From positions 1 through 64,000 of the forward strand of contig NZ_CANMJE010000006.1 of the NCBI RefSeq assembly GCF_947498095.1: a stretch of 64,000 nucleotides of DNA, read 5' to 3'. The DNA comes from an uncultured Shimia sp. (GTDB lineage: Bacteria > Pseudomonadota > Alphaproteobacteria > Rhodobacterales > Rhodobacteraceae). The notes beneath the pieces were generated by a model that searched no databases, had not been told where the DNA came from, and saw only the letters and a list, made by a program, of their open reading frames with translations. Positions 1 to 64,000 of this stretch are shown here, one piece after another; position 1 is the stretch's first letter, and every line of letters begins with the position of its first letter. The position numbers and the translations under genes were made by a program.

Positions 1-378
1 ACCATCATACCAATGGAACCCAGGCCGATCATGCACTAACAATCAACTTGGACCCGTCAGATAGGGCTGCTCACTATCAAATACAGTTACGACGAGTATG
101 GTTTGCGCTTTCGGGTAAAACGCGCCCTTCGCAAGGATCTTTCGATCAGCGGCGGATTTGCAGTTTACCAACGGGCCTACAAAGGGCCTTTTTCAGCCCT
201 TCTTCCGATAGATCGGGATGAGATGCGATTAAAAGCAGAGGTTGAAGTTACAAAAAGGTTCTCTGATCGGATCACAGGCTTTGCACGTGTCGGATGGGAT
301 GAGAATGAGTCCAATATCTTCTTGCGTGATTATGCAGGTGCCACGTTTGGACTTGGAGTTACAATCCACCTAAACTAA
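1..378 (+). pseudogene. 3' end of an outer-membrane beta-barrel protein gene, possibly frameshifted
   Basis: The last ~90 codons (103-378) alternate polar and aromatic/aliphatic residues and end in a strand-like GLGVTIHLN, as in the final strands of an outer-membrane barrel. The DENESNIFLRDYAG stretch recalls the C-terminus of surface lipoprotein assembly modifier (DUF560-like) barrels; that family link is tentative. The frame is open only from position 40 because a TAA lies at 37-39. Further upstream, a different frame (starting at position 3) reads like protein (LTINLDPSDRAAHYQIQ), so a one-base shift near 80-100 is possible. Alternatively this is just a short remnant. The 5' part is outside the window. 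Confidence 0.45.
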
Positions 379-406
379 CCAGCTCTTTCCAACCCCCCAA
401 AAAAAC

Positions 407-436
407 GATGACACCCAGAGTTCTCTGGATGTCATC
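407..436. terminator. Hairpin terminator between convergent gene remnants
   Basis: A 14-base stem with one mismatch (GATGACACCCAGAG / CTCTGGATGTCATC) has a two-base loop. On the minus strand it is followed by a run of seven T (399-405 read in reverse), so it best serves the minus-strand RTX remnant. It could also stop the plus-strand barrel remnant. Confidence 0.7.
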
Positions 437-463
437 CTTGCAATTCAAACGGGGAACTCCGGT

Positions 464-751
464 CTAAAAGACGAAGAGATCCATGACATACTCTTCAAAA
501 CTATCCCCGCGTTCTTGGTGATCCAGGACTGAAATGCGTTGCGAATTGGACAGTCTGATCACAACGCTACCATCAGAGCCGCGGGATACGTTTTCTTCCT
601 GCCAGCTTTCACGGTCCACATATCCTGCGAGAATATCAAAATCGGAGACGTCAATCTGATCTCGATGCACACCAAAACCTTGGATATCGGTGATTGTGTC
701 CATGAAGTACCCGTTGCTTTCCCGGAACACAAAAGTATCCGCGCCTCCGTC
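464..751 (-). pseudogene. C-terminal fragment of an RTX-type calcium-binding secreted protein
   Basis: The frame begins with DGGADTFVFRESNGYFMDTI followed by TDIQGFGVHRDQIDVSDFDI, the usual end of an RTX/hemolysin-type calcium-binding protein, where the last GGxGxDxF repeat leads into a D(F/I)xxxxDxIDLSxF segment. It ends in acidic and hydrophobic residues (EEYVMDLFVF), like type I secretion signals. The repeats and the N-terminal part are missing: just upstream of DGGADTF the sequence stops resembling the family and meets an in-frame stop at 776-778. The remnant abuts a methyltransferase remnant on the other strand at about 750. Probably not functional. Confidence 0.65.
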
Positions 752-1040
752 AGACGTCGTTCTTGATGACGGCAGTCATGATTCCGTACACATACGAGAG
801 AGTTTGGACGTTCTATTCCCCAAACTGAGTGATGGCGGTCTCTACATGATTGAAGACACACACGCTTCCTATTGGGCAAATTACTCCGGTGGCTACCAGA
901 CACGCGGCAGCTTCATGACTGTAGTGAAGTCTATGATCGACGACATCCACCATTGGTACCACAATCGCGGTTTCAACGTGCTTTCAACTGGTGAAAATCT
1001 GAGAGCCGTTCATGTTTACGACTCGATCGTGGTTCTCTAG
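747..1040 (+). pseudogene. C-terminal half of a class I SAM-dependent methyltransferase
   Basis: From about 750 the frame reads SDVVLDDGSHDSVHIRESLD, then LFPKLSDGGLYMIEDTHASY. This is the DDGSH and GG-x-Y-x-x-ED pattern of the methyltransferases found in sugar/natural-product and cell-surface gene clusters. The glycine-rich SAM-binding half that should precede it is absent. An ATG at 690 is in frame, but the residues it would add are antisense to the RTX remnant and do not resemble the family. The true 5' half has been lost, apparently at the same breakpoint that truncates the RTX remnant. Confidence 0.65.
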
Positions 1041-1136
1041 AAGGGTGCAAACGAGAAGCCAGTTCATCATCGCCGCGGTACTGAGTAGGTTTTGTTGGGT
1101 TTTCCAACCCGCAGACAGTCTGAAATGCTTCTGTGT

Positions 1137-2276
1137 TCAACCAATCTGGCGGCCATGAGCCCAGACGCCACGCACGACCGGATTGCCCAGAGTATTGCCA
1201 ACCCGGACTAAATCAGCCCGCAATCCCACTTCAAGGCGGCCGCGATCGGTCAGACCGGTGGCTCGTGCGGGCGCGTTGGTGACGGTCGCGATTGCACGGG
1301 GCAGGTCGTCCCATAGGTCTGCCAGCAAAAAGGCACCGGTCATCAGGGCCGAAGGGACATAGTCCGAAGACAGGATGTCCAGAACCCCACGGCCCGCCAA
1401 TTCATGTGCGGCCACGTTGCCAGAGTGTGATCCACCGCGGATCAGATTTGGCGCACCCATCATCACGGCGATACCTTGGGCCTGACACGCGTCTGCAGCC
1501 TCAACCGTGGTGGGAAACTCGGCCAGCTGGATGCCATGCGCGGCACTCTTGGCCACATGTTCGGCGGTGGTATCGTCATGGCTGGCCAGAACCGCACCAA
1601 AACGCTTGGCGGCGGCGACTGCCTCAGCTTCGTGCGTGTCGCCGTTGGTTTCTCGCAAGGTATAGAGCAGGGCGATGTGCTCTTCGTATTCGCGTTCATT
1701 CATGCCTTGTTTGCCCTGCACATAGGCCTTTAGCTTGTCCAAGTCGCGGAACTGGCGTTGGCCGGGGGTGTGATCCATCAGGCTGACAATGCCCACACGA
1801 TCATCAGCACTGAACTCTGACAACTCCTCGACCAGCGTTTCCGAGCAAACCTCAGCGCGCAAATGCAGGAAATGAGATATCCGCAAGCCATTGGCCGCGC
1901 GAATTTCCCAGAGTTCCGTCGCAAGCTTGCGGGCATATTGGGCGTACCGATTGTGACCGGATGGGACGGATCCAACCCGCATGGCGTCAAAGACCGTGGT
2001 GATGCCAACGCTGGCCATCTCACCATCATGAGCCAGGATTGCCGCGGCGTGGGGCCAATCTACATGGGGGCGAGGCTGAATATGCCGCTCCAGGTTGTCG
2101 GTGTGCAATTCAATCAGACCGGGGATCACCAGGTCACCTTCCATGTCCTCAGCCCCAGACACAGCGGTTGCGCCGGTGGACACATCAGAGATCCAGCCCT
2201 CGCGGATTCTCAGCGTGCCATGAATGACCTCGGTCGGCAAAACGATGCGGGCGTTGGTCAAAATCATGTCGCGCAT
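1137..2276 (-). CDS. phnM: Alpha-D-ribose 1-methylphosphonate 5-triphosphate diphosphatase PhnM
   Basis: PhnM is an amidohydrolase that removes pyrophosphate from ribose-1-methylphosphonate 5-triphosphate in the C-P lyase pathway. The 379 residues match the family length. The metal-binding segment GLIELHTDNLERHIQPRP (about residues 54-71) is diagnostic, and DHTPGQRQFRD and ASHDDTT carry further expected acidic and histidine ligands. The start ATG has AGGA seven bases upstream. It is divergent from a DUF1045 phosphonate gene 80 bp away. The core C-P lyase genes (phnGHIJKL) are not next to it here, which is unusual; they must lie elsewhere if the pathway works. Confidence 0.93.
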   Translation of the reverse strand: MRDMILTNARIVLPTEVIHGTLRIREGWISDVSTGATAVSGAEDMEGDLVIPGLIELHTDNLERHIQPRPHVDWPHAAAILAHDGEMASVGITTVFDAMRVGSVPSGHNRYAQYARKLATELWEIRAANGLRISHFLHLRAEVCSETLVEELSEFSADDRVGIVSLMDHTPGQRQFRDLDKLKAYVQGKQGMNEREYEEHIALLYTLRETNGDTHEAEAVAAAKRFGAVLASHDDTTAEHVAKSAAHGIQLAEFPTTVEAADACQAQGIAVMMGAPNLIRGGSHSGNVAAHELAGRGVLDILSSDYVPSALMTGAFLLADLWDDLPRAIATVTNAPARATGLTDRGRLEVGLRADLVRVGNTLGNPVVRGVWAHGRQIG

Positions 2277-2356
2277 GGCTGGTCCTGTTTACGTCACCGG
2301 TTGACTGGCACGCCTCTGTCATCGAAGTGTGATGAGAAAGCGCTAGGTCCGGTCTT

Positions 2357-3046
2357 ATGACAGAGTATACTCGATTTGCAGTCTATTTCGCCCCTCAAGA
2401 AGGCGCATTTAGTGATTTTGCCAACCGATGGTTGGGCTGGGACGCGACGCGCGGGGTATCCTGTCAACCTCCGAGCATGTCCGGTCTGCCGATGACTTTC
2501 GAAGATATCACGGCCACTCCGCGCAAATACGGGTTTCATGGTACGTTGAAACCGCCATTTCGACTGGCGAAGACCAGCACCCGCGCAGCGCTTGAGAACG
2601 ACCTTGCAGCGCTGGCAAAACGTCAGGCCCCTGTCTCGATGGAAGGCTTGGAGCTGAACCAGATTGGTCGGTTTTTGGCGTTGGTGCCCGTTGGGGATAC
2701 GACCGAGCTCGCGGCTCTTGCGTCAGAGGTGGTGCGCGATCTTGATGGCCACCGCGCCGACCTGATACCCGAAGAGTTGGCTCGGCGTCGGGCTGCCCGG
2801 CTAAGCGCCAGACAAGAGGCCAACCTGATGCGCTGGGGCTATCCTTACGTGATGGACGATTTTCGTTTCCATCTGACGCTGACCGGCAAGTTGCCCAAGG
2901 CCATGATCGATCCGGTCCGCACGTCTTTGACGCCCGTTCTGGCCCCATTGTTGCCGCGTCCGTTCGTGCTTAAAGACCTGTGCCTGTTTGGTGAAGGTGA
3001 GGCTGGGCGCTTTCACGTATTGCGCCGTTTTGCGTTGACCGGCTGA
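2357..3046 (+). CDS. DUF1045 phosphonate-metabolism protein (2H phosphoesterase-like)
   Basis: The 229-residue protein carries two His-x-Thr motifs, FHGT in YGFHGTLKPPF (around residue 57) and FHLT in FRFHLTLTGKL (around residue 172). These are the signature of the 2H phosphoesterase superfamily. DUF1045 proteins are regularly found in phosphonate (phn) loci of alphaproteobacteria and probably hydrolyse a cyclic ribose phosphate made by C-P lyase. That specific reaction is an inference. It is transcribed divergently from phnM across an 80-bp shared promoter region, which supports joint regulation. Confidence 0.88.
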   Translation: MTEYTRFAVYFAPQEGAFSDFANRWLGWDATRGVSCQPPSMSGLPMTFEDITATPRKYGFHGTLKPPFRLAKTSTRAALENDLAALAKRQAPVSMEGLELNQIGRFLALVPVGDTTELAALASEVVRDLDGHRADLIPEELARRRAARLSARQEANLMRWGYPYVMDDFRFHLTLTGKLPKAMIDPVRTSLTPVLAPLLPRPFVLKDLCLFGEGEAGRFHVLRRFALTG

Positions 3047-3191
3047 CCACAATTTGCGTCCTAGCGTGGCATCAAAGGGACACAATCTGACACATCGGGG
3101 CTGATTTTCAGCGTGTTTCGATCATCTTCTTGCCGCTTTCTTGCGCTAGGCAATGCGGGCGAAACTAGAAAAAAGTGAAGGAATAGAAACC

Positions 3192-3287
3192 ATGTTTGCT
3201 ATTACGAACATTCTTCTGGTCGTGTTCAGTGTGGCGCTGATTTACAAAGTCCGCTCCGCATCTGTGTCTCTGGACGACGCGGTCTGA
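3192..3287 (+). CDS. Putative 31-residue single-pass membrane peptide
   Basis: An ATG with an AGGAA Shine-Dalgarno about eight bases upstream opens a 31-codon frame. It has one hydrophobic helix (ITNILLVVFSVALIY), then basic residues (KVR) and a polar acidic tail ending in DDAV. A GC-rich hairpin follows ten bases after the stop, consistent with a self-contained transcript. I do not recognise the family. The clear ribosome site, hydrophobic profile and terminator favour a real gene, but at this length chance cannot be excluded. Confidence 0.5.
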   Translation: MFAITNILLVVFSVALIYKVRSASVSLDDAV

Positions 3288-3296
3288 TTGTGGAAC

Positions 3297-3327
3297 CGCT
3301 GGAGGTGTCTTGTTGCCACCTCCAGCG
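3297..3327. terminator. GC-rich hairpin between convergent genes
   Basis: A perfect 11-bp stem (CGCTGGAGGTG / CACCTCCAGCG) lies between the stop of the 31-codon gene and the stop of ackA. There is no strong T tract on either side, so termination is likely but not certain. Confidence 0.55.
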
Positions 3328-3359
3328 CTTCTACGATCGCCGCATCATCTCGCCAAAAG

Positions 3360-4526
3360 CTAAGACAGGCCGTCGATCAGCTCATAAGTCTGTGCGGCAA
3401 TCACACGTTCTTCGTTGGTGGGGATCACCCAAGCGCTGATCGCGCTGTCATGGGTCGTGATCCGCGGCCCGCCGCTGGCATTGGCCGCATAGTCAATCTC
3501 AAGCCCAAGCCATGTGCACCGTGCCAGGATCTTTTCGCGCACGGCGATGGCGTTTTCCCCAACACCTGCCGTAAAGACAATCGCATCGGCACCGCCAATA
3601 GCCCCGGCCATGGATCCGACCTGCCGCGCGGCACGATAGCAGAACAAATCCACGGCTTCGGTTGCGGCAGGATCATTGCTGGCGGTCAGATCGCGCATGT
3701 CGCTGCTGATTCCCGAAACCCCCAAAAGACCGGATTCGTTCGAGATGACCTCTTCGGCCTCTTTCAGAGATAAACCCTTGTCTCGCATCAGGAAAAAAAT
3801 CACGCCGGGGTCGACGTCGCCCGAGCGTTTGCCCATCATCAACCCGTCGAGCGCGGTAAATCCCATCGTGGTCGCCATGCTTTGGCGATTGACCATTCCG
3901 CAGATGCTGGCGCCGTGGCCCAGGTGCAGGACGATCACCCGCCCGTTGGCTGCGTCACCCAAGTGTTTGGGCAATTGCGAGGCGATGTAGTCATAGCTCA
4001 ACCCGTGGAAGCCGTAGCGCAGCACGCCCTCGGCGGTCAAAGCACGGGGTAGGGCAAACATCTGCGCCAACCGCGGTTGTGTGCGATGAAAGGCGGTGTC
4101 GAAACAGGCGACTTGCGGGATGTCCGGCCAGACCGACCCCAACGCGATAATCCCAGCGAGGTTATGTGGCTGATGCGCCGGGGCAAGCGGTGACAACAGT
4201 CGGATTTGTTCGATCACGTCTGCTGTTATCAGAGTGCTGTGGTCGAACTCTTGTCCGCCATGCACAACACGGTGCCCGGCCGCGACCACTTCGATATTGC
4301 CGATACGCCCCGAAAGGTCCGTCGCCAGCCATTGCAGAACGTCCACATGGCCAGCTGTCTCGGACAAGGGCAGCTTTTCGTGGCGTTCCCCCTCGCGCAA
4401 TTCAGCGCCTGCACCAATCCGTTCGATCACGCCTTTCATCAGCAATTCGTTTCCAGCCTCGGCCCGGAACACGCCATATTTGACCGAGGAGCTCCCAGCA
4501 TTCAGAACAAGGATGGCTTTGGTCAC
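3360..4526 (-). CDS. ackA: Acetate kinase
   Basis: Acetate kinase interconverts acetate plus ATP and acetyl phosphate plus ADP in the cytosol. The 388 residues begin with LVLNAGSSSVKYGVF, the first ATP-binding motif with the catalytic Asn. GHRVVHGG contains the substrate-binding Arg, HLGHGAS the nucleotide-site motif, and PTNEERVIA near the end the catalytic Glu. The start overlaps the stop of the upstream phosphotransacetylase gene by four bases, so translation is coupled. Together they link acetyl-CoA and acetyl phosphate to acetate and ATP, and could also use acetyl phosphate made from sulfoacetaldehyde. Confidence 0.96.
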   Translation of the reverse strand: MTKAILVLNAGSSSVKYGVFRAEAGNELLMKGVIERIGAGAELREGERHEKLPLSETAGHVDVLQWLATDLSGRIGNIEVVAAGHRVVHGGQEFDHSTLITADVIEQIRLLSPLAPAHQPHNLAGIIALGSVWPDIPQVACFDTAFHRTQPRLAQMFALPRALTAEGVLRYGFHGLSYDYIASQLPKHLGDAANGRVIVLHLGHGASICGMVNRQSMATTMGFTALDGLMMGKRSGDVDPGVIFFLMRDKGLSLKEAEEVISNESGLLGVSGISSDMRDLTASNDPAATEAVDLFCYRAARQVGSMAGAIGGADAIVFTAGVGENAIAVREKILARCTWLGLEIDYAANASGGPRITTHDSAISAWVIPTNEERVIAAQTYELIDGLS

Positions 4527-5491
4527 AGGATGGTCTTTCCTAGGCGGTGGTGGACCACCAGTTGAGCAAGGGCTGCCGAGATCAGGCGCGACAGGGTGCC
4601 GTCAGCGCGGCTGGTCAGCATGACAGGTACGCGCGCGCCCATCACGATGCCCGCGCTTTCGGCGCCTGCGAGATACATCAATTGTTTGGCGATCATGTTT
4701 CCCGCCTCAAGGTCAGGGGCAATCAGGATATCCGGGTCCCCGGCAACGTCGGACACAATCCCCTTGGCTTCGGCGGCGTCTTTCGAGACAGCATTGTCAA
4801 AGGCCAGAGGCCCGTCCAGCAAGCCGCCCGTGATCTGACCACGATCTGCCATTTTGCAAAGCGCGCCGGCTTCCACGGTTGAGGGGATCTTGGGGTAAAT
4901 GGTTTCCACCGCCGAGAGGATCGCCACTTTGGGCAGGTCGACACCCAGGGCATGTCCCAGCTCAATAGCGTTTTGAATGATGTCGGCTTTGGTCTGCAAG
5001 TCCGGAAAGATGTTGATCGCCGCATCCGAGATCAGCAGCGGCTTGGAATAGCGTGGCACATCCAGCACAAAGATATGGCTCATGCGTCTAGCTGTGCGCA
5101 AGCCACGTTCGCGGTGCACCACCTCGCTCATGACTTCGTCGGTGTGCAAGGCCCCTTTCATCAGGGCCTCGGCGCGGCCAGCATGCACCAGTTCAACTGC
5201 TTTACGCGCCGAGTCGTGGCTGTGCTCTGAGGCCACGATCTCTACATCTGAAATATCCAGCCCCGCATCTACTGCGGCTTTTTCGATGCGGGCCTTTGGG
5301 CCAACAAGGATCGGGCTGATGAGTGCCTGATCCCACGCCACCAGAGCTCCTTTGAGAGAGGCGGCGTCACAAGGGTGAACAACAGCCGTCACAATCGGCG
5401 TCAATGGGCGCGTGGCTTTGAGCATCGTTGCGAAACGATCCCCCATCTCGGGCAGAGCCCCTATGTCAGCGGCATCATTTGGCAAAGTCAC
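4523..5491 (-). CDS. pta: Phosphate acetyltransferase (Ptb-like family)
   Basis: The 322-residue protein belongs to the short phosphate acetyl/butyryltransferase family. Visible motifs are ALMKGALHTDEVM, RRMSHIFVLDVP, ISDAAINIFPD and GGLLDGPLAFDNAVS. It should convert acetyl-CoA and acetyl phosphate into each other. The start is GTG, with AGGAGA six bases upstream. It is translationally coupled to ackA by a four-base overlap. Family members range from acetyl to butyryl transferases. The acetyl assignment rests on the ackA partner and the C2-centred neighbourhood. Confidence 0.88.
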   Translation of the reverse strand: MTLPNDAADIGALPEMGDRFATMLKATRPLTPIVTAVVHPCDAASLKGALVAWDQALISPILVGPKARIEKAAVDAGLDISDVEIVASEHSHDSARKAVELVHAGRAEALMKGALHTDEVMSEVVHRERGLRTARRMSHIFVLDVPRYSKPLLISDAAINIFPDLQTKADIIQNAIELGHALGVDLPKVAILSAVETIYPKIPSTVEAGALCKMADRGQITGGLLDGPLAFDNAVSKDAAEAKGIVSDVAGDPDILIAPDLEAGNMIAKQLMYLAGAESAGIVMGARVPVMLTSRADGTLSRLISAALAQLVVHHRLGKTIL

Positions 5492-5628
5492 GGGCGTCTC
5501 CTGTCTCGCGGCGCATTGAACAACTATGCCTCATATGAGCCGCCCAGTGACCCCGTACCAGTGAATTTTTTCTGACGATCGCGAAATCCCGTTATGCAAG
5601 GAAATCAAGGTCGGTGCATCGGCAAGGT

Positions 5629-6126
5629 TTAGTCGCCCGGTGCAAAAGCCCCATAGCCGCTTTGGGCAAACACCAGCGGTGTGCCTTCGTTCAACAGAAC
5701 CTGCTCGACATGTCCGACGATGATCACGTGATCGCCGCCATCATGCAGTGCGCTGGTGCGGCACTCGAAGCGCGCAAGGCAATCGTTGATCAGAGGTAGG
5801 CCGTTCTTACCAATCTCATGATCGACACGGTCAAAGGCATCACCGCGACGGGCAAAATCCAATGCGAGGTCCTTTTGATCCGATCGCATTACGTGAATTG
5901 CGAACCGTTCGGCTTTGGCAAAAAACGGGTAGCGCAGCGAGTGTTTTGATGGCGACCACAGCACCAATGGTGGCGTGAGTGAAATCGACGAAAACGAATT
6001 GGCGGTCATACCAATCCCACTGGGGTCGCCGGGGGCCGTCACAACGGTCACGCCAGTGGCAAAACAGCCCAAGGCGTCGCGAAAATCGCGGGTGTTTTCT
6101 GAACCGGGGGCGAAGTGTCGTGCCAT
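5629..6126 (-). CDS. Flavin reductase family protein
   Basis: The 165-residue protein has the flavin reductase (FMN-binding split barrel) fold. An early FRDALGCFATGVTVVTAPG is followed by GMTANSFSSISLTPPLVLWS, the FMN-contact segment, and HDGGDHVIIVGHVEQV near the end. Such proteins reduce FMN or FAD with NAD(P)H, often for a partner monooxygenase. No monooxygenase is adjacent. The gene stands alone between the exonuclease gene and pta, so its partner and substrate are unknown. Confidence 0.85.
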   Translation of the reverse strand: MARHFAPGSENTRDFRDALGCFATGVTVVTAPGDPSGIGMTANSFSSISLTPPLVLWSPSKHSLRYPFFAKAERFAIHVMRSDQKDLALDFARRGDAFDRVDHEIGKNGLPLINDCLARFECRTSALHDGGDHVIIVGHVEQVLLNEGTPLVFAQSGYGAFAPGD

Positions 6127-6215
6127 GTCTTAGCCTGCCACTGATGATCTGATCTGCGCGTGTCCGACCGCCTTTACGCGAAAACCAGCCATGCGCAAGC
6201 GGTTTGTCCGGTGAA

Positions 6216-7634
6216 CTAGTTCAGATCTTCGAGCAGTCGACCATGTTTTCGTGTCTGTTCAACAACCTGTCCAAAGGTATGAAAGCCACGCGATTGCAGC
6301 ATTGGCAGCATCAGACAGAGCACTTCGGCAGTGGCGACTGCATCCCCCAGGGCCGTATGGCGCAACTCGGCCGGGATCGTCACGTTCAACCGTTCGCATA
6401 GCGCATCCAGCGTGTGGGTTTCGCTCGCGCCAAACAGAACCGCGCTCAAGAGAACCGTGTCGATGATCGGGTGGTTCCAATCCAACCCGTTGGTTTTGCC
6501 GTGACGGCGCAGAAAGGCCATGTCAAACGGCGCGTTGTGCGCCACAATCACCGCCTCTTTGGCAAAGGTATGAAACCGCTGCGAGGCGATGTGGATGTCA
6601 GGCGCTTCGGCCACCATCTGATCTGTGACCTTGTGCACCTTGGTTGATGCAGGTGGGATCTTCATGCCGGGGTTGACCAGTTGGTTGATCTCTTCGCCCG
6701 GCACCATCTTCCCATTCAGAACACGCACCGCACCGATTTGTACGATCTCATCCTTATGTGGCAAAAGCCCGGTGGTTTCGGTGTCAAAAACCGCAAATGT
6801 CAGCTTGTTGAGCGGTGTATCTTCAATCGCGGCCTCAGCCTGAACTTCGCGTTCCATTAGGTCAAAATCATAGACCAGAGGACGGGCCGCGTCTGGCAGG
6901 ATCTGGGCGTGCTCATCGTCAATCAGGATCATGTATCCCGGCGCATGCCCCAAGGGTTTCAGGCGGGCATCAAAGGTCAGCTTGTTTTCGGTGCCTTCCG
7001 CAATGAAGGACACATCCATGCCTGTTGTGATCAGCTTCTTATAGGCCGCCTTGAGAGATTTTTCCTTGAAGTAATCAAAAACCGACGCATTCAGGCGGGG
7101 TGTGTGAATCTGGCTCAGTGCCTCGGCGGCCTGACCGTCATACAGCACGATCTGGTGGTTCGGGCTGACCAAAATCATGGCCACCGGAATCTCGGTCAAA
7201 AGTGCAGTCAGGCGCTCTTTTTCCGAGGCCAGTCGCGAGGTTTCGGCCGCCACTGCTTCTGCCGTGTCCAGCGCGGTTTGGCTTAGCACTGTCGAGACCG
7301 CTTCTGCGGCAGGTGCCAGATCACCCAGATAGCGTGCGGCATGGGTATCAACCTGTTGCTCAACCCCGGCGTGGGCGCGGGTGCGCATGGTGGCGGCCAG
7401 CCGCTCGATGGGTTTGGCGACGTTTTCGTCAAACAGCATCCAGACCCCGACCGTGAGGGCGATTAGACCAAAACCTGACAGCGCTCCAGTCAGCACAAAG
7501 GCAGACATCACGTCTCCGTCCAATGAACGTTGGTAGCCGACATAGATGGCCAGCAACACCAAGGCCGCGCCGCCCAACCCAATGAGGCAGAAAAACAGGA
7601 ATATCCGAACGCGCAAACTCAGAGACGTAAACAT
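6216..7634 (-). CDS. Membrane-anchored DEDDh 3'-5' exonuclease with PAS-like domain
   Basis: The 472-residue protein has two membrane helices (about 10-33 and 43-67), a HAMP-like stretch beginning ENVAKPIERLAATM, and a PAS-like region (about 140-240). A C-terminal exonuclease domain of the DnaQ/Pol III epsilon type spans about 278-450. The full catalytic set is visible: D284 and E286 in FDTETTG, D371 in HNAPFD, and H426/D431 in RHTALGDA. A sensor-like anchored exonuclease is not a replication proofreader. Its position in the acetate block next to actP and a DUF294 nucleotidyltransferase suggests a regulatory role, which is inference. It starts two bases after the stop of the upstream gene. 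Confidence 0.87.
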   Translation of the reverse strand: MFTSLSLRVRIFLFFCLIGLGGAALVLLAIYVGYQRSLDGDVMSAFVLTGALSGFGLIALTVGVWMLFDENVAKPIERLAATMRTRAHAGVEQQVDTHAARYLGDLAPAAEAVSTVLSQTALDTAEAVAAETSRLASEKERLTALLTEIPVAMILVSPNHQIVLYDGQAAEALSQIHTPRLNASVFDYFKEKSLKAAYKKLITTGMDVSFIAEGTENKLTFDARLKPLGHAPGYMILIDDEHAQILPDAARPLVYDFDLMEREVQAEAAIEDTPLNKLTFAVFDTETTGLLPHKDEIVQIGAVRVLNGKMVPGEEINQLVNPGMKIPPASTKVHKVTDQMVAEAPDIHIASQRFHTFAKEAVIVAHNAPFDMAFLRRHGKTNGLDWNHPIIDTVLLSAVLFGASETHTLDALCERLNVTIPAELRHTALGDAVATAEVLCLMLPMLQSRGFHTFGQVVEQTRKHGRLLEDLN

Positions 7635-7636
7635 CG

Positions 7637-8167
7637 CTAACCTCTACAGATTGTGGTCAATACGGGATCGTCTTGCGGTGCAGCGATCCAGTCTGCGCCG
7701 CTGACAGTGCCATCCTCCTCAAAGGTGATGGCATCCATCAATGCTGCCCGTCGCCCGTTCGCGCAATCGGCAAGGACCGAGATCTTGTTGATTGGTGCCC
7801 AACGTCCATAGAAATAGGTGTCTGCCAAACGCATCTCTGGCTGGGCGTCATGCGTGCGGATTGAGGCCGTATCAACCGCGACAAAGCGATCCACGAAGGG
7901 TTTGATATAGGTCCAGGGACGATAGAACGCTTGGCTCTCAACAGTTTGCACGATGGCAAACTCATCCGGCAGATTGCTGCGGGTTGTGGAATACCAACCG
8001 TATTCATTTGAGATTGTGGCAACGATCATCGCGGCGCCAGCGGCAATGGGCGTGAACCAGCGGGGCAGGGTGCGCCCCGTGGTTTTTCCCAGCAAGTGAT
8101 TGAGCAGCATGACCAAACCTGCTGCTGCGATCCCCGCCAGAAAAGTGGCGACCAGTGTCATAAACAT
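7637..8167 (-). CDS. Conserved-looking membrane protein of unknown function
   Basis: The 176 residues start with a hydrophobic helix (MTLVATFLAGIAAAGLVMLL) and a second one after a basic loop (FTPIAAGAAMIVATI). About 115 soluble residues follow, including EFAIVQTVESQAFYRPWTY and a Cys in LADCANGRR. I do not recognise the family. A strong GGGAGGACGCAA ribosome site precedes the ATG. It sits between the DUF294 and exonuclease genes, two bases from the latter, so it is very probably co-transcribed and may belong to the same membrane complex. Confidence 0.75.
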   Translation of the reverse strand: MFMTLVATFLAGIAAAGLVMLLNHLLGKTTGRTLPRWFTPIAAGAAMIVATISNEYGWYSTTRSNLPDEFAIVQTVESQAFYRPWTYIKPFVDRFVAVDTASIRTHDAQPEMRLADTYFYGRWAPINKISVLADCANGRRAALMDAITFEEDGTVSGADWIAAPQDDPVLTTICRG

Positions 8168-8230
8168 TTGCGTCCTCCCAAAGCTCTGACACCCGCCACT
8201 CCTCCGAGGCGGGGTCGAACCGCGTGTCCT

Positions 8231-10054
8231 TTAACTTAGCATGCCCCGGCCATGTCCGATGGCAGATTGCAGTGTTTTCACCACCACGAAAGCGTCGCGC
8301 AGGTGGCTGCGCTCGAAATCTGACAGTTCGGCGGGCAACAGATAGTTGTCCGGCGCTTTGCCATCCTTGACCAGATTGGCCTGATGCAACAGCCGTGTTT
8401 CGGCGATCAGATCATAGGCGTCCAGCAAATCGCGGGCGCCGGATTTTGATAGGACTCCGGCGGCTTCGGCCGCTTCCAGCCGCGCCCGTGTGTTAACGGC
8501 GGTCAGCTGCCCCTGCAGCGCGTAAATGCGGGCCAGATCGACAATCGGCACAACGCCGTTGTGTTTCATGTCCAGCTGGTTTTTGTGCTCGCCCGAGCGG
8601 ATCGTCGCAAACCCCCGCAACAGCCCCAAAGGCGGCTGATGCTTCAGCGAGTTGGAAATCATGTGTGCAACAAAGATCGAATTCTCACTTGCGCGTTTCA
8701 GGGTGCCTTCTTGAAGATCTTCGAACAGATGCTTGTGGCCTCCGATCGGGCGCAGATCGAACATGACCGAGGCCAGCATTTGCGCCTCGGGGTCGGGGGT
8801 GTTGATCCAGCCCGAGAAATACTCTTTCCAAACCCTCATCGGCTGGCACCAGCGTGGGTTCGTGGCCATCATGTCGCCGGGGCAATAGACGTAACCGCAG
8901 GTGTTCAACCCATCGGTGACGAACTTTGCCAGCGCATGGAAATATGGCATGTCGTCGTCTGTGACCATGTCGTGCAGGATCAGGCAGTTGTCCTGATCGC
9001 TGACGCCGGTCTGTTCCTGACGCCCCTGACTGCCGCAGGCCAGCCACAGATAAGGGGCCGGGGGCGTGCCCAGTTTCTCTTCGGCCAGCGTCAACAGGCG
9101 TCGCGTAGCAGTATCGGCGATGTCGGTGATCAGACGGGTGACCACTTCGTGCCGGTTGCCGCCAGCCACCAGTTGCACCAAGAGTTGCGGAATACGTGCC
9201 GTGACCTCGGCCATCTCGTCGGGCGTCTTGGCATGAGCGATTTCGCTGACCAACTCCGCCGAGCTGACAGCCTGAAAACGGGTGAGGTCGGTCTGGGTGA
9301 CGATGCCGACGAGCTTGCCGCCTTCAACAATCGGCACGTGGCCGATGCCCATTTCCATCATCGTGTGCAACACGTCTGAACCAATGGCGTTGGGGGCTAG
9401 AGTCACGGGATTGGCCGTCATGACGTCACGGACAGGGGTGGTGACCGGCATGGCCCTGGCCAGAACTTTGCCTGACAGATCACGGGTTGTCAGAATGCCT
9501 GTCAGCGCCGTGCCTTCAGTGACACAAAGCGATGAGATGCGTTTGTCTCGCATCAAACTGGCGGCGTCCTGCGCCGTGGTTTCCGGACCGCAGGATACCG
9601 GATTATGGGCCATCAGCGTGTCGACCAAACTGGTCGCCAGCGAGGCCTCGCGTGGCTTTTCAATGCGGGTACGGTCAAAGAATTTCTTGGCTGGCGCGTG
9701 CTCTTCGATGAGCTTGTAAAACGCGATGGGCGGCAGAACCAGAACGACGGAATGTTCATCTGCGCGGGCGCTGGTGACGGCGACACCATCGCGCAGCAGG
9801 CCGCGCTCGCCAAAAGAATTGCGAATGCCTAAATGCGAGACCACGACGTCATTTTCGTCGCGAATTTCGATCATACCTTCATAGACCAGAAACAGTCCGG
9901 GCAGCTTTTCACCATAATCGTAGACCGAGAAATCCTGCTCGATTTCCCAAGGCTCAAAGAGCGGTGCGAGCGTCTCAACAGCGCCTTCGGGCAAGGCATC
10001 ATAGGGATGGACGGATTTCAGGAATCGAATGACCTGATCTTGGGTGAGGGGCAT
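8231..10054 (-). CDS. cNMP-binding/CBS-pair/DUF294 nucleotidyltransferase-like protein
   Basis: The 607-residue protein has three parts. A cyclic-nucleotide-binding-like domain spans about residues 10-125 (GLFLVYEGMIEIRD, FGERGLL). A CBS pair covers about 145-265 (NPVSCGPETTAQDAASLMRD and VRDVMTANPVTLAPN). A GlnD-like nucleotidyltransferase region (DUF294) starts near 300. The transferase motif GSQGRQEQTGVSDQDN keeps Gly341-Ser342 and the metal-binding D353-x-D355, so it looks catalytically competent. The usual genomic company of this family is an ActP-type symporter plus an epsilon-like exonuclease, exactly as here. The target of nucleotidylation is unknown; a transport or acetate enzyme is a reasonable guess. 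Confidence 0.88.
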   Translation of the reverse strand: MPLTQDQVIRFLKSVHPYDALPEGAVETLAPLFEPWEIEQDFSVYDYGEKLPGLFLVYEGMIEIRDENDVVVSHLGIRNSFGERGLLRDGVAVTSARADEHSVVLVLPPIAFYKLIEEHAPAKKFFDRTRIEKPREASLATSLVDTLMAHNPVSCGPETTAQDAASLMRDKRISSLCVTEGTALTGILTTRDLSGKVLARAMPVTTPVRDVMTANPVTLAPNAIGSDVLHTMMEMGIGHVPIVEGGKLVGIVTQTDLTRFQAVSSAELVSEIAHAKTPDEMAEVTARIPQLLVQLVAGGNRHEVVTRLITDIADTATRRLLTLAEEKLGTPPAPYLWLACGSQGRQEQTGVSDQDNCLILHDMVTDDDMPYFHALAKFVTDGLNTCGYVYCPGDMMATNPRWCQPMRVWKEYFSGWINTPDPEAQMLASVMFDLRPIGGHKHLFEDLQEGTLKRASENSIFVAHMISNSLKHQPPLGLLRGFATIRSGEHKNQLDMKHNGVVPIVDLARIYALQGQLTAVNTRARLEAAEAAGVLSKSGARDLLDAYDLIAETRLLHQANLVKDGKAPDNYLLPAELSDFERSHLRDAFVVVKTLQSAIGHGRGMLS

Positions 10055-10083
10055 GGAAAACGGCCTTGAAAGATAAAGAAAAA

Positions 10084-10113
10084 AGTCCTGCCCAGTTTAC
10101 ACCGGACAGGACT
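10084..10113 (-). terminator. Rho-independent terminator after actP
   Basis: Read on the minus strand, AGTCCTGTCC pairs with GGGCAGGACT (one G-T pair) around a ten-base loop, followed directly by a T-rich tract (10074-10083). It lies between actP and the DUF294 gene, so the downstream genes may be expressed by read-through or from their own promoter. Confidence 0.8.
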
Positions 10114-10123
10114 GATTTAACAG

Positions 10124-10156
10124 ATGGCGGGCCGTCGCAGTTGGGCGGCCCGCCAT
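10124..10156 (-). terminator. GC-rich hairpin just after the actP stop
   Basis: A perfect 11-bp stem (ATGGCGGGCCG / CGGCCCGCCAT) begins five bases beyond the actP stop codon. It lacks its own T tract and is followed by the stronger terminator at 10084-10113. It may stabilise the 3' end of the actP message. Confidence 0.5.
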
Positions 10157-10161
10157 GGTGA

Positions 10162-11925
10162 TTAGTGGTCCTGAGCGGCGCCAGCGCCTTTGGGGACGCG
10201 AACGCTTTCGACCAGCTCTTCGATCTCGGCGGGAATTGGATCCGACGATTTCGAAACAGCGAAGGCAACTGCAAAGTTAAGCAGTGCACCGATCGCACCG
10301 AACGAGGTCGATTTGATCGTACCAAGGAGTGGGTCAGCATCTGTGAACTGGTTGGTGCCCGGAATGAACAGCCAGCCTTTGTGCATGAAGATGTAGACCA
10401 GGGTCACGATCAGGCCGGTCAGCATGCCGGCAACGGCACCCTTGTTGTTCACCTTGGTGAAGATACCCATCATCAGAGCCGGGAAGATCGACGCAGCGGC
10501 CAGACCAAAGGCCAGAGCCACGGTTTGCGCTGCAAAGCCCGGAGGGTTGAGACCCAGATAGGTTGCCACACAGATCGCCACGGCCATCGCAATTCGGGCG
10601 GACAACAGTTCGCCTTTTTCCGAAATGCCGGGGTTGATCGCGCCCTTGATAAGGTCGTGAGACACCGCAGACGAGATCGCGAGCAACAGACCCGCAGCTG
10701 TCGACAGCGCGGCGGCAAGACCACCGGCAGCGACCAGCGCAATCACCCAGCCCGGAAGCTGTGCAATCTCAGGGTTGGCCAGAACCAGAATATCGCGGTT
10801 CACGTTCAGCTCAGAGCCTTCCCAGCCACGCTCAGCAGCAGTTTCGGCAAAGGAGTCCGACTTGTCGTTATACCACTGGATTTTGCCGTCGCCGTTCTTG
10901 TCTTCGAACTTCAGCAGACCTGTGGTTTCCCATGTCGCCATCCAGTCAGGACGGGCTTCATAGTCGATCGGAGCCGATGCTGTGCCATCCGGATAAACGG
11001 TTGTGATCAGGTTCAGACGCGCCATGGCACCAACAGCAGGAGCCGTCAGGTACAACAATGCGATGAACACCAGCGTCCAACCAGCCGACCAACGGGCGTC
11101 AGCCACTTTTGGCACGGTGAAGAAGCGCATGATCACGTGTGGCAGACCGGCGGTACCGATCATCAGCGACAGCGTGAACAGAACCATGTTGAGCGTGTCC
11201 GCATGGTGTCCGGTGTAGCTGTTAAAGCCAAGCTCTTCGACCAGCATGTCCAGTTTCGCCAAGAGAGGCTCACCCGACGCAACGTGGTCACCAAACAGAC
11301 CCAGACCCGGGATCGGGTTGCCGGTCAGTTGCAGCGAGATAAAGATCGCCGGAATGGTGTAGGCAATGATCAGAACGCAGTACTGCGCAACCTGAGTGTA
11401 CGTCACACCCTTCATGCCGCCGAAAACGGCGTAAGCAAACACAACTGCGGCACCGATGAACAGGCCGGTTGTTTTGTCCACTTCAAGGAAGCGACCAAAG
11501 GCAACACCAACACCGGTCATCTGACCGATCACGTAGGTGGTCGAGGCAACGATCAAACAGATCACGGCCACCATGCGGGCGGTCGGGCTGTAGAAACGGT
11601 CGCCGATGAATTCCGACACGGTGTATTTGCCGAATTTGCGCAGGTATGGCGCAAGCAGCAGTGCCAGAAGAACGTAACCACCGGTCCAACCCATCAGGAA
11701 GGACGAGTTGTCATAGCCGGTAAAGGCAATCAAACCCGCCATCGAGATGAACGAGGCCGCTGACATCCAGTCAGCCGCTGTCGCCATACCGTTGGTGACC
11801 GGGTGAATGCCGCGACCCGCCGCATAAAATTCCGACGTCGATCCGGCGCGAGCCCAGATTGCGATGCCGATGTAAAGCGCGAAGGACGCGCCAATGAAAA
11901 TCCAGTTAAGAGTAAACTGATCCAT
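10162..11925 (-). CDS. Sodium:solute symporter, acetate-type (ActP-like, VC_2705 subfamily)
   Basis: The 587-residue SSS-family transporter has about 13 hydrophobic helices and the family motif SEFYAAGRGIHPVTNGMATAADWMSAASF near the N-terminus. The pairing with a DUF4212 small subunit and the acs neighbourhood argue for sodium-coupled uptake of acetate or a similar monocarboxylate. A hydrophilic loop at about 310-375 contains DKNGDGKIQWYN (residues 342-353), which resembles an EF-hand or dockerin-type calcium loop. The gene is 15 bases downstream of DUF4212 and is followed by two hairpins, one a good terminator. Confidence 0.88.
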   Translation of the reverse strand: MDQFTLNWIFIGASFALYIGIAIWARAGSTSEFYAAGRGIHPVTNGMATAADWMSAASFISMAGLIAFTGYDNSSFLMGWTGGYVLLALLLAPYLRKFGKYTVSEFIGDRFYSPTARMVAVICLIVASTTYVIGQMTGVGVAFGRFLEVDKTTGLFIGAAVVFAYAVFGGMKGVTYTQVAQYCVLIIAYTIPAIFISLQLTGNPIPGLGLFGDHVASGEPLLAKLDMLVEELGFNSYTGHHADTLNMVLFTLSLMIGTAGLPHVIMRFFTVPKVADARWSAGWTLVFIALLYLTAPAVGAMARLNLITTVYPDGTASAPIDYEARPDWMATWETTGLLKFEDKNGDGKIQWYNDKSDSFAETAAERGWEGSELNVNRDILVLANPEIAQLPGWVIALVAAGGLAAALSTAAGLLLAISSAVSHDLIKGAINPGISEKGELLSARIAMAVAICVATYLGLNPPGFAAQTVALAFGLAAASIFPALMMGIFTKVNNKGAVAGMLTGLIVTLVYIFMHKGWLFIPGTNQFTDADPLLGTIKSTSFGAIGALLNFAVAFAVSKSSDPIPAEIEELVESVRVPKGAGAAQDH

Positions 11926-11940
11926 CTGTCCCTGTGCCCC

Positions 11941-12198
11941 TTACTCTTCTACGCCGTGTTCGGCGTCGAGTTTGTTCATCCGCCAGGCGTAGAAAAAGAT
12001 CAGCGCCAGAAAGACCAGGATTGACCCTTGCTGGGCAAACCAAAAGCCCAGGTCAGTCCCGCCGACAGAAATGCCGGACAGTAGTGGGCGCAGCAGGATG
12101 CCGAACCCGAAAGAAACCAGCGCCCAGATAACGAGGCTGATTTTAATGATGCGCAAGTTGGCGGACCAATATGCGTTGCTGGATGAGTTGTCGGCCAT
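11941..12198 (-). CDS. DUF4212 small subunit of sodium/solute symporter
   Basis: An 85-residue protein with two membrane helices (IIKISLVIWALVSFGFGILL and WFAQQGSILVFLALIFFYAW), ending EHGVEE. This is the small partner family found directly before VC_2705-type symporters. The ATG at 12198 was chosen because GGAGGAG lies just upstream; an upstream in-frame start at 12246 would add 16 residues that do not fit the family. It probably forms a complex with, or stabilises, the ActP-like transporter. Confidence 0.88.
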   Translation of the reverse strand: MADNSSSNAYWSANLRIIKISLVIWALVSFGFGILLRPLLSGISVGGTDLGFWFAQQGSILVFLALIFFYAWRMNKLDAEHGVEE

Positions 12199-12276
12199 GA
12201 AAGGCTCCTCCCTCTTTTCCGTTTCCTCCATAAGACCAGCCCCCATGCAGTAGGGGCCTGCCTTACAACTTCCCCT

Positions 12277-12960
12277 TTACGCGGTTGCCTTTTCGACAAT
12301 CGCGCTCAGATTTCCTGCAATCGCTTTGATGTCTCCCATCGCATCGACTGTTTGCAGGGCGCCCTTGCCATCGTAATAGGCAATAAGCGGTGCCGTCTGC
12401 GCGTGGTAAGCCTCAAGTCGGCTGGCCACGGTTTCGGCATTGTCGTCGGCGCGGCGTTTCATCTCCGTGCCTCCGCATTTGTCGCAGACGCCATCCTTGG
12501 CGGGCTGCTTAAACTCGTCGTGATATCCTTCGCCGCAAGCGCCACAGGTGTAGCGGCCCGAAATCCGGGTCACCATGGCTGCGTCTTCAACCTCAAGGCT
12601 GATCGCGGCGTTGATCTTTTGACCGCTTTCAGCCAGCAGAACGTCCAAGGCTTCTGCTTGAACGGTCGTGCGTGGAAAGCCGTCAAGGATCACGCCCTTG
12701 GCGCAATCGTCGTCCTGAAGACGATCACGCAGGATGTTGATCACGATCTCATCGCTGACCAGATCACCGGCTTCCATCACGGCCTTGGCGGCCAGGCCAG
12801 CCTCGGTACCCGCGGCCACGGCGGCCCGCAAAAGGTCACCTGTCGAGAGCTGCACAAGGCCAAATTTTTCTTCCAATACGCGCGCCTGGGTTCCTTTCCC
12901 GGCCCCGGGAGGGCCGAGAAGGATCAGAACCGGCGCTGCGGTTCCAACATTGTCGAGCAT
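12277..12960 (-). CDS. adk: Adenylate kinase, zinc-type lid
   Basis: Adenylate kinase converts AMP plus ATP to two ADP. The P-loop GPPGAGKGT is at residues 16-24, the AMP-site segment STGDLLRAAV near 39, and DGFPRT near 93. The lid carries four zinc-ligand cysteines at 139, 142, 159 and 162 (CGAC, CDKC). It starts five bases after the stop of acs, so the two genes share an mRNA. Acs releases AMP, so this placement gives local AMP recycling. Alphaproteobacteria usually carry adk in the ribosomal protein operon, so this may be a second copy; that cannot be seen from this window. Confidence 0.94.
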   Translation of the reverse strand: MLDNVGTAAPVLILLGPPGAGKGTQARVLEEKFGLVQLSTGDLLRAAVAAGTEAGLAAKAVMEAGDLVSDEIVINILRDRLQDDDCAKGVILDGFPRTTVQAEALDVLLAESGQKINAAISLEVEDAAMVTRISGRYTCGACGEGYHDEFKQPAKDGVCDKCGGTEMKRRADDNAETVASRLEAYHAQTAPLIAYYDGKGALQTVDAMGDIKAIAGNLSAIVEKATA

Positions 12961-12965
12961 GGGAA

Positions 12966-14930
12966 TTAACCTTTGTTCATACGGTTTTCGATGAGGTCAT
13001 CAACCACGGCGGGTTCTGCCAAAGTCGAGGTATCACCCAGCGAGCCATAATCGTTTTCAGCAATCTTGCGCAGGATGCGACGCATGATCTTGCCCGAACG
13101 GGTTTTTGGCAGGCCGGGGGCCCATTGGATCAGGTCGGGGCTGGCAATCGGGCCAATCTCGGTACGGACCCATTTGCGCAGTTCCTGACGCAGCTCTTCG
13201 GTTGGCTCTTGGTCATTCATCAGGGTGACGTAGCAATAGATGCCCTGACCCTTGATGTCGTGCGGGTAGCCGACCACGGCGGCTTCGGCCACGGCAGCAT
13301 GTGCCACCAGTGCGCTTTCAACTTCGGCGGTGCCCATACGGTGACCCGAGACGTTGATCACGTCATCGACACGACCGGTGATCCAATAGTCGCCACCTTC
13401 GTCGCGACGGCAGCCGTCACCGGCAAAGTAATAGCCTTTGTAGTCCGAGAAATAGGTCTTCTCAAAACGCTCGTGGTCACCCCAAACGGTGCGCATTTGC
13501 GACGGCCAGCTGTCGGCCATACACAGAACACCCTCGACGCCATTGCCTTCGATGATCTCGGCCGAATGCGGATCCAGAACAACCGGATGCACTCCAAAGA
13601 ACGGTTTCATCGCTGAGCCAGGCTTGGTTGCGTGGGCGCCGGGCAGGGGGGTCATCATGTGGGCGCCGGTTTCGGTCTGCCACCATGTGTCAACGATCGG
13701 GCAGTTGCCGCCGCCGATGACGTTGTAATACCAGTTCCAGGCTTCAGGGTTGATCGGCTCACCCACGGTGCCCAGCACGCGCAAGCTCGACAGATCACAC
13801 TTCTCAACATACTCGTTGCCCTGACCCATCAGCGCGCGCAGTGCGGTTGGGGCGGTGTAGAATTGGTTTACTTTATGCTTTTCGCAAACCTGCCAGAAGC
13901 GCGACGCATCCGGGTAGGTCGGTACACCTTCGAACATCAGCGTGGTCGCGCCGTTGGCCAGCGGGCCATAGACAATATAGCTGTGGCCAGTCACCCAGCC
14001 CACGTCAGCGGTACACCAGTAGATGTCACCATCGTGGTAGTCGAAGACATATTCATGGGTCATAGCCGCCTGAACGAGGTAGCCGCCGGTTGTGTGTACA
14101 ACGCCTTTAGGCTGACCGGTCGAACCAGAAGTGTAGAGAATGAACAGCGGATCTTCGGCGCTCATCTCAACGGGCTTGCAGTAGTCGTCGGCTTCAAACG
14201 CCATCTCGTTGTAGTCGTAGTCACGACCATCGATCCAAGTGGTTTGATCGCCGGTGCGCTTTACGACAAGGCACTTCACTGTGTCTTTACAGTGCAGCAG
14301 CGCAGCATCGACGTTCGACTTCAGCGGCGTCTTGCGGCCACCGCGCGGTGCAGTGTCGGCGGTGATGACAACTTTGGCGTCACAGCCATTGACGCGAGCC
14401 GACAGGGCGTCCGAGGAGAAGCCTGCAAAAACGATAGAGTGGATCGCGCCGATACGGGCACAGGCCAGCATCGCATAGGCCGCTTCGGGGATCATCGGGA
14501 GGTAGATAATGACGCGGTCGCCTTTGCGCACGCCCAGATCTTCAAGGATGTTGGCCATGCGGCAGACGCGGCGGTGCAGGTCCGAATAGGAAATGCTCTG
14601 GGCCTGCTCTTTGGGATCATCAGGTTCAAAGATGATCGCGGTCTGGTTGCCGCGGGTCTCAAGGTGACGGTCGATGCAGTTGGCAGACACGTTCAGCGTG
14701 CCGTCTTCGAACCACTTGATGTCGATCTTGCCAGGCTCGAACGATGTGTTTTTCACCTTGGTAAAGGGCTTGATCCAGTCGACACGCTTGCCATGCTCGC
14801 CCCAGAACGCTTCGGGATCATTGATCGACGCTGCGTACATCTCATTATACTTCGCTTCGTCCGCATGGGCGCGGGCGACCATCTCAGCAGACGGTGGGTA
14901 GGTGGGGTTTACAGTGGCATCAGAAGACAT
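12966..14930 (-). CDS. acs: Acetyl-CoA synthetase (AMP-forming)
   Basis: Acs activates acetate with ATP and CoA to acetyl-CoA, AMP and PPi. The 654-residue protein has the adenylation motif [14 protein letters not shown] and the [10 protein letters not shown] segment. The C-terminal [14 protein letters not shown] contains the lysine that is reversibly acetylated in characterised homologues. The ATG at 14930 was chosen for its GGAGGAG site and because [13 protein letters not shown] matches family N-termini; a longer in-frame start at 15014 lacks support. The gene is followed within five bases by adk and further down by the acetate symporter genes. Confidence 0.96.
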
Positions 14931-15300
14931 TGAGGCTCCTCCCTCTAGAAATTTAGGGCCCATACGGGGCCGAACAGATGCAAAAAACGGGTTATCCAGC
15001 TTTGCAAGGATCATAGTCGAGACTGAAAATTTTGAAATAACATGCCGAAAGGAAAGGAAGTTTTTGTAAAAAGTTTTCCAGTTTTAGGGTGATTTTTGTA
15101 AACTCACGGGTTTGTGAGTGAAAATTCCCAAGAAAAGCAATCGATTATGAGTCAAACCCGAAGCCCAAGGTTTGCAACGCATTGTCAATGGTCCGGACTG
15201 TTAGCGCAGATACCCAGAACTACGGAGGTGTGACAAAGTGTTTCGGTATACAAATGTATGCACCAGAGGCTGTACGGAATCGTATTCACAGAATTGCAGA
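14931..15300 (-). promoter_or_regulatory. AT-rich acs upstream region with direct and inverted repeats
   Basis: No gene is visible in these 370 bases apart from weak frames. Two identical copies of TTTTTGTAAA stand at 15061-15070 and 15093-15102, 32 bases apart (about three helical turns). A perfect inverted repeat ACTCAC/GTGAGT follows at 15102-15119. A TTTGCAAGG element is at 15001. Their position upstream of acs suggests regulator sites. Which regulator binds is unknown. Confidence 0.4.
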
Positions 15301-16206
15301 TTACCGTCCGCATTCCGATGGCGTCGTGATCCTGCTTAGCAGGAAATCCATGAACACCCGGACTTTGGCGGATAGGACATTCGACTTTGGGTAGACCAGC
15401 CAGAGCGCAGAGCGATCGGCAATGTCATACTGGGGCAGCACACGTACCAGCGTTCCCGTTGCCAACTCTTGATGCACGCTCCATAAAGAATTCGCAGATA
15501 TCCCGGCACCCGCGACCGTGACCAGTTTCTGCGTGAGCCCGTCATCCACGATGAGCGTTCCCTTGGATCTCCGAGGATCGAATGCGCCGGTCTGCCCCTC
15601 TGGTCCTTGCAGCGTCTTTGGGGATTGATCGCGAAAGGCCACAAGCCGGTGCTGCATCAGGTCTTCGGGCGTCGCAGGCGTGCCGTTGGCCTCAAGATAG
15701 GCGGGGGCGGCGCACAGAACGCGAGGATCTTCTGCCAGCTTGCGCCCTTTGAGACTGGTGTCCTCCATCGGCAAATTGCGAACTGCGAGGTCAAAGCTGC
15801 CTTCGATCAGGTCGAATTGCCGGTCTGAAAGACGCAGGTCCAGCGTGATGCCCGGATACTGGCACTGAAAGTCTGCGAGGATCGGCGCGATGTAGAGTTG
15901 GGCAAACGTGCTGGGCGCGGTGAAACGCAGGGTGCCTGTCACATCCGGCTGCCCCAGACCCAAGGCCGCGCGTCCTGCATCTTCCTGTGCCAGAATTTCT
16001 CGCGCAAAAGGTAGAAAGTCAGCCCCCTCCTGAGACAACGAGACTTTGCGCGTCGACCGGTGCAAAAGGTCTGCCCCAAGAGTGTGTTCCAGCTTGGCCA
16101 ATCGTGCGCTCGACACGGCAGGGGCCAGTCCCAACTCACGCCCAGCGGCGCTGATGTTCAGCTTTTCGGCGGCCAAAACAAACAAACGCAGGGCATCTGT
16201 ATCCAT
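15301..16206 (-). CDS. LysR-family transcriptional regulator
   Basis: The 301-residue protein has an N-terminal winged helix-turn-helix (ALRLFVLAAEKLNISAAGRELGLAPAVSSARLAKLEHTLGA read in pieces across residues 5-45) followed by a LysR substrate domain from about 90. The ATG at 16206 is preferred over a TTG four codons upstream. It is divergent from a short-chain dehydrogenase gene 138 bp away. LysR regulators commonly control their divergent neighbour, so that is the likely target. Confidence 0.92.
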   Translation of the reverse strand: MDTDALRLFVLAAEKLNISAAGRELGLAPAVSSARLAKLEHTLGADLLHRSTRKVSLSQEGADFLPFAREILAQEDAGRAALGLGQPDVTGTLRFTAPSTFAQLYIAPILADFQCQYPGITLDLRLSDRQFDLIEGSFDLAVRNLPMEDTSLKGRKLAEDPRVLCAAPAYLEANGTPATPEDLMQHRLVAFRDQSPKTLQGPEGQTGAFDPRRSKGTLIVDDGLTQKLVTVAGAGISANSLWSVHQELATGTLVRVLPQYDIADRSALWLVYPKSNVLSAKVRVFMDFLLSRITTPSECGR

Positions 16207-16224
16207 GATTATATCCAAAATTCG

Positions 16225-16234
16225 AATTATAATT
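16225..16234. promoter_or_regulatory. Palindrome in the LysR/SDR divergent promoter
   Basis: AATTATAATT is a perfect ten-base palindrome in a very AT-rich stretch 19 bases upstream of the LysR start. It could be part of the promoter or an autoregulatory site. Evidence is positional only. Confidence 0.25.
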
Positions 16235-16344
16235 ACGAGAATACGGTATTTATATAGAAGTTGAAGTGGCTATGTCAGGGTGAAGCGAGTTAGACGGACC
16301 GCGAGTAGCGGATCCCTGAAGGTATCAGACAAAGGATTAACGCC

Positions 16345-17133
16345 ATGACAAAAACCATTCTCATCACAGGCTCAACTGATGGGATCGGGCTGTTGACGGC
16401 CCAGCGGCTTGCGGGCGAGGGTCACAAGGTCTTGCTGCATGGGCGCAACCCTGAGCGATTAAAGGCGGCTTTGGACGGTCTCGATGGGCATGCGCAGGGG
16501 TATTTGGCCGATATGTCCGACCTGCAGGCGGTCGTGGGGCTGGCGCAGCAGGTTAAGGCAGATCATCCCGTGCTGGATGTCCTCATCAACAATGCCGGTG
16601 TCTACAAAACCCCGCACACACGAACAGAGACCGGGTTCGATACGCGCTTTGTCGTCAACAGTTTTGCGCCAGCTTTGCTGACCAACCTATTGATGCCGAT
16701 CATCCCGTCAACCGGGCGCGTCGTGAACCTCTCAACTGCCGCGCAAGCGCCGGTGGATATTGCCGCCATGTCCGGTCAGGGGCAACTGGACGACTTCGCG
16801 GCCTATGCGCAATCAAAACTGGCGTTGACAATCTGGTCGCAAGAATGCGCCAAATCCCTGCCAGAGGGACCCGTGATCGTTTCGGTCAATCCAGGATCTT
16901 TGCTGGCCTCAAAGATGGTGAAAGAGGGCTTTGGTGTTGCAGGCAATGACTTGGGCATCGGGGCAGACATTCTGCGCCGCGCAGCACTGGATGACAGTTT
17001 TGCAAATATGTCCGGGCGCTATTTTGATAATGATTCCGGGGCCTTTGCAGCACCGCATCCGGCCGCCGAGGACCCAGAGCACTGCAAGGCTGTGATGACA
17101 GCTCTTGCTGAATTGGCCGTAACGCCCGACTGA
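16345..17133 (+). CDS. Short-chain dehydrogenase/reductase
   Basis: The 262 residues show the classical SDR cofactor motif TGSTDGIG at about residue 8, the NNAG motif (LINNAGVY) near 83, and YAQSK with the catalytic Tyr and Lys near 153. The Ser of the triad is expected in NLSTAAQ. An ATG with AAAGGA upstream starts the gene. It is divergent from the LysR gene and is followed by a GC-rich hairpin, so it is probably a single-gene unit. The substrate is unknown. Confidence 0.88.
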   Translation: MTKTILITGSTDGIGLLTAQRLAGEGHKVLLHGRNPERLKAALDGLDGHAQGYLADMSDLQAVVGLAQQVKADHPVLDVLINNAGVYKTPHTRTETGFDTRFVVNSFAPALLTNLLMPIIPSTGRVVNLSTAAQAPVDIAAMSGQGQLDDFAAYAQSKLALTIWSQECAKSLPEGPVIVSVNPGSLLASKMVKEGFGVAGNDLGIGADILRRAALDDSFANMSGRYFDNDSGAFAAPHPAAEDPEHCKAVMTALAELAVTPD

Positions 17134-17140
17134 CCCCGGG

Positions 17141-17175
17141 GGATCAGACCAAAAGGGGGCAGACGCCCCCGATCC
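17141..17175 (+). terminator. Nested hairpin after the SDR gene
   Basis: GGGGGC and GCCCCC (17155-17170) form an inner stem with a four-base loop, and GGATC/GATCC form outer arms. There is no T run, so it is a weak or factor-dependent terminator candidate between the SDR gene and pxpA. Confidence 0.4.
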
Positions 17176-17229
17176 GGCGTGATACCGATATGACCAGAGC
17201 CTGTGACAATCAGCAGTTCGGAGTGTGTC

Positions 17230-17994
17230 ATGCAGATTGATTTGAATTCTGACCTCGGCGAAAGTTTTGGCCCCTGGAACATGGGGGATGATCCGGCCAT
17301 GCTGGATGTGGTCAACAGCGCCAATATCGCCTGTGGCGGCCATGCCAGTGATCCGGAAACCATGTTCACCACGCTAAAGCTCGCGGCCGAACGCGGGGTC
17401 TGTGTTGGCGCGCATCCAGGGTTCAATGACCGCGAAGGCTTTGGCCGTCGGGTCATCCCGATGAACCCGGATGAGATTGGCCGTATGGTCGCGGCACAGA
17501 TAGGCGCGCTGACATCGGTTGCCCGTATGGTGCCTGTCAAAGTGCGCTATGTGAAACCGCATGGCGCGCTGGGTAACCTGTCTGCGCGTGATCCGGACGT
17601 TGCCCGCGCCATCGCCGAGACCGTGCGCCAGATTGATCCGACACTCGCCATCCTCGCGATTTCCGGCACGTGTACTGAACAGGCTGCGCGCGCCGCGGAT
17701 GTGCCTGTTTTCTCAGAGATATTTGCCGATCGCGGATATCTGAGCACCGGCCAGCTTGTGCCGCGTGACCAGCCCGGCGCCATGATTCATGACGCTGCTG
17801 TGGCAGCAGACCGCTTGGTTGCCTTTCTGAAAAGTGGTGAGATGCCGGTGATTGACGGCGATCCGATCCCCCTCAAGGCGCAGTCGATCTGCGTGCATGG
17901 GGACAGCCCCGGTGCCGTGGCCATGGCGCGCGAGGTCCGAGCCCGCCTGCAGGCCGAAGGCGTAGCGCTGAAGCCATTCCTGTCGCCGACCTGA
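17230..17994 (+). CDS. pxpA: 5-oxoprolinase subunit PxpA (LamB/YcsF family)
   Basis: PxpA, B and C together cleave 5-oxoproline (pyroglutamate) to glutamate with ATP. The 254-residue protein begins MQIDLNSDLGESFG and has NIACGGHASDP and VKPHGALGN, all typical of the family. The ATG at 17230 follows a GGAGTG site; an in-frame start nine codons upstream does not match family N-termini. The stop overlaps the pxpB start (TGATG), showing a tight pxpABC operon. Confidence 0.93.
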   Translation: MQIDLNSDLGESFGPWNMGDDPAMLDVVNSANIACGGHASDPETMFTTLKLAAERGVCVGAHPGFNDREGFGRRVIPMNPDEIGRMVAAQIGALTSVARMVPVKVRYVKPHGALGNLSARDPDVARAIAETVRQIDPTLAILAISGTCTEQAARAADVPVFSEIFADRGYLSTGQLVPRDQPGAMIHDAAVAADRLVAFLKSGEMPVIDGDPIPLKAQSICVHGDSPGAVAMAREVRARLQAEGVALKPFLSPT

Positions 17995-18686
17995 TGACTG
18001 CTGCAGTTTTTAAACCCGTCGCGGATCACGCGGTCTTGGTGCAATTGGGCGACCAGATCAGCGATGATCTGACTGCGCGTGTGCAGGCGCTTGATCGTGC
18101 TATCAATGCGCAAATGCCCCAAGGCGTGCAGGAAACGATACCTGCCTTTGTCAATCTGCTGGTCGAATTTGATCCTTTGGTCACGGACCATGCCCGTATT
18201 GAAGCGGCGATCCGGCCCTTACTCAAAAACACGAGCAAGGCTGAGAGTACTGGACGTACCCATGAGGTCGAGGTCTGCTATGACGGAGATGATCTTGCAC
18301 CAGACCTGATGCGCGTCGCCGAGGCCACCGGGCAGTCGGTGGAGGCAGCGATTAACATGCACCTTGCCGCTGAGTTCAGCGTCGGCATGTATGGGTTCGC
18401 TCCAGGTTATGCCTATCTTTCTGGCTTGCCCGAGAAACTGCAGGTGCCGCGCAAGCCCGCCGCCGTTCGCGACATCGCTGCCGGCAGTGTTCTGATTGCA
18501 GGACCGCAATGTCTGGTCACCACGCTCAAGATGCCCACGGGCTGGTCGATCATAGGGCGCTCTGCGACCCGTATCTTGCGCGATGATCCTGCACGGCCGT
18601 TCCCGTTCGATGTCGGAGACCGTGTGAAGTTTGTCCGTATTGACCGTTCCACGCTTGAGCGCGCACAGACCGGGGGTGAAAGATGA
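17994..18686 (+). CDS. pxpB: 5-oxoprolinase subunit PxpB (KipI-like)
   Basis: A 230-residue KipI-type allophanate hydrolase subunit 1 homologue. The characteristic FSVGMYGFAPGYAYLSGLP lies at about 125-143, followed by PRKPAAVRDIAAGSVLIAG and TPTGW-like KMPTGWSIIGRS. It acts with PxpA and PxpC on 5-oxoproline. It overlaps pxpA by one base and pxpC by four bases, so the three subunits are translationally coupled. The gene order pxpA-B-C is the common one. Confidence 0.92.
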   Translation: MTAAVFKPVADHAVLVQLGDQISDDLTARVQALDRAINAQMPQGVQETIPAFVNLLVEFDPLVTDHARIEAAIRPLLKNTSKAESTGRTHEVEVCYDGDDLAPDLMRVAEATGQSVEAAINMHLAAEFSVGMYGFAPGYAYLSGLPEKLQVPRKPAAVRDIAAGSVLIAGPQCLVTTLKMPTGWSIIGRSATRILRDDPARPFPFDVGDRVKFVRIDRSTLERAQTGGER

Positions 18687-19696
18687 GCGAGGCAACCCTC
18701 AAGGTTCAGTTTGCTGGGCCATTGGTGACGGTTCAGGATGCCGGACGCCAAGGGCAGATGCGCTTTGGTGTTCCTGGGTCTGGGCCGATGGATCGTTTGT
18801 CCTTTGCCGCTGCCAACATTGCACTGGGCAATCCGGCAGACGCACCCTGCATTGAGATTTCAATGGGTGGTTTGATGCTGGAATGTATCTCGGGCAGCCT
18901 TTCGCTTGCTGTGGCTGGAGGCGATTTTTCGGTCGATCGGTCCGGCGAAAAGGATCAGGGCTGGCTGATCTTTGCGCTTGAATCAGGTGACAAACTCAGC
19001 ATTCGTCCGGGGATGTCAGGCAGTTGGACCTATCTGGCGTTTTCCGGGAACCTGTCATCAAAACAATGGCTTGGACACGCTGCAACTCACGCCAGTTCCG
19101 GTTTTGGGGGCGGGCAGCTCCAGTCCGGGCAGGTTCTGGAGATCACCCAGACCCAGCGACGAGATGATCGCCATGGCCCGATTGTTCGCCCGAGCTTTGT
19201 CGAGGACACCTCGACCTTCCAAGTGGTTCTGGGACCGCAGGACGCGCATTTTTCACCTAAGACCGTAAGCGAATTTGTGTCCGCGCAATTTGCGTTGTCA
19301 GACGCCTTTGACCGAATGGGCGTGCGTTTGACTGGACCGGAACTGCCGTTGCTCGGCGCGCTTTCAATTCCCTCCGAACCCGTGGCCCGTGGATCCGTTC
19401 AAGTGTCTGGAGAGGGGATCGCGACTGTACTTTTGGCCGATCACCAGACGACAGGAGGCTACCCAAAGATAGCCACGCTGCTGTCTTATGAGGCAGACCG
19501 ATTGGGACAATTGAGGGCGCGGGACGAGGTGAGATTTTCTGCGATTGCCCCGGAAGAGGGGATCCGGAAAACGCGCGCTTTTGCGACAAACTGCCAGTCA
19601 TATCTGGACGCAATTGCCGTGCCAAAGGGCACCCTTGAACAACGCTTGATGCGTGAAAACCTGATCAGCGGCGTGGTCACGGACAACGACCCCTAA
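18683..19696 (+). CDS. pxpC: 5-oxoprolinase subunit PxpC (KipA-like, biotin-dependent carboxyltransferase family)
   Basis: A 337-residue protein with the family opening VQDAGRQGQMRFGVPGSGPMD and later RMGVRLTGPELP and LLADHQTTGGYPKIA, which match allophanate hydrolase subunit 2 proteins. It is the third 5-oxoprolinase component. It closes the pxpABC operon and is followed after 20 bases by the convergent LacI-family gene. No transporter is attached, so the cluster may salvage internally formed oxoproline. Confidence 0.92.
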   Translation: MSEATLKVQFAGPLVTVQDAGRQGQMRFGVPGSGPMDRLSFAAANIALGNPADAPCIEISMGGLMLECISGSLSLAVAGGDFSVDRSGEKDQGWLIFALESGDKLSIRPGMSGSWTYLAFSGNLSSKQWLGHAATHASSGFGGGQLQSGQVLEITQTQRRDDRHGPIVRPSFVEDTSTFQVVLGPQDAHFSPKTVSEFVSAQFALSDAFDRMGVRLTGPELPLLGALSIPSEPVARGSVQVSGEGIATVLLADHQTTGGYPKIATLLSYEADRLGQLRARDEVRFSAIAPEEGIRKTRAFATNCQSYLDAIAVPKGTLEQRLMRENLISGVVTDNDP

Positions 19697-19716
19697 GCCG
19701 TCATGCCCTTCTAGTG

Positions 19717-20748
19717 TCAGCGGGCCTGGCTTGGCGGTGGCCCCAAAGACTCGCGCATCACCACCGAGGTGTCGAGGCAGGTTGAGCGGCCTTTCGAAGT
19801 CCCAGCGACCATTTCGGTCAACTCACGGGCTGCTTTGCGGCCCATTTCGCGATGCGGCACATGAACGGTTGTCACGGACGGTGTCACGACGTTTGCCAGT
19901 TCCATGTCGTCAAACCCGGTGATCGAGACCTCATCCGGAACCGCAATACCCAGTTTATGGGCTTCGCGTATCGCCCCTACGGCAAGAACGTCATTGCCAC
20001 AAATGATCGCGGTAGGTCTTGGTGTGGATGCCATCAGATCGCGAAAGGCCAAAGCCCCTTGTTCAATGTCATATGAGGTTTCAATCACCGTCGTCTGTTC
20101 GGGGTCCAATCCGTTTTCTCTGAGAGCATCCCTAAGCCCTTTGACTCGGTCGCGAGCGCGATCATTTCCCTTTGTTACGCCCGAGATCATCGCAATGTTG
20201 CGATGGCCCATATCAATGACCTTCTCCGTGATCCCGCGCAGCGCGCCGTGGTTGTCAAAGCCGACAGATGGCAGAAGGGCATCGGGCAGATGCGACCAGG
20301 CCACAAGCGCTGGCACCTGATGCTGGTCCAGATAGTCATAGACCTCTTTCGGGCGGTCGTGTCCGATCAGAAGCAACCCGTCTGCACCACGTGCCACTAG
20401 CGCTCGGATCTGTTCTTGCTCAATCTCAGGGCTATAGACTGAACTGGACACCAACAGCGTATATCCCCTGTCACGCAATTCATCCTGAAACGCCTGTAAC
20501 CCCCGCGCAAAGATGGCGTTGTCCATCGTGGGAATAATCGCCCCGATGGTAAAGGAACGCTTGGCGGCCATGACTTGCGCCGCGAAATTCGGCGTGTATC
20601 CCAGCCTGTCGACGGCTTTCAGGACGCGGATGCGGGTTTTCTCTACCACCTTGTCAGGGGCGTTCAGACATCGCGACACGGTCGCTGTGGAGACACCGGC
20701 CTCCCGTGCGACGTCGTTCAATGTTGGGGCCGTTCGGCTGTCAGACAT
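19717..20748 (-). CDS. LacI-family transcriptional regulator
   Basis: The 343-residue protein has the N-terminal LacI helix-turn-helix TLNDVAREAGVSTATVSRCL with hinge helix GYTPNFAAQVMA, followed by a periplasmic-binding-protein-like effector domain (FTIGAIIPTMDNAIFARGLQ and ICGNDVLAVGAIREA). The ATG at 20748 is used; a TTG five codons earlier would overlap the likely GGAAA ribosome site. It is divergent from the sulfonate operon and two TGTAAGCGCTTxCA palindromes lie between them. It is very probably the local repressor, with a sulfonate intermediate as effector (inferred). Confidence 0.93.
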   Translation of the reverse strand: MSDSRTAPTLNDVAREAGVSTATVSRCLNAPDKVVEKTRIRVLKAVDRLGYTPNFAAQVMAAKRSFTIGAIIPTMDNAIFARGLQAFQDELRDRGYTLLVSSSVYSPEIEQEQIRALVARGADGLLLIGHDRPKEVYDYLDQHQVPALVAWSHLPDALLPSVGFDNHGALRGITEKVIDMGHRNIAMISGVTKGNDRARDRVKGLRDALRENGLDPEQTTVIETSYDIEQGALAFRDLMASTPRPTAIICGNDVLAVGAIREAHKLGIAVPDEVSITGFDDMELANVVTPSVTTVHVPHREMGRKAARELTEMVAGTSKGRSTCLDTSVVMRESLGPPPSQAR

Positions 20749-20810
20749 GGTCTGTGTTTCCAAATTTTTGAGGGTTCATATCACAAAAATGAATAATAGC
20801 CAGAAATCAA

Positions 20811-20824
20811 TGTAAGCGCTTGCA
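20811..20824. promoter_or_regulatory. LacI-type operator, copy 1
   Basis: TGTAAGCGCTTGCA is an almost perfect palindrome (one mismatch) with the central CG typical of LacI/GalR operators. It is 63 bp upstream of the lacI-type start and 145 bp upstream of hpsN. Its centre is 21 bp from that of the second copy, so two dimers could sit on the same DNA face. Confidence 0.8.
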
Positions 20825-20831
20825 TAATCAA

Positions 20832-20845
20832 TGTAAGCGCTTACA
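20832..20845. promoter_or_regulatory. LacI-type operator, copy 2
   Basis: TGTAAGCGCTTACA is a perfect 14-base palindrome matching the general LacI/GalR operator form. With copy 1 it makes a tandem operator in the divergent promoter region and should control both the regulator and the hpsN operon. Confidence 0.85.
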
Positions 20846-20968
20846 AGAAGGTCAAATACGTTGACTCTGGGGAATCGCAAAAGGGTTGGATTTGTTATTG
20901 ACCATTCCAAAGCCTTGGCAGTCCTGGCCTAGTCTTTGACCGACATCTACACATAGGAAACTCCTGCA

Positions 20969-22276
20969 ATGACTCGTGAATATCTGAAAAAGGCTTCGTT
21001 GACCGCCAAGTCCAACGCGTCCGAGACCCATGACATTGTCAAAGGCATTCTGGATGACATCGAAGCGGGCAGAGATGCAGCAGCACTTGAATACGCGGCC
21101 AAGTTTGACAAGTACGAAGGCAACGTTCTGCTGACACCTGAAGAAGTCGAAGCCGCTTGTGCCAAGGTGCCAGAAAAGCTCAAACAGGACATTCAGTTTG
21201 CCCATAACAACGTCAAACGCTTTGCCGAGACCCAGAAAGCCACGCTCACCAATGTTGAGATCGAGGTCGTGCCGGGCGTGATTGCAGGGCAAAAGGCAAT
21301 TCCGGTGGATGCCGCGGGCTGTTACGTGCCCGGCGGGCGCTACAGCCACATCGCCAGTGCCATCATGACGGTGACCACTGCCAAGGTGGCAGGATGCAAA
21401 CACATCACCGCCTGCTCGCCGCCGCGCGCCGACGAGGGCGTGGCCCCGGCGATCATCTATGCGGCACACATCTGTGGCGCCGACAAGATCATGGCGATGG
21501 GGGGCGTGCAGGGCGTTGCGGCAATGACCTTTGGGCTTTTTGGTCTGCCCAAGGCAAAAATTCTGGTCGGACCTGGCAATCAGTTCGTGGCAGAAGCCAA
21601 GCGCATCCTGTTTGGCCGTGTCGGCATCGACATGATTGCGGGGCCAACCGACAGCCTTATTCTGGCCGATAAAGACGCCGATGCTCATATCGTTGCCACT
21701 GATTTGGTCAGCCAGGCTGAGCACGGCTATAACTCGCCAGTGTGGTTGGTCACGGATGACCGGGCATTGGCGGAAAAGGTGATGGCGCAGGTGCCGGACT
21801 ACATCAACGATTTACCAGATGTAAACCGCGAGAACGCCACCGCTGCCTGGCGCGATTATGCCGAGGTGATCCTTTGTGCTGACCGTGAGGAAATGGCCGC
21901 CACGTCTGATGACTATGCGCCTGAGCATCTCACCGTCATGGCCGAGGATATCGATTGGTGGCTTGATCGGCTGACCTGTTATGGCTCGCTCTTCTTGGGC
22001 GAGGAAAGCACCGTGTCTTACGGCGACAAGGCCGCGGGCACCAACCACGTGCTGCCCACGTCGGGTGCGGCGAACTACACCGGCGGCCTGAGTGTCCACA
22101 AATACATGAAGATCGTGACATGGCAGCGCGGCACCCGCGAGGGGTACAAGCCCGTGGCCGAGGCGACAGCACGGATTTCGCGTCTGGAAGGCATGGAGGG
22201 GCATGCGCGCTCAGCCGATGTCCGCCTGGCGAAGTACTTCCCAGATGAAACCTTTGATTTGACTGCAAATGGCTGA
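20969..22276 (+). CDS. hpsN: Sulfopropanediol 3-dehydrogenase HpsN (HisD-like)
   Basis: HpsN oxidises (R)-2,3-dihydroxypropane-1-sulfonate in two NAD steps to (R)-sulfolactate. The 435-residue protein has the histidinol dehydrogenase fold: VDAAGCYVPGGRYSHIAS, LVGPGNQFVAEAKR, SQAEHGYNSP and DDYAPEHLTV with the expected His and Glu catalytic/zinc residues. The N-terminus MTREYLKKAS and the VVPGVIAGQKAIPVDAAG region resemble the HpsN subgroup of Rhodobacterales as I remember it. It lies in an operon with sulfopyruvate decarboxylase rather than in a his cluster. It is the first gene of the LacI-controlled unit. Plain HisD is the alternative but less likely. Confidence 0.87.
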   Translation: MTREYLKKASLTAKSNASETHDIVKGILDDIEAGRDAAALEYAAKFDKYEGNVLLTPEEVEAACAKVPEKLKQDIQFAHNNVKRFAETQKATLTNVEIEVVPGVIAGQKAIPVDAAGCYVPGGRYSHIASAIMTVTTAKVAGCKHITACSPPRADEGVAPAIIYAAHICGADKIMAMGGVQGVAAMTFGLFGLPKAKILVGPGNQFVAEAKRILFGRVGIDMIAGPTDSLILADKDADAHIVATDLVSQAEHGYNSPVWLVTDDRALAEKVMAQVPDYINDLPDVNRENATAAWRDYAEVILCADREEMAATSDDYAPEHLTVMAEDIDWWLDRLTCYGSLFLGEESTVSYGDKAAGTNHVLPTSGAANYTGGLSVHKYMKIVTWQRGTREGYKPVAEATARISRLEGMEGHARSADVRLAKYFPDETFDLTANG

Positions 22277-23030
22277 TCCAAAAGCCCTTTTTGATCTTAC
22301 CGGCAAAACTGCATGCGTGACCGGGGCCAGCTCTGGCCTTGGGCGGCAGGCGGCACTGGATCTGGCGGCGGCTGGGGCGCAGGTCGTGGTCGTGGCGCGG
22401 CGCCAAGACGCGCTGCAATTTTTGACAGCCGAGATCGGCGATACCGCAGCTTATGTCACGGCGGATGTCGCAGCGCGCGATCAGTTGGGCAACCTGTGTG
22501 ACAGGATCGCCGCGCCCTTTGGCTCGCCCGACATCCTAGTGCATGCGGCGGGCGTAAACACACGGCAGGCGGCGGATGATGTGACCCCAGAGGGCTGGGA
22601 CCAAACATTGGCACTGAACCTCTCGGCGCCGTTTTTCCTTAGCCAGGCATTTGTGCCGGCTATGAAGACCAAAGGCTGGGGGCGGATCGTCACCTATGCC
22701 TCGTTGCAAAGCAGCCGCGCCTTTCCCGGCGGCATCGCTTATGGCGCTACCAAGGGTGGGATCACCCAGCTGACCCGCGCAATGGCTGAAGCGTGGTCAC
22801 CATTTGGCATCACGGCAAATGCCATCGGGCCCGGATTTTTCCCGACCGAACTGACGCAAGCTGTGTTTCAGGATGACGACCGCGCGGCGCGAAATGCCGA
22901 GCAAACCTGCATCGGGCGCAACGGGCGTTTAGACGACATGACAGGGCCATTGCTGTTTCTCTGTTCCGACGCGTCGTCATTTGTCACGGGGCAGGTGTTG
23001 ATGGTTGACGGAGGGTTCACGGCAAAATGA
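22269..23030 (+). CDS. SDR-family dehydrogenase of the sulfonate operon (possible DHPS 2-dehydrogenase)
   Basis: A 253-residue classical SDR: cofactor motif TGASSGLG near residue 18, HAAG near 92, active-site YGATK near 158 and C-terminal VTGQVLMVDGG. It overlaps hpsN by eight bases and the next dehydrogenase by four. In known DHPS pathways, two extra dehydrogenases (HpsO and HpsP) interconvert DHPS enantiomers through a 2-keto intermediate. This gene and its neighbour fit that pair by position and fold. Which of the two it would be cannot be decided here. Confidence 0.82.
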   Translation: MADPKALFDLTGKTACVTGASSGLGRQAALDLAAAGAQVVVVARRQDALQFLTAEIGDTAAYVTADVAARDQLGNLCDRIAAPFGSPDILVHAAGVNTRQAADDVTPEGWDQTLALNLSAPFFLSQAFVPAMKTKGWGRIVTYASLQSSRAFPGGIAYGATKGGITQLTRAMAEAWSPFGITANAIGPGFFPTELTQAVFQDDDRAARNAEQTCIGRNGRLDDMTGPLLFLCSDASSFVTGQVLMVDGGFTAK

Positions 23031-24007
23031 AAGCGCTCGTTTATCAAGGAGTTGAGACGCTAGACTATGTTGATGTGTCCCCGGTCATTTCAAAAGAAGA
23101 TGAACACCTGATCCGGGTGGAAGCTGTCGGCATTTGTGGCTCGGACATGCATGCCTATTTGGGCCATGATGCGCGTCGACCGGCGCCACTGATTCTGGGG
23201 CACGAAGCGTCAGGCACTGTTGAGTGCGGGCCACAGACCGGACGCCGCGTGACAATCAATCCGCTGGTCACCTGTGGCACCTGTGCTGCCTGTACGTCTG
23301 GGCGCGAAAACCTCTGTCCCACGCGTCAGATCATATCCATGCCACCACGTGAAGGCGCGTTTGCGCAGTTTGTCAGCATGCCGGACAGCAATCTGGTGAC
23401 GGTGCCCGAGGATATCCCCTTTGCAAAAGCTTCGCTGGCTGAACCCCTTGCGGTTAGCTGGCACGCGGTGCGTCTGGGGCTTGAGGCGCTGCATCCGGAC
23501 GGTGATCGCCGGGCCATTGTGTTGGGAGGCGGGGCCATTGGGCTTGCTGCGGCACTGGCACTCAATGCGATGGGCGTTGAGGATGTTGCCATTGTCGAAC
23601 CCAATGATGTGCGCCGTGCCTTTCTGGCCGAGCGTTGTGGGCAGAAGGTGACTAAGACGCTGAATTCCACGGCCACTTTGGTTGTCGATGCGGTTGGATA
23701 TGCCGCCACCCGGGCCACAGCCTCTGAAGCGGTCGAACCTGGCGGCGTCGTGGTTCACGTCGGGTTGGGCGAGGATGCCGGGGGATTGGACATCCGGCGC
23801 ATGACTCTCCAAGAGATCACTTTTATTGGCACTTACACTTATACTGCGCAGGACTTCCGCGATACGGCGCAGGCGATCTTTGATGGCAGGCTCGGTCCGC
23901 TGGACTGGATTGAAGAGCGGCCGCTCTCAGACGGGGCTCAGGCGTTCCGTGATCTTCGCTATGGCAGCGTTGCCGCGCCAAAAATCGTGTTGGGCCCTTG
24001 GGCCTGA
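23027..24007 (+). CDS. Zinc-dependent alcohol dehydrogenase of the sulfonate operon
   Basis: A 326-residue medium-chain dehydrogenase. The catalytic zinc ligands are in GICGSDMHAYLGH and LGHEASG, the structural zinc cysteines in CGTCAACTSGRENLC, and the Rossmann motif is VLGGGAIGLAAAL near residue 166. It overlaps the SDR gene by four bases. It most likely works with the SDR as a two-step epimerase of dihydroxypropanesulfonate, by analogy with HpsOP. It is somewhat short for the family (about 340 residues is usual) but all motifs are intact. Confidence 0.85.
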   Translation: MKALVYQGVETLDYVDVSPVISKEDEHLIRVEAVGICGSDMHAYLGHDARRPAPLILGHEASGTVECGPQTGRRVTINPLVTCGTCAACTSGRENLCPTRQIISMPPREGAFAQFVSMPDSNLVTVPEDIPFAKASLAEPLAVSWHAVRLGLEALHPDGDRRAIVLGGGAIGLAAALALNAMGVEDVAIVEPNDVRRAFLAERCGQKVTKTLNSTATLVVDAVGYAATRATASEAVEPGGVVVHVGLGEDAGGLDIRRMTLQEITFIGTYTYTAQDFRDTAQAIFDGRLGPLDWIEERPLSDGAQAFRDLRYGSVAAPKIVLGPWA

Positions 24008-24034
24008 TGGAAACCAAATAGAAGGAATACCAAC

Positions 24035-24445
24035 ATGTATGATAAAATTTTGGTCCCAATGGCGCTGGATCACGATCTTTCGGAATCCACGCTCGCCGTC
24101 GCCAAGGCGCTCTGCAAACCGGGCGGCGAGATCGTTGCATTGCACGTTTATGAAGCACCTGAAGGAACCGTCAAAAGCTATCTCGACGAAGAAATAGTGC
24201 AGGCGGCATTTGATCGGGCCAAAGCGTTGCTCGCGGAAAAAACCAACGGGATCGAGGGCCTGAAAGCCGAGATCATCACCGGCCATACCTATCGTACGAT
24301 TATTGACTATTCAGCTGAAAATGGCGTCGGTTGCATTGTCATGGGATCCCATAAACCAGGTTTGAGCGACTATCTCTTGGGGACTACGGCGGCGCGCGTG
24401 GTGCGCCATGCCCCCTGTGCGGTTCACGTCTATCGAAGCTCCTGA
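24035..24445 (+). CDS. Universal stress protein (UspA family)
   Basis: A 136-residue UspA-domain protein beginning MYDKILVPMALDHDLSES and ending with the nucleotide-loop region IVMGSHKPGLSDYLLGTTAARVVRHAPCAVHVYR. The loop is close to the ATP-binding G-x2-G-x9-G(S/T) pattern, although the usual GSHGRG is GSHKPG here. It sits inside the sulfonate operon between the zinc dehydrogenase and comD. A small Usp in such an operon may sense energy state or handle stress from sulfite or aldehydes; that is speculation. Confidence 0.88.
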   Translation: MYDKILVPMALDHDLSESTLAVAKALCKPGGEIVALHVYEAPEGTVKSYLDEEIVQAAFDRAKALLAEKTNGIEGLKAEIITGHTYRTIIDYSAENGVGCIVMGSHKPGLSDYLLGTTAARVVRHAPCAVHVYRSS

Positions 24446-24479
24446 AACAATTCTCTTTAGAAACAAAAGGCCAACGACA

Positions 24480-24986
24480 ATGAATATCGACAAAAAGATC
24501 GCAGATGATCTGGTCGCCAACGATGTCTCGTTCGTCACAACCGTACCCTGCAAACAGCTGGCCGGTGTGATTGAAGAGATCGAACAGCGCGACGACATGT
24601 TCCACATTCCGTCTAACAAGGAAGACGAAGGTATGGGCCTTTGTGCTGGTGCGTGGATGGGCGGCAAGCGCCCAGCCATCATCATGCAGAACACCGCGAT
24701 TGGCGTGACGATCAATACGCTGGCAACGCTGATTCAGTACTACCGCATGCCGTTGCCGATGATCATCTCATATCGCGGCGAGTTGCGCGAACCGGTGGCT
24801 TGTCAGGTTGAAATGGCCGTGCATACCAAGGCGTTGTTGGCACAGCTCAACATCCCGACCTACCATTTCCACTGGCAAAAGGATGTCGAGGAATTCGACA
24901 ACATCCTGAAGTACACCTTCATGTGCAACAAACCCGTGGCCATCCTGACGGATGCCAACTTTTGGGGAGGCTATGGCGACCAATGA
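24480..24986 (+). CDS. comD: Sulfopyruvate decarboxylase, alpha subunit
   Basis: ComD and ComE form a ThDP enzyme that converts 3-sulfopyruvate to sulfoacetaldehyde and CO2. The 168-residue protein is the pyrimidine-binding half: SFVTTVPCKQLAGVIE, then NKEDEGMGLCAGAWMGGKRP containing the ThDP-activating Glu, and MQNTAIG. The ATG at 24480 gives exactly the length of split-type ComD; a start 24 codons earlier runs into the usp gene. The stop overlaps the comE start in ATGA. Fused phosphonopyruvate decarboxylases are about twice this size, which supports the sulfopyruvate assignment. Confidence 0.9.
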   Translation: MNIDKKIADDLVANDVSFVTTVPCKQLAGVIEEIEQRDDMFHIPSNKEDEGMGLCAGAWMGGKRPAIIMQNTAIGVTINTLATLIQYYRMPLPMIISYRGELREPVACQVEMAVHTKALLAQLNIPTYHFHWQKDVEEFDNILKYTFMCNKPVAILTDANFWGGYGDQ

Positions 24987-25537
24987 TCCGTTCTGAAATT
25001 CTAAAAGAAATCGCGCCCATTATCCGGGATCACCTTGTGGTCTGTAACATCGGCCTGCCCAGCCAAGAGCTGCATATGATCGACGACCAACCCACCAACT
25101 TTTACATGTTGGGGACTATGGGTCTGTCTTCATCCATTGGCTTTGGCCTTGCGCTGGCACAATCCAAGCCTGTCATTTCTATCGACGGCGATGGGTCTGT
25201 CCTGACAAACCTTGGCACTCTGCCAACCATCGCCAACAACGCGACGGGAAACTACACGCTGTTGATCATCGACAATGGCTCATATGGGTCAACCGGGGAT
25301 CAGCCGACTTATGCGGGCAAGAAAACCTCGCTGGCAGCGGTCGCCAAGGCCTGCGGGTGTGACAACGTGATCGAAGTGCAGGACAAAGACCTTGGTCCGG
25401 TTCTGCAATCCGCGATCGACAGCGACGAGATGACCATCATCGTGTGCAAATGTGACAGTGGCAACATCAAGCTGCCGGTGATCACGATGGATCCAGTGGT
25501 GATCCGTGATCGGTTCATGAAAGCCGTCGCAAGTTAA
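24983..25537 (+). CDS. comE: Sulfopyruvate decarboxylase, beta subunit
   Basis: The 184-residue partner carries the ThDP diphosphate-binding half: GTMGLSSSIGFGLALAQ, then the metal motif IDGDGS followed about 27 residues later by DNGSYGSTGDQPT. Translation is coupled to comD through a four-base ATGA overlap. Downstream it overlaps the hydroxyacid dehydrogenase gene by one base (TAATG). The product sulfoacetaldehyde needs Xsc for desulfonation, and Xsc is not in this window. Confidence 0.9.
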   Translation: MIRSEILKEIAPIIRDHLVVCNIGLPSQELHMIDDQPTNFYMLGTMGLSSSIGFGLALAQSKPVISIDGDGSVLTNLGTLPTIANNATGNYTLLIIDNGSYGSTGDQPTYAGKKTSLAAVAKACGCDNVIEVQDKDLGPVLQSAIDSDEMTIIVCKCDSGNIKLPVITMDPVVIRDRFMKAVAS

Positions 25538-26658
25538 TGAGCGCCAGCGCCATCCATTCTGCCGAGGATGCCCGTCGCCTTGCTCGGCGGCGGCTTCCGT
25601 GGATGGTGTTTGATTATATCGACGGCGCGGCAGGGCAGGAAACCGGCGCCGCGCGCAATCGTCAGGCGTTGGACACGGTCACGTTGCGTCCGCGCATTTT
25701 GCGTGACGTCAGCCAGCGGTCACTGGCGGTTGACCTCTTTGGTGCCCCGGCAGAACGCCCCTTTGGTATTGCGCCGATGGGGATGTGCAATCTCGCAGCA
25801 CCCGGTGCCGACTTGATGCTTGCGCGTCTGGCCGCGCGCTACAACGTGCCTCATGGGGTTTCGACCGTGGCCTCAACTCCACTGGAAGAGATCATCGAAG
25901 AAGCGCAAGGTCACGCGTGGTTCCAGCTCTATTTCAGCGGCGATGGCACTGGCACGTTCAAGTTGGTCGACCGGGCCAAGGTGGCGGGTTATCAAACGCT
26001 GGTGTTGACCGTAGACGTGCCCGAGGTCGGGCGGCGTCCGCGCGAATTGCGCCACGGCTTCAAAATGCCGTTTCGCATTGGGCCCCGGCAGCTTGTTGAC
26101 TTTGCCCTGCATCCGCGCTGGTCGCTTTCCAACCTTGTACATGGCAAGCCGCAGATGGCGAATTTTCTTGAGCCTGGATACGAGTTCGACCGCACCGAAA
26201 GCCGCGCGCGGGCCACTTGGGACACCCTTGCGCGATTGCGCGACGCGTGGCCCGGCAAGCTTGTGGTCAAAGGTGTGCTGGATGTTGAGGACGCCAAGGA
26301 CCTGGTCGCGGCCGGGGTCGATGCGATCCAGGTTTCAAGCCACGGCGCGCGCCAGCTTGAGGCGACACCGGCACCCATTGAGGCCTTGGCAGCGCTCCGT
26401 GCTGAACTGGGCGACTCCTTTCCCTTGTTTTATGACAGTGGCATTCGCTCAGGCGAAGATATCCTCAAGGCGATCACCCTTGGCTCGGATTTCACCTTTG
26501 TGGGCCGTATCCTGCAATTTGCCATCGCAGCAGCGGGTGAACGCGGTCTGAACGCTCTGTGGGAAACCCTTAGCGACGAGTTGAGCATCGCAATGGCCCA
26601 GACAGGGCGGACGTCATTGCGTCGTCACGAGAACCTGACCTCTGCCTTGCAGCTTTGA
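25537..26658 (+). CDS. FMN-dependent alpha-hydroxy acid dehydrogenase (candidate sulfolactate dehydrogenase)
   Basis: A 373-residue LldD/glycolate-oxidase-fold protein. Expected active-site residues are Tyr27 (VFDYIDG), Tyr132 (WFQLYFS), Asp160 (LTVDVP), Lys245 (LVVKGV), His269 and Arg272 (SSHGARQ) and Arg304 (DSGIR). Two family hallmarks differ: the usual NHGGR reads SHGAR, and DGGIR reads DSGIR. As the last gene of the hpsN-comDE operon it is the best local candidate to oxidise sulfolactate to sulfopyruvate, the step otherwise missing here. The function is inferred. Lactate or another 2-hydroxyacid remains possible. Confidence 0.82.
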   Translation: MSASAIHSAEDARRLARRRLPWMVFDYIDGAAGQETGAARNRQALDTVTLRPRILRDVSQRSLAVDLFGAPAERPFGIAPMGMCNLAAPGADLMLARLAARYNVPHGVSTVASTPLEEIIEEAQGHAWFQLYFSGDGTGTFKLVDRAKVAGYQTLVLTVDVPEVGRRPRELRHGFKMPFRIGPRQLVDFALHPRWSLSNLVHGKPQMANFLEPGYEFDRTESRARATWDTLARLRDAWPGKLVVKGVLDVEDAKDLVAAGVDAIQVSSHGARQLEATPAPIEALAALRAELGDSFPLFYDSGIRSGEDILKAITLGSDFTFVGRILQFAIAAAGERGLNALWETLSDELSIAMAQTGRTSLRRHENLTSALQL

Positions 26659-26754
26659 AAATTTGTGTTAGGTCCCAGCTTGTGCCATCCAGATATGGTT
26701 TTTGAACAGCCGTTGTGTGTCTGAAACACCCAGCGACGTTGCGATGAGTTGAAC

Positions 26755-27774
26755 ATGGGCGATCAGAAAACCCCACAATCCCTGCGCCAAAGCGCAAGAC
26801 TGTCTGTCGCCCCGATGATGGACTGGACGGATCGTCATTGCCGTTATCTGCACCGGCTGATGTCGCGCGAGACTTTACTTTACACCGAAATGGTCACTGC
26901 ACCGGCCTTGGTTCGGGGTGGGGCTGTGCATCTGTTAGAGTTTAATCCCGAAGAACATCCGGTTGCTTTGCAGCTTGGTGGCTCGGATCCGGTCGAACTG
27001 GCCAAGGCGACCCAAATTGGCGCGGCGCTTGGCTATGATGAGATCAATCTTAACGTTGGTTGTCCCTCGGATCGTGTGCAATCGGGAACTTTCGGCGCCG
27101 TTCTGATGAAAACGCCCGATTTGGTGGCCGAATGTGTCGCAGCCATGATCGGCGCCAGTTCGGTTGAGGTCACAGTCAAGTGCCGTATCGGGGTTGATGA
27201 TCAGGACGCGCATGAGGTTTTGCCCGCGTTTCTTGAGACCGTCCGCGCCGCCGGGGTCAGCCGGTTCACTATCCATGCGCGCAAGGCGTGGTTGCAGGGG
27301 TTGAGCCCCAAGGAAAACCGCGAGATCCCGCCGCTGGACTACCCGCTGGTCCTGGCGATGAAATCCGCCTTTCCGGACCTGCACCTTTCGATCAACGGCG
27401 GCATCGCCTCGCTGGATACCGCGCAAGAGTTCCTTGATGCGGGGCTGGATGGCGTGATGATTGGGCGCGCGGCCTATCACGCGCCCGCTGACATTCTGTT
27501 GAACGCGGATGCGCAGATTTACGGAACTGGACATTTCACTACGGCTGAACAATCTGTGCTGGACATGCTGCCCTATATTGAGCGCCACCTTGCCAGCGGG
27601 GGACGTCTGCACCAGATTACCCGCCACATGCTGGGGCTGTTTGCCGGACGTCCCGGTGCACGGATGTGGCGCCGGACTTTGTCCGAAGGCGCCTCGCGTC
27701 CCGGTGCAGGGCCAAAACTGGTGCTCGAAGCGTTGGCTCATGTGCAGACCGCAATAGAACACGGTGCGGCGTAA
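26755..27774 (+). CDS. dusA: tRNA dihydrouridine(20/20a) synthase DusA
   Basis: DusA reduces U20/U20a in tRNA using FMN and NADPH. The 339-residue protein has LSVAPMMDWTDRHCRYLHRLMS at the start, NLNVGCPSDRVQ with the catalytic Cys, VKCRIG, FTIHARKAWLQGLSPKENR and INGGI, all matching DusA. The ATG at 26755 is preferred to a TTG two codons upstream. It starts about 100 bases after the sulfonate operon and probably has its own promoter. Confidence 0.94.
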   Translation: MGDQKTPQSLRQSARLSVAPMMDWTDRHCRYLHRLMSRETLLYTEMVTAPALVRGGAVHLLEFNPEEHPVALQLGGSDPVELAKATQIGAALGYDEINLNVGCPSDRVQSGTFGAVLMKTPDLVAECVAAMIGASSVEVTVKCRIGVDDQDAHEVLPAFLETVRAAGVSRFTIHARKAWLQGLSPKENREIPPLDYPLVLAMKSAFPDLHLSINGGIASLDTAQEFLDAGLDGVMIGRAAYHAPADILLNADAQIYGTGHFTTAEQSVLDMLPYIERHLASGGRLHQITRHMLGLFAGRPGARMWRRTLSEGASRPGAGPKLVLEALAHVQTAIEHGAA

Positions 27775-27801
27775 TCCGCGCGCCAAGAGGGAAGGGGCAT
27801 C

Positions 27802-28626
27802 ATGCCTGAAATGAGTATTTTGCTGCCGCTGACGGCCATGTTGATGGTCATCGGGGCCTTTGCCGGCGTGCTGGCCGGATTGTTGGGAGTTGGCGGCGGA
27901 ATTATCCTCGTACCTGCCTTTTTCTATGCTTTTCAGGTGCTTGGGTACGGTGGTGAGCAATTGATGCAGGTGTGTCTTGCGACATCATTAGCAACGATCA
28001 TTGTGACCTCGGTCCGCTCTGTGCTCAGTCACAACAAGAAGGGCGCCGTTGACTGGTCGATCCTGCGCACCTGGGCACCGGGCATTGCGGTTGGCGCGAT
28101 TTTGGGCGTGCTGGTCGCGGCCTCGCTGCGATCCATAACTTTGCAGGCGATCTTTGGCTGTCTCGGGATTGTAATCGGCCTCTATCTGGGGTTCGGAAAA
28201 GAACACTGGCGTCTTGGACCAGAGATGCCCAAGGGCCTCAAGCGTGCAGTGCTGAGCCCGATTGTAGGCTTCATGTCGGTTCTTATGGGCATTGGCGGTG
28301 GCAGCTTTGGCGTGCCGCTGATGGCGCTGCACAATGTTGCCATCCACCGTGCCGTGGCCACCGCAGCCGGGTTTGGTGTGCTGATCGCAGTGCCCTCGGT
28401 GGCAGGCTTTCTTTTGCTCGATGTTTCAGAGGATTCGCGCCCACCTTTCACGTTGGGTGCCGTGAACATTCCAGCCTTTCTATTGATCATCGCAATGACG
28501 CTTCTGACTGCGCCCATTGGGGTTAAAATTGCTCATGCGATGGACCCAAAACCATTGCGGCGCGTGTTTGCGGTATTCCTGACCTTGGTGGCGCTCAACA
28601 TGCTGCGCAAAGCTTTTGGATGGTAA
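27802..28626 (+). CDS. TauE/SafE-family sulfite exporter-like membrane protein
   Basis: A 274-residue protein with about eight membrane helices and the repeated family motif GVLAGLLGVGGGIILVP near the start and GIGGGSFGVPLM in the second half. Members export sulfite or organosulfur anions in sulfonate-degrading bacteria. It lies 28 bases after dusA and about 1.1 kb after the sulfonate operon, so sulfite export from DHPS breakdown is plausible but not proven. It overlaps the next gene by seven bases. Confidence 0.88.
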   Translation: MPEMSILLPLTAMLMVIGAFAGVLAGLLGVGGGIILVPAFFYAFQVLGYGGEQLMQVCLATSLATIIVTSVRSVLSHNKKGAVDWSILRTWAPGIAVGAILGVLVAASLRSITLQAIFGCLGIVIGLYLGFGKEHWRLGPEMPKGLKRAVLSPIVGFMSVLMGIGGGSFGVPLMALHNVAIHRAVATAAGFGVLIAVPSVAGFLLLDVSEDSRPPFTLGAVNIPAFLLIIAMTLLTAPIGVKIAHAMDPKPLRRVFAVFLTLVALNMLRKAFGW

Positions 28627-29390
28627 GCCTTGGGGCAAAAGGCTGGGTATCCCTGCCGTTTGATCCTGAGCTAAAGCGATGGGCCGAAAGGGCCAACCAC
28701 TATGCCGAGTCAGCCATGTCCGATCCGGCGCTGGCGCAGTGGTGGGTTTGCGAGAACACGTGGTTCGTTGGCGTCGATGCGCTGAACAATGACTCGGTGG
28801 GAACCTTGCCTGACGGCACCGCATTACCCAAAGCTCTGGCCCGTGACTTGAGCAACAGCTTCGGCGTTTATCCCTTTCACAAGGCACAAGTTTCCGTCGC
28901 GACTCCGGGTTATCCAAAGCCGCGTGTAGGCGAGAGTGAGGCGGGGTTTCGCTATCGTTTGAACCGAGCTGCGGCGCATGTGGATGGGGTTAAGCCCGAA
29001 GGTCCTGAGCGGCGTCGCATGATCAAAGAGCCGCATGCCTATGTCCTTGGGTTGCCACTGAATGACGCCCCGCCCGAGGCCGCGCCTTTAGTGGTGTGGC
29101 AAGGAAGCCATGAGATCATGCGCCGCGCAATTAATGATGCGCTAAGCCCTCATCCCACCGAGACTTGGGGCGACGTGGACATCACCGACATCTATCAAGC
29201 CGCACGGCGAGAAGTGTTTGAAACCTGCCCCCGTGTCCCAATCCATGCCCGTCCGGGAGAGGGGTATCTCATGCACCGGTTGTCCTTGCATGGCGTGGCG
29301 CCGTGGCAAGGGCCTGATCACGGGGATCGCAGGATCGCCTATTTCCGCCCGGCGATGACATCAGCGCAAGACTGGATCGAGCAGTCCTAG
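28620..29390 (+). CDS. PhyH-like putative 2-oxoglutarate/Fe(II) oxygenase
   Basis: A 256-residue protein. AAHVDGVKPEGPERRR supplies a His-x-Asp pair (about residues 120-122). YLMHRLSLHGVAPWQGP, with RRIAYFRPAM behind it, supplies a distal His and Arg in the spacing of phytanoyl-CoA dioxygenase-like enzymes. This is motif-level evidence and the substrate is unknown. It overlaps the TauE gene by seven bases. Its stop shares CTAG with the convergent DUF1289 gene. Confidence 0.65.
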   Translation: MVSLGAKGWVSLPFDPELKRWAERANHYAESAMSDPALAQWWVCENTWFVGVDALNNDSVGTLPDGTALPKALARDLSNSFGVYPFHKAQVSVATPGYPKPRVGESEAGFRYRLNRAAAHVDGVKPEGPERRRMIKEPHAYVLGLPLNDAPPEAAPLVVWQGSHEIMRRAINDALSPHPTETWGDVDITDIYQAARREVFETCPRVPIHARPGEGYLMHRLSLHGVAPWQGPDHGDRRIAYFRPAMTSAQDWIEQS

Positions 29391-29632
29391 CGGGCCATGC
29401 GCGATGCACGGCCGCCGCGGCGTTTGCGCAGACGTGGGGCGCGAGCGGGCAGTTCATCCAGAATTGCGCTGCGCTCGTCATTGTCCATCTTTGACCAGCG
29501 TGTGATCTCGTCAATGCTGCGCAGGCAGCCTGTGCAGATACGTTCTTCGGGATGAACCACACAAATCTGGATGCACGGGCTCTCGACCTCTTGTCGTTGC
29601 CAGACGCTGTCTTTTTCTGCCTTGCTGCTCAT
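29387..29632 (-). CDS. DUF1289 cysteine-rich small protein
   Basis: An 81-residue protein with the DUF1289 core SPCIQICVVHPEERICTGCLRS, EITRWSKMDNDER and four cysteines (probable metal site), then a strongly basic tail. The ATG at 29632 overlaps the ruvX stop by four bases; an upstream in-frame start at 29785 would lie inside ruvX. It is the last gene of a ccmI-ruvX-DUF1289 operon. Function unknown. Confidence 0.88.
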   Translation of the reverse strand: MSSKAEKDSVWQRQEVESPCIQICVVHPEERICTGCLRSIDEITRWSKMDNDERSAILDELPARAPRLRKRRGGRASRMAR

Positions 29633-30111
29633 GATGCGGCCCTTAGATGTCCCAAGCGATCCAATGCTCCCTGCAGGATATAGGACGCGGCAACGTGATC
29701 GATTACCTCTGAGCGACGCTTGCGAGTCGTATCCGCCTCCAAAAGCGCCTTTTCGGCAGCAACGGTGGACAATCTTTCGTCCCAAAAGCCAATCGGAATC
29801 GCCGTGAGCTGGGCCAGATTGCGGGCAAAGGCGCGGGTCGATTGCGCGCGTGGACCTTCCGAGCCGTCCATATTGCGCGGCAATCCAAGGATGATGCCGC
29901 CAATGCTGCGCTTGTCGATGACAACCAGCAAACGCGCGGCATCGACGCCGAATTTCTTGCGTTTTACGGTTTCTAGCGGCGTCGCCACAGACTGAAAGCT
30001 GTCAGAGACCGCAACCCCGATGGTTTTGGTGCCGAGATCAAGCCCCATCAAAGCCTGCGTGCGGGGCAAAGCCGCGGCAAGATCTTCGATAGCCTCGAAT
30101 ATGTGGATCAT
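29629..30111 (-). CDS. ruvX: Holliday junction resolvase-like RuvX (YqgF)
   Basis: A 160-residue RNase H-fold protein with LMGLDLGTKTIGVAVSD (metal-binding Asp), GGIILGLPRNMDGSEGPRAQ, WDERLSTVAAEKALLEA and EVIDHVAASYILQ, the full YqgF motif series. It is implicated in 16S rRNA 5'-end processing and possibly recombination. The ATG at 30111 overlaps the ccmI stop by four bases, so the longer in-frame start is rejected. Confidence 0.93.
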   Translation of the reverse strand: MIHIFEAIEDLAAALPRTQALMGLDLGTKTIGVAVSDSFQSVATPLETVKRKKFGVDAARLLVVIDKRSIGGIILGLPRNMDGSEGPRAQSTRAFARNLAQLTAIPIGFWDERLSTVAAEKALLEADTTRKRRSEVIDHVAASYILQGALDRLGHLRAAS

Positions 30112-31337
30112 TGGATCACGCCAGCGCTCTGTGCGCCGGCACGCACAGTGGCGATGGCATCGTCGTTGCCCGCAAAGACCTGTTGGGCCTCGGCCCAGAT
30201 CGCGGCGGCACGTTCCCCTTCGCCCAGAACTCCGTAGGCCCCGATCAGACGGGCCCATTCCTCGGGGCTGCCACCTTCGGTCGCCAGACGCTCGCTCAGG
30301 GTTTCAACCATGCCGCGGATCATTTCCTGCCGGTCTTCAGCACTCATCTCTCCGGCGGCCTGCATGTCCTCGGCGCTGGGGCCAGACAGGGCAGGGGCTT
30401 CAACCGCGGGCATTTCAAACTTGACGCCTGCTTCCCATGCCAGCTGTTCGATGTTGGCACGGATCGGACCAAGCCACGGGGCGTCATGCGGGCCTTCGCG
30501 CAAAAGTTGTTCCCACAGGCCAAAGGCCAGATCCTGACGGTCGTTCTGGATCAGCATCAGGCCCCAGTAATAGCGTGCAATCGGATGGCCGGGTTGGCGT
30601 TCCATGGCGCTGCGCAACGAAGCTTCGGCCTCGGGCGAGACATAGCCTTGCGCGGCAGAGATCATCAGCTCTGCATGGCTGACATAGTCGTTGGGCGAGG
30701 CGTCGTCGCCCTTGAGGCGTAGGACTTCGCCCTGCGCAATGTAGGCCGCTTTGTCATTGCCAAGGTTGGCCTCATTGCGGGCCAACAGTTGATGCCCCTG
30801 CAAATCGTCAGGGCGGTCGGCAACGGTTTGGCGCAGCTTTTCGATCAAGTCGGCGTAATCACCTTCGGGAACATTTGGCGTCACCGGGGGCAGGTCAGCC
30901 TCATAGTCTGCCTGGCTGGCGCGGTTGGCATGTTTTTCCTTGGCAGCATCAATGCGGGCTTCCAGCGGGAAATCCGCGTAACCCGGCGCCCCGATATTCC
31001 AATACAGACCCAAGCCACCACCGATCAGAACCAGCGCCATAAGTGCCGCCATGATCAGCCCAACAGTGCGAGGTTGTCCGCCCGTGTCGCCGCCCTCTTT
31101 CAGCTGCGCATCCGCCGCAAGGATACGGCGCGAGACTTCGGCGCGCACTCGATCTGCATCTTCCTCGGCAATCACGCCACGGGCCAGATCGCGGTCCACT
31201 TCCTTCAACTGGTCGCGATAGACACGCAGGTCATAAGCCGCAGGCGGCTCTTCCCCGGCGCGACCACGCATCAGGGCCAGAATCAAGAGGCCGGTGATGG
31301 CCAAGGCGATCAGGCTGACAACGATCCAGAATAACAT
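30108..31337 (-). CDS. ccmI: Cytochrome c biogenesis protein CcmI
   Basis: CcmI is an apocytochrome c chaperone of the Ccm system I. The 409-residue protein begins MLFWIVVSLIALAITGLLIL (first helix) and has a cytoplasmic segment with LRVYRDQLKEVDRDLARGVI, the family leucine-zipper-like region. A second helix lies near residue 105 (VGLIMAALMALVLIGGGLGLYW). A periplasmic TPR region follows. The ATG at 31337 is the only start matching family N-termini. It heads the ccmI-ruvX-DUF1289 operon. Other ccm genes are not nearby. Confidence 0.92.
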   Translation of the reverse strand: MLFWIVVSLIALAITGLLILALMRGRAGEEPPAAYDLRVYRDQLKEVDRDLARGVIAEEDADRVRAEVSRRILAADAQLKEGGDTGGQPRTVGLIMAALMALVLIGGGLGLYWNIGAPGYADFPLEARIDAAKEKHANRASQADYEADLPPVTPNVPEGDYADLIEKLRQTVADRPDDLQGHQLLARNEANLGNDKAAYIAQGEVLRLKGDDASPNDYVSHAELMISAAQGYVSPEAEASLRSAMERQPGHPIARYYWGLMLIQNDRQDLAFGLWEQLLREGPHDAPWLGPIRANIEQLAWEAGVKFEMPAVEAPALSGPSAEDMQAAGEMSAEDRQEMIRGMVETLSERLATEGGSPEEWARLIGAYGVLGEGERAAAIWAEAQQVFAGNDDAIATVRAGAQSAGVIQ

Positions 31338-31441
31338 GACGGCTCCTGCTAGGTTTGCCCTCCATTTATATACTGTGGGGTCATTGCAAAAGGGCAAAAC
31401 ACCGTGAGCGACGTACATGTCGCAACCGGACTGCAAAGAGG

Positions 31442-31453
31442 CGGTTTAAACCG
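31442..31453. promoter_or_regulatory. Perfect palindrome between ccmI and soxB
   Basis: CGGTTTAAACCG is a perfect 12-base palindrome in the divergent ccmI/soxB intergenic region, 63 bp upstream of the soxB ATG. A dimeric regulator of sarcosine oxidation could bind here. Evidence is symmetry and position only. Confidence 0.35.
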
Positions 31454-31516
31454 GGTAGAGCTTTGTGCAAAAGTTAAACCCAATTCAGACCCTTTCCGCA
31501 TCAGGAATCATGGACC

Positions 31517-32764
31517 ATGAGACGTTATTCAGCTTTTGCCATCGCCCGCGAAGCCGCCCGCTATCATACAGGGTGGGAACGTGCGTGGCGTTCGCCGCAA
31601 CCGAAAAAGAAATATGACGTGATTATCGTCGGTGCAGGGGGCCATGGCCTCGCCACCGCGTTTTATCTGGGCAAGAACTTTGGCATTACCAATGTGGCGA
31701 TCATCGAAAAGGGTTGGCTGGGGGGCGGCAATACAGGCCGCAACACCACGATTATCCGGTCGAACTATCTGCAGGACCCCTCGGCGGCGATCTATGAAAA
31801 GGCCCGCTCGCTTTATGAGACCATGTCTCAGGACCTGAACTATAACGTCATGTTCAGCCCGCGCGGCGTCATCATGCTGGCACAGACCCAGTCCGAAATT
31901 CGCGGCTACGAACGCACGGCACACGCCAATGCCCTGCAAGGCGTGACGACTGAATTCATTGGCCCCGAGCGCGTCAAAGAGCTGGTGCCGATCATCAACA
32001 TCGATGGGCCGCGCTATCCGGTTCTGGGCGGTCTCTGGCAGGCACGTGGTGGCACCGGTCGCCACGACGCGGTGGCCTGGGGCTATGCGCGGGCCTGTTC
32101 CGATATGGGCATGGACATCATCCAGAAATGCGAAGTCACCGGCGTGCGCCAAGAGGGCGGCAAGGTCACTGGCGTCGACACCACCAAGGGACCGATTGAT
32201 TGCGACAAGCTGGGTCTTGTGGTTGCCGGCAACTCGGGCGATCTGGCGAATATGGCGGGCTTCCGTCTGCCGATGGAGTCGGTCGCCTTGCAAGCGCTGG
32301 TCTCAGAGCCGATCAAACCCTGCATGGATGTCGTGGTGATGGCCAACACCGTGCACGGCTACATGTCGCAATCGGACAAGGGCGAGATGGTCATCGGCGG
32401 CGGCACCGATGGGTTCAACAACTACACCCAGCGCGGATCGTTCCACCACATTGAGGAAACCGTGCGCGCGCTCTGCGAAACCTTCCCCATCGTGTCGCGC
32501 CTGAAAATGCTGCGCCAATGGGGCGGCATCGTGGACGTAACCGGAGACCGCTCGCCCGTCATCGGCAAAACACCTTTGGGCAACTGCTTTATCAACGCAG
32601 GCTGGGGCACCGGCGGCTTCAAAGCCATCCCCGGCGGCGGCTGGGCCACGGCCGAGCTGATCGCCAAGGGCGAGCCGGGACCGCTGAGTGCGGAATTTGG
32701 TATGGACCGTTTCATCGAAGGCCGCTTCATTGATGAGAGCGTGGCTGCGGGGGTGGCTCACTGA
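31517..32764 (+). CDS. soxB: Sarcosine oxidase beta subunit
   Basis: The beta subunit of heterotetrameric sarcosine oxidase oxidises sarcosine (N-methylglycine) at FAD and carries the covalent FMN. The 415-residue protein has the FAD motif VIIVGAGGHGLATAFYLG near residue 38, GGGNTGRNTTIIRSNY, RGGTGRHDAVAWGYARA and the C-terminal NAGWGTGGFKAIPGGGWATAE. It starts the soxBDAG operon. Sarcosine arises from glycine betaine and creatine breakdown. A 232-base gap to soxD holds a small antisense gene. Confidence 0.95.
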   Translation: MRRYSAFAIAREAARYHTGWERAWRSPQPKKKYDVIIVGAGGHGLATAFYLGKNFGITNVAIIEKGWLGGGNTGRNTTIIRSNYLQDPSAAIYEKARSLYETMSQDLNYNVMFSPRGVIMLAQTQSEIRGYERTAHANALQGVTTEFIGPERVKELVPIINIDGPRYPVLGGLWQARGGTGRHDAVAWGYARACSDMGMDIIQKCEVTGVRQEGGKVTGVDTTKGPIDCDKLGLVVAGNSGDLANMAGFRLPMESVALQALVSEPIKPCMDVVVMANTVHGYMSQSDKGEMVIGGGTDGFNNYTQRGSFHHIEETVRALCETFPIVSRLKMLRQWGGIVDVTGDRSPVIGKTPLGNCFINAGWGTGGFKAIPGGGWATAELIAKGEPGPLSAEFGMDRFIEGRFIDESVAAGVAH

Positions 32765-32778
32765 TGCAAGCTAAGTCC

Positions 32779-32949
32779 CTATCGATCTGCGCGAAACGCG
32801 TCGCGCGCACGCTCAATATCTCTGTCAGTCTCTTTGTGGAACTCTCCGCCCCGTTCGTCGTGAATGCGCAGCCCCTTGCGCTTTTCGTAGATCGCCAGAA
32901 CGGCGCCAGCGGCCACAAGCGCACCAACTATGTAAATCAACCAATCCAT
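32779..32949 (-). CDS. Small antisense membrane protein inside the sox operon
   Basis: On the minus strand, an ATG with AGGT nearby opens a 56-codon frame: MDWLIYIVGALVAAGAVLAI (one membrane helix), then a basic stretch (YEKRKGLRIH) and a charged, helix-prone tail (KETDRDIERARDAFRADR). This is a coherent single-pass membrane protein with a cytosolic tail. It exactly fills the otherwise unexplained 232-base gap between soxB and soxD. I do not recognise a family. A plus-strand frame also crosses the gap, but its translation is low-complexity and not protein-like. Confidence 0.6.
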   Translation of the reverse strand: MDWLIYIVGALVAAGAVLAIYEKRKGLRIHDERGGEFHKETDRDIERARDAFRADR

Positions 32950-32996
32950 GTATCTGACCTATGTCGGCATGGTTTTGTCTTCAAGGGAGCGACCTC

Positions 32997-33326
32997 ATGC
33001 TAACCCTTCAATGCCCCTATTGTGGCGTCGACGCCGAGGAAACCGAACTGCACGCCGAAGGCGAGGCGCATCTGAAGCGTTTTGGCCCCGGCTCGTCGGA
33101 CGACGAGTTCGAGACCTATCTGTTCATGCGCGAAAACCCCAAGGGCGTGCATTTTGAGCGCTGGCGGCACAGCAACGGCTGCGGCAAGTTTTTTCACGCC
33201 GCCCGTTCGACGACCACACTTGAGGTTTTTGGCACCTATAGCGCGCAGACCTATGAGCCGCCGCAAGACATCAAAGACAAGATTTCGGCCAAATACCCCG
33301 GCTGGTCCTGGAGGGACTTCTCATGA
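32997..33326 (+). CDS. soxD: Sarcosine oxidase delta subunit
   Basis: A 109-residue delta subunit beginning MLTLQCPYCGVDAEETELH; the Cys-x2-Cys plus later His/Cys residues (NGCGKFFHAARST) form the zinc site seen in this subunit. The tail YPGWSWRDFS is typical. The ATG at 32997 is preferred to an in-frame start 12 codons upstream, which lies in non-conserved sequence. It overlaps soxA by four bases. Confidence 0.93.
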   Translation: MLTLQCPYCGVDAEETELHAEGEAHLKRFGPGSSDDEFETYLFMRENPKGVHFERWRHSNGCGKFFHAARSTTTLEVFGTYSAQTYEPPQDIKDKISAKYPGWSWRDFS

Positions 33327-36300
33327 GCACACGTCTCGCCAACGGTGGCCGTTTGCTGAACAAAGGCAAGCAGCTGCATTTCACTTTTAACGGCAAGCAG
33401 ATGACCGGGTTTGAGGGCGACACGCTGGCCTCGGCATTGCTGGCCAATGACCAGATGATGATGGGCCGGTCGTTCAAGTATCACCGTCCGCGCGGCGTCG
33501 TCGCTTCGGGCGCCGAAGAACCGAACGCGCTGGTCAATCTCGGTACGGGCGGCAAGTTCGAACCGAACCAGCGCGCCACCACGACCGAATTGTTTGACGG
33601 TCTGACCTCAACCTCGCAAAACCATTGGCCGAGCCTCGAATTCGATGTGGGCGCGATCAACAACTACATGACGCGGTTCTTCCCGGCAGGGTTCTACTAC
33701 AAGACCTTCATGTTCCCGGCATTCGCATGGAAACACGTCTTTGAACCCATCGTGCGCCAGTCTGCTGGACTGGGCCAAGTGCCCAAAGACCGCGACGCGG
33801 ACACCTATGAACATTTCTATGCCTATGTGGACGTGGTGATCGTGGGCGGCGGGATCGCGGGCCTTCAGGCTGCGCGTGCAGCAGGCGCTTCGGGCGCCAA
33901 GGTTCTCTTGATGGAGCAAACCCCGCATTGGGGTGGCCGCGCGCCGGTTGATGGTGGTGAGGTCAACGGCAAGCCCGTGGCCGATCATATCGCTGACCTG
34001 GTGGCGGAACTCGAAGCGATGGACAATGTCACCATGCGCACGCGCATGATGGGGGCAGGGGTCTATGACCACGGCTATGTGCTGGGTTACGAGCGCGTGA
34101 ATGACCACACGCCAATGAACGCAGGCCCGCGTCACCGCTTGTGGCGCATCCGCACCAAACAGATCGTCACCGCAACTGGTGCGATTGAACGCCCCTTGTC
34201 CTTTGCGGGCAATGACATTCCCGGCGTCATGCTGGCCTCGGCCGTGCGTGACTACGTGGTGGACTATGGTGTGTCTTCTGGCGACCGAACGGTGGTTGTG
34301 ACCAACAACGACGACGCCTATCGCACGGCTATTGCTCTGAAAAACGCCGGGCTTGAAGTGCCAGTTATCCTCGACGCCCGCGCGATGGGTGGCGGGGCGC
34401 TGGTCGATGAAGCGCGCGCTATGGGCATCCGTGTTGAGAACGGCAAAGGCATCGCCAAGGTCAAAGGCGGCAAGCGCGTGACCGGCGTCGCGATCTGCAT
34501 GCAGGCCGGCGAAGGCGCTGCGGTCGAAGAGATTGCCTGTGACGCGGTCGCCATGTCCGGCGGTTGGTCGCCGGTGGTGCACCTGTGGTCCCATTGCGGT
34601 GGTAAACTGATCTGGGACGAAGATCAGGCCCATTTCCGCCCAGACGCAGGCCGCGCACCGACCAATCAGGATGGCGTTGGTTTCGTGATCCCCGCCGGAT
34701 CGGCCAATGGTCCATTGGATCTGGCTGCGGTAGCCGCGGACGCACATGAGGCAGGTAAGGCAGCCGCCAAAGCGGCCGGCCTGAAAGCCACGCGCAAGGC
34801 GGCTCCAAAAGCAGGGGAGGAGCCTGAACAAGCGATGGAGCCGGTCTGGATGATGCCGCAAGGCGCAGGCCCCGAATTGCGGATCAAATCCTGGCTCGAC
34901 TATCAGAACGACGTCAAAGTGTCTGACGTGCGCCTTGCCGCCCAAGAGGGTTATGAGTCGGTCGAACACACCAAGCGCTACACCACGTTGGGCATGGCGA
35001 CCGATCAGGGGAAACTCAGCAATATCAACGGCCTTGCAACACTTGCCGGTCAATTGAACGCACCGATCCCGGCTGTCGGCACCACCACGTTCCGCCCGCC
35101 ATATACGCCGATTTCGATGGGCTCGATTGCAGGCGAAGCGCGTGACGAGGTATTTCAGCCTCTGCGCCGTACGCCGATCCATCAATACCACGAAGACCAA
35201 AAGGCCTTCTTTGAGCCGGTTGGCCAGTGGCGTCGTCCTTACTGCTTCCCCAAAGCCGGAGAAAGCCACGCGGATGCAGTGAAGCGCGAGATCAACCAGA
35301 CTCGTGCCAGCGTCGGCCTCTTGGATGCGTCGACGTTGGGCAAGATCATCGTCAAAGGCACCGATGCGGGCAAGTTTGTCGACATGCTTTACACCAACAT
35401 GATGTCCAACCTGAAACCCGGCAAATGCCGCTACGGCCTGATGTGTTCCGAGAATGGGTTCCTTAGCGACGACGGCGTGGTTGCGCGCATCGATGAAGAG
35501 ACCTTCCTCTGCCACACCACGACCGGCGGCGCCGAGCGTATCCACGGCTGGATGGAAGACTGGCTGCAATGCGAATGGTGGGACTGGAAGGTCTTCACCG
35601 CCAATGTGACCGAGCAATTCGCGCAGATCGCCGTTGTCGGCCCGAACGCCCGCAAAGTGATCGAAAAGCTTGGCGGTGACATGGATGTCTCGAAAGAGGG
35701 TCTGGCCTTTATGGAGTGGAAAGACGGCAAGATTGGCGATTTCGACGCCCGCGCTTATCGCATCTCTTTCTCGGGTGAGCTGTCTTATGAAATCGCTGTG
35801 CCAGCGTCGCAAGGCCGCGCCTTTTGGGATGCTTTGATGGAGGCCGGTGCCGAATTCAACATCATGCCTTACGGCACCGAAGCCCTGCACGTGATGCGCG
35901 CCGAAAAAGGGTTCATCATGATCGGGGATGAGACCGACGGGACGATCATTCCGCAGGATCTGGGCCTCAACTGGGCGATTTCCAAGAAGAAAGAGGATTT
36001 TCTTGGCAAACGCGCCCAGCTTCGCGATCACATGACCGATCCGAACCGTTGGAAACTGGTGGGCCTCAAAACTGTCGATGGCTCGGTGATCCCGGATGGC
36101 TCATATGCGATAGCTGACGGCGACAACGCCAATGGTCAGCGCAATACTCAAGGGCGGGTTACCTCGACCTATTATTCACCAACGCTCGACTGCGGCATCG
36201 CAATGGGCTTGGTGCATAACGGGCCAGACCGCATGGGAGAGGTGATCGAGTTCAACAAGGTCGACGGCTCAACTGTCAAAGCCGAGATTTGTGATCCGGT

Positions 36301-36337
36301 TTTCTATGACGAGGACGGGGAGAAGCAAAATGTCTAA
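33323..36337 (+). CDS. soxA: Sarcosine oxidase alpha subunit
   Basis: The 1004-residue alpha subunit binds NAD and tetrahydrofolate and converts the methyl group to 5,10-methylene-THF. An N-terminal ferredoxin-like fold (TGFEGDTLASALLAN, SFKYHRPRG) is followed by the dinucleotide motif VVIVGGGIAGLQAARAAGASG near residue 172. A C-terminal GcvT-like folate domain covers roughly 610-990. A charged Ala/Lys/Glu-rich linker occurs near 475-505. It overlaps soxD by four bases and soxG by eight, so subunits are coupled. Confidence 0.95.
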   Translation: MSTRLANGGRLLNKGKQLHFTFNGKQMTGFEGDTLASALLANDQMMMGRSFKYHRPRGVVASGAEEPNALVNLGTGGKFEPNQRATTTELFDGLTSTSQNHWPSLEFDVGAINNYMTRFFPAGFYYKTFMFPAFAWKHVFEPIVRQSAGLGQVPKDRDADTYEHFYAYVDVVIVGGGIAGLQAARAAGASGAKVLLMEQTPHWGGRAPVDGGEVNGKPVADHIADLVAELEAMDNVTMRTRMMGAGVYDHGYVLGYERVNDHTPMNAGPRHRLWRIRTKQIVTATGAIERPLSFAGNDIPGVMLASAVRDYVVDYGVSSGDRTVVVTNNDDAYRTAIALKNAGLEVPVILDARAMGGGALVDEARAMGIRVENGKGIAKVKGGKRVTGVAICMQAGEGAAVEEIACDAVAMSGGWSPVVHLWSHCGGKLIWDEDQAHFRPDAGRAPTNQDGVGFVIPAGSANGPLDLAAVAADAHEAGKAAAKAAGLKATRKAAPKAGEEPEQAMEPVWMMPQGAGPELRIKSWLDYQNDVKVSDVRLAAQEGYESVEHTKRYTTLGMATDQGKLSNINGLATLAGQLNAPIPAVGTTTFRPPYTPISMGSIAGEARDEVFQPLRRTPIHQYHEDQKAFFEPVGQWRRPYCFPKAGESHADAVKREINQTRASVGLLDASTLGKIIVKGTDAGKFVDMLYTNMMSNLKPGKCRYGLMCSENGFLSDDGVVARIDEETFLCHTTTGGAERIHGWMEDWLQCEWWDWKVFTANVTEQFAQIAVVGPNARKVIEKLGGDMDVSKEGLAFMEWKDGKIGDFDARAYRISFSGELSYEIAVPASQGRAFWDALMEAGAEFNIMPYGTEALHVMRAEKGFIMIGDETDGTIIPQDLGLNWAISKKKEDFLGKRAQLRDHMTDPNRWKLVGLKTVDGSVIPDGSYAIADGDNANGQRNTQGRVTSTYYSPTLDCGIAMGLVHNGPDRMGEVIEFNKVDGSTVKAEICDPVFYDEDGEKQNV

Positions 36338-36896
36338 TGCTGTCAGCGCTCTGGAAAAGACCAGCTTTGAAGGCTTTGCCAAGGTCTCGGAAACAGGCTT
36401 GCGGGGGATGATCACCCTGCGTGGCGATCTGTCCTCAAAGCCCGTGAAAGATGCGGTCATTGCGTCAACAGGTGCCGAAGTGCCCGATGTTCGCCGCATG
36501 TCACGAGGCTCAATAGGTGATGTCGCGTGGATGTCCCCGGACGAATTGCTGATTGTCTGTGACTACCGGGCGGCCAACGAGGTCGTGACGACTTTGCTGG
36601 CAGCTTTGGATGGTGCCCATGCCCTTGCGGTCAACGTCTCTGACGCCCGCGCCGTGTTCCGCATTGAAGGGGACGGCGCCCGCGAGGTGCTGGCCAAAGT
36701 TGCACCTGTCGATCTCTCAACAGAGGGGTTCCAACCTGATGACTTCCGCCGCACCCGTATTGCTCAAGTGGCGGCGGCTTTCTGGATGAACAGCGATGAC
36801 AGCTTCGAAGTGGTTTGTTTCCGCTCGGTCGCGCAATACGTCTTTGACGTGCTGAAAGTCTCGGCCCAAGAGGGTGGAGAGGTCGGGTTTCTCTGA
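36330..36896 (+). CDS. soxG: Sarcosine oxidase gamma subunit
   Basis: The 188-residue gamma subunit has a GcvT-like fold (ISTGAEVPDVRR-like VIASTGAEVPDVRRMSRGS, WMSPDELLIV, then VNVSDARAVFRIEGDGAREVLAK). The ATG at 36330 overlaps the soxA stop by eight bases and starts MSNAVSALEKTSF; an in-frame start 13 codons upstream lies deeper in soxA. A strong terminator follows, closing the operon. Confidence 0.92.
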   Translation: MSNAVSALEKTSFEGFAKVSETGLRGMITLRGDLSSKPVKDAVIASTGAEVPDVRRMSRGSIGDVAWMSPDELLIVCDYRAANEVVTTLLAALDGAHALAVNVSDARAVFRIEGDGAREVLAKVAPVDLSTEGFQPDDFRRTRIAQVAAAFWMNSDDSFEVVCFRSVAQYVFDVLKVSAQEGGEVGFL

Positions 36897-36918
36897 CTTC
36901 TGCAACAACTTGATGCGA

Positions 36919-36951
36919 AAAAGCGCCACTCCCAGCCGGAGTGGCGCTTTT
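36919..36951 (+). terminator. Rho-independent terminator of the sox operon
   Basis: A perfect ten-base stem (GCGCCACTCC / GGAGTGGCGC) with a five-base loop, flanked by AAAA and TTTT, lies 22 bases after the soxG stop. The A/T flanks make it bidirectional in form. Confidence 0.9.
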
Positions 36952-37012
36952 GTAATTGCGAAAACGGCGGACGCCTGCTTCTGTCCAGTTGACGATAAGT
37001 GGAGTCGTTGTG

Positions 37013-37561
37013 GTGCCCCTGAACCCTAAGAGTCTTTTAAAATCTCTGTTGTCATACACCTTTGTGGCTCCGTGCCTTGCAGTGCCCTCTGCAGCTCAGG
37101 CTGAAATCATCTATTGTGCCGTGACAAACCACGGCCCGTATTTTGCGATTGCTGACAAGATAATCTTTGATGTGGACGCCGAACAGGAACGTGTTTTGGT
37201 CGCCGATGGTGTCCTGGCGCACTACGGGCAAGTGCCCGCCGCGGGCACTCTGAGCCGATACAATTCCAAACAAATCATCGCCTCATGGACGTTGCGGGCA
37301 GTATCCGCCACAGACTATCACGACGGTTTGTCTTATGACCTCAAGTACAAGGCACGCTTGAATAGAAAAACAATGCGTATGTCCATTTCGGCCTGGGTTG
37401 ATCCGATTAATACGATCCAGGGGACAGGTGTCTGTGAGGTGGCGGACGCAGAACGTCTGGGCACGTCGAATCCGTCGGACAAGGTAATTAACCGCGACGC
37501 ACCGAAGCGTGGCGTTTGTGGAGGGGCTGTGAATCCCAGTGATCTCTCAGACTGCGAGTGA
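37013..37561 (+). CDS. Secreted protein of unknown function
   Basis: From a GTG at 37013 (GGAG about eight bases upstream), 182 residues begin with a signal peptide: KSLLKSLLSYTFVAPCLAVP then SAAQA, a good cleavage site before EIIYC. The mature part has four or more cysteines (IIYCAV, GVCEVAD, RGVCGG, LSDCE), suggesting disulfides in the periplasm. I do not recognise a family. An adjacent GTG at 37010 and a far upstream TTG at 36956 are alternative starts. A terminator precedes it, so it is a separate transcript. Confidence 0.65.
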   Translation: MPLNPKSLLKSLLSYTFVAPCLAVPSAAQAEIIYCAVTNHGPYFAIADKIIFDVDAEQERVLVADGVLAHYGQVPAAGTLSRYNSKQIIASWTLRAVSATDYHDGLSYDLKYKARLNRKTMRMSISAWVDPINTIQGTGVCEVADAERLGTSNPSDKVINRDAPKRGVCGGAVNPSDLSDCE

Positions 37562-37685
37562 GATTGCGGCAAAGCTTTCTTGTTGCGTTACCTGCGACGT
37601 TCGAAGAGTTGATTTTCTTCACCATGCTGCTCAGATATGACTATAGACACCAATTCAAGTTTTGCTCGCACAGAGAGAGGCCCAC

Positions 37686-38108
37686 ATGAAATCAACCATC
37701 GCCACTTTGGCGCTGATGGCACTGTTCCCCGCCTCGGGCGCATTGGCCAACAATTGGGTCTGTACCTTTCCCAACCAACAACTGGATGGCTGGCTGCGGG
37801 GGCAGGTTTTCGTTACCACGTCTGGCGAAGAGGCAACGGTCTTTGACTCGTTGATCAATCAAGAACATGGCGAGGCGATTGCCGCCAGAATTCCCACGAA
37901 CAATGAAGCTCGGATGACCCTTAAGTGGGACCTAAAGCGAGTTGAGCTGCGCCACAGCTATGCACCCCGCATCCGGTATACGATGACCGTTGTGAAAGAC
38001 ACGGGACGCGCGACATTCACGGGCAGCGCACCGGAGTTGCAGGATTACCGAAATTCCAGCCGCGCTGGCGGAAACTTCAACGCCCGCGGCAGTTGTAAGC
38101 GGAAATAA
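37686..38108 (+). CDS. Small secreted protein of unknown function
   Basis: The ATG at 37686 follows a GAGAGAGG site and opens a 140-residue protein with a clear signal peptide (MKSTIATLALMALFPASGALA, cleavage before NNWVC). The mature part has two cysteines (WVCTFP, RGSCKRK) that could pair, many polar residues and a basic C-terminus. No family recognised. Like the gene before it, it starts its mature chain near a Cys and ends near one, so the two may be distant relatives, but similarity is not evident by eye. Confidence 0.72.
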   Translation: MKSTIATLALMALFPASGALANNWVCTFPNQQLDGWLRGQVFVTTSGEEATVFDSLINQEHGEAIAARIPTNNEARMTLKWDLKRVELRHSYAPRIRYTMTVVKDTGRATFTGSAPELQDYRNSSRAGGNFNARGSCKRK

Positions 38109-38222
38109 CGACTTTTGGCGGGATACTGAGGAAATTTCTCAGGTTTGCCCTTGACCTTGCATCCCCGCTTGCCACATCTCAGACTAAGACAACCGCTCGA
38201 ACACAAACAAAGGAGCCCGACA

Positions 38223-38822
38223 ATGGCTTTTGCACTTCCCGATCTTCCCTATGCTCACGACGCGCTGGCCGACAAAGGCATGAGCGCCGAGACGCTGGAA
38301 TTCCACCACGACCTGCACCACAACGCCTATGTCACCAATGGCAACGCGGCCATTGCGGGCACCGAGTGGGAAGGCAAGTCGCTGGAAGAGATCATCACCG
38401 GCACCTACGACGCGAGCGCCGTGGCGCAAAATGGTATCTTCAACAACATTTCGCAGCTTTGGAACCACAACCAGTTCTGGGAAATGATGGGTCCGAACGG
38501 CAATGCCATGCCGGGCGAGCTGGAAAAGGCTCTGGTCGAGAACTTTGGCTCGGTTGACGAGTTCAAATCGCAGTTCTCCGCCGCAGGCGCTGGGCAATTC
38601 GGCTCGGGTTGGTGCTGGCTGGTCAAAAACGCCGACGGCTCACTGGCAGTTACCAAAACCGAAAACGGTGTGAACCCCTTGTGCTTCAACCAAACCGCTC
38701 TGTTGGGCTGTGATGTGTGGGAACACTCCTATTACATCGACTTCCGCAACAAACGCCCCGTGTATCTCACGAACTTCCTCGACAACCTCGTGAACTGGGA
38801 AAACGTCGCCAGCCGGATGTAA
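38223..38822 (+). CDS. sodB: Superoxide dismutase, Fe type
   Basis: SodB converts superoxide to hydrogen peroxide and oxygen in the cytosol. The 199-residue protein has the four metal ligands: His in LEFHHDLHHNAYV, His in LWNHNQFW, and Asp plus His in DVWEHSYYIDFRNKR. The Gln just before LWNH (NNISQLWNH) is the position characteristic of iron-type enzymes. The ATG at 38223 gives the usual N-terminus (MAFALPDLPYAHDAL); an earlier in-frame start is rejected. Confidence 0.95.
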   Translation: MAFALPDLPYAHDALADKGMSAETLEFHHDLHHNAYVTNGNAAIAGTEWEGKSLEEIITGTYDASAVAQNGIFNNISQLWNHNQFWEMMGPNGNAMPGELEKALVENFGSVDEFKSQFSAAGAGQFGSGWCWLVKNADGSLAVTKTENGVNPLCFNQTALLGCDVWEHSYYIDFRNKRPVYLTNFLDNLVNWENVASRM

Positions 38823-38896
38823 TCCGTAGCAGCCAGATTTGCATGGATGCCGGGCCCTAACAGGTCCGGCATTTGCGATTTAAGTGGGGGATCGGG

Positions 38897-38998
38897 ATGA
38901 ACAAACGACGCAAACTGTTACTTAGGATTTATGCGACCCTCATCTGGGCCTTGGCATTGGGCCTTACATTGGCGCTGCTGATCTGGCTCACGACCTAG
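38897..38998 (+). CDS. Putative 33-residue membrane peptide
   Basis: ATG preceded by a G-rich purine stretch starts MNKRRKLLLRIYATLIWALA followed by LGLTLALLIWLTT. A basic N-terminus is followed by a single long hydrophobic helix, the profile of a single-pass microprotein with its N-terminus in the cytosol. It stands between sodB and an enoyl-CoA hydratase gene on the same strand. No family recognised. Confidence 0.5.
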   Translation: MNKRRKLLLRIYATLIWALALGLTLALLIWLTT

Positions 38999-39072
38999 AG
39001 AAGACCCAGACGCGGCTTTTCAATTGCCAGCTTTGCAAAAGCGGGCCACTCTCTTGCCAAGGAGGAGCCCCA

Positions 39073-39843
39073 ATGACTGAGCCGCTTGTCACCGAAACCA
39101 ATACCCAAGGCGTTCTGACCCTGACACTGGGTGCGGGTAAGGCCCATGCGCTGTCCAGCGCCATGCTGGAGGCGCTGAATGGCGCGCTGAAGCGGGCTGC
39201 AGAGGACGAGGCCGTCAAAGTCATCGTGATCCACGGACCCGGCCACATCTTTTGTGCGGGCCACGACCTCAAGGAAATCGCGCGCCACAGACAGGATACC
39301 GATTTGGGCGAAGCTTACCTCCGGCAATTGTTCGATGACTGCGCCGAGGTCATGCAGCGTCTGACCACTGGTCCGAAGCCGACCATTGCGATGGTAGATG
39401 GCATTGCTACGGCTGCTGGTGCGCAGATCGTGGCCGCCTGTGATCTGGCCTTTGCCTCGGAACGCGCGACGTTCAGCCTGCCGGGGGTTAACAATGGTGG
39501 GTTCTGTTCCACGCCTCTAGTTGCTGTCGGGCGCGCCATGTCGCGCAAACACGCGATGGAAATGGCCCTGTCAGGGGATGCATATGATGCGGATTGGGCG
39601 CTGTCGGTTGGCCTGATCAACCGCATCGTGCCCTCCAACAGCCTTGTTGATGAAGTCATGGGGTTTGCAACGGCGCTCGCCACGCGCCACGCCCCGGCAA
39701 TCGCCACCGGTAAGGCAAATTATTATGCGCAAATCGAACAGCCTTTGGCACAGGCTTACGAGACGGCCGGAGATACGATGCTGGGACATTTCATGGACCC
39801 ATTGCGCATTGCCCATGAACGTGACACCTGGGCTGACACATAG
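39073..39843 (+). CDS. Enoyl-CoA hydratase/isomerase-family protein (ECHDC3-like)
   Basis: A 256-residue crotonase-fold protein: FCAGHDLKEIARHR near residue 60, then IAMVDGIATAAGAQIVAACDLAFAS, the oxyanion and CoA-site segment. The region that usually holds catalytic Glu residues reads FSLPGVNNGGFCSTPLVAV and shows neither of the two hydratase glutamates; this GGFCSTP pattern recalls the ECHDC3 subgroup of unclear activity. A strong GGAGGAG ribosome site precedes the ATG. It is followed after 24 bases by rarD. Confidence 0.85.
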   Translation: MTEPLVTETNTQGVLTLTLGAGKAHALSSAMLEALNGALKRAAEDEAVKVIVIHGPGHIFCAGHDLKEIARHRQDTDLGEAYLRQLFDDCAEVMQRLTTGPKPTIAMVDGIATAAGAQIVAACDLAFASERATFSLPGVNNGGFCSTPLVAVGRAMSRKHAMEMALSGDAYDADWALSVGLINRIVPSNSLVDEVMGFATALATRHAPAIATGKANYYAQIEQPLAQAYETAGDTMLGHFMDPLRIAHERDTWADT

Positions 39844-39867
39844 CCTACGCGAATTGGACCCAAGTAA

Positions 39868-40779
39868 ATGAGTGACGCCGGCAAAGGCATTCTGGCGATG
39901 GTAATCGCCTGCACCATCTGGGGCTTGGGGCCGCTCTATTGGGTGCGGTTATCGCATATTCCGGCAATCGATGTGATCGCGCATCGCACCTTTTGGTCTG
40001 CCGTGACGTTTCTCGTTTTGTTGCTTTTGCAAGGACGATTGGGCGCGTTGCGTGCCGCGTTATCTTCACGTCGTAACTTGTTGATAATAATGACCGCCGC
40101 CCTGATGATTTCGCTCAATTGGCTCATCTTTATCTGGGCCGTGGGGCACGAGCATGCGACCGAGGCCAGTCTGGGATACTTCCTGTTTCCCCTTGTTGCT
40201 GTGGTCGCGGGGCGGGTGATCTATTCCGAGAGATTGGCGCAGCTGCAATGGATGGCTGTTGCATTGGCTGCGGCGGCCGTCGTCTTGCTGACCTATGGAT
40301 TGGGTGTGGCGCCGTGGATTGCTCTGGTGCTGGCTTGCAGTTTTGGCGCATACGGCGTCATCAAAAAGGCCCTTGATCTGGGCCCCGTGGTCTCGGTCAC
40401 GGCCGAGGTAGTGATGCTGGTGCCGATCGCGCTGATCTTGCTGGGCATGGCCTCGCACCCATCCACGCGGTTGTCCGGGCCCTTGCAAGACACAGTTCTC
40501 TTGGTGTTTTCCGGAGCCTTTACCGCAACGCCCCTGATCCTGTTTTCCTATGCCGCGCGCCGGGCATCGCTGTCGACGGTGGGGCTGGTGCAATACCTGA
40601 ACCCCACGTTGCAATTCTTCTGTGCTGTTGTGATCTTTGCCGAACCTTTCGGGCTATGGCATGCGCTCAGTTTCCCGCTCATCTGGGCTGCGTTGGCGCT
40701 TTACAGTTGGTCAGCCTGGCGTCAGGAAAAAGCCCGCGTCAGGGCGGCCTCTAACGCGTCGATATCTTCGACCACCTGA
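39868..40779 (+). CDS. rarD: RarD-type EamA permease
   Basis: A 303-residue membrane protein with about ten helices and the RarD signature IWGLGPLYWVRLSHIPAIDVIAHRTFWS at the start and LSTVGLVQYLNPTLQFFCAVVIF in the second half. RarD proteins are DMT-superfamily transporters; the E. coli name reflects a chloramphenicol-sensitivity link, and the natural substrate is unknown. Its 3' end overlaps the convergent LOG gene by 58 bases. Confidence 0.9.
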   Translation: MSDAGKGILAMVIACTIWGLGPLYWVRLSHIPAIDVIAHRTFWSAVTFLVLLLLQGRLGALRAALSSRRNLLIIMTAALMISLNWLIFIWAVGHEHATEASLGYFLFPLVAVVAGRVIYSERLAQLQWMAVALAAAAVVLLTYGLGVAPWIALVLACSFGAYGVIKKALDLGPVVSVTAEVVMLVPIALILLGMASHPSTRLSGPLQDTVLLVFSGAFTATPLILFSYAARRASLSTVGLVQYLNPTLQFFCAVVIFAEPFGLWHALSFPLIWAALALYSWSAWRQEKARVRAASNASISSTT

Positions 40780-41273
40780 ACAAAGTCTTTGATCGATGCC
40801 TCGGCAAACCCTTGTGAAATCACATGATCCATCAGGTCGACCAGCGGCGACCAATAGCCTTCGATATTGACCAGAAAGATGGGCTTTTCGTGCAGGCCAA
40901 GCTGACGCCATGTCAGCACTTCAAAGAACTCATCCAATGACCCAGCGCCACCCGGAAGCACCACGATAGCATTGGAATTCATGAACATGACCTTTTTGCG
41001 CTCATGCATGTTTTCGGTCACCACATAGCGGGTGAGATCGGTTTTTCCGACCTCCCATTGCACCAGATGGTCAGGGATCACACCAAAGGTATCGCCCCCT
41101 GCGGCTTGGGTGGCATTGGCGACTGCGCCCATAATGCCAATGTCCCCGGCGCCATAGACCAGACGCCAGTCGCGCGCAGCCATCAGCGACCCGAGGTCCT
41201 CGGCTGCGGCCCGATAGGCGGGGGATTTCCCGTCACGTGCGCCGCAAAAGACACAGATTGAGCGTTGTGGCAT
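40722..41273 (-). CDS. LOG-family nucleoside monophosphate phosphoribohydrolase
   Basis: A 183-residue Rossmann-fold protein beginning MPQRSICVFCGARDGKSP, with VYGAGDIGIMGAVANA and the LOG motif PGGAGSLDEFFEVLTW. Such enzymes split cytokinin ribotides or AMP into base plus ribose 5-phosphate. The ATG at 41273 matches family starts; a longer in-frame start at 41333 adds an unrelated N-terminus. In bacteria without cytokinin signalling the likely role is nucleotide salvage or pruning. Confidence 0.9.
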   Translation of the reverse strand: MPQRSICVFCGARDGKSPAYRAAAEDLGSLMAARDWRLVYGAGDIGIMGAVANATQAAGGDTFGVIPDHLVQWEVGKTDLTRYVVTENMHERKKVMFMNSNAIVVLPGGAGSLDEFFEVLTWRQLGLHEKPIFLVNIEGYWSPLVDLMDHVISQGFAEASIKDFVQVVEDIDALEAALTRAFS

Positions 41274-41374
41274 TGATTTTTCCAATATCTTCAAAGCAGT
41301 TTTGATTACTGTTAAACGGGTTGATATGGTCACTCAACCGTTAAGGCGGGCGGAGTTTTGGGGGAAATGCTGCC

Positions 41375-42559
41375 ATGAGCAAATTTGCGTCTTTCCTAAG
41401 TGGAAATGCGGCGGTTGTCGGCGGAGGCGCAGCAGCAGTGGTCGCTGTCGTGGCTGTTGTCGCCAGTGGCGTCTTTCGCAGCCCTGATCCGGTCCCGCAA
41501 CCAGAGCCCACCCCAGCCGCCCAACCCGCGCCCTCAGACCCGACAACGCCTGAGGTGTCTGAGACCACAGCTGAGGCCACTGGCGAGACAGAAGCAACAC
41601 CCCTTCCTGCTGAACCCGAAGCTGCACCCGCAGTATTGCCCGCGTTTGACATTGTGCGGGTTGAGCCAAATGGCAGCACGCTGATCGCCGGCAGCGGCAT
41701 GATTGGCGCTGAGATCGTAATTCTGCTGGACGACCAACCGGTGGCCAATGCCAGTACTGACAGCGCCGGCAAGTTCGCGACCTTTCTGAATATCCCGACC
41801 TCTGAGGCACCCCGTGTGCTGAGCCTCTTACAGCGTATCGATGGGCAAGAGCTGGCCTCGGACGCCACTGTCATTCTGGCGGCGACCCCGGTTGTTGCCG
41901 AAGCGGACCTGCCTGAAACATCTGAGACTGAAGAGACCGTAGAGGCTGAAGAGACCGTAGAGGCTGAAGAGACCGTGGCGGCCGCAACCAGTCAAGCGGC
42001 CTCCGAAGAGCAGCCCGAAACGTCTACGACCGTGATTCTGGCGGACGAAGAGGGCGTGACCGTACTACAGGGGCCGTGGGAAGACTCGCCCGAGGTCATG
42101 TCGAATGTGGCGCTGGATGCGATCACCTATTCCCCCGAAGGGGACGTAGAGCTTTCCGGTCGCTCTGGCCAAGAGGGCTTTGTGCGCGTTTATCTCGACA
42201 ACGCCCCAATCACCACATCGCGTATTGCCGAGGATGGCAACTGGCGCACGGAACTGCCGGACGTCGACACCGGCGTCTATACGTTGCGCGTCGATGAAGT
42301 GAATTCCGACGGCACCGTGGTCAGCCGCGTTGAGACACCTTTCAAAAAAGAAGAAGAAGAGGTGCTGCAAGCGTCTCGTCAAGGCAATAGCGCCGCCGAG
42401 GCCGTGACCGTTCAACCGGGGTCCACCCTCTGGGCGATTGCCACGGACCGCTACGGCGAGGGCACGCTTTATGTGCGCGTGTTCGAGGCCAACCGCGACC
42501 GTATCCGCGATCCGGACCTGATTTATCCCGGGCAGGTCTTTAACCTCCCACAAGACTAA
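41375..42559 (+). CDS. LysM-domain envelope protein with acidic Glu/Thr-rich linker
   Basis: The 394-residue protein has an N-terminal hydrophobic anchor (AAVVGGGAAAVVAVVAVVAS) and a Pro/Glu/Thr-rich linker. Two Ig-like or carboxypeptidase-regulatory-like segments follow (FDIVRVEPNGSTLIAGSG and ITYSPEGDVELSGRSG). A C-terminal LysM domain, which binds peptidoglycan, completes it (VQPGSTLWAIATDRYGEG ending YPGQVFNLPQD). The acidic linker contains an 18-bp tandem repeat encoding ETVEAE. Probably an inner-membrane-anchored cell-wall protein. Confidence 0.88.
   Translation: MSKFASFLSGNAAVVGGGAAAVVAVVAVVASGVFRSPDPVPQPEPTPAAQPAPSDPTTPEVSETTAEATGETEATPLPAEPEAAPAVLPAFDIVRVEPNGSTLIAGSGMIGAEIVILLDDQPVANASTDSAGKFATFLNIPTSEAPRVLSLLQRIDGQELASDATVILAATPVVAEADLPETSETEETVEAEETVEAEETVAAATSQAASEEQPETSTTVILADEEGVTVLQGPWEDSPEVMSNVALDAITYSPEGDVELSGRSGQEGFVRVYLDNAPITTSRIAEDGNWRTELPDVDTGVYTLRVDEVNSDGTVVSRVETPFKKEEEEVLQASRQGNSAAEAVTVQPGSTLWAIATDRYGEGTLYVRVFEANRDRIRDPDLIYPGQVFNLPQD
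41929..41978 (+). repeat. 18-bp in-frame tandem repeat (2.8 copies)
   Basis: The unit TGAAGAGACCGTAGAGGC occurs twice exactly (41929-41946, 41947-41964), followed by a third copy that diverges after 13 bases. Each copy adds six residues (ETVEAE) to the acidic linker of the LysM protein. Copy number may vary between strains. Confidence 0.9.
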
Positions 42560-42601
42560 TTCCCACCGACCTCTGGTCATTCCGGTGAACCGTGCTTAAT
42601 T

Positions 42602-42618
42602 CTGTTCTTAACGAACAG
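42602..42618. promoter_or_regulatory. Inverted repeat upstream of the Atm1-type exporter gene
   Basis: CTGTTC-TTAAC-GAACAG is a perfect six-base inverted repeat 13 bp before the start codon of the ABC exporter gene. It could be an operator or a small leader hairpin. It does not match the alphaproteobacterial SOS box. Confidence 0.35.
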
Positions 42619-42631
42619 GACAGACTGACGA

Positions 42632-44455
42632 ATGGCGACATGGCACACGGCCTCGGACGAGGAACTTGAACGCAACGAGCGACGCTCTGGCTGGCGCACG
42701 GTCCGCAAGGTCTCACCCTATCTGTGGCCTGCCGACAAACCTTGGGTAAAGTATCGCGTTGTGCTGGCGATGTTGGCATTGATTGCCTCTAAGGTGATCG
42801 CCGTTGGAACGCCGCTTTTGTACAAGCAAGCCGTCGACACGCTTGCCGGGGAAGGCGTCTCAGAGCTGGCATTGGGAGCGATTGGCCTGACCGTGGCTTA
42901 TGGCATGGCCCGCCTGATGACCAACGGCTTTCAGCAGTTGCGGGATGCGGTGTTTGCCAAGGTTGCCCAACGTGCCTTGCGCACGCTTGCGCTGGAAACC
43001 TTTGAACACATTCACCGCCTGTCGATGCGGTATCACATCACGCGCAAGACCGGTGGTCTGAGCCGCATCATTGAACGCGGTGTTAAGGGCGTTGAGTTTC
43101 TGTTGCGCTTTATGCTGTTCTCAATCGGGCCCTTGATGCTTGAATTGCTGATGATCGCAGCGGTGTTGTTCTGGCTGTTTGACGTCTGGTATCTCGCGGT
43201 CGTCGCCGGAACCATTGCCGTCTACATCTGGTTTACCTTCAAGGTGACCGAATGGCGCGTGCGCCTGCGTCGGGTGATGAATGACCAAGACACGGATGCC
43301 AACCAAAAGGCCATCGACAGTCTGCTGAACTTTGAGACAGTCAAGTATTTCGGCGCTGAGCAACGTGAGGCTCAGCGGTACGATTCAGCAATGAAGGGGT
43401 ATGAGGCTGCCGCACTCAAAACCTCGTATTCGCTGGCCTTTTTGAACTTTGGCCAGTCCTTTCTCATCACCTCGGGTCTGGTTGGCGTAATGGTTCTCGC
43501 GACTCTGGGGGTGCAAAATGGCACGCTGACCGTCGGCGATTTTGTCATGGTCAACGCCTACATGATCCAGATCACCATGCCGCTCAACTTTCTGGGCACT
43601 GTGTACCGTGAAATCCGCCAAAGCCTTGTGGATATGGGCGAAATGTTCGACCTCCTCGAACAACCAACCGAGGTGTCTGACAAGCCTGATGCCCCGGCGC
43701 TTGTGGTCAATGGTGGCGGGATCACCCTCGACAACGTGCATTTTGGCTATGACGAGGAACGGCCCATTCTGAAAGGCGTCAGCCTGACAGTGCCCGCTGG
43801 CAATAACGTCGCCATCGTCGGTGCCTCGGGATCGGGCAAGTCCACCATTGGGCGGCTGTTGTTCCGCTTTTACGACGTTGGTGATGGCGCGTTGAAGATC
43901 GACGAGCAGGATGTGCGGGACGTGACACAGGTCAGCCTGCACGACGCGATTGGTGTGGTGCCTCAAGACACGGTGCTGTTCAACGACACGATCCGCTACA
44001 ACATCGCCTATGGTCGCGATGGGGCCACGATGACCGACATCGAAGACGCCGCAAAAGCCGCGCAGATCCACGACTTTATCATGACCTTGCCCGAGGGCTA
44101 TGAAACTGCCGTGGGCGAGCGGGGGTTGAAATTGTCGGGGGGTGAAAAACAGCGCGTCGGCATTGCACGGACACTGTTAAAGAACCCACCGATCCTGTTG
44201 CTGGATGAGGCCACTTCTGCGCTCGACACCGAGACCGAGCAAGAGATCAAAGAAGCTCTGGCGCGTGCAGGCGAAGGACGCACCGTGATCACCATCGCGC
44301 ACCGTTTGTCGACCATTGCCGAGGCGGACCGCATCATTGTGCTGGAGCAGGGGCAAATCGTCGAGGAAGGTACCCATGCCGCATTGCTGGACAAGGGCGG
44401 ACGCTATTCCCAGCTGTGGTTGAAACAGCAGTCAGAGGACGATCTGGCAGCCTAA
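42632..44455 (+). CDS. Atm1-type ABC exporter (glutathione/heavy-metal related)
   Basis: A 607-residue half-transporter with an N-terminal six-helix permease domain (about 40-320) and a C-terminal ATPase. The ATPase has Walker A GASGSGKST near residue 393, Q-loop VVPQDTVLFND, signature LSGGEKQRVGIARTL, Walker B ILLLDEATSALD and H-loop TIAHRLSTIAEADRIIV. The N-terminal RRSGWRTVRKVSPYLWP and YGMARLMTNGFQQLRDAVFAKV segments fit the ABCB7/Atm1 subfamily, which exports glutathione conjugates or persulfides and confers metal tolerance. It acts as a homodimer. Confidence 0.93.
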   Translation: MATWHTASDEELERNERRSGWRTVRKVSPYLWPADKPWVKYRVVLAMLALIASKVIAVGTPLLYKQAVDTLAGEGVSELALGAIGLTVAYGMARLMTNGFQQLRDAVFAKVAQRALRTLALETFEHIHRLSMRYHITRKTGGLSRIIERGVKGVEFLLRFMLFSIGPLMLELLMIAAVLFWLFDVWYLAVVAGTIAVYIWFTFKVTEWRVRLRRVMNDQDTDANQKAIDSLLNFETVKYFGAEQREAQRYDSAMKGYEAAALKTSYSLAFLNFGQSFLITSGLVGVMVLATLGVQNGTLTVGDFVMVNAYMIQITMPLNFLGTVYREIRQSLVDMGEMFDLLEQPTEVSDKPDAPALVVNGGGITLDNVHFGYDEERPILKGVSLTVPAGNNVAIVGASGSGKSTIGRLLFRFYDVGDGALKIDEQDVRDVTQVSLHDAIGVVPQDTVLFNDTIRYNIAYGRDGATMTDIEDAAKAAQIHDFIMTLPEGYETAVGERGLKLSGGEKQRVGIARTLLKNPPILLLDEATSALDTETEQEIKEALARAGEGRTVITIAHRLSTIAEADRIIVLEQGQIVEEGTHAALLDKGGRYSQLWLKQQSEDDLAA

Positions 44456-44508
44456 AGGCGACTGGGCAGGTCGGGAAATTTTCCCATCTGCGAGCAGGGA
44501 GGCACAGT

Positions 44509-45252
44509 TTGACGTCAAAGAAAGAGCTTCTCATGACCCTGCTAAAGGGCATTGAAACTGGCGATCCGGCCTCTGCTGCTGTGGTGAATGAAGACAAGTA
44601 CATCCAACACAATCCGCAAACTCATGAGGGCAGCGAGGGGCTGGCCGTACTTTTTGCCCGCCTCGCCAAGACCAAGCCCAAGGTCACATTCGTGCGCGTG
44701 TTTGAGGACGGTGATTTCGCCTTTGCTCATAACGAGTATGACTTTGCATCGCTGCGCGTGGCCTTTGAGGTGTTCCGGTTTGAGGACGGGCAGGCCGTAG
44801 AGCACTGGGACAATATTCAGCCCATGAAGGGGCCTAACCCCTCTGGGCGCACCATGTTGGGCGGCGCCACTGAGATCGCAGATGTCGACAAGACCGAAGC
44901 CAACCGGGAAGTGGTGCAGAACTATGTTCAACAGGTTCTGATATCGCGTGATTTCAGTCAGTTGCCGCGCTTTATTGATGCAGGCCTGATCCAGCATGCA
45001 CCGGACCTTGAAGATGGCTGTAAGGCCTTGCGTGGGTATCTCAGCGACACCGCTGTCCGCTATGAGCATCTGCATCGGGTGTTGGCCGAAGGGAACTTTG
45101 TTCTTGCCATGTGCGAAGGGACCCGGGGCGGCGTGCACAGCAGCTTTTATGACCTCTACCGCCTGCAAGACGGGCAGATCGTGGAGCACTGGGACACGGT
45201 TGAAGCCATCGCGCCCCGCAGTGAATGGAAGAACACCAACGGCAAGTTCTAA
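44509..45252 (+). CDS. Tandem SnoaL-like (NTF2-fold) protein
   Basis: From a TTG at 44509 with GGGAGG six bases upstream, 247 residues form two SnoaL-like halves. Each half has an IQH(N/A)P motif (YIQHNPQTHEG and LIQHAPDLEDG) and ends in a near-identical strand (FRFEDGQAVEHWDNIQP and YRLQDGQIVEHWDTVEA). This is an internal duplication in which one polypeptide supplies what is normally a dimer. SnoaL proteins include cyclases, isomerases and hydrolases; the substrate is unknown. An ATG eight codons downstream is an alternative start. Confidence 0.8.
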   Translation: MTSKKELLMTLLKGIETGDPASAAVVNEDKYIQHNPQTHEGSEGLAVLFARLAKTKPKVTFVRVFEDGDFAFAHNEYDFASLRVAFEVFRFEDGQAVEHWDNIQPMKGPNPSGRTMLGGATEIADVDKTEANREVVQNYVQQVLISRDFSQLPRFIDAGLIQHAPDLEDGCKALRGYLSDTAVRYEHLHRVLAEGNFVLAMCEGTRGGVHSSFYDLYRLQDGQIVEHWDTVEAIAPRSEWKNTNGKF

Positions 45253-45308
45253 GCGGAGGCCTGGCTCAGCGTGACCACGCCGTCACAGTTGCCAAGATCT
45301 GCACGTCA

Positions 45309-45326
45309 CCGTCTTGCCTAAGACGG
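45309..45326 (+). terminator. Short hairpin after the SnoaL gene
   Basis: A perfect seven-base stem (CCGTCTT / AAGACGG) with a GCCT loop is followed by TTTG. It is a modest terminator candidate separating the SnoaL gene from the yjhX leader. Confidence 0.45.
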
Positions 45327-45385
45327 TTTGTAGACCTACCTAGGTGTCACGTCTTCCGGGCCTACACGGAAGTGATGGAGATTTT

Positions 45386-45412
45386 ATGTTAGAGATTGCG
45401 GGCATCCGCTAG
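45386..45412 (+). CDS. Putative eight-codon leader peptide
   Basis: ATG with GGAG five bases upstream encodes MLEIAGIR and then TAG. The stop codon falls on the first arm of the AGGTCC/GGACCT hairpin, so a ribosome stalled on or near the stop would alter downstream folding. E. coli topAI-yjhQ is known to be controlled by a leader ORF that responds to ribosome-targeting antibiotics; this may be an analogous arrangement. At eight codons the coding evidence is only the ribosome site and context. Confidence 0.35.
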   Translation: MLEIAGIR

Positions 45413-45445
45413 GTCCCAATGTTTGGACCTGTTTCATTCCAAGAC

Positions 45446-45475
45446 CTTCCGCGCGTGACGCCGGAAGCTCTTTTT
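45446..45475 (+). terminator. Terminator hairpin in the yjhX leader
   Basis: CTTCCG, a bulged C, then GCG pair with CGC and CGGAAG around a TGA loop (nine base pairs), followed by CTCTTTTT. It lies 29 bases before the yjhX start codon, so it would act as an attenuator rather than end an upstream gene. Confidence 0.6.
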
Positions 45476-45503
45476 GTGCTGACATAAGTCTACGAGAAAA
45501 CCA

Positions 45504-45761
45504 ATGAACATCTCAAAAGTCGAGCAACGTGTTTTACACGTGCTGGCTCAGGGCGGCGCGATTCATTTTGAACGGCTGCCCAATGGAAAAGTGTCCGATG
45601 TGACCTGCTTTAACCGCGATCTCCACGTCCTGAGTGACTGCACGCTGGAGGTCTTTGAGCGTCTAAAGAAACGCCGCATGATCAGATCGGTTAGGGGGCA
45701 ACCTTACCGGGTTACAAAGCTGGGGATCACCTCGGTCAGAGCGCAACTCGATAACAGATAA
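45504..45761 (+). CDS. yjhX: YjhX/TopAI family protein (UPF0386), toxin-like topoisomerase I inhibitor
   Basis: The 85-residue protein MNISKVEQRVLHVLAQGGAI ends with YRVTKLGITSVRAQLDNR, the conserved frame of the UPF0386/YjhX family. E. coli YjhX (TopAI) inhibits DNA topoisomerase I and is neutralised by the GNAT protein YjhQ. A GNAT gene of matching size follows 11 bases downstream, the same order as in E. coli. Whether the alphaproteobacterial member is toxic is not known to me. The ribosome site is weak and a terminator-like hairpin precedes it, so basal expression may be low. Confidence 0.9.
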   Translation: MNISKVEQRVLHVLAQGGAIHFERLPNGKVSDVTCFNRDLHVLSDCTLEVFERLKKRRMIRSVRGQPYRVTKLGITSVRAQLDNR

Positions 45762-45772
45762 GAGTTTGAAAA

Positions 45773-46318
45773 ATGATGACAAATGCAACTTTACCAGCAG
45801 GCGCAATCCTGCGCGCAACCACGCATCAGGATCTCGATCAGGTCTTGGCGCTCTACCCACAAACCTTTCCTGAGGAAGAGCTGAGGCCGGTGGTTACGGC
45901 CCTAATGAGCGGCGACGATGACATCCTGTCCTTGGCGATTTCTTTTAAGGACGAGGTGATCGCCCATGTCATCTTTACCCTGTGCTCAGTGCAGCAATCG
46001 AGGCCTAAAGATGCGCTGTTAGGGCCGTTAGGCGTGATCCCATCCTATCAGGGCCAAGGTCTGGGCGGGATGATCGTCCGCGAGGGCATTGAACGTTTGG
46101 CGCAGGCCGGACTTAACCAGCTCTTTGTGCTTGGTGATCCGGGCTACTACGGTCGTTTCGGGTTTGACCCGGAACGTGCCGTAGTGCCGCCCTATGATCT
46201 GCCAGAGGACTGGAAAGATGCTTGGCAATCCTTGTTGCTGACGCCTGCGGCCAAACCGGGGGCTGGGCGACTGCAAGTACCAGACCCGTGGATACACCGT
46301 GACTTGTGGGTCGAGTGA
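45773..46318 (+). CDS. GNAT N-acetyltransferase (YjhQ-like partner)
   Basis: A 181-residue GNAT protein with the acetyl-CoA loop GPLGVIPSYQGQGLGGMIV (residues 84-102) and LFVLGDPGYYGRFGF, typical of the YhbS/YjhQ type. E. coli YjhQ, the proposed antidote of YjhX, is the same kind of protein and of similar length. The gene is 11 bases after yjhX, so the two are co-transcribed. An enzymatic role in modifying a small molecule or the toxin is equally possible. A hairpin terminator follows. Confidence 0.88.
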   Translation: MMTNATLPAGAILRATTHQDLDQVLALYPQTFPEEELRPVVTALMSGDDDILSLAISFKDEVIAHVIFTLCSVQQSRPKDALLGPLGVIPSYQGQGLGGMIVREGIERLAQAGLNQLFVLGDPGYYGRFGFDPERAVVPPYDLPEDWKDAWQSLLLTPAAKPGAGRLQVPDPWIHRDLWVE

Positions 46319-46327
46319 TCCAGACCC

Positions 46328-46362
46328 TTTCCCAGCCTCCACGCTGTTGGGGGCTGGGGAAA
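46328..46362. terminator. Hairpin between convergent genes
   Basis: TTTCCCAGCC pairs with GGCTGGGGAAA (one bulged G) between the GNAT gene and the convergent 73-residue gene. The AAA/TTT ends make it a bidirectional terminator candidate. Confidence 0.6.
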
Positions 46363-46369
46363 CAGTTTA

Positions 46370-46591
46370 TCAGTCTAGCCACCCGACGGATTTTCTGGCG
46401 GCGACCTCGGCATCAGACTCGCTCTGATAGATCTGCCCGCTGTAATGCCCAATCGCAAACCAGCCGCGCCCGTCTTCGGGATCGCGGCGGAACTCTTCAA
46501 AGCCAAAACTGCCGTCCGGACGCTTGAAAATGTCCACGCAGACAGTTTCCCCGTCGAGGTTGATCGACTGCAGGACGGTGTTCTTGGTCAT
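46370..46591 (-). CDS. Small protein of unknown function
   Basis: A 73-residue soluble, acidic protein (MTKNTVLQSINLDGETVCVD, then GSFGFEEFRRDPEDGRGWF, ending AARKSVGWLD). The mix of aromatic, acidic and glycine residues and the tidy placement after a terminator look like a real small gene. I recall similar short proteins in Rhodobacteraceae but cannot name a family. Function unknown. Confidence 0.65.
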   Translation of the reverse strand: MTKNTVLQSINLDGETVCVDIFKRPDGSFGFEEFRRDPEDGRGWFAIGHYSGQIYQSESDAEVAARKSVGWLD

Positions 46592-46612
46592 GGCTGGGAT
46601 GGCCCCTCTGCG

Positions 46613-47317
46613 TCAGTTGTCATACCCCGCGAGCGTGGTCATGAAGTCACCGAGCGGAAAGGTCACCGTCACGTGGGACAATTCTCCATCTTCCAATTCG
46701 TTCAAACGCAGCGCCACTTCGGTGTTGGCATGGTTGGGATAGCCCGAGAGCTCCATGAACTCATAGAGCGGCGTCAAGGCGCCAGTCCGAATACTTTGCG
46801 TTGCTCGTTGGCCGCAGATTTCGTCCTCAGAGTTTTGACCTTGTGACGCGATGTGACCAAAGCAAAAAGCAAATGCAGACACAATGGGGCCGCGCAGCCC
46901 TTCGTTGAAGGAATGGGTTTCACCTCCCTTTATGCGCTCAGCGATGGGTCGAAAATTCTGACACCCATTGCCGGTATCTTCGCAGAATCCAAAGTCCACT
47001 GGCGGGACAATGGTGCGGCCCGGATAGGTACCTGCGACATCCAGAATGGTCACGAATGCGACGCCCAATGTGCTCATCAACTCGAACTGATCGTCCGGGT
47101 CATTGGCGCGTTTGTCCACGAAAATGGCCATCAAAGCCATTTCCCCCGGCAACAGGCCTGGAGACTCGTAGAGCCAGCCTCTCAGGAATTCTACGCCCTC
47201 TCCCATGTAAATCGCCTCGCCGGTCCATTCTATCCAGCGGCGTTCTTGCGCGTTGCCTCCGGTGGCAAGGGTTAAGCAGAGGTACGTCGCCAGGACCAAT
47301 GAGAACAGGGATTTCAT
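46613..47317 (-). CDS. Secreted protein of unknown function
   Basis: From the ATG at 47317 (AAAGGT upstream) 234 residues start with a signal peptide (MKSLFSLVLATYLCLTLATG, cleavage after NAQ). The mature part contains GEMALMAIFVDKRANDPDDQ, several cysteines (FGFCEDTGNGCQNF, FCFGH, EICGQ) and a long C-terminal region. No family recognised. An in-frame start 36 codons upstream would put the signal peptide internally, so it is rejected. Confidence 0.7.
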   Translation of the reverse strand: MKSLFSLVLATYLCLTLATGGNAQERRWIEWTGEAIYMGEGVEFLRGWLYESPGLLPGEMALMAIFVDKRANDPDDQFELMSTLGVAFVTILDVAGTYPGRTIVPPVDFGFCEDTGNGCQNFRPIAERIKGGETHSFNEGLRGPIVSAFAFCFGHIASQGQNSEDEICGQRATQSIRTGALTPLYEFMELSGYPNHANTEVALRLNELEDGELSHVTVTFPLGDFMTTLAGYDN

Positions 47318-47434
47318 TTCAGACCTTTCTTGCCCAACGGGGCGCAGGTTGGGTTTACTTGTAAACCTTGGTCGTCCTGCACATAGAGCCCACAGGATCA
47401 CCGCCAATGTCACACAGGTTTGCATAAAATGAAA

Positions 47435-47462
47435 CAGGCCAGCCCTGGATGGGGCTGGCCTG
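47435..47462 (-). terminator. Terminator of the RND efflux operon
   Basis: On the minus strand CAGGCCAGCCC pairs perfectly with GGGCTGGCCTG around a six-base loop and is followed by TTTCATTTT. It lies 20 bases past the stop of the RND permease gene. Confidence 0.88.
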
Positions 47463-47482
47463 ACAACTTCAATGCAGGGCGA

Positions 47483-50400
47483 TCACTCGGCGGCGCGCAG
47501 GTCCTTGTCGGATGGTGCTGGCGTATTTTCCGGCTCTTCCCCAGTGTCCGGTACTTCAGCAGAGACCACATCCTCGACCGGTTCAACCGGGTCTGGCTCG
47601 TCCCACAGCAACAGGGGCGCTTTGACTTCTTTGGCTGCGTAGCGCAGCTCCCAGTCACGCGCGGCGCGGCTGGACGAGCCGGAGGTCACTTTCGCGAGCG
47701 CCCGGAAGCCCCAAACCACATAAGTTGAGAACCACACCCGCAGCGCCAGCAGTGACGGCGTAAAGACCAGCGTGAGGACCGTGGCAATGCCAAGGCCAAA
47801 GACCACGGCTGTCGCCAGCTGTGTCCACCAGAGCGATGTCGGGCTGTTGATGGAATAACCGCCGTTGATAAAGTCGAGGCTCAGGCCAAACATCATCGGC
47901 GCCAAACCGGCCATCGTGGTGATAGTGGTCAACAGAACCGGACGAATACGGGCCTGTGCGGTGCGCACAATCGCCTCAATCCGCGGCATATATTGCGAGT
48001 ATTCCTGATAGGTGTCGATCAGAACAATGTTGTTGTTCACCACGATCCCCGCCAGCGCCACGATGCCCGTCCCGGTCATGATGATCGAGAATGCCTGATC
48101 CATCACCAACATGCCGATCAGTACGCCTGTTGTCGAAAGCACCACCGCCAAAAGCACGAGGATCGAGTTGTAGAACGAGTTAAACTGCGCCAAGAGAATA
48201 ATGAACATCAGGCCAAGCGCGCCCATGAATGCGGAAGACAGGAATGCCTGGCTTTCCGCCTCATCCTCAGCGTCGCCGGTCCAGACCCAGCTCACACCAG
48301 CGGGCAGGGGCTTGGTCTCAAGCCACTCGGTCAGCGTGGCAATGCGCTCCGCAGGATTCAGCACGGCGGCGGTAAAGCCGCGCTCGGTGTACTCTGCTTG
48401 CATCAGATCGTCTGCCGCCCAGACGTCAGTGTCCACAACCTCACGTTCACCGGTTTCCGCATTGCTGAGCACGGTCAGATTTGGCGTCACAGCGGCCTTG
48501 ATGTCAAAGATCCGCTTTTGATTGACCCGCCGGATTTCCGCCAGTTTCTTCACCGGTTCGCGGGTGATGAAGTTTGAAAGCGGAACCAGCCCGTCTTGGG
48601 TGCGGACCTTAAGTGTATCCAGCGTCGACAAAACCCGGTCTTCTTCCGGGAGGCGCACGCGGATTTCGATCTCTTCGTCCGAGCTATCAACCCGCATCGT
48701 GTCCAACAAGATGCCACGGGTTACCAGCTGCACCATGCCGCCCACCGTGGCCACATCGGCGCCATAGCGGCCAGCCTTGGCCACATCGACGTTGATCTGC
48801 CAGTCGATACCGGGCAGGGGGCGCGTGTCTTCGATCCGCGCCAGGCCCGGCGTCGCATCAAACTGGGCACGTGCGATTTCGGTGGCCTCAATCAGGCTTT
48901 CCCAATCATCCCCACTCAGCTGCAGATGCACAGGCTTGGCCGAAGCTGGCCCACGGTCAGCCGCCAGAATCTCGATCTGGGCTCCGGGGATCATGGCCAG
49001 ATCAGCCTCAAGCTGCTCTAGGATCAGATCACCGTCAAAGTCTTCGTCCTTGGCCGTGCGCGTGAGGTCGTAGCCGATCAAAGGCACGGTAAACAGCACT
49101 TCTGTCCGGTTGGGGCGATCTTCCCAAGGGATAGTTTCCAACTGGATCTGACCGATTGTGTCCTTGGGTGGTTGCGCGCCGCCAGTGTTTTGATCCAATC
49201 CCCCTTCGCCGGCAAAGGCAAAGGCGGTTTTGATGCCGGGATGCGCCAACACGATTTGTTCGGCCTGCAGCATCAACGCGTCTTTTTGATCAAGCGACAG
49301 GTTGCCCCGCGCTTTGACATAGACGATGGCCTGTTCCGGCTCGGATTCCACAAAGAACTCGACGCCTTTGTTGTTCGCGCCGAAATACGTGAACACGGAC
49401 ATCACAAAGGCAATGACAGCGACGATCGTGACGATTGGCATAATTGGGTTGCCGACAATAGCTTTGATGAACCAGCCAAAAGCTGAAAGCGGACGCCCTG
49501 CCTTGATCGGTTTCTTGCGCCGCTCCAGACGGGCCGCTCCCATCGTGACAGAGGAGGCAAAGGCCCCCAAAACAAAAAGCGTAAAGCCAATAAGCGTGCC
49601 CAATGTTCCCATCTCTGAGTCCGGGCCACCGAACAAGTAGCCGGGGTTCAGGCTCTGCATGGCACCCACAAACATCAGGTACATCGCAAGAGGCACAAGC
49701 GCCATGCGGATTGACCAATGCACATGGTCGCGCAGCCACTCCGACATAAAGCCAAACGACCGGCTCAGACGTCCCGTCACACCGCCGAGAACTGGCAGAT
49801 AGATCAGTGCCACAACCAGAGACGCCGAAAGAACAAAGATCAGCGTAACAGGTAGCATGCCCATAAATTGCCCCGGCACACCCGGCCAGAACAGCATCGG
49901 CAGGAAGGCGCACAGTGTTGTCGCAGTAGACGACACGATGGGCCAAAACATGCGCTTGGCCGCCTCGACATAGGCGTGCATCGGGCCGGTGCCCTCGCGA
50001 ATACGTTTGTCAGCGTATTCCACCACAACAATGGCGCCATCCACCAACATACCCACGGCCAGAATCAGGCCAAACATCACGATGTTGGAAATGGTAATTC
50101 CCATCGCCGCCAAAAGCGCAAAGCACAACAGGAACGAGGTGGGGATCGCAAAACCCACCAACAATGCGGCGCGCGAACCCAAGGATGCCAGAACCACGAT
50201 CATCACCAGCGCGATGGCGGTCAGAACCGATCCCTCCAGCTGGCTAACCATGGATCCGACGATGCGGGACTGATCGTTTGAGGTGCCCACTTCTACAGCA
50301 GCGCTCAGTTCCGCGGGCCACTCTGCACTGGCTTTCTCAACTTCGGCTTTGACCAGCGCGGCGGTGTCGATCAGGTTGAACCCTTTGCGTTTCACCACTT

Positions 50401-51244
50401 GCAGGGCCACGGTGTTTTCCGCATTAAAACGCGCGGTGCCCAGACGGTCCTCAAAGGTCAGATTGATCGTCGCCAGATCGCCCAGCGTGACAATGCGGTC
50501 GCCGTTGGTTTTGACTGGCAGATTGTAGATATCGCGCGGCTCATCAAAGGATGACGGGATCTTGACCGAGAACTTACCGCTTGAGGTTTCGACCTCACCC
50601 GCTGCGATCAGCTGGTTGTTGTTGACCACTACGTTGATCAGCTCGCCCGCGGTAACGTTGTAGGATTCCAGACGCAAAGGATCGATGATCACCTCAACCA
50701 TCTCATCACGGCCACCCGCCAGACCTGCTTCGAGCACGGCGTCCATGCTCTCCAGACGATCCTGCAGCCGGTTGGCATACTGTGACATGGTGCGTTCCGG
50801 CACCTGTCCTGTCAGGTTCACGATGATGATCGGGAACTCGGAAAAGTTAATCTCGTTGATCGAATATTTTTCGAAGCCTTCGGGGAAATTCCCCTCGGCG
50901 GTGTTCATGGCATCGCGGACATCAGCGATAATCTTGGACTTGTCCCAGCCAAAGTCGAACTCAAGGAAAATACCCGCATAGTTCTCTGCGGCCGTGGCGG
51001 ACATCTTGTCGAGCCCGTCCAGATCGGACAGTTCGGTTTCCATAGGCTTGATCAGCAAAGCTTCACTGTCAACGGCAGAAATGCCGGGGAAGGGGACAGA
51101 AACAAAAAGACCGGGGATCTGGATATCCGGCTCACCTTCTTTGGGCAGGGTCGAATAGGCAAAGCCGCCCACTAGGAGCGACAAGGCGATAAAGGCCATC
51201 ACCATCCGGGCGCGCGAGGCGGCCCAGTCGACGATGCCGGTCAT
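47483..51244 (-). CDS. RND efflux permease
   Basis: A 1253-residue inner-membrane RND transporter, longer than the roughly 1030-1050 typical of AcrB because of a middle insertion and an acidic C-terminal tail. A first helix is followed by LPKEGEPDIQIPGLFVSVPFPG, a large periplasmic loop, and helix 4 FGLILAVGMLVDGAIVVVEYAD. In helix 4 the proton-relay position D402 is kept, but the second Asp found in AcrB (LVDD) is Gly403. Its start overlaps the adaptor stop by four bases. Substrate unknown. No outer-membrane channel gene is adjacent. Confidence 0.92.
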   Translation of the reverse strand: MTGIVDWAASRARMVMAFIALSLLVGGFAYSTLPKEGEPDIQIPGLFVSVPFPGISAVDSEALLIKPMETELSDLDGLDKMSATAAENYAGIFLEFDFGWDKSKIIADVRDAMNTAEGNFPEGFEKYSINEINFSEFPIIIVNLTGQVPERTMSQYANRLQDRLESMDAVLEAGLAGGRDEMVEVIIDPLRLESYNVTAGELINVVVNNNQLIAAGEVETSSGKFSVKIPSSFDEPRDIYNLPVKTNGDRIVTLGDLATINLTFEDRLGTARFNAENTVALQVVKRKGFNLIDTAALVKAEVEKASAEWPAELSAAVEVGTSNDQSRIVGSMVSQLEGSVLTAIALVMIVVLASLGSRAALLVGFAIPTSFLLCFALLAAMGITISNIVMFGLILAVGMLVDGAIVVVEYADKRIREGTGPMHAYVEAAKRMFWPIVSSTATTLCAFLPMLFWPGVPGQFMGMLPVTLIFVLSASLVVALIYLPVLGGVTGRLSRSFGFMSEWLRDHVHWSIRMALVPLAMYLMFVGAMQSLNPGYLFGGPDSEMGTLGTLIGFTLFVLGAFASSVTMGAARLERRKKPIKAGRPLSAFGWFIKAIVGNPIMPIVTIVAVIAFVMSVFTYFGANNKGVEFFVESEPEQAIVYVKARGNLSLDQKDALMLQAEQIVLAHPGIKTAFAFAGEGGLDQNTGGAQPPKDTIGQIQLETIPWEDRPNRTEVLFTVPLIGYDLTRTAKDEDFDGDLILEQLEADLAMIPGAQIEILAADRGPASAKPVHLQLSGDDWESLIEATEIARAQFDATPGLARIEDTRPLPGIDWQINVDVAKAGRYGADVATVGGMVQLVTRGILLDTMRVDSSDEEIEIRVRLPEEDRVLSTLDTLKVRTQDGLVPLSNFITREPVKKLAEIRRVNQKRIFDIKAAVTPNLTVLSNAETGEREVVDTDVWAADDLMQAEYTERGFTAAVLNPAERIATLTEWLETKPLPAGVSWVWTGDAEDEAESQAFLSSAFMGALGLMFIILLAQFNSFYNSILVLLAVVLSTTGVLIGMLVMDQAFSIIMTGTGIVALAGIVVNNNIVLIDTYQEYSQYMPRIEAIVRTAQARIRPVLLTTITTMAGLAPMMFGLSLDFINGGYSINSPTSLWWTQLATAVVFGLGIATVLTLVFTPSLLALRVWFSTYVVWGFRALAKVTSGSSSRAARDWELRYAAKEVKAPLLLWDEPDPVEPVEDVVSAEVPDTGEEPENTPAPSDKDLRAAE

Positions 51245-52485
51245 TGCTCAGCCTCCTGAAAGACCAGCTCGACCTCAACACCTTCAACAACAAATTCCTG
51301 CCCGATGACGATGACATTGGCTTCTGGTGGCAAACCCGTGACCCAGATTCCGTCCACACTGTCGCGCAACAGGTTGATCGGACTGAAACGCACGATGTTG
51401 TTCTCGTCCGCAACGCGAACGCCCAGCGTGCCCTCATCATTCAGGGTCAATGATGATTGCGGGATAAGATGCGCATCGGCACCTTCTGCAGCAATCATGA
51501 TTTCCGCTGTTTGCCCGTCCCGGATCTTGAGGTCGTCGTTTGCCACTACGACTTCTACACGGAAGGTGCGTGTTGTTTCATCAGCAGAGCGGGACAGGAA
51601 CGTCACCTGACCAGTGACTTCATGGCCGGTCGTCAGGCGCGCGCCTGCCAGGGCGCCGGGCTGAATTTGCGACACAGCCGTTTCCGGCACGAACCCAACA
51701 AACTTGATTGGGTTCAGGCGAATAACGGTGGCGCAGAGCGAACCAGGCTGCATCAGGCTGCCCAATTCCGCGGTATCAGACTCCAAAAGACCAGAGAAGG
51801 GCGCGGTGATTTTCAGGCGCTCAATTTCGCGCTCGGCGGCGGCGACAGAGGCTTCGGCAGATTGAATGCCGGCCTCGGTGGTTTGCAAACCAGACCGCGC
51901 AGATTGCACACCCGCTTCGGCAGCCCGGACGGCAGCCTTGGCCGACGCGACACGGGTTTCAGACGCGTAACCGCCTTCGATAAGTTTCGTGGCCGCGTTG
52001 AATGTGATGCGCATTTCGCTAAGGCGGGCCTCGGCCTCGTCCAGACGGGCCTTGGTTTCCGGTACGCGGGCCTTGGCTTCGGACAACCTTGCTTGGGCCT
52101 CGGCCAGATTTGCTTCACGGGTGCCAGGATCAAGCTGACACAGGACATCGCCAGCCTCGATATGTGTGCCACGCCGCAGTGGTTGCGAGATCACCTGTGC
52201 CGAGGTTTCCGCGCGCACTTCGACCTGACGGTCCGCTTCGGTCTGGCCGCGCAGGATCACCGCGCTATCGACCGCCGACGCCGTGGATTTTACTGCGACG
52301 ACTCTCACCAGAGTGGCCGCGCCAGTCTCGGCAGCAGCGTCAACAACCTCTGTCTCAGATGTTGCCTCAGTAGACTCGGATTCCGGTCCAGCGCCGGCAA
52401 AGGCCAACAGCGCCTCGCGTTCAACGACGAGGAAGAAAAGAAATGCCACCACCAATATTGCGGTCAGCACGGGCACGATGCGCAT
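51241..52485 (-). CDS. RND periplasmic adaptor (membrane fusion protein)
   Basis: A 414-residue HlyD/AcrA-type adaptor. It has one N-terminal helix (VLTAILVVAFLFFLVVE), a lipoyl-like half motif (VISQPLRRGTHIEAGDVLCQLDP) and a long Ala/Glu/Arg-rich alpha-hairpin (about 120-220) with coiled-coil heptads. Barrel domains follow (LKITAPFSGLLESDTAELGS, then LRIRDGQTAEIMIAAEG-like). It bridges the permease to an outer-membrane channel. An operator-like palindrome lies 80 bp upstream. Confidence 0.92.
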   Translation of the reverse strand: MRIVPVLTAILVVAFLFFLVVEREALLAFAGAGPESESTEATSETEVVDAAAETGAATLVRVVAVKSTASAVDSAVILRGQTEADRQVEVRAETSAQVISQPLRRGTHIEAGDVLCQLDPGTREANLAEAQARLSEAKARVPETKARLDEAEARLSEMRITFNAATKLIEGGYASETRVASAKAAVRAAEAGVQSARSGLQTTEAGIQSAEASVAAAEREIERLKITAPFSGLLESDTAELGSLMQPGSLCATVIRLNPIKFVGFVPETAVSQIQPGALAGARLTTGHEVTGQVTFLSRSADETTRTFRVEVVVANDDLKIRDGQTAEIMIAAEGADAHLIPQSSLTLNDEGTLGVRVADENNIVRFSPINLLRDSVDGIWVTGLPPEANVIVIGQEFVVEGVEVELVFQEAEQ

Positions 52486-52564
52486 GGATCTGTTCCCTGT
52501 TTATGTCCTGTTTTCACGCCACTTAATGGTATTATGCGATAATGCAAGCAATGACTGCGTTTTT

Positions 52565-52587
52565 CTAAACTAATCGGTTCAGTTTAG
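52565..52587. promoter_or_regulatory. TetR-type operator upstream of the efflux genes
   Basis: CTAAACT and AGTTTAG form a perfect seven-base inverted repeat with a nine-base centre containing AATCGGTTC. This size and AT-rich form fit operators of TetR-family efflux repressors. It lies between the adaptor gene and the divergent yfgM-like gene. No TetR gene is next to it, so the regulator is unknown. Confidence 0.55.
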
Positions 52588-52692
52588 TCACATTGAGGTC
52601 AGGTATCAAGCCGTCCGCCCAGAGGTTGGGCAGCAGGTCTTGGCACTGTTGCGGCAACGCTGTAAGAGGGGGCAAATCAAGGGAGTAGCGGT

Positions 52693-53376
52693 GTGAGCGA
52701 TACCGACAGTTTCATCGAAGAAGTCAGCGAAGAGGTCCGCCGCGACCGTTTGTTCGGCTATATGCGCAAATATGGCTGGATTGCTGTTCTGGCCGTTGTC
52801 CTGATTGTGGGCGGCGCGTCTTACAACGAAATCCGCAAATCGCAGGCGCGTGCGGATGCTCAAGCGACTGGTGATGAGATCTTTGCCGCCGTTGAGCAAA
52901 ACGATAACGCGGCACGTATCGCTGCGTTGCAGGCGATTGAACCGGCCTCTCCCGAGGCGCAAATGATGATCGACTTCCTGTTGGCGTCGCACCAGCTGTT
53001 GCAGGGCGAAAACCCCGCGGCCGCTGACACGTTAGAGGGCGTGGCGAATGCCAGTGGCACCGACGTGCCCGAGATCTATCGTCAGGTTGCGCTGTTCAAA
53101 TCGGTTGTGGCCCGTGGCCCGGACATGGACGCCGCGACTCGCCGCTCGACACTTGAAGCATTGGCAGCCCCAGGGGCGCCGCTGGCACTAATGGCGCAAG
53201 AGCAGATTGCGCTTCTTGAGATTGAAGAAGGCAACATCGATGCCGCGCTGGCTCAGCTCGAGGCAATTTCCATGGATTCTTCGGTTACACCGGGCTTGCT
53301 TCGTCGCGCAACTCAGTTGATTGTAGCGTTGGGCGGAACACCTCCGGCAGTCGCCGGTTTGACCGCATCGGAATAA
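52693..53376 (+). CDS. YfgM-like TPR membrane protein (ancillary translocon subunit family)
   Basis: From a GTG, 227 residues: an acidic cytosolic start (SDTDSFIEEVSEEVRRDRLF), one helix (WIAVLAVVLIVGGASYNEI) and a periplasmic TPR-like region. This is the YfgM topology; E. coli YfgM associates with SecYEG and periplasmic chaperones. The order yfgM-bamB-der matches E. coli, which strengthens the call. Sequence similarity is weak by eye, so it is named as YfgM-like. Confidence 0.8.
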   Translation: MSDTDSFIEEVSEEVRRDRLFGYMRKYGWIAVLAVVLIVGGASYNEIRKSQARADAQATGDEIFAAVEQNDNAARIAALQAIEPASPEAQMMIDFLLASHQLLQGENPAAADTLEGVANASGTDVPEIYRQVALFKSVVARGPDMDAATRRSTLEALAAPGAPLALMAQEQIALLEIEEGNIDAALAQLEAISMDSSVTPGLLRRATQLIVALGGTPPAVAGLTASE

Positions 53377-53401
53377 AAACAGGACCGTGGGGGCCCGGGC
53401 A

Positions 53402-54709
53402 GTGAAAACGCGAACTTGGATTTTAGGTGCAGCAGGCGCAGCCTTGCTGCTGACAGCGTGCGATACCAAAGAAACGATCCTGCCGGGCAAACGCGAAGAC
53501 CTTCGCGAAACCGAAACCGCATCCGAAATCGTCAATCAGTCGCGTTCGATCAGCATCCCGGGTCAAACCACCAACAGCAGCTGGACACACCGTCCCGGCT
53601 CACCCTCTTATCGGACGTCCAACGCAGCTTTGTCGCAAGCGCCCAAACTCTTGTGGAGCGCCGATATCGGGCAGGGTAACGAGCGCAAGCAACGCCTGAC
53701 TGCGGACCCCGTGGTAGCAGACGGTCGCGTGTACACGATGGATTCCCGAGGCACTCTGACGGCCACCTCTCTGGGTGGGGCGCAGATTTGGAGCCGCAAC
53801 CTCACACCACCACGCGACAAAGAAGACGATGCTGCTGGTGGTGGCCTGGCCTATGCCGATGGCAAACTCTACGTCACGACGGGATTTGGCAGACTTGAGG
53901 CCGTGAACCCCAAGACCGGTGCTACTCTTTGGGAACAACGCCTTGAATCGATCGGCAGTGGTACCCCCACCGTCTACGGCAACCTTGTCTACCTTGTTTC
54001 AGGTGATGAACGTGGTTGGGCGATCAATACGGAAACCGGCAAGGTCGAATGGCAAGTGAACTCGGTGCCCTCCGTGACGAACGTTCAAAGCCCGGCGGCA
54101 CCGGCTGTCAATGACCGGCTGGTCGTCTTCCCATTTGGCTCTGGCGAACTACAAGCAACTTTCCGTCGCGGTGGTCTGCGACTTTGGGATGCAGGGATTG
54201 CTGGCGAACGTCTGGGCCGCGCCCTGAACAAGGTCAGTGACATCTCGGGCGATCCGGTCATCTCGGGCAGCACAGTATATGCGGCCAACCACTCGGGACG
54301 GGTCGTGGCGCTGGATCTTGAAACCGGGGAACGGAAATGGACCGCAGAGCAGGGCGCGCTCAGCCCGATCTGGCCTGTTGGCGACTCGGTCTTTCTGGTC
54401 AGCGACCTGAACAAACTGGTGCGCCTGAATGCTAGCACGGGCGAAGCGATCTGGGCCGTAGACCTGCCACTGTTCACTAAGGAAAAGCCAAAGAAACAAG
54501 CCGCCTTTTTCTCGCATTACGGTCCCATTATTGCCGGCGGACGTTTGATTGTGGCGTCGTCGGATGGCCTGTTGCGCAGTTTTGACCCGACCGAGGGCAA
54601 ATTGCTGCATTCGGTGGAAATCCCCAACGGCGCGTCGTCGAACCCGGTTGTCGCGGGCGGCGTTCTTTACGTTCTGGGCGGCAAAGGTCAATTGCACGCT
54701 TTCCGTTGA
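53402..54709 (+). CDS. bamB: Outer membrane assembly factor BamB (PQQ-type propeller lipoprotein)
   Basis: BamB is a lipoprotein of the BAM complex that inserts outer-membrane barrels. The N-terminus has a lipoprotein signal (TWILGAAGAALLLTAC, lipobox LTAC). Repeated propeller blades follow (GRVYTMDSRGTLTATSLGGA, GKLYVTTGFGRLEAVNPKTG, GRVVALDLETGERKW and others). The GTG at 53402 gives a compact signal peptide; a GTG at 53387 is an alternative with poorer spacing to its ribosome site. It lies between the yfgM-like gene and der, as in E. coli. Confidence 0.9.
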   Translation: MKTRTWILGAAGAALLLTACDTKETILPGKREDLRETETASEIVNQSRSISIPGQTTNSSWTHRPGSPSYRTSNAALSQAPKLLWSADIGQGNERKQRLTADPVVADGRVYTMDSRGTLTATSLGGAQIWSRNLTPPRDKEDDAAGGGLAYADGKLYVTTGFGRLEAVNPKTGATLWEQRLESIGSGTPTVYGNLVYLVSGDERGWAINTETGKVEWQVNSVPSVTNVQSPAAPAVNDRLVVFPFGSGELQATFRRGGLRLWDAGIAGERLGRALNKVSDISGDPVISGSTVYAANHSGRVVALDLETGERKWTAEQGALSPIWPVGDSVFLVSDLNKLVRLNASTGEAIWAVDLPLFTKEKPKKQAAFFSHYGPIIAGGRLIVASSDGLLRSFDPTEGKLLHSVEIPNGASSNPVVAGGVLYVLGGKGQLHAFR

Positions 54710-54757
54710 CGCGGAAATGATATATCGGCATCGCTTCAGACGTGTCGGAGACATCAG

Positions 54758-56215
54758 ATGAGTTTTACACTCGCCATTGTGGGGCGCCCAAACGTGGGCA
54801 AATCCACCTTATTCAATCGCCTTGTTGGCAAAAAACTGGCGTTGGTTGATGACCAGCCCGGCGTAACGCGCGATTTGCGCGAAGGCGAAGCGCGTCTGGG
54901 TGATTTGCGCTTTACCGTGATCGACACGGCAGGTCTGGAAGATGCCACCGATGACAGTTTGCAGGGGCGGATGCGTCGTTTGACGGAGCGTGCCGTGGAC
55001 ATGGCAGATATCTGCCTGTTCATGATCGACGCCCGGACCGGCGTTACCCCGACGGACATGATCTTTGCCGAAATCCTCCGCAAACGCTCGGCCCATGTGA
55101 TCCTCGCCGGGAACAAGGCCGAAGGCTCTGCTGCAGATGCGGGTATGATTGATGCCTATTCACTGGGGCTTGGTGAGCCGATCCGCTTGTCCGCGGAGCA
55201 CGGCGAAGGTCTGAACGATCTTTATGGCCAACTCATGCCTCTGGCGGACGAGTTTGCCAAGCGAGCCGAGGATCACGCGCCAGAAACAGACATCGACCTG
55301 GACGAAGATGATGAAGAGGGGGCGGCCCCCAAGCCGACTCAGGCCAAACCGCTGCAAATCGCCGTGGTCGGGCGCCCTAATGCGGGTAAGTCCACGCTGA
55401 TCAACAAAATCATTGGCGAAGACCGCCTGTTGACCGGACCCGAGGCCGGGATCACGCGCGATGCGATCTCGCTGCGGACCGATTGGTCCGGCACACCGGT
55501 GCGCATTTTTGATACCGCCGGCATGCGCAAAAAGGCCAAAGTTCAGGACAAGGTTGAAAAACTGTCGGTCTCGGACGGTCTTCGGGCCGTGAAATTTGCT
55601 GAGATCGTTGTTGTCTTGCTGGATGCCGCGATCCCGTTTGAGCAACAGGATCTGCGCATTGCCGATCTGGCTGAACGCGAAGGCAGGGCGGTTGTTGTTG
55701 CGGTGAACAAATGGGACATCGAAGACGAAAAACAACAGAAACTCAGGGATTTGAAAGAGTCTTTTGAGCGTCTGTTGCCGCAGTTGCGCGGCGCACCATT
55801 GATCACGGTTTCGGCCAAAACCGGTCGCGGGCTTGAGCGTCTGCACGATGCGATCATGCGTGGCTATGATGTCTGGAATCGCCGTGTGACAACCGCGCAT
55901 TTGAACCGCTGGCTGACGGGGATGCTGGAACAGCACCCGCCGCCCGCACCGCAAGGCAAACGTATTAAGTTGCGCTACATGACCCAGGCCAAGACCCGGC
56001 CTCCGGGATTTGTCGTCATGTGTAGTCATCCAGACAAAATGCCCGAGAGCTATTCTCGCTATCTTGTCAATGGGTTACGCGAAGATTTTGATATGCCCGG
56101 AACACCAATCCGGCTGCATATGCGCGGTCAGAATGACAAGAACCCTTACAAGGGCCGCAAAAAGGCAACGCCGTCGCGTTTGCGCAAGCATATCAAGGGT
56201 CGCAGCCCAGACTGA
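54758..56215 (+). CDS. der: Ribosome biogenesis GTPase Der (EngA)
   Basis: The 485-residue protein has two tandem GTPase domains, each with its own P-loop ([14 protein letters not shown] near residue 8 and [14 protein letters not shown] near 208). DTAGLE and DTAGMR are the G3 motifs, and NKxD is present (VNKWD in the second). The acidic linker [13 protein letters not shown] separates them, and a KH-like C-terminal domain binds rRNA. Der is needed for 50S subunit maturation. Confidence 0.96.
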
Positions 56216-56331
56216 GCCCAATCGCCGCAGAGGTGTTTTGCCATCGCGAAAAACACGCTATATCTCGTGCAGCAGCGCGTACTGCATAGTCTATTTCGAT
56301 TCATTTATTTGGGTGACAAAAGGGTGGCGAC

Positions 56332-57309
56332 ATGGAAATTCGCGAACGTTTGAAACCGTTTACAGTCAAAGACGATCGTATCGGCGCGCTCGCGCTGTTC
56401 CCGACCTTTGCTGTCTATTTCTTGACCCTGTATCTGGCGATCTCCTATGTGAGTGCGCCGCTGATCCTGATCCCCATGATGGTGCTGAACGGGCTCACCG
56501 CTGTGCGGCTCTACGTGTTGCAGCATGATTGTGGCCACGCGTCGCTGTTCAAAAGCCGCAAGCACAATGACTGGGCGGGTGAAGCGTTGTCGATCCTGAC
56601 ATTCGCGCCTTACGCCGCGATGCGCCACAACCACAATCTGCATCATTCGCATCTGAGCAATCTTGAAGCGCGCGAAACTGGTGAGATCTTTACCATGACC
56701 GTGCGGGAGTGGTCCGAGGCCGGGTTCTGGCAACGCCTGCAATACCGGCTTTATCGCAATCCCTTTATCCTGATCCCGGCAGGCAGCCTGTTCACCTATT
56801 TCATCCGCTATCGTTGGCCCAAGAACGCCGGAGACATGGTCGGTAGTGTGTTCCTGCACAATGTCGCCATCGCGGCTTATATGATCGGTTTGTATGCGCT
56901 TTTCGGCTGGACCGGGATTCTGATCTGGTTCCTCAGCTCGTTTATGGGCGGCATGGTTGGCGTGTTCATGGTCTATCTGCAGCATAATTTTGAAGACACT
57001 TATTGGGACCGCAAACCCGATCTTGATCCGCGCATTGCCGCGCTTCAGGGCTCGTCCGCTCTGGATCTTGGATGGTGGATGGATCTGGCCTCGGCCAATA
57101 TCGCCTATCATGACATCCACCACTACAACGCCCGTATCCCGCATTATAACCTGCGCAAATGCCACCAGATGATCCGCGACGAATACGGGCTGCCGACGAT
57201 CAAATGGCCCGAGGCCTTGCGGTCTTTCACGTTGAAATTGTGGGACGAAGATCAGGAACGGCTGGTGCCATTTCCAAAAGACGCACCAATCGCCACTCCG
57301 GCAGAGTAG
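56332..57309 (+). CDS. Membrane fatty acid desaturase
   Basis: The 325-residue protein has the three histidine boxes of acyl-lipid desaturases: HDCGH (near residue 64), HNLHH (near 101) and HDIHHYN (near 263), with several membrane helices between. It introduces double bonds into membrane fatty acids (delta-12/omega-6-like by general form) or modifies carotenoids; the exact substrate cannot be read from sequence. It is followed by a composite repeat region and the convergent serS. Confidence 0.88.
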   Translation: MEIRERLKPFTVKDDRIGALALFPTFAVYFLTLYLAISYVSAPLILIPMMVLNGLTAVRLYVLQHDCGHASLFKSRKHNDWAGEALSILTFAPYAAMRHNHNLHHSHLSNLEARETGEIFTMTVREWSEAGFWQRLQYRLYRNPFILIPAGSLFTYFIRYRWPKNAGDMVGSVFLHNVAIAAYMIGLYALFGWTGILIWFLSSFMGGMVGVFMVYLQHNFEDTYWDRKPDLDPRIAALQGSSALDLGWWMDLASANIAYHDIHHYNARIPHYNLRKCHQMIRDEYGLPTIKWPEALRSFTLKLWDEDQERLVPFPKDAPIATPAE

Positions 57310-57389
57310 GGGGCGCTGCCCCCTCGGCCACTGGCCTCACCCCCGGAGTATTTGCGCCAAAATGAAGCGCACGTCTTTCTTCATTTTGG
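57307..57389. repeat. Rhodobacteraceae-type intergenic repeat with two hairpins
   Basis: GGGGGCGCTGCCCCC forms one stem. CACCCCCGGAGTATTTGCG leads into a perfect 11-base inverted repeat, CCAAAATGAAG (57357-57367) / CTTCATTTTGG (57379-57389). A GGAGTATTT...AAAATGAAG motif recurs between genes in many Rhodobacteraceae as I recall; copy number cannot be judged here. It probably also terminates the desaturase transcript. Confidence 0.5.
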
Positions 57390-57408
57390 TCAAGATACTC
57401 AAAACAAA

Positions 57409-57430
57409 AGCCGCGCCCGAGGGTGCGGCT
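57409..57430 (-). terminator. Terminator of serS
   Basis: On the minus strand AGCCGCACCC pairs with GGGCGCGGCT (one mismatch) around a two-base loop and is followed by TTTGTTTTG. It lies 25 bases after the serS stop. Confidence 0.82.
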
Positions 57431-57454
57431 CTTTGGTTTTCTTTAGCACTTGGC

Positions 57455-58747
57455 TTAGGCCAGAACCCCATCCGCGCCCAAAATGGTCTTGCCACCCAAG
57501 TAAGGCGCCAGAACCTCTGGCAGCTCGACCGAGCCATCCGACCGCTGTCCGTTTTCCAAAACGGCGATCAAGCACCGGCCCACGGCCAGACCCGAGCCGT
57601 TCAGTGTATGCAGAAACTCAGGCTTGCCGCCATCGGCAGGTTTAAAGCGCGCATTCATGCGGCGTGCCTGAAAGTCACCGGTGGTCGATACCGAGGAAAT
57701 CTCGCGATAGGTGTTTTGACCGGGCACCCAGGCTTCAATGTCAAAGGTTCGACGCGCACCGAACCCCATGTCACCGGTACACAAGACAATCGTGCGGTAG
57801 GGGATGCCCAGTTTCTCTAAGATACCTTCGGCACAGCCCAGCATGCGTTTTTGCTCGTCGTCGGACTTCTCCGGGTGCACGATCGACACCATCTCGACCT
57901 TTTCGAACTGGTGTTGGCGCAGCATGCCGGTGGTGTCTTTACCAGCTGAGCCTGCTTCCGAGCGAAAACACAAGGTATGCGCGGCCATGCGAATGGGCAG
58001 GGCGCTTTCTTCCAGCGTATCGCCCGCCACGGTAAAGGTCAGCGGCACTTCTGACGTGGGCACCAGCCACCAGCCGTTTGTAGTCTGATAGCTGTCATCG
58101 CCAAACTTCGGCAATTTGTCTGTGCCGTACATCGCTTCGTCGCGCACCAACACCGGGCTGTTCATTTCGGTCAGACCGTTTTCATCCACATGCGTGTCGA
58201 TCATGAACTGCGCCAGTGCCCGGTGAATGCGCGCCACGGCACCCTTCAGCATGACAAACCGCGCGCCCGAGATCTTGGCGGCCAATTCAAAGTCCATCGA
58301 CTTGGCCACGCCTGCGATCTCAAAATGCTCTTTCGGGTCAAAATCAAACGCGGGCAGGGTGCCCCACGTGCGCACCTCGACGTTGTCGTTTTCATCACCA
58401 CCCTGGGGCACGTCCTCGGCGGGCGAGTTTGGAATGCGGGCCAGCATATCTGTGAGCTTGGCATCCAGTTCCTTGGCCTCGACCTGCATGGCGGCTGTTT
58501 CGGCCTTTTTCTCACCTACAAGGGTGCGCAGACGCTCAAACTCGGCGTCATTGCCGCTGGCTTTTGCGGCGCCAACCTCTTTGGCGGCCTTCTTTTGCTC
58601 AGATTGTGCAGCTTCGGCGGCGGCGATCTTGGCGCGGCGCTCGGCGTCCAGTGACAGAACCTCTGACGACATCGGCTCGGCCCCGCGCAAGGCGAGGGCG
58701 GCATCGAGAGCAGCGGGATTTTCGCGGATCGCACGGATGTCATGCAT
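57455..58747 (-). CDS. serS: Seryl-tRNA synthetase
   Basis: The 430-residue class II synthetase starts [20 protein letters not shown] and has an N-terminal coiled-coil tRNA-binding arm (about 30-105, Ala/Glu/Lys-rich). Motif 2 is around [26 protein letters not shown] and motif 3 is [18 protein letters not shown] near the end. It charges tRNA-Ser and also serves selenocysteine tRNA where present. It is divergent from yajC. Confidence 0.96.
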
Positions 58748-58957
58748 GTCAGGTGTCCTTGAGCTGGTGAATCACTTGCAAACCCGCTTATGGCGCATTT
58801 TTTTACGGATCGTAAGCGGGGCCGTCGTGCGTCGCGTCAAATCTGTTGCATTCACGCGCAAACAGCCCTTTCCCACCTTGCAACCGGGCGCAATGCCCCA
58901 TAGGTTCCCAGCGACTTTGCGGGTGCGTCCCGCGCACCGTAAAAAGGAAAGACCGAC

Positions 58958-59242
58958 ATGGAAGCCATCGGCCAGTTTATGCCCCTCATCCTGATCTTTG
59001 CGATCATGTATTTCCTGCTGATCCGTCCGCAGCAGAAAAAAGTGAAAGAGCACGCCGCGATGGTTGATGCGGTCCGTCGTGGAGACCAGGTCGTGACCCA
59101 GGGTGGTCTGATCGGCAAGGTCTCAAAAGTCAAAGAAGACAATGAAATCGAAGTCGAGATCGCCGAAGGCGTCAAGGTTCGTGTGGTCAAGGCGACCATC
59201 GCGCAGGTTCTGTCCAAGACCGAACCCGCTGCCAACAGCTAG
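58958..59242 (+). CDS. yajC: Preprotein translocase subunit YajC
   Basis: A 94-residue protein with one N-terminal helix (MPLILIFAIMYFLLIRPQQK) followed by the conserved RRGDQVVTQGGLIGKVSKV. YajC associates with SecDF. AAGGAAAG precedes the ATG. A strong GC hairpin separates it from secD, but the gene order yajC-secD-secF is standard, so partial read-through is likely. Confidence 0.94.
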   Translation: MEAIGQFMPLILIFAIMYFLLIRPQQKKVKEHAAMVDAVRRGDQVVTQGGLIGKVSKVKEDNEIEVEIAEGVKVRVVKATIAQVLSKTEPAANS

Positions 59243-59253
59243 TCAACGCCACA

Positions 59254-59283
59254 GGGGGCCAGTCTGACACCGGACTGGCCCCC
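59254..59283 (+). terminator. Hairpin between yajC and secD
   Basis: A perfect 11-base stem (GGGGGCCAGTC / GACTGGCCCCC) with an eight-base loop and no strong T run. It may lower secDF expression relative to yajC or stabilise the yajC mRNA. Confidence 0.55.
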
Positions 59284-59369
59284 GGTCGTTTCACGTAAAC
59301 ACCAGGCGGCGTGCTGGTTGAACCCTCGTTCGATCCGGATATGCCCCAAAGCAAAACAAGGCCGCTTCG

Positions 59370-61031
59370 ATGCTGCAAATCGACCTCTGGAAACGGGTTC
59401 TGATCTGGGCCGCTGTGGCGCTTGGCCTTTTAATGGCCACGCCCAATGGCTTTTATGAACGGGTTGAGGCGCATAATGACGCCGTGGCCTCACTGGAACT
59501 GGGATACGAAGGCAACGGGCTGGAAGAACAGGCCGCTTTGTGGCCCAGTTGGATGCCCTCTGGCCTTGTGAACCTTGGGCTTGATCTGCGGGGCGGTGCG
59601 CATTTGCTGGCCGAAGTGCAGGTGGCAGATGTCTATGAGACACGCGTTAAATCCATGTGGCCGGAAATCCGCGACATGCTGCGCGAGGAACGTGCCACCA
59701 TCGGCACAATCCGCCTGCAACCGTCTGAGCCTGACAAGCTGGTCGTGAAGATCTCAAAACCCGAACAGATTGACCGTGCCGCGTCCCTAGTGCGTGGTCT
59801 CGCGCGCCCTGTGATCTCGGTCACCGGGGCAGGTCAGAACGACATTGTTGTCACCATCAACGGTGACACGTTCATCGTGCAACTCTCTGAAGCCGAGAAA
59901 TTGGCCACAGATGAGCGCACGGTTCAGCAATCACTGGAAATCATTCGTCGCCGGATTGATGAGGTCGGCACCCGTGAGCCGACCATTCAACGGCAGGGCG
60001 CGGATCGTATTCTGATCCAAGTGCCTGGCATCGGTTCGGCCGCGGAATTGAAAGAGATCATCGGCACCACGGCGCAGCTGACCTTTCACCCCGTGATTGG
60101 TCGCGGGTCTGACCCCGACGTCAACCCCGGACCGGGCAATGAGATTTTCCCATCGCTTGACGAAGAAGGCACCTATTACACCGTAGAAAGTGCCGCCGTG
60201 GTTACCGGCGAAGAGCTGGTTGATGCGCAGCCTTCGTTTGATCAGAACAACACGCCTGCGGTTTCTTTCCGATTTAACCCAACTGGGGCACGGAAGTTCG
60301 GCAACTATACGGCTGAGAACATCGGCTCGCCCTTTGCCATCGTGCTGGATGGCGAAGTTGTCTCGGCACCAGTGATCCAGTCACATATCCCTGGCGGCTC
60401 GGGCATCATCACCGGACGTTTCAGCGTTGAAGAAAGCACCAATCTGGCCATCTTGCTGCGGGCCGGCGCCTTGCCTGCGGGGCTCGAGTTCCTCGAAGAA
60501 CGCACCATTGGTCCGGAGTTGGGCCAAGACAGCATCGACGCGGGCCGCATTGCCTGTATCGTCGCCTTTGCCGCAGTGTTGGTCTTTATGGTGCTCAGCT
60601 ATGGCCTGTTTGGCATCTTTGCCAACGTAGCGCTGATCATCAACGTCGGCCTGATCTTCGGGTTGCTCAGCATGATTGGCGCAACGCTGACCCTGCCGGG
60701 CATCGCGGGCATCGTTCTGACCATCGGGATGGCGGTTGACGCCAACGTCTTGGTGTTTGAGCGCATCCGTGAAGAGCTTAAGACCGCCAAAGGGCCAGCC
60801 CGCGCTATTGAACTGGGCTACGAAAAAGCCCTCAGCGCCATTCTCGATGCCAACATCACCACCATGATCACCGCTGTGATCCTGCTGGTCATGGGCTCGG
60901 GTCCTGTTCAGGGCTTTGCCTGGACGCTCATGATTGGCATCGCCACATCCGTCTTCACCGCGATCTTTGTGACGCGTCTGATGATCGTGACGTGGTTTGA
61001 ACGCCGCCGTCCCAAGACAATCGAGGTTTGA
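59370..61031 (+). CDS. secD: Protein translocase subunit SecD
   Basis: SecD with SecF uses the proton gradient to complete protein export. The 553 residues have a first helix, a periplasmic P1 domain beginning near GLDLRGGAHLLAEV, and the conserved SFRFNPTGARKFGNYT and GEVVSAPVIQSHI. Five C-terminal helices include GIAGIVLTIGMAVDANVLVFERIREEL, with the essential Asp of the D-A-N-V motif. It is followed by secF three bases later. Confidence 0.96.
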   Translation: MLQIDLWKRVLIWAAVALGLLMATPNGFYERVEAHNDAVASLELGYEGNGLEEQAALWPSWMPSGLVNLGLDLRGGAHLLAEVQVADVYETRVKSMWPEIRDMLREERATIGTIRLQPSEPDKLVVKISKPEQIDRAASLVRGLARPVISVTGAGQNDIVVTINGDTFIVQLSEAEKLATDERTVQQSLEIIRRRIDEVGTREPTIQRQGADRILIQVPGIGSAAELKEIIGTTAQLTFHPVIGRGSDPDVNPGPGNEIFPSLDEEGTYYTVESAAVVTGEELVDAQPSFDQNNTPAVSFRFNPTGARKFGNYTAENIGSPFAIVLDGEVVSAPVIQSHIPGGSGIITGRFSVEESTNLAILLRAGALPAGLEFLEERTIGPELGQDSIDAGRIACIVAFAAVLVFMVLSYGLFGIFANVALIINVGLIFGLLSMIGATLTLPGIAGIVLTIGMAVDANVLVFERIREELKTAKGPARAIELGYEKALSAILDANITTMITAVILLVMGSGPVQGFAWTLMIGIATSVFTAIFVTRLMIVTWFERRRPKTIEV

Positions 61032-61034
61032 TCC

Positions 61035-62003
61035 ATGCGTCTGAGACTTGTTCCTAAAGACACCAAGTGGGATTTCTTCTCGCGTCCGACCCTGTGGCTG
61101 GGTATTTCCAGCGTCCTGATTGTCCTCGCGCTTGTGTCGTTCTTCCTTCAAGGTCTGAACTACGGCATCGACTTCCGGGGCGGGACCACGATCCGGACCG
61201 AAAGCACGCAAGTGGTTGTGGTTGCCGACTATCGCAATGCCATCCAGCCGCTTGAACTGGGCGATGTATCGATCACCGAAGTGTTCGATCCGACCTTTGA
61301 AGACAACCAATACGTCACAATGATCCGCATTCAGGCTCAGGAAGGGCAGGAAGCGGTCACCGCTGACGTGGTGCGCGACATCGAGGCTGCCCTGAAAACT
61401 GTGGCACCGGACATTTCCTTTGTTTCGGTCGAATCCGTAGGGCCCAAGGTTTCGGGCGAGTTGATCCAGACCGCTGTGATCGCTGTTCTTTTGGCTATCG
61501 CGGCAGTTCTGGTCTACATCTGGCTGCGGTTTGAGTGGCAGTTTGCGCTGGGGGCGGTGGCCGCCCTTGTTCACGACGTGATCCTGACTATCGGCGTGTT
61601 CTCAGAACTGCAAATCCGATTTGACCTCGCCATTATCGCAGCGCTTCTCACAATTGTGGGCTACTCGCTCAACGATACCGTGGTCGTGTTCGACCGCGTC
61701 CGCGAAAACCTGCGCAAGTACAAAAAGCTTGACCTCAAGGCGGTTCTGAACCTCTCGATCAACGAGACCCTGAGCCGGACAGTGATGACCTCGGTCACCA
61801 CGCTTCTGGCGCTGATCTCGCTGTTTGTGCTGGGTGGCGACGTGATCCGTGGCTTTGTCTTTGCGATGATCTGGGGCGTGATTGTCGGTACCTATTCGTC
61901 GATCTTCGTGGCTTCGGCGGTTCTGCTGAAACTGGGTGTGAAACGCGACTGGTCCAAGCCATCAAATACTGGTGGCAATCAATTCGCCAACATCGATGCC
62001 TGA
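61035..62003 (+). CDS. secF: Protein translocase subunit SecF
   Basis: The 322-residue partner of SecD has the GIDFRGGTTI motif near residue 46 and VESVGPKVSGELIQTAV, followed by membrane helices including IVGYSLNDTVVVFDRVRENLR. It starts three bases after secD. Its 3' end overlaps the following TauE/SafE-type gene by eight bases, so that exporter gene is translationally coupled to secretion genes. Confidence 0.96.
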   Translation: MRLRLVPKDTKWDFFSRPTLWLGISSVLIVLALVSFFLQGLNYGIDFRGGTTIRTESTQVVVVADYRNAIQPLELGDVSITEVFDPTFEDNQYVTMIRIQAQEGQEAVTADVVRDIEAALKTVAPDISFVSVESVGPKVSGELIQTAVIAVLLAIAAVLVYIWLRFEWQFALGAVAALVHDVILTIGVFSELQIRFDLAIIAALLTIVGYSLNDTVVVFDRVRENLRKYKKLDLKAVLNLSINETLSRTVMTSVTTLLALISLFVLGGDVIRGFVFAMIWGVIVGTYSSIFVASAVLLKLGVKRDWSKPSNTGGNQFANIDA

Positions 62004-62748
62004 TATTCTGGCCGAAGTCCTCGCGCTTGAGGGCTTGGCCTGGATCATCGGCGCAACCTTTTTGGCAGGGCTGGTGCGCGGCTTTTCCGGCTTTGGCACG
62101 GCCCTGATCTATGTCCCGATTGCCGCACAATACCTGTCTCCGATCTGGGTGATTATCACGATTGCCCTGATGGACGTTGCGGGGCCAGCCCCGAACCTGC
62201 CAAAAGTGTGGAAAGATCGCACCTCTGGCGATCTGGTACGCATGTTTGTCGGGGTGCTGGTTGGACTGCCCATCGGATTGGCCCTGCTGACTATGGTAGA
62301 CCCCAATGTCTTTCGCTACACGGTATCGATTCTGGCTTTATTGCTGCTGGTGCTTTTGCTGAGTGGGTTTCGCTATCGCGGCGCTGTGCGCCCCTCGATG
62401 CTCTACGGGATTGGCGGCGCGTCCGGCTTTCTGGGGGGCGTCGCGGGTATTCCCGGCCCACCGATGATCATGTTCTACATGACCAGCACATTGCCCGTCG
62501 CCGTGATCCGCGCCAATGCCACCCTGTTTCTGGTCGGCTATGACGTGATTCTGGTGGCCATGGTGGCGGTGCAGGGGCTGCTGAATGGCGTACCTTTGGT
62601 GCTGGGGCTGTTCTTGACCCTTCCCAACATGCTTGGCAATTACGTCGGTGGGCTTATCTTTAACCCTGACTACCAGCGCGTCTACCGGGCGGTCGCTTAC
62701 CTTTTGGTTGCTGCCACTGCGATTTCCAGCCTGCCGTTTTGGTCCTGA
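61996..62748 (+). CDS. TauE/SafE-family membrane transporter, second copy
   Basis: A 250-residue protein with about eight helices and the family motif TFLAGLVRGFSGFGTALIYVP at the start and GFLGGVAGIPGPPMIMFYM in the middle. The ATG at 61996 lies within secF; a start eight codons earlier is rejected as non-homologous. It is distinct from the copy near the sulfonate operon (GVGGG there, GFSGFG here) and belongs to another branch of the family. Substrate unknown. Confidence 0.86.
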   Translation: MPDILAEVLALEGLAWIIGATFLAGLVRGFSGFGTALIYVPIAAQYLSPIWVIITIALMDVAGPAPNLPKVWKDRTSGDLVRMFVGVLVGLPIGLALLTMVDPNVFRYTVSILALLLLVLLLSGFRYRGAVRPSMLYGIGGASGFLGGVAGIPGPPMIMFYMTSTLPVAVIRANATLFLVGYDVILVAMVAVQGLLNGVPLVLGLFLTLPNMLGNYVGGLIFNPDYQRVYRAVAYLLVAATAISSLPFWS

Positions 62749-62758
62749 GGAGAGTGAC

Positions 62759-63118
62759 ATGAACCTGAGCGAAGTTCTCTATACCCAAGCGGTGCCGATC
62801 GAAAGCTATGGGCCCGGGTTCTTCCGCATCGCCGGTGAGGTCATTGAAGGTGGCGCGCTGATCCACGCCGCCGGGGCAAAAGGCTGGGGCGGTTTTGAAG
62901 ATACGGCAACAGTTCTGGCCATGAAGGATAAGATTGATTTCATCCTCCTCGGCACCGGAGACGCCATGACGCCGGTTCCGGCCGCTTTCCGCATGGCCCT
63001 GCAAGAAGCTGAAATCGGGATTGAGCCCATGGCCACGCCATCGGCCTGTCGCACCTATAACGTGCTGGTTTCCGAAGGGCGTCGTGTCGCCGCCGTACTG
63101 GTCCCAATCGAGGGCTAG
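62759..63118 (+). CDS. Mth938-like domain protein (DUF498)
   Basis: A 119-residue protein with GPGFFRIAGEVIEGGALI, FILLGTGDAMTPVP and GIEPMATPSACRTYNVLVSEGRRVAAVLVPI, the Mth938/NDUFAF3-like fold. In eukaryotes the homologue helps assemble respiratory complex I; the bacterial role is unclear. GAGGAGAG precedes the ATG. It is ten bases after the TauE-type gene. Its stop shares CTAG with the convergent TPR gene. Confidence 0.87.
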   Translation: MNLSEVLYTQAVPIESYGPGFFRIAGEVIEGGALIHAAGAKGWGGFEDTATVLAMKDKIDFILLGTGDAMTPVPAAFRMALQEAEIGIEPMATPSACRTYNVLVSEGRRVAAVLVPIEG

Positions 63119-64000
63119 TCCGGCAATCCGGCGCGCCGCAATCCATCGGCCAACCGGTCCCAATGCCGTCCATGCCGCCACATGGCCCGGAACCCTCCGG
63201 CAAGCTCAGTCAATGTGGTATTGGGTGCCGCCAGCCCGCGCGACGCATACTCGCGCTGACGATGGTCCACAAAGGCGCGCAAGGCTGTCTCGGCCTCTTC
63301 CTGCCGTCCGGACTGTGCATAGGCTGCAACAAGCACCGCATCCGCAAGCGAGTTCAGCCGTGCTTCACCGATCAGTTTGGAGACGGCATCGTCATACCGC
63401 CCCAGAAAGAAATAGATCTGGCCCATGATCCAATCCAGCGATGGCGGATGCATCGGATCCAGCCGCATGGCCTCGACCACCACGTCTCGAGCCTTGTCTG
63501 CTTGCCCCAATAGCAGAAAGCCATAACCGCACCAGGCCATTGATTCCGCTTCGTTTTCAATCAACGATAGCGTTCTTTGAAACTGTTTGTCCGCCTGGTC
63601 CCATTGGCGCGCGCACAGGTACGCATAGCCCAGCTGGTCCTGAATATAGACGTCGCGATTGTCCAGCGCCGCCCCCTTGCGGGCGATTTCCAGGGCGTAT
63701 GTCGGCGCATCGGTGTCGGCGAGGCCCAACCACAGGTCTACAACGTAGGTGTCGGCCAGATACATATAGACACGGGCATAGTCGGGGTCGATTTCCAGCG
63801 CCCGCTCAAAGCAGGTCTTGGCCCGAGCATTGTCGATCGCGTTCAACCCGTCCCTCAGGGCCTTGCCCTTCAACAACAGCTCATAGGCCTGCATCTTGTC
63901 GGTGGGTTTGTGCGTGACATTGTCAGCGACATCGCTTTGCACCAGCCCCGGTAGCACTGCGACGATGCTCTGGGTCACTTCATCCTGAACGGCAAAGATG
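63115..64000 (-). CDS. TPR protein, C-terminal part of an adenylate cyclase-like regulator (partial)
   Basis: The frame continues past the window end, where it reads IFAVQDEVTQSIVAVLPG, so the start is missing. At least four TPR-type repeats follow (ARAKTCFERALEIDPDYARVY, ADKQFQRTLSLIENEAESMA, ARDVVVEAMRLDPMHPPSLD, DDAVSKLIGEARLNSLADAV). The FAVQDEVTxxIVA segment plus TPRs is the usual C-terminal half of alphaproteobacterial class III adenylate/guanylate cyclases or winged-helix TPR regulators. Which N-terminal domain it has cannot be seen. Confidence 0.75.
   Translation of the reverse strand, partial: IFAVQDEVTQSIVAVLPGLVQSDVADNVTHKPTDKMQAYELLLKGKALRDGLNAIDNARAKTCFERALEIDPDYARVYMYLADTYVVDLWLGLADTDAPTYALEIARKGAALDNRDVYIQDQLGYAYLCARQWDQADKQFQRTLSLIENEAESMAWCGYGFLLLGQADKARDVVVEAMRLDPMHPPSLDWIMGQIYFFLGRYDDAVSKLIGEARLNSLADAVLVAAYAQSGRQEEAETALRAFVDHRQREYASRGLAAPNTTLTELAGGFRAMWRHGRHWDRLADGLRRAGLPD

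What the first reader, a model, noticed from the sequence alone, without database searches (positions are those of the whole stretch)
45353..46318. YjhX-GNAT (topAI-yjhQ-like) locus with a leader ORF and switchable hairpins
The yjhX and GNAT genes match the order of E. coli topAI-yjhQ, an inhibitor of topoisomerase I and its partner. Upstream lies an eight-codon ORF with a good ribosome site. It is flanked by two hairpins with identical arms (CTTCCG/CGGAAG) that can pair across it, and the second ends in a T run 29 bases before yjhX. That is the architecture of ribosome-dependent attenuation. E. coli topAI is known to be controlled by a leader ORF that senses ribosome-targeting antibiotics. 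An intrinsic-terminator version in an alphaproteobacterium would be a distinct mechanism.
Basis: partly seen in the sequence, partly recalled or inferred. Interest (0 to 1): 0.75.

Follow-up and report, generated by a model that had tools for sequence, protein, structure and literature searches.

The report
toiL-type leader ahead of yjhX
A marine bacterium probably controls a topoisomerase-inhibitor gene with a tiny upstream reading frame that resembles the antibiotic-sensing toiL leader of E. coli; similar leaders precede this gene in many other Proteobacteria and in some genomes precede an acetyltransferase gene instead.

Summary
In detail: an eight-codon ORF (45386-45412, MLEIAGIR*) with a GGAG site lies 118 nt before yjhX, between hairpins with identical arms, the second followed by TTTTT. 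The ORF is conserved: a motif scan finds it in 148 of 176 yjhX loci, 0 of 176 in each of five shuffles. A matrix trained only on the window's family finds E. coli toiL (MLENVIIR*). So this is a toiL-type leader. Of ten pairs of leader segments only the ORF and the yjhX ribosome-site region pair beyond chance (57 of 145); the cross-pairing between the two identical-armed hairpins does not (8 of 142). Best reading: translation attenuation by ribosome stalling, as published for E. coli. But in the window the helix ends 3 nt before the yjhX SD, and its pairing is not significant alone (p 0.25-0.30). Hairpin plus T tract exceeds shuffles but is patchy (44 of 145 against 7-14); an added intrinsic terminator is possible, unproven. 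Unexpectedly, eight loci carry a similar uORF leader before a GNAT gene without intact yjhX between.

The parts
45314..45342 (+). putative promoter TTGCCT-17 nt-TACCTA; start of transcription predicted near 45349
   Evidence: A TTGNNN-17-NANNNN element lies 65-79 nt before the uORF in 23 of 24 window-group leaders (none found in L020); over all loci 46 of 144 have 8 or more of 12 consensus matches, 6.7 expected from shuffles. The window site itself matches only 6 of 12.
45353..45372 (+). P1: 5' hairpin just upstream of the uORF ribosome site (CTTCCG/CGGAAG, loop 8)
   Evidence: sequence, MFE; the equivalent helix covaries in class B (7 of 7 pairs with two-sided changes); not tested by covariation in the window group
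45377..45380 (+). GGAG ribosome-binding site of the uORF
   Evidence: invariant in the 24-sequence alignment
45386..45412 (+). uORF MLEIAGIR*, toiL-type leader ORF
   Evidence: E. coli MLENVIIR* at -139
45379..45392 (+). 5' strand of long-range helix P0 (uORF SD end, start codon and into codon 3)
   Evidence: MFE pairs it with 45479-45491; pairing between uORF and RBS region enriched across loci
45398..45409 (+). P2: small hairpin GCGG-GCAT-CCGC at the end of the uORF
   Evidence: 89.6% of cells paired, 1 of 4 pairs with two-sided changes
45410..45431 (+). P3: hairpin directly after the uORF
   Evidence: 95.8% of cells paired, 2 of 5 pairs with two-sided changes
45446..45475 (+). P4: hairpin CTTCCG...CGGAAG followed by CTCTTTTT; terminator-like
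   Evidence: stem covaries (5 of 6 pairs with two-sided changes); hairpin plus T tract enriched but patchy
45479..45491 (+). 3' strand of P0, ending just before the yjhX SD
45494..45497 (+). GAGA, probable SD of yjhX
   Evidence: sequence; inference
45504..45761 (+). yjhX/topAI homologue, 85 aa
   Evidence: PF09857 E 5.8e-37; 51% identical to E. coli TopAI
45773..46318 (+). GNAT acetyltransferase, yjhQ homologue, 181 aa
   Evidence: PF00583; 39% identity to E. coli YjhQ over 127 aa

Best explanation
The stretch from about 45349 to 45503 is a toiL-type attenuator. A transcript starting near 45349 carries the eight-codon ORF MLEIAGIR. When ribosomes translate it freely they leave quickly, and the SD-to-codon-3 region of the ORF (45379-45392) pairs with 45479-45491, just before the yjhX ribosome site, hindering initiation on yjhX and thus expression of yjhX-GNAT. 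When a ribosome is held on the early codons (antibiotic or other translation stress), that helix cannot form, the yjhX site stays open and the operon is expressed. Shown here: the conserved uORF, its match to E. coli toiL, enriched uORF-RBS complementarity across loci, and that in the fold model a ribosome on codons 1-6 removes the helix. Inferred: the inducing drugs, the repressed ground state, the promoter, and how strongly the helix blocks initiation in this species. The P4 hairpin with its T run may add some transcription termination.
For: uORF motif in 148 of 176 yjhX loci, shuffles 0 of 176 five times. A matrix trained on 67 loci of the window family scores above 8 in 12 of 16 loci outside the training set, among them E. 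coli toiL (13.1) and Janthinobacterium (14.7); 2 of 2419 background short ORFs exceed 8. uORF-RBS duplex p<=0.05 in 65 of 145, 6 of 145 for a coding control segment; it is the only one of ten segment pairs enriched (57 of 145; the others 4 to 11). Own partners beat permuted partners (mean -25.4 against -22.2, sd 0.29, 2000 permutations). Blocking the uORF start lowers the cost of opening the yjhX RBS by 2 kcal/mol or more in 103 of 145, blocking the uORF stop in 77, P1 in 5, the middle of the leader in 39. Window: 13.2 expected P0 pairs when free, 0-0.1 with a ribosome on codons 1-6, 2.4 on codon 7 and 4.5 on codon 8. The named structures covary as a whole. E. coli precedent: toiL translation needed for induction, SHAPE and stalling data (PMC12121999, sections 7, 8, 10 and part of 11 seen).
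Against: The window's own uORF-RBS duplex is not significant alone (p 0.25; 0.30), and blocking the uORF start lowers its RBS opening cost only from 4.03 to 3.69 kcal/mol (E. coli 10.2 to 6.45). In the window group the drop reaches 2 kcal/mol in only 10 of 24, and the segment test gives 6 of 24; P0 lies at -25 to -13, short of the SD. P0 itself covaries weakly: 70.5% of cells paired in alignment A1 with two of its 11 pairs broken in 15-16 of 24; in class B it is 96.3% paired but nearly invariant. Class C pairing is weak (3 of 19; 2 of 19). Four of 16 out-of-family loci did not reach score 8. Nothing about expression or drug response was measured.
Confidence: 0.66

Rival explanations
1. Transcription attenuation at an intrinsic terminator: P4 with its T run stops RNA polymerase near 45475 unless a stalled ribosome lets an antiterminator form, the P1 3' arm pairing with the P4 5' arm.
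For: Hairpin with 9 bp, one bulge and TTTTT. A hairpin plus at least 5 T in 8 occurs between -95 and -12 of yjhX in 44 of 145 loci (11, 14, 10, 7 and 11 in five shuffles), with at least 6 T in 18 (0-2 in shuffles). By eye, some leaders before GNAT genes keep a hairpin with TTTTT (L214, L215) though uORF-RBS pairing there is weak (2 of 8).
Against: P1-P4 pairing not enriched (8 of 142, mean z -0.07), nor any other segment with P4. 14 of 24 window-group leaders lack the element by the same criterion while keeping the uORF. In the MFE part of the T tract (TCTT 45469-45472) pairs with AAGA 45441-45444, so it may be kept as a stem.
Confidence: 0.15
2. Both act: translation attenuation through P0 plus a constitutive, partial terminator at P4 that keeps basal expression of the inhibitor low, without ribosome-controlled switching.
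For: Hairpin plus T tract is enriched but patchy, and uORF-RBS is the only enriched long-range pairing.
Against: Termination was not measured; the T tract is short.
Confidence: 0.12
3. The uORF is conserved only because its RNA pairs with the RBS region; the peptide has no role and no specific stall is sensed.
For: Codon 3 is GAG in 122 of 153 and GAA in 3, and codon 4 ends in T in 122 of 148; the class C ORF has only 5 codons (MSELV*).
Against: Codon 5 varies synonymously (GTG 41, GTC 20, GTA 14, GTT 9) and keeps V or A in 123 of 148; in E. coli tylosin stalls at Val5 (PMC12121999 section 10). The predicted pairing register shifts between classes while the first five residues stay alike.
Confidence: 0.1

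Closest known systems
E. coli toiL-topAI-yjhQP leader (Baniulyte and Wade 2025, PMC12121999)
   Same: Eight-codon uORF with a matching peptide, 118 against 139 nt upstream; the same first two genes with an 11-nt gap; predicted pairing of the uORF with the yjhX/topAI ribosome-site region.
   Different: Window P0 covers uORF -7 to +6 and yjhX -25 to -13, next to the SD; the E. coli prediction runs over most of the ORF and over the SD and start codon. P4 carries a T run. yjhP does not follow. The peptide has Ala5 where E. coli has Val5.
Macrolide-inducible erm leaders (ermC type; recalled, and named in PMC12121999)
   Same: Ribosome stalling on a short uORF exposes the downstream ribosome site.
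   Different: Different regulated gene; no sequence or structure relation was tested.
Amino-acid biosynthesis attenuators such as trp and his (recalled)
   Same: Short ORF followed by a terminator-like hairpin.
   Different: No run of one amino acid's codons in MLEIAGIR, and no enriched antiterminator pairing.

Membership tests
toiL-topAI leader | TopAI/YjhX gene as first gene of the regulated operon | tested here: met
   PF09857 E 5.8e-37; 51% identity to TopAI
toiL-topAI leader | YjhQ GNAT directly downstream | tested here: met
   39% identity over 127 aa, both 181 aa; 11-nt gap. Across loci a GNAT like the window's follows in only 40 of 171
toiL-topAI leader | short uORF with toiL-like peptide upstream | tested here: met
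   MLEIAGIR against MLENVIIR (5 of 8 residues)
toiL-topAI leader | uORF pairs with the topAI ribosome-site region | tested here: met
   Met for the set of loci: 65 of 145, 6 of 145 for the control. For the window alone: in the MFE but p 0.25-0.30
toiL-topAI leader | pairing occludes the SD itself | tested here: inconclusive
   P0 ends at 45491, before GAGA 45494-45497; RBS opening cost 4.03 kcal/mol, 10.2 in E. coli
toiL-topAI leader | induction by ribosome-targeting antibiotics through uORF stalling | not testable with these tools
   needs reporters
toiL-topAI leader | Rho-dependent termination inside topAI | not testable with these tools
   needs RNA data
toiL-topAI leader | third gene yjhP (methyltransferase) | tested here: not met
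   the next ORFs taken as genes lie on the minus strand (46370-46591, 46613-47317) and have no Pfam match; not a requirement of the leader itself
uORF-controlled intrinsic-terminator attenuator | terminator hairpin with U tract before the gene | tested here: inconclusive
   present in the window; 44 of 145 loci, 7-14 in shuffles; 10 of 24 in the window group
uORF-controlled intrinsic-terminator attenuator | conserved alternative (antiterminator) pairing with the terminator | tested here: not met
   P1-P4 8 of 142, uORF-P4 4 of 142, after-uORF-P4 9 of 142 at p<=0.05

The most novel reading that the evidence does not exclude
The toiL-type leader is an old ribosome-stall sensor spread among Proteobacteria that is a module separate from TopAI. 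It also drives stand-alone GNAT acetyltransferase genes (uORF MSTIAGNR and the like); its pairing register and stall codons have been retuned by lineage (for example Ala5 for Val5, which could add chloramphenicol-type stalls); and in some lineages including the window it has gained an intrinsic terminator, so that transcription is attenuated as well as translation.
Probability: 0.3. Interest if true: 0.74.

Novelty: new variant of a known kind. Interest (0 to 1): 0.58.

Why it matters
By its authors' account toiL is among few bacterial uORFs that sense several unrelated ribosome-targeting drugs (PMC12121999, discussion). The loci gathered here show such leaders before yjhX in many Alphaproteobacteria, in a Janthinobacterium and in E. 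coli, with natural variation in peptide length (5 to 10 codons, 8 in 88 of 148), codon 5 and pairing register. That variation makes it testable which codons sense which drug. The leaders before GNAT genes without an intact yjhX suggest that translation stress may switch on an acetyltransferase directly, and the yjhX genes with no adjoining ORF (39 of 145) question a simple toxin-antitoxin reading.

Tried and rejected
Hairpin-arm switch: P1-P4 complementarity tested on 142 of 145 non-redundant loci, not enriched. Rfam: no family at gathering threshold in the whole window; with permissive settings one sub-threshold sR44 hit (13.1 bits, gathering 45, E 0.66) in 45250-45560, and nothing in the E. 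coli stretch given. E. coli leader with my model R1: no match at E<=1, so the link to toiL rests on the uORF, gene order and pairing logic, not on a shared hairpin profile. Partner swapping alone is confounded by G+C, so shuffle and coding-segment controls were added. The long-range helix in leaders before GNAT genes was tested on 8 loci and is weak (2 of 8 at p<=0.05). Solved structures: no relative of YjhX at E below 0.77; the 152-aa GNAT resembles 2r7h, a putative D-alanine N-acetyltransferase, E 3e-16. No structure prediction was run.

Rows dropped before counts: of 191 loci, 177 had distinct upstream stretches; 176 had at least 200 nt upstream and 169 any candidate ORF; 153 scored above 3 and 145 remained after removing near-duplicates. 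Three loci had too short a P4 stretch (142). In one search four loci were too short to judge the downstream gene. L220 (G222, model positions 25-108 only, 25 bits) I treated as a chance match. Weak model matches in L221 (E 0.076) and L235 (E 0.0015) were not followed up. Alignments A1 and A5 hold 24 window-group leaders that I picked by hand for similarity; A2 holds 18 and A6 16 of the 21 class B leaders; A3 (class C) was aligned but not counted. Classes A-D were assigned by peptide and ribosome-site rules. (149 family genomes, 13 with a match to R1) came before the larger.

Papers: PMC12121999, outline, sections 7, 8 and 10, part 1 of 2 of section 11, and found passages; [quoted passage not shown] PMC4666372: passages only. 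PMC7815308: passages only. Other papers: search listings only. I noticed no paper on this leader in Rhodobacterales, or before a GNAT gene, in those listings; the library lacks most subscription journals and preprints. erm and trp/his leaders are recalled.

Full report
What is there. YjhX is PF09857 and 51% identical to E. coli TopAI; the GNAT is 39% identical to YjhQ over 127 aa. yjhX is patchy: 4 of 25 genomes of the genus, 67 of 394 of the family sample, 16 of 289 of the class sample, 39 of 398 of the phylum sample.

The leader ORF is a toiL counterpart. Upstream stretches of 177 distinct yjhX loci were compared. E. coli K-12 has MLENVIIR* at -139; the window has MLEIAGIR* at -118; others have MLEIAVIR, MSTIAARR, MLELVTTR, MSELV*, MQETRA* and the like. 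A leave-one-out matrix (-14 to +15 around the ATG) scores above 8 in 148 of 176 loci, and in 0 of 176 in each of five dinucleotide shuffles. Trained only on 67 loci of the window family, it scores above 8 in 12 of 16 loci outside the training set: E. coli 13.1, two other MLENVII leaders 15.8 and 13.5, Janthinobacterium 14.7; the four that fail are L008, L093, L161 and L158. Of 2419 other short ORFs in the same loci 2 exceed 8, one of them MLEIVAR in L158, which may be a real uORF further upstream. Not all loci fit: 21 of 169 score 8 or less, several with variants ending in ETR or SQTR, and 7 of 176 have no candidate. Codon 5 keeps V or A in 123 of 148 with free third bases, which suggests selection on the peptide; codon 4 ends in T in 122 of 148. 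In E. coli the stalling reporters place tylosin at Val5 and tetracycline and retapamulin at the start codon (PMC12121999 section 10). E. coli toiL has no Ala, Ser or Thr codon and does not respond to chloramphenicol (same paper); 137 of 148 uORFs here have such a residue after Met1, 114 at position 3 or later, so a wider drug range is a testable guess.

Which parts pair. The MFE of 45349-45530 pairs 45379-45392 (uORF SD end into codon 3) with 45479-45491, enclosing P2, P3 and P4; the fold is moderately better than shuffles (z -1.98). Across 145 non-redundant loci the uORF pairs with the 32 nt before yjhX better than shuffles at p<=0.05 in 65, 6 for a coding control segment. Of ten pairs of five leader segments only uORF with RBS is enriched: 57 of 145 with mean z -1.37, the others 4 to 11. 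The window group alone gives 6 of 24 and class C 2 of 19, and the window itself is not significant (p 0.25 and 0.30). P3 and P4 covary, P2 weakly; the named structure is paired in 82.3% of cells, at most 47.7% when slid (class B 92.3% and 45.0%). The long-range helix itself shows few two-sided changes (4 of 11 pairs in A1, 1 of 9 in class B), so its support comes mainly from the shuffle and swap tests.

What a ribosome on the uORF would do. Holding a ribosome at the uORF start lowers the cost of opening the yjhX ribosome site by at least 2 kcal/mol in 103 of 145 loci, at the stop in 77; blocking P1 does so in 5 and blocking the middle of the leader in 39. In E. coli the cost falls from 10.2 to 6.45; in the window only from 4.03 to 3.69, because its helix sits at -25 to -13 and stops before the SD. 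In the window the helix vanishes for a ribosome on codons 1-6 and partly returns on codons 7-8; in E. coli it stays near zero throughout. So if the window leader works this way it should respond best to early stalls, and the block may act by hindering 30S binding beside the SD rather than by burying it. This step is inferred.

The terminator question. A hairpin plus at least 5 T in 8 occurs between -95 and -12 in 44 of 145 loci (11, 14, 10, 7 and 11 in five shuffles); with 6 T, in 18 (0-2 in shuffles). The window is among them, but 14 of 24 in its group are not. The consensus scan did not list it. An intrinsic terminator at 45475 remains possible as an added brake.

Promoter. A TTGNNN-17-NANNNN element lies 65-79 nt before the uORF in 23 of 24 window-group leaders, always with a 17-nt spacer although 16 and 18 were allowed; over all loci 46 of 144 have at least 8 of 12 matches, 6.7 expected. 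In the window it is TTGCCT-17-TACCTA at 45314-45342 (6 of 12 only), placing the start near 45349, just before P1, so the transcript should include the whole leader.

Beyond yjhX. A covariance model from 24 window-group leaders (R1) matched 5 of 25 genomes of the genus; one of these, G013, has no yjhX. In the family sample it matched 27 places in 26 of 394 genomes: 20 adjoin a yjhX and I fetched the other seven. Five of the seven, plus G013, show the leader followed by a GNAT gene of about 150 aa with no yjhX between (L209, L214, L215, L216, L218, L219); one (L217) has a partial, apparently decayed yjhX; one (L220) looks like a chance match. G333 and G411 have a yjhX with its own leader elsewhere (L018, L019). 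The uORFs are MFTIAGNR, MPTIAGHR, MFTIAGNR, MSTIAGNR, MSTIAGNR, MSTIAGNR. A search with the GNAT of L214 found it in 16 of 198 genomes: 4 behind uORF plus yjhX, 4 behind a uORF without intact yjhX (two of them new: L223 MFAIAGKR, L229 MLETAGTL) and 8 with neither by my criterion. That makes eight such loci in eight genomes. The same GNAT family follows yjhX in L019 (55% identity to G013's). Some may be relics of operons that lost yjhX (L229 seems by eye to hold a remnant), but the near-identical uORFs argue for continued use. Pairing with the GNAT ribosome site is weak there (2 of 8 at p<=0.05), and blocking the uORF start eases opening of the site in only 3 of 8, so how they would act is open.

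Partner gene. Of 145 non-redundant loci, 102 have an ORF of at least 90 aa starting from 25 nt before to 120 nt after the yjhX stop, 39 have none, and 4 were too short. Of the 102, 57 match Pfam Acetyltransf_1 and 57 Acetyltransf_7 (union not counted). The leader-yjhX pair is thus more constant than yjhX-GNAT.

Verdict. The finding is a real toiL-type leader. Its class is known from E. coli; what the calls add is its spread and variation, the shifted helix with a terminator-like hairpin in this group, and its occurrence before GNAT genes.

Noticed in passing
L209:2513-2647 (-), L214:1001-1130, L215:2001-2133 (-), L216:2001-2125 (-), L218:1001-1124, L219:1001-1119; also L223 and L229: toiL-type uORF leaders stand before a GNAT acetyltransferase gene of about 150 aa without an intact yjhX between.
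   Followed up: partly
39 of 145 non-redundant yjhX loci: No ORF of 90 aa or more starts directly downstream of yjhX, so no adjoining antitoxin candidate, although the leader is kept.
   Followed up: partly
uORF codon 4, 148 loci: Codon 4 ends in T in 122 of 148 (ATT, CTT, ACT, AAT, CGT and others); not explained by the P0 helix in the window.
   Followed up: no
L217 1141-1227; L229 upstream of the GNAT: Apparent decayed remnants of yjhX between the leader and the next gene (L217 by tblastn; L229 by eye).
   Followed up: no
L098, L099, L106, L107, L110, L115, L118, L121: A second uORF type ending in ETR, SQTR, AQTR or ETRR, partly low-scoring in my matrix.
   Followed up: no
window 44536-45252: The gene upstream of the leader matches SnoaL_2 (PF12680) in two stretches, like a tandem duplication.
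   Followed up: no
window 46370-46591 (-) and 46613-47317 (-): Two small minus-strand ORFs downstream of the GNAT without any Pfam match at E 0.001.
   Followed up: no
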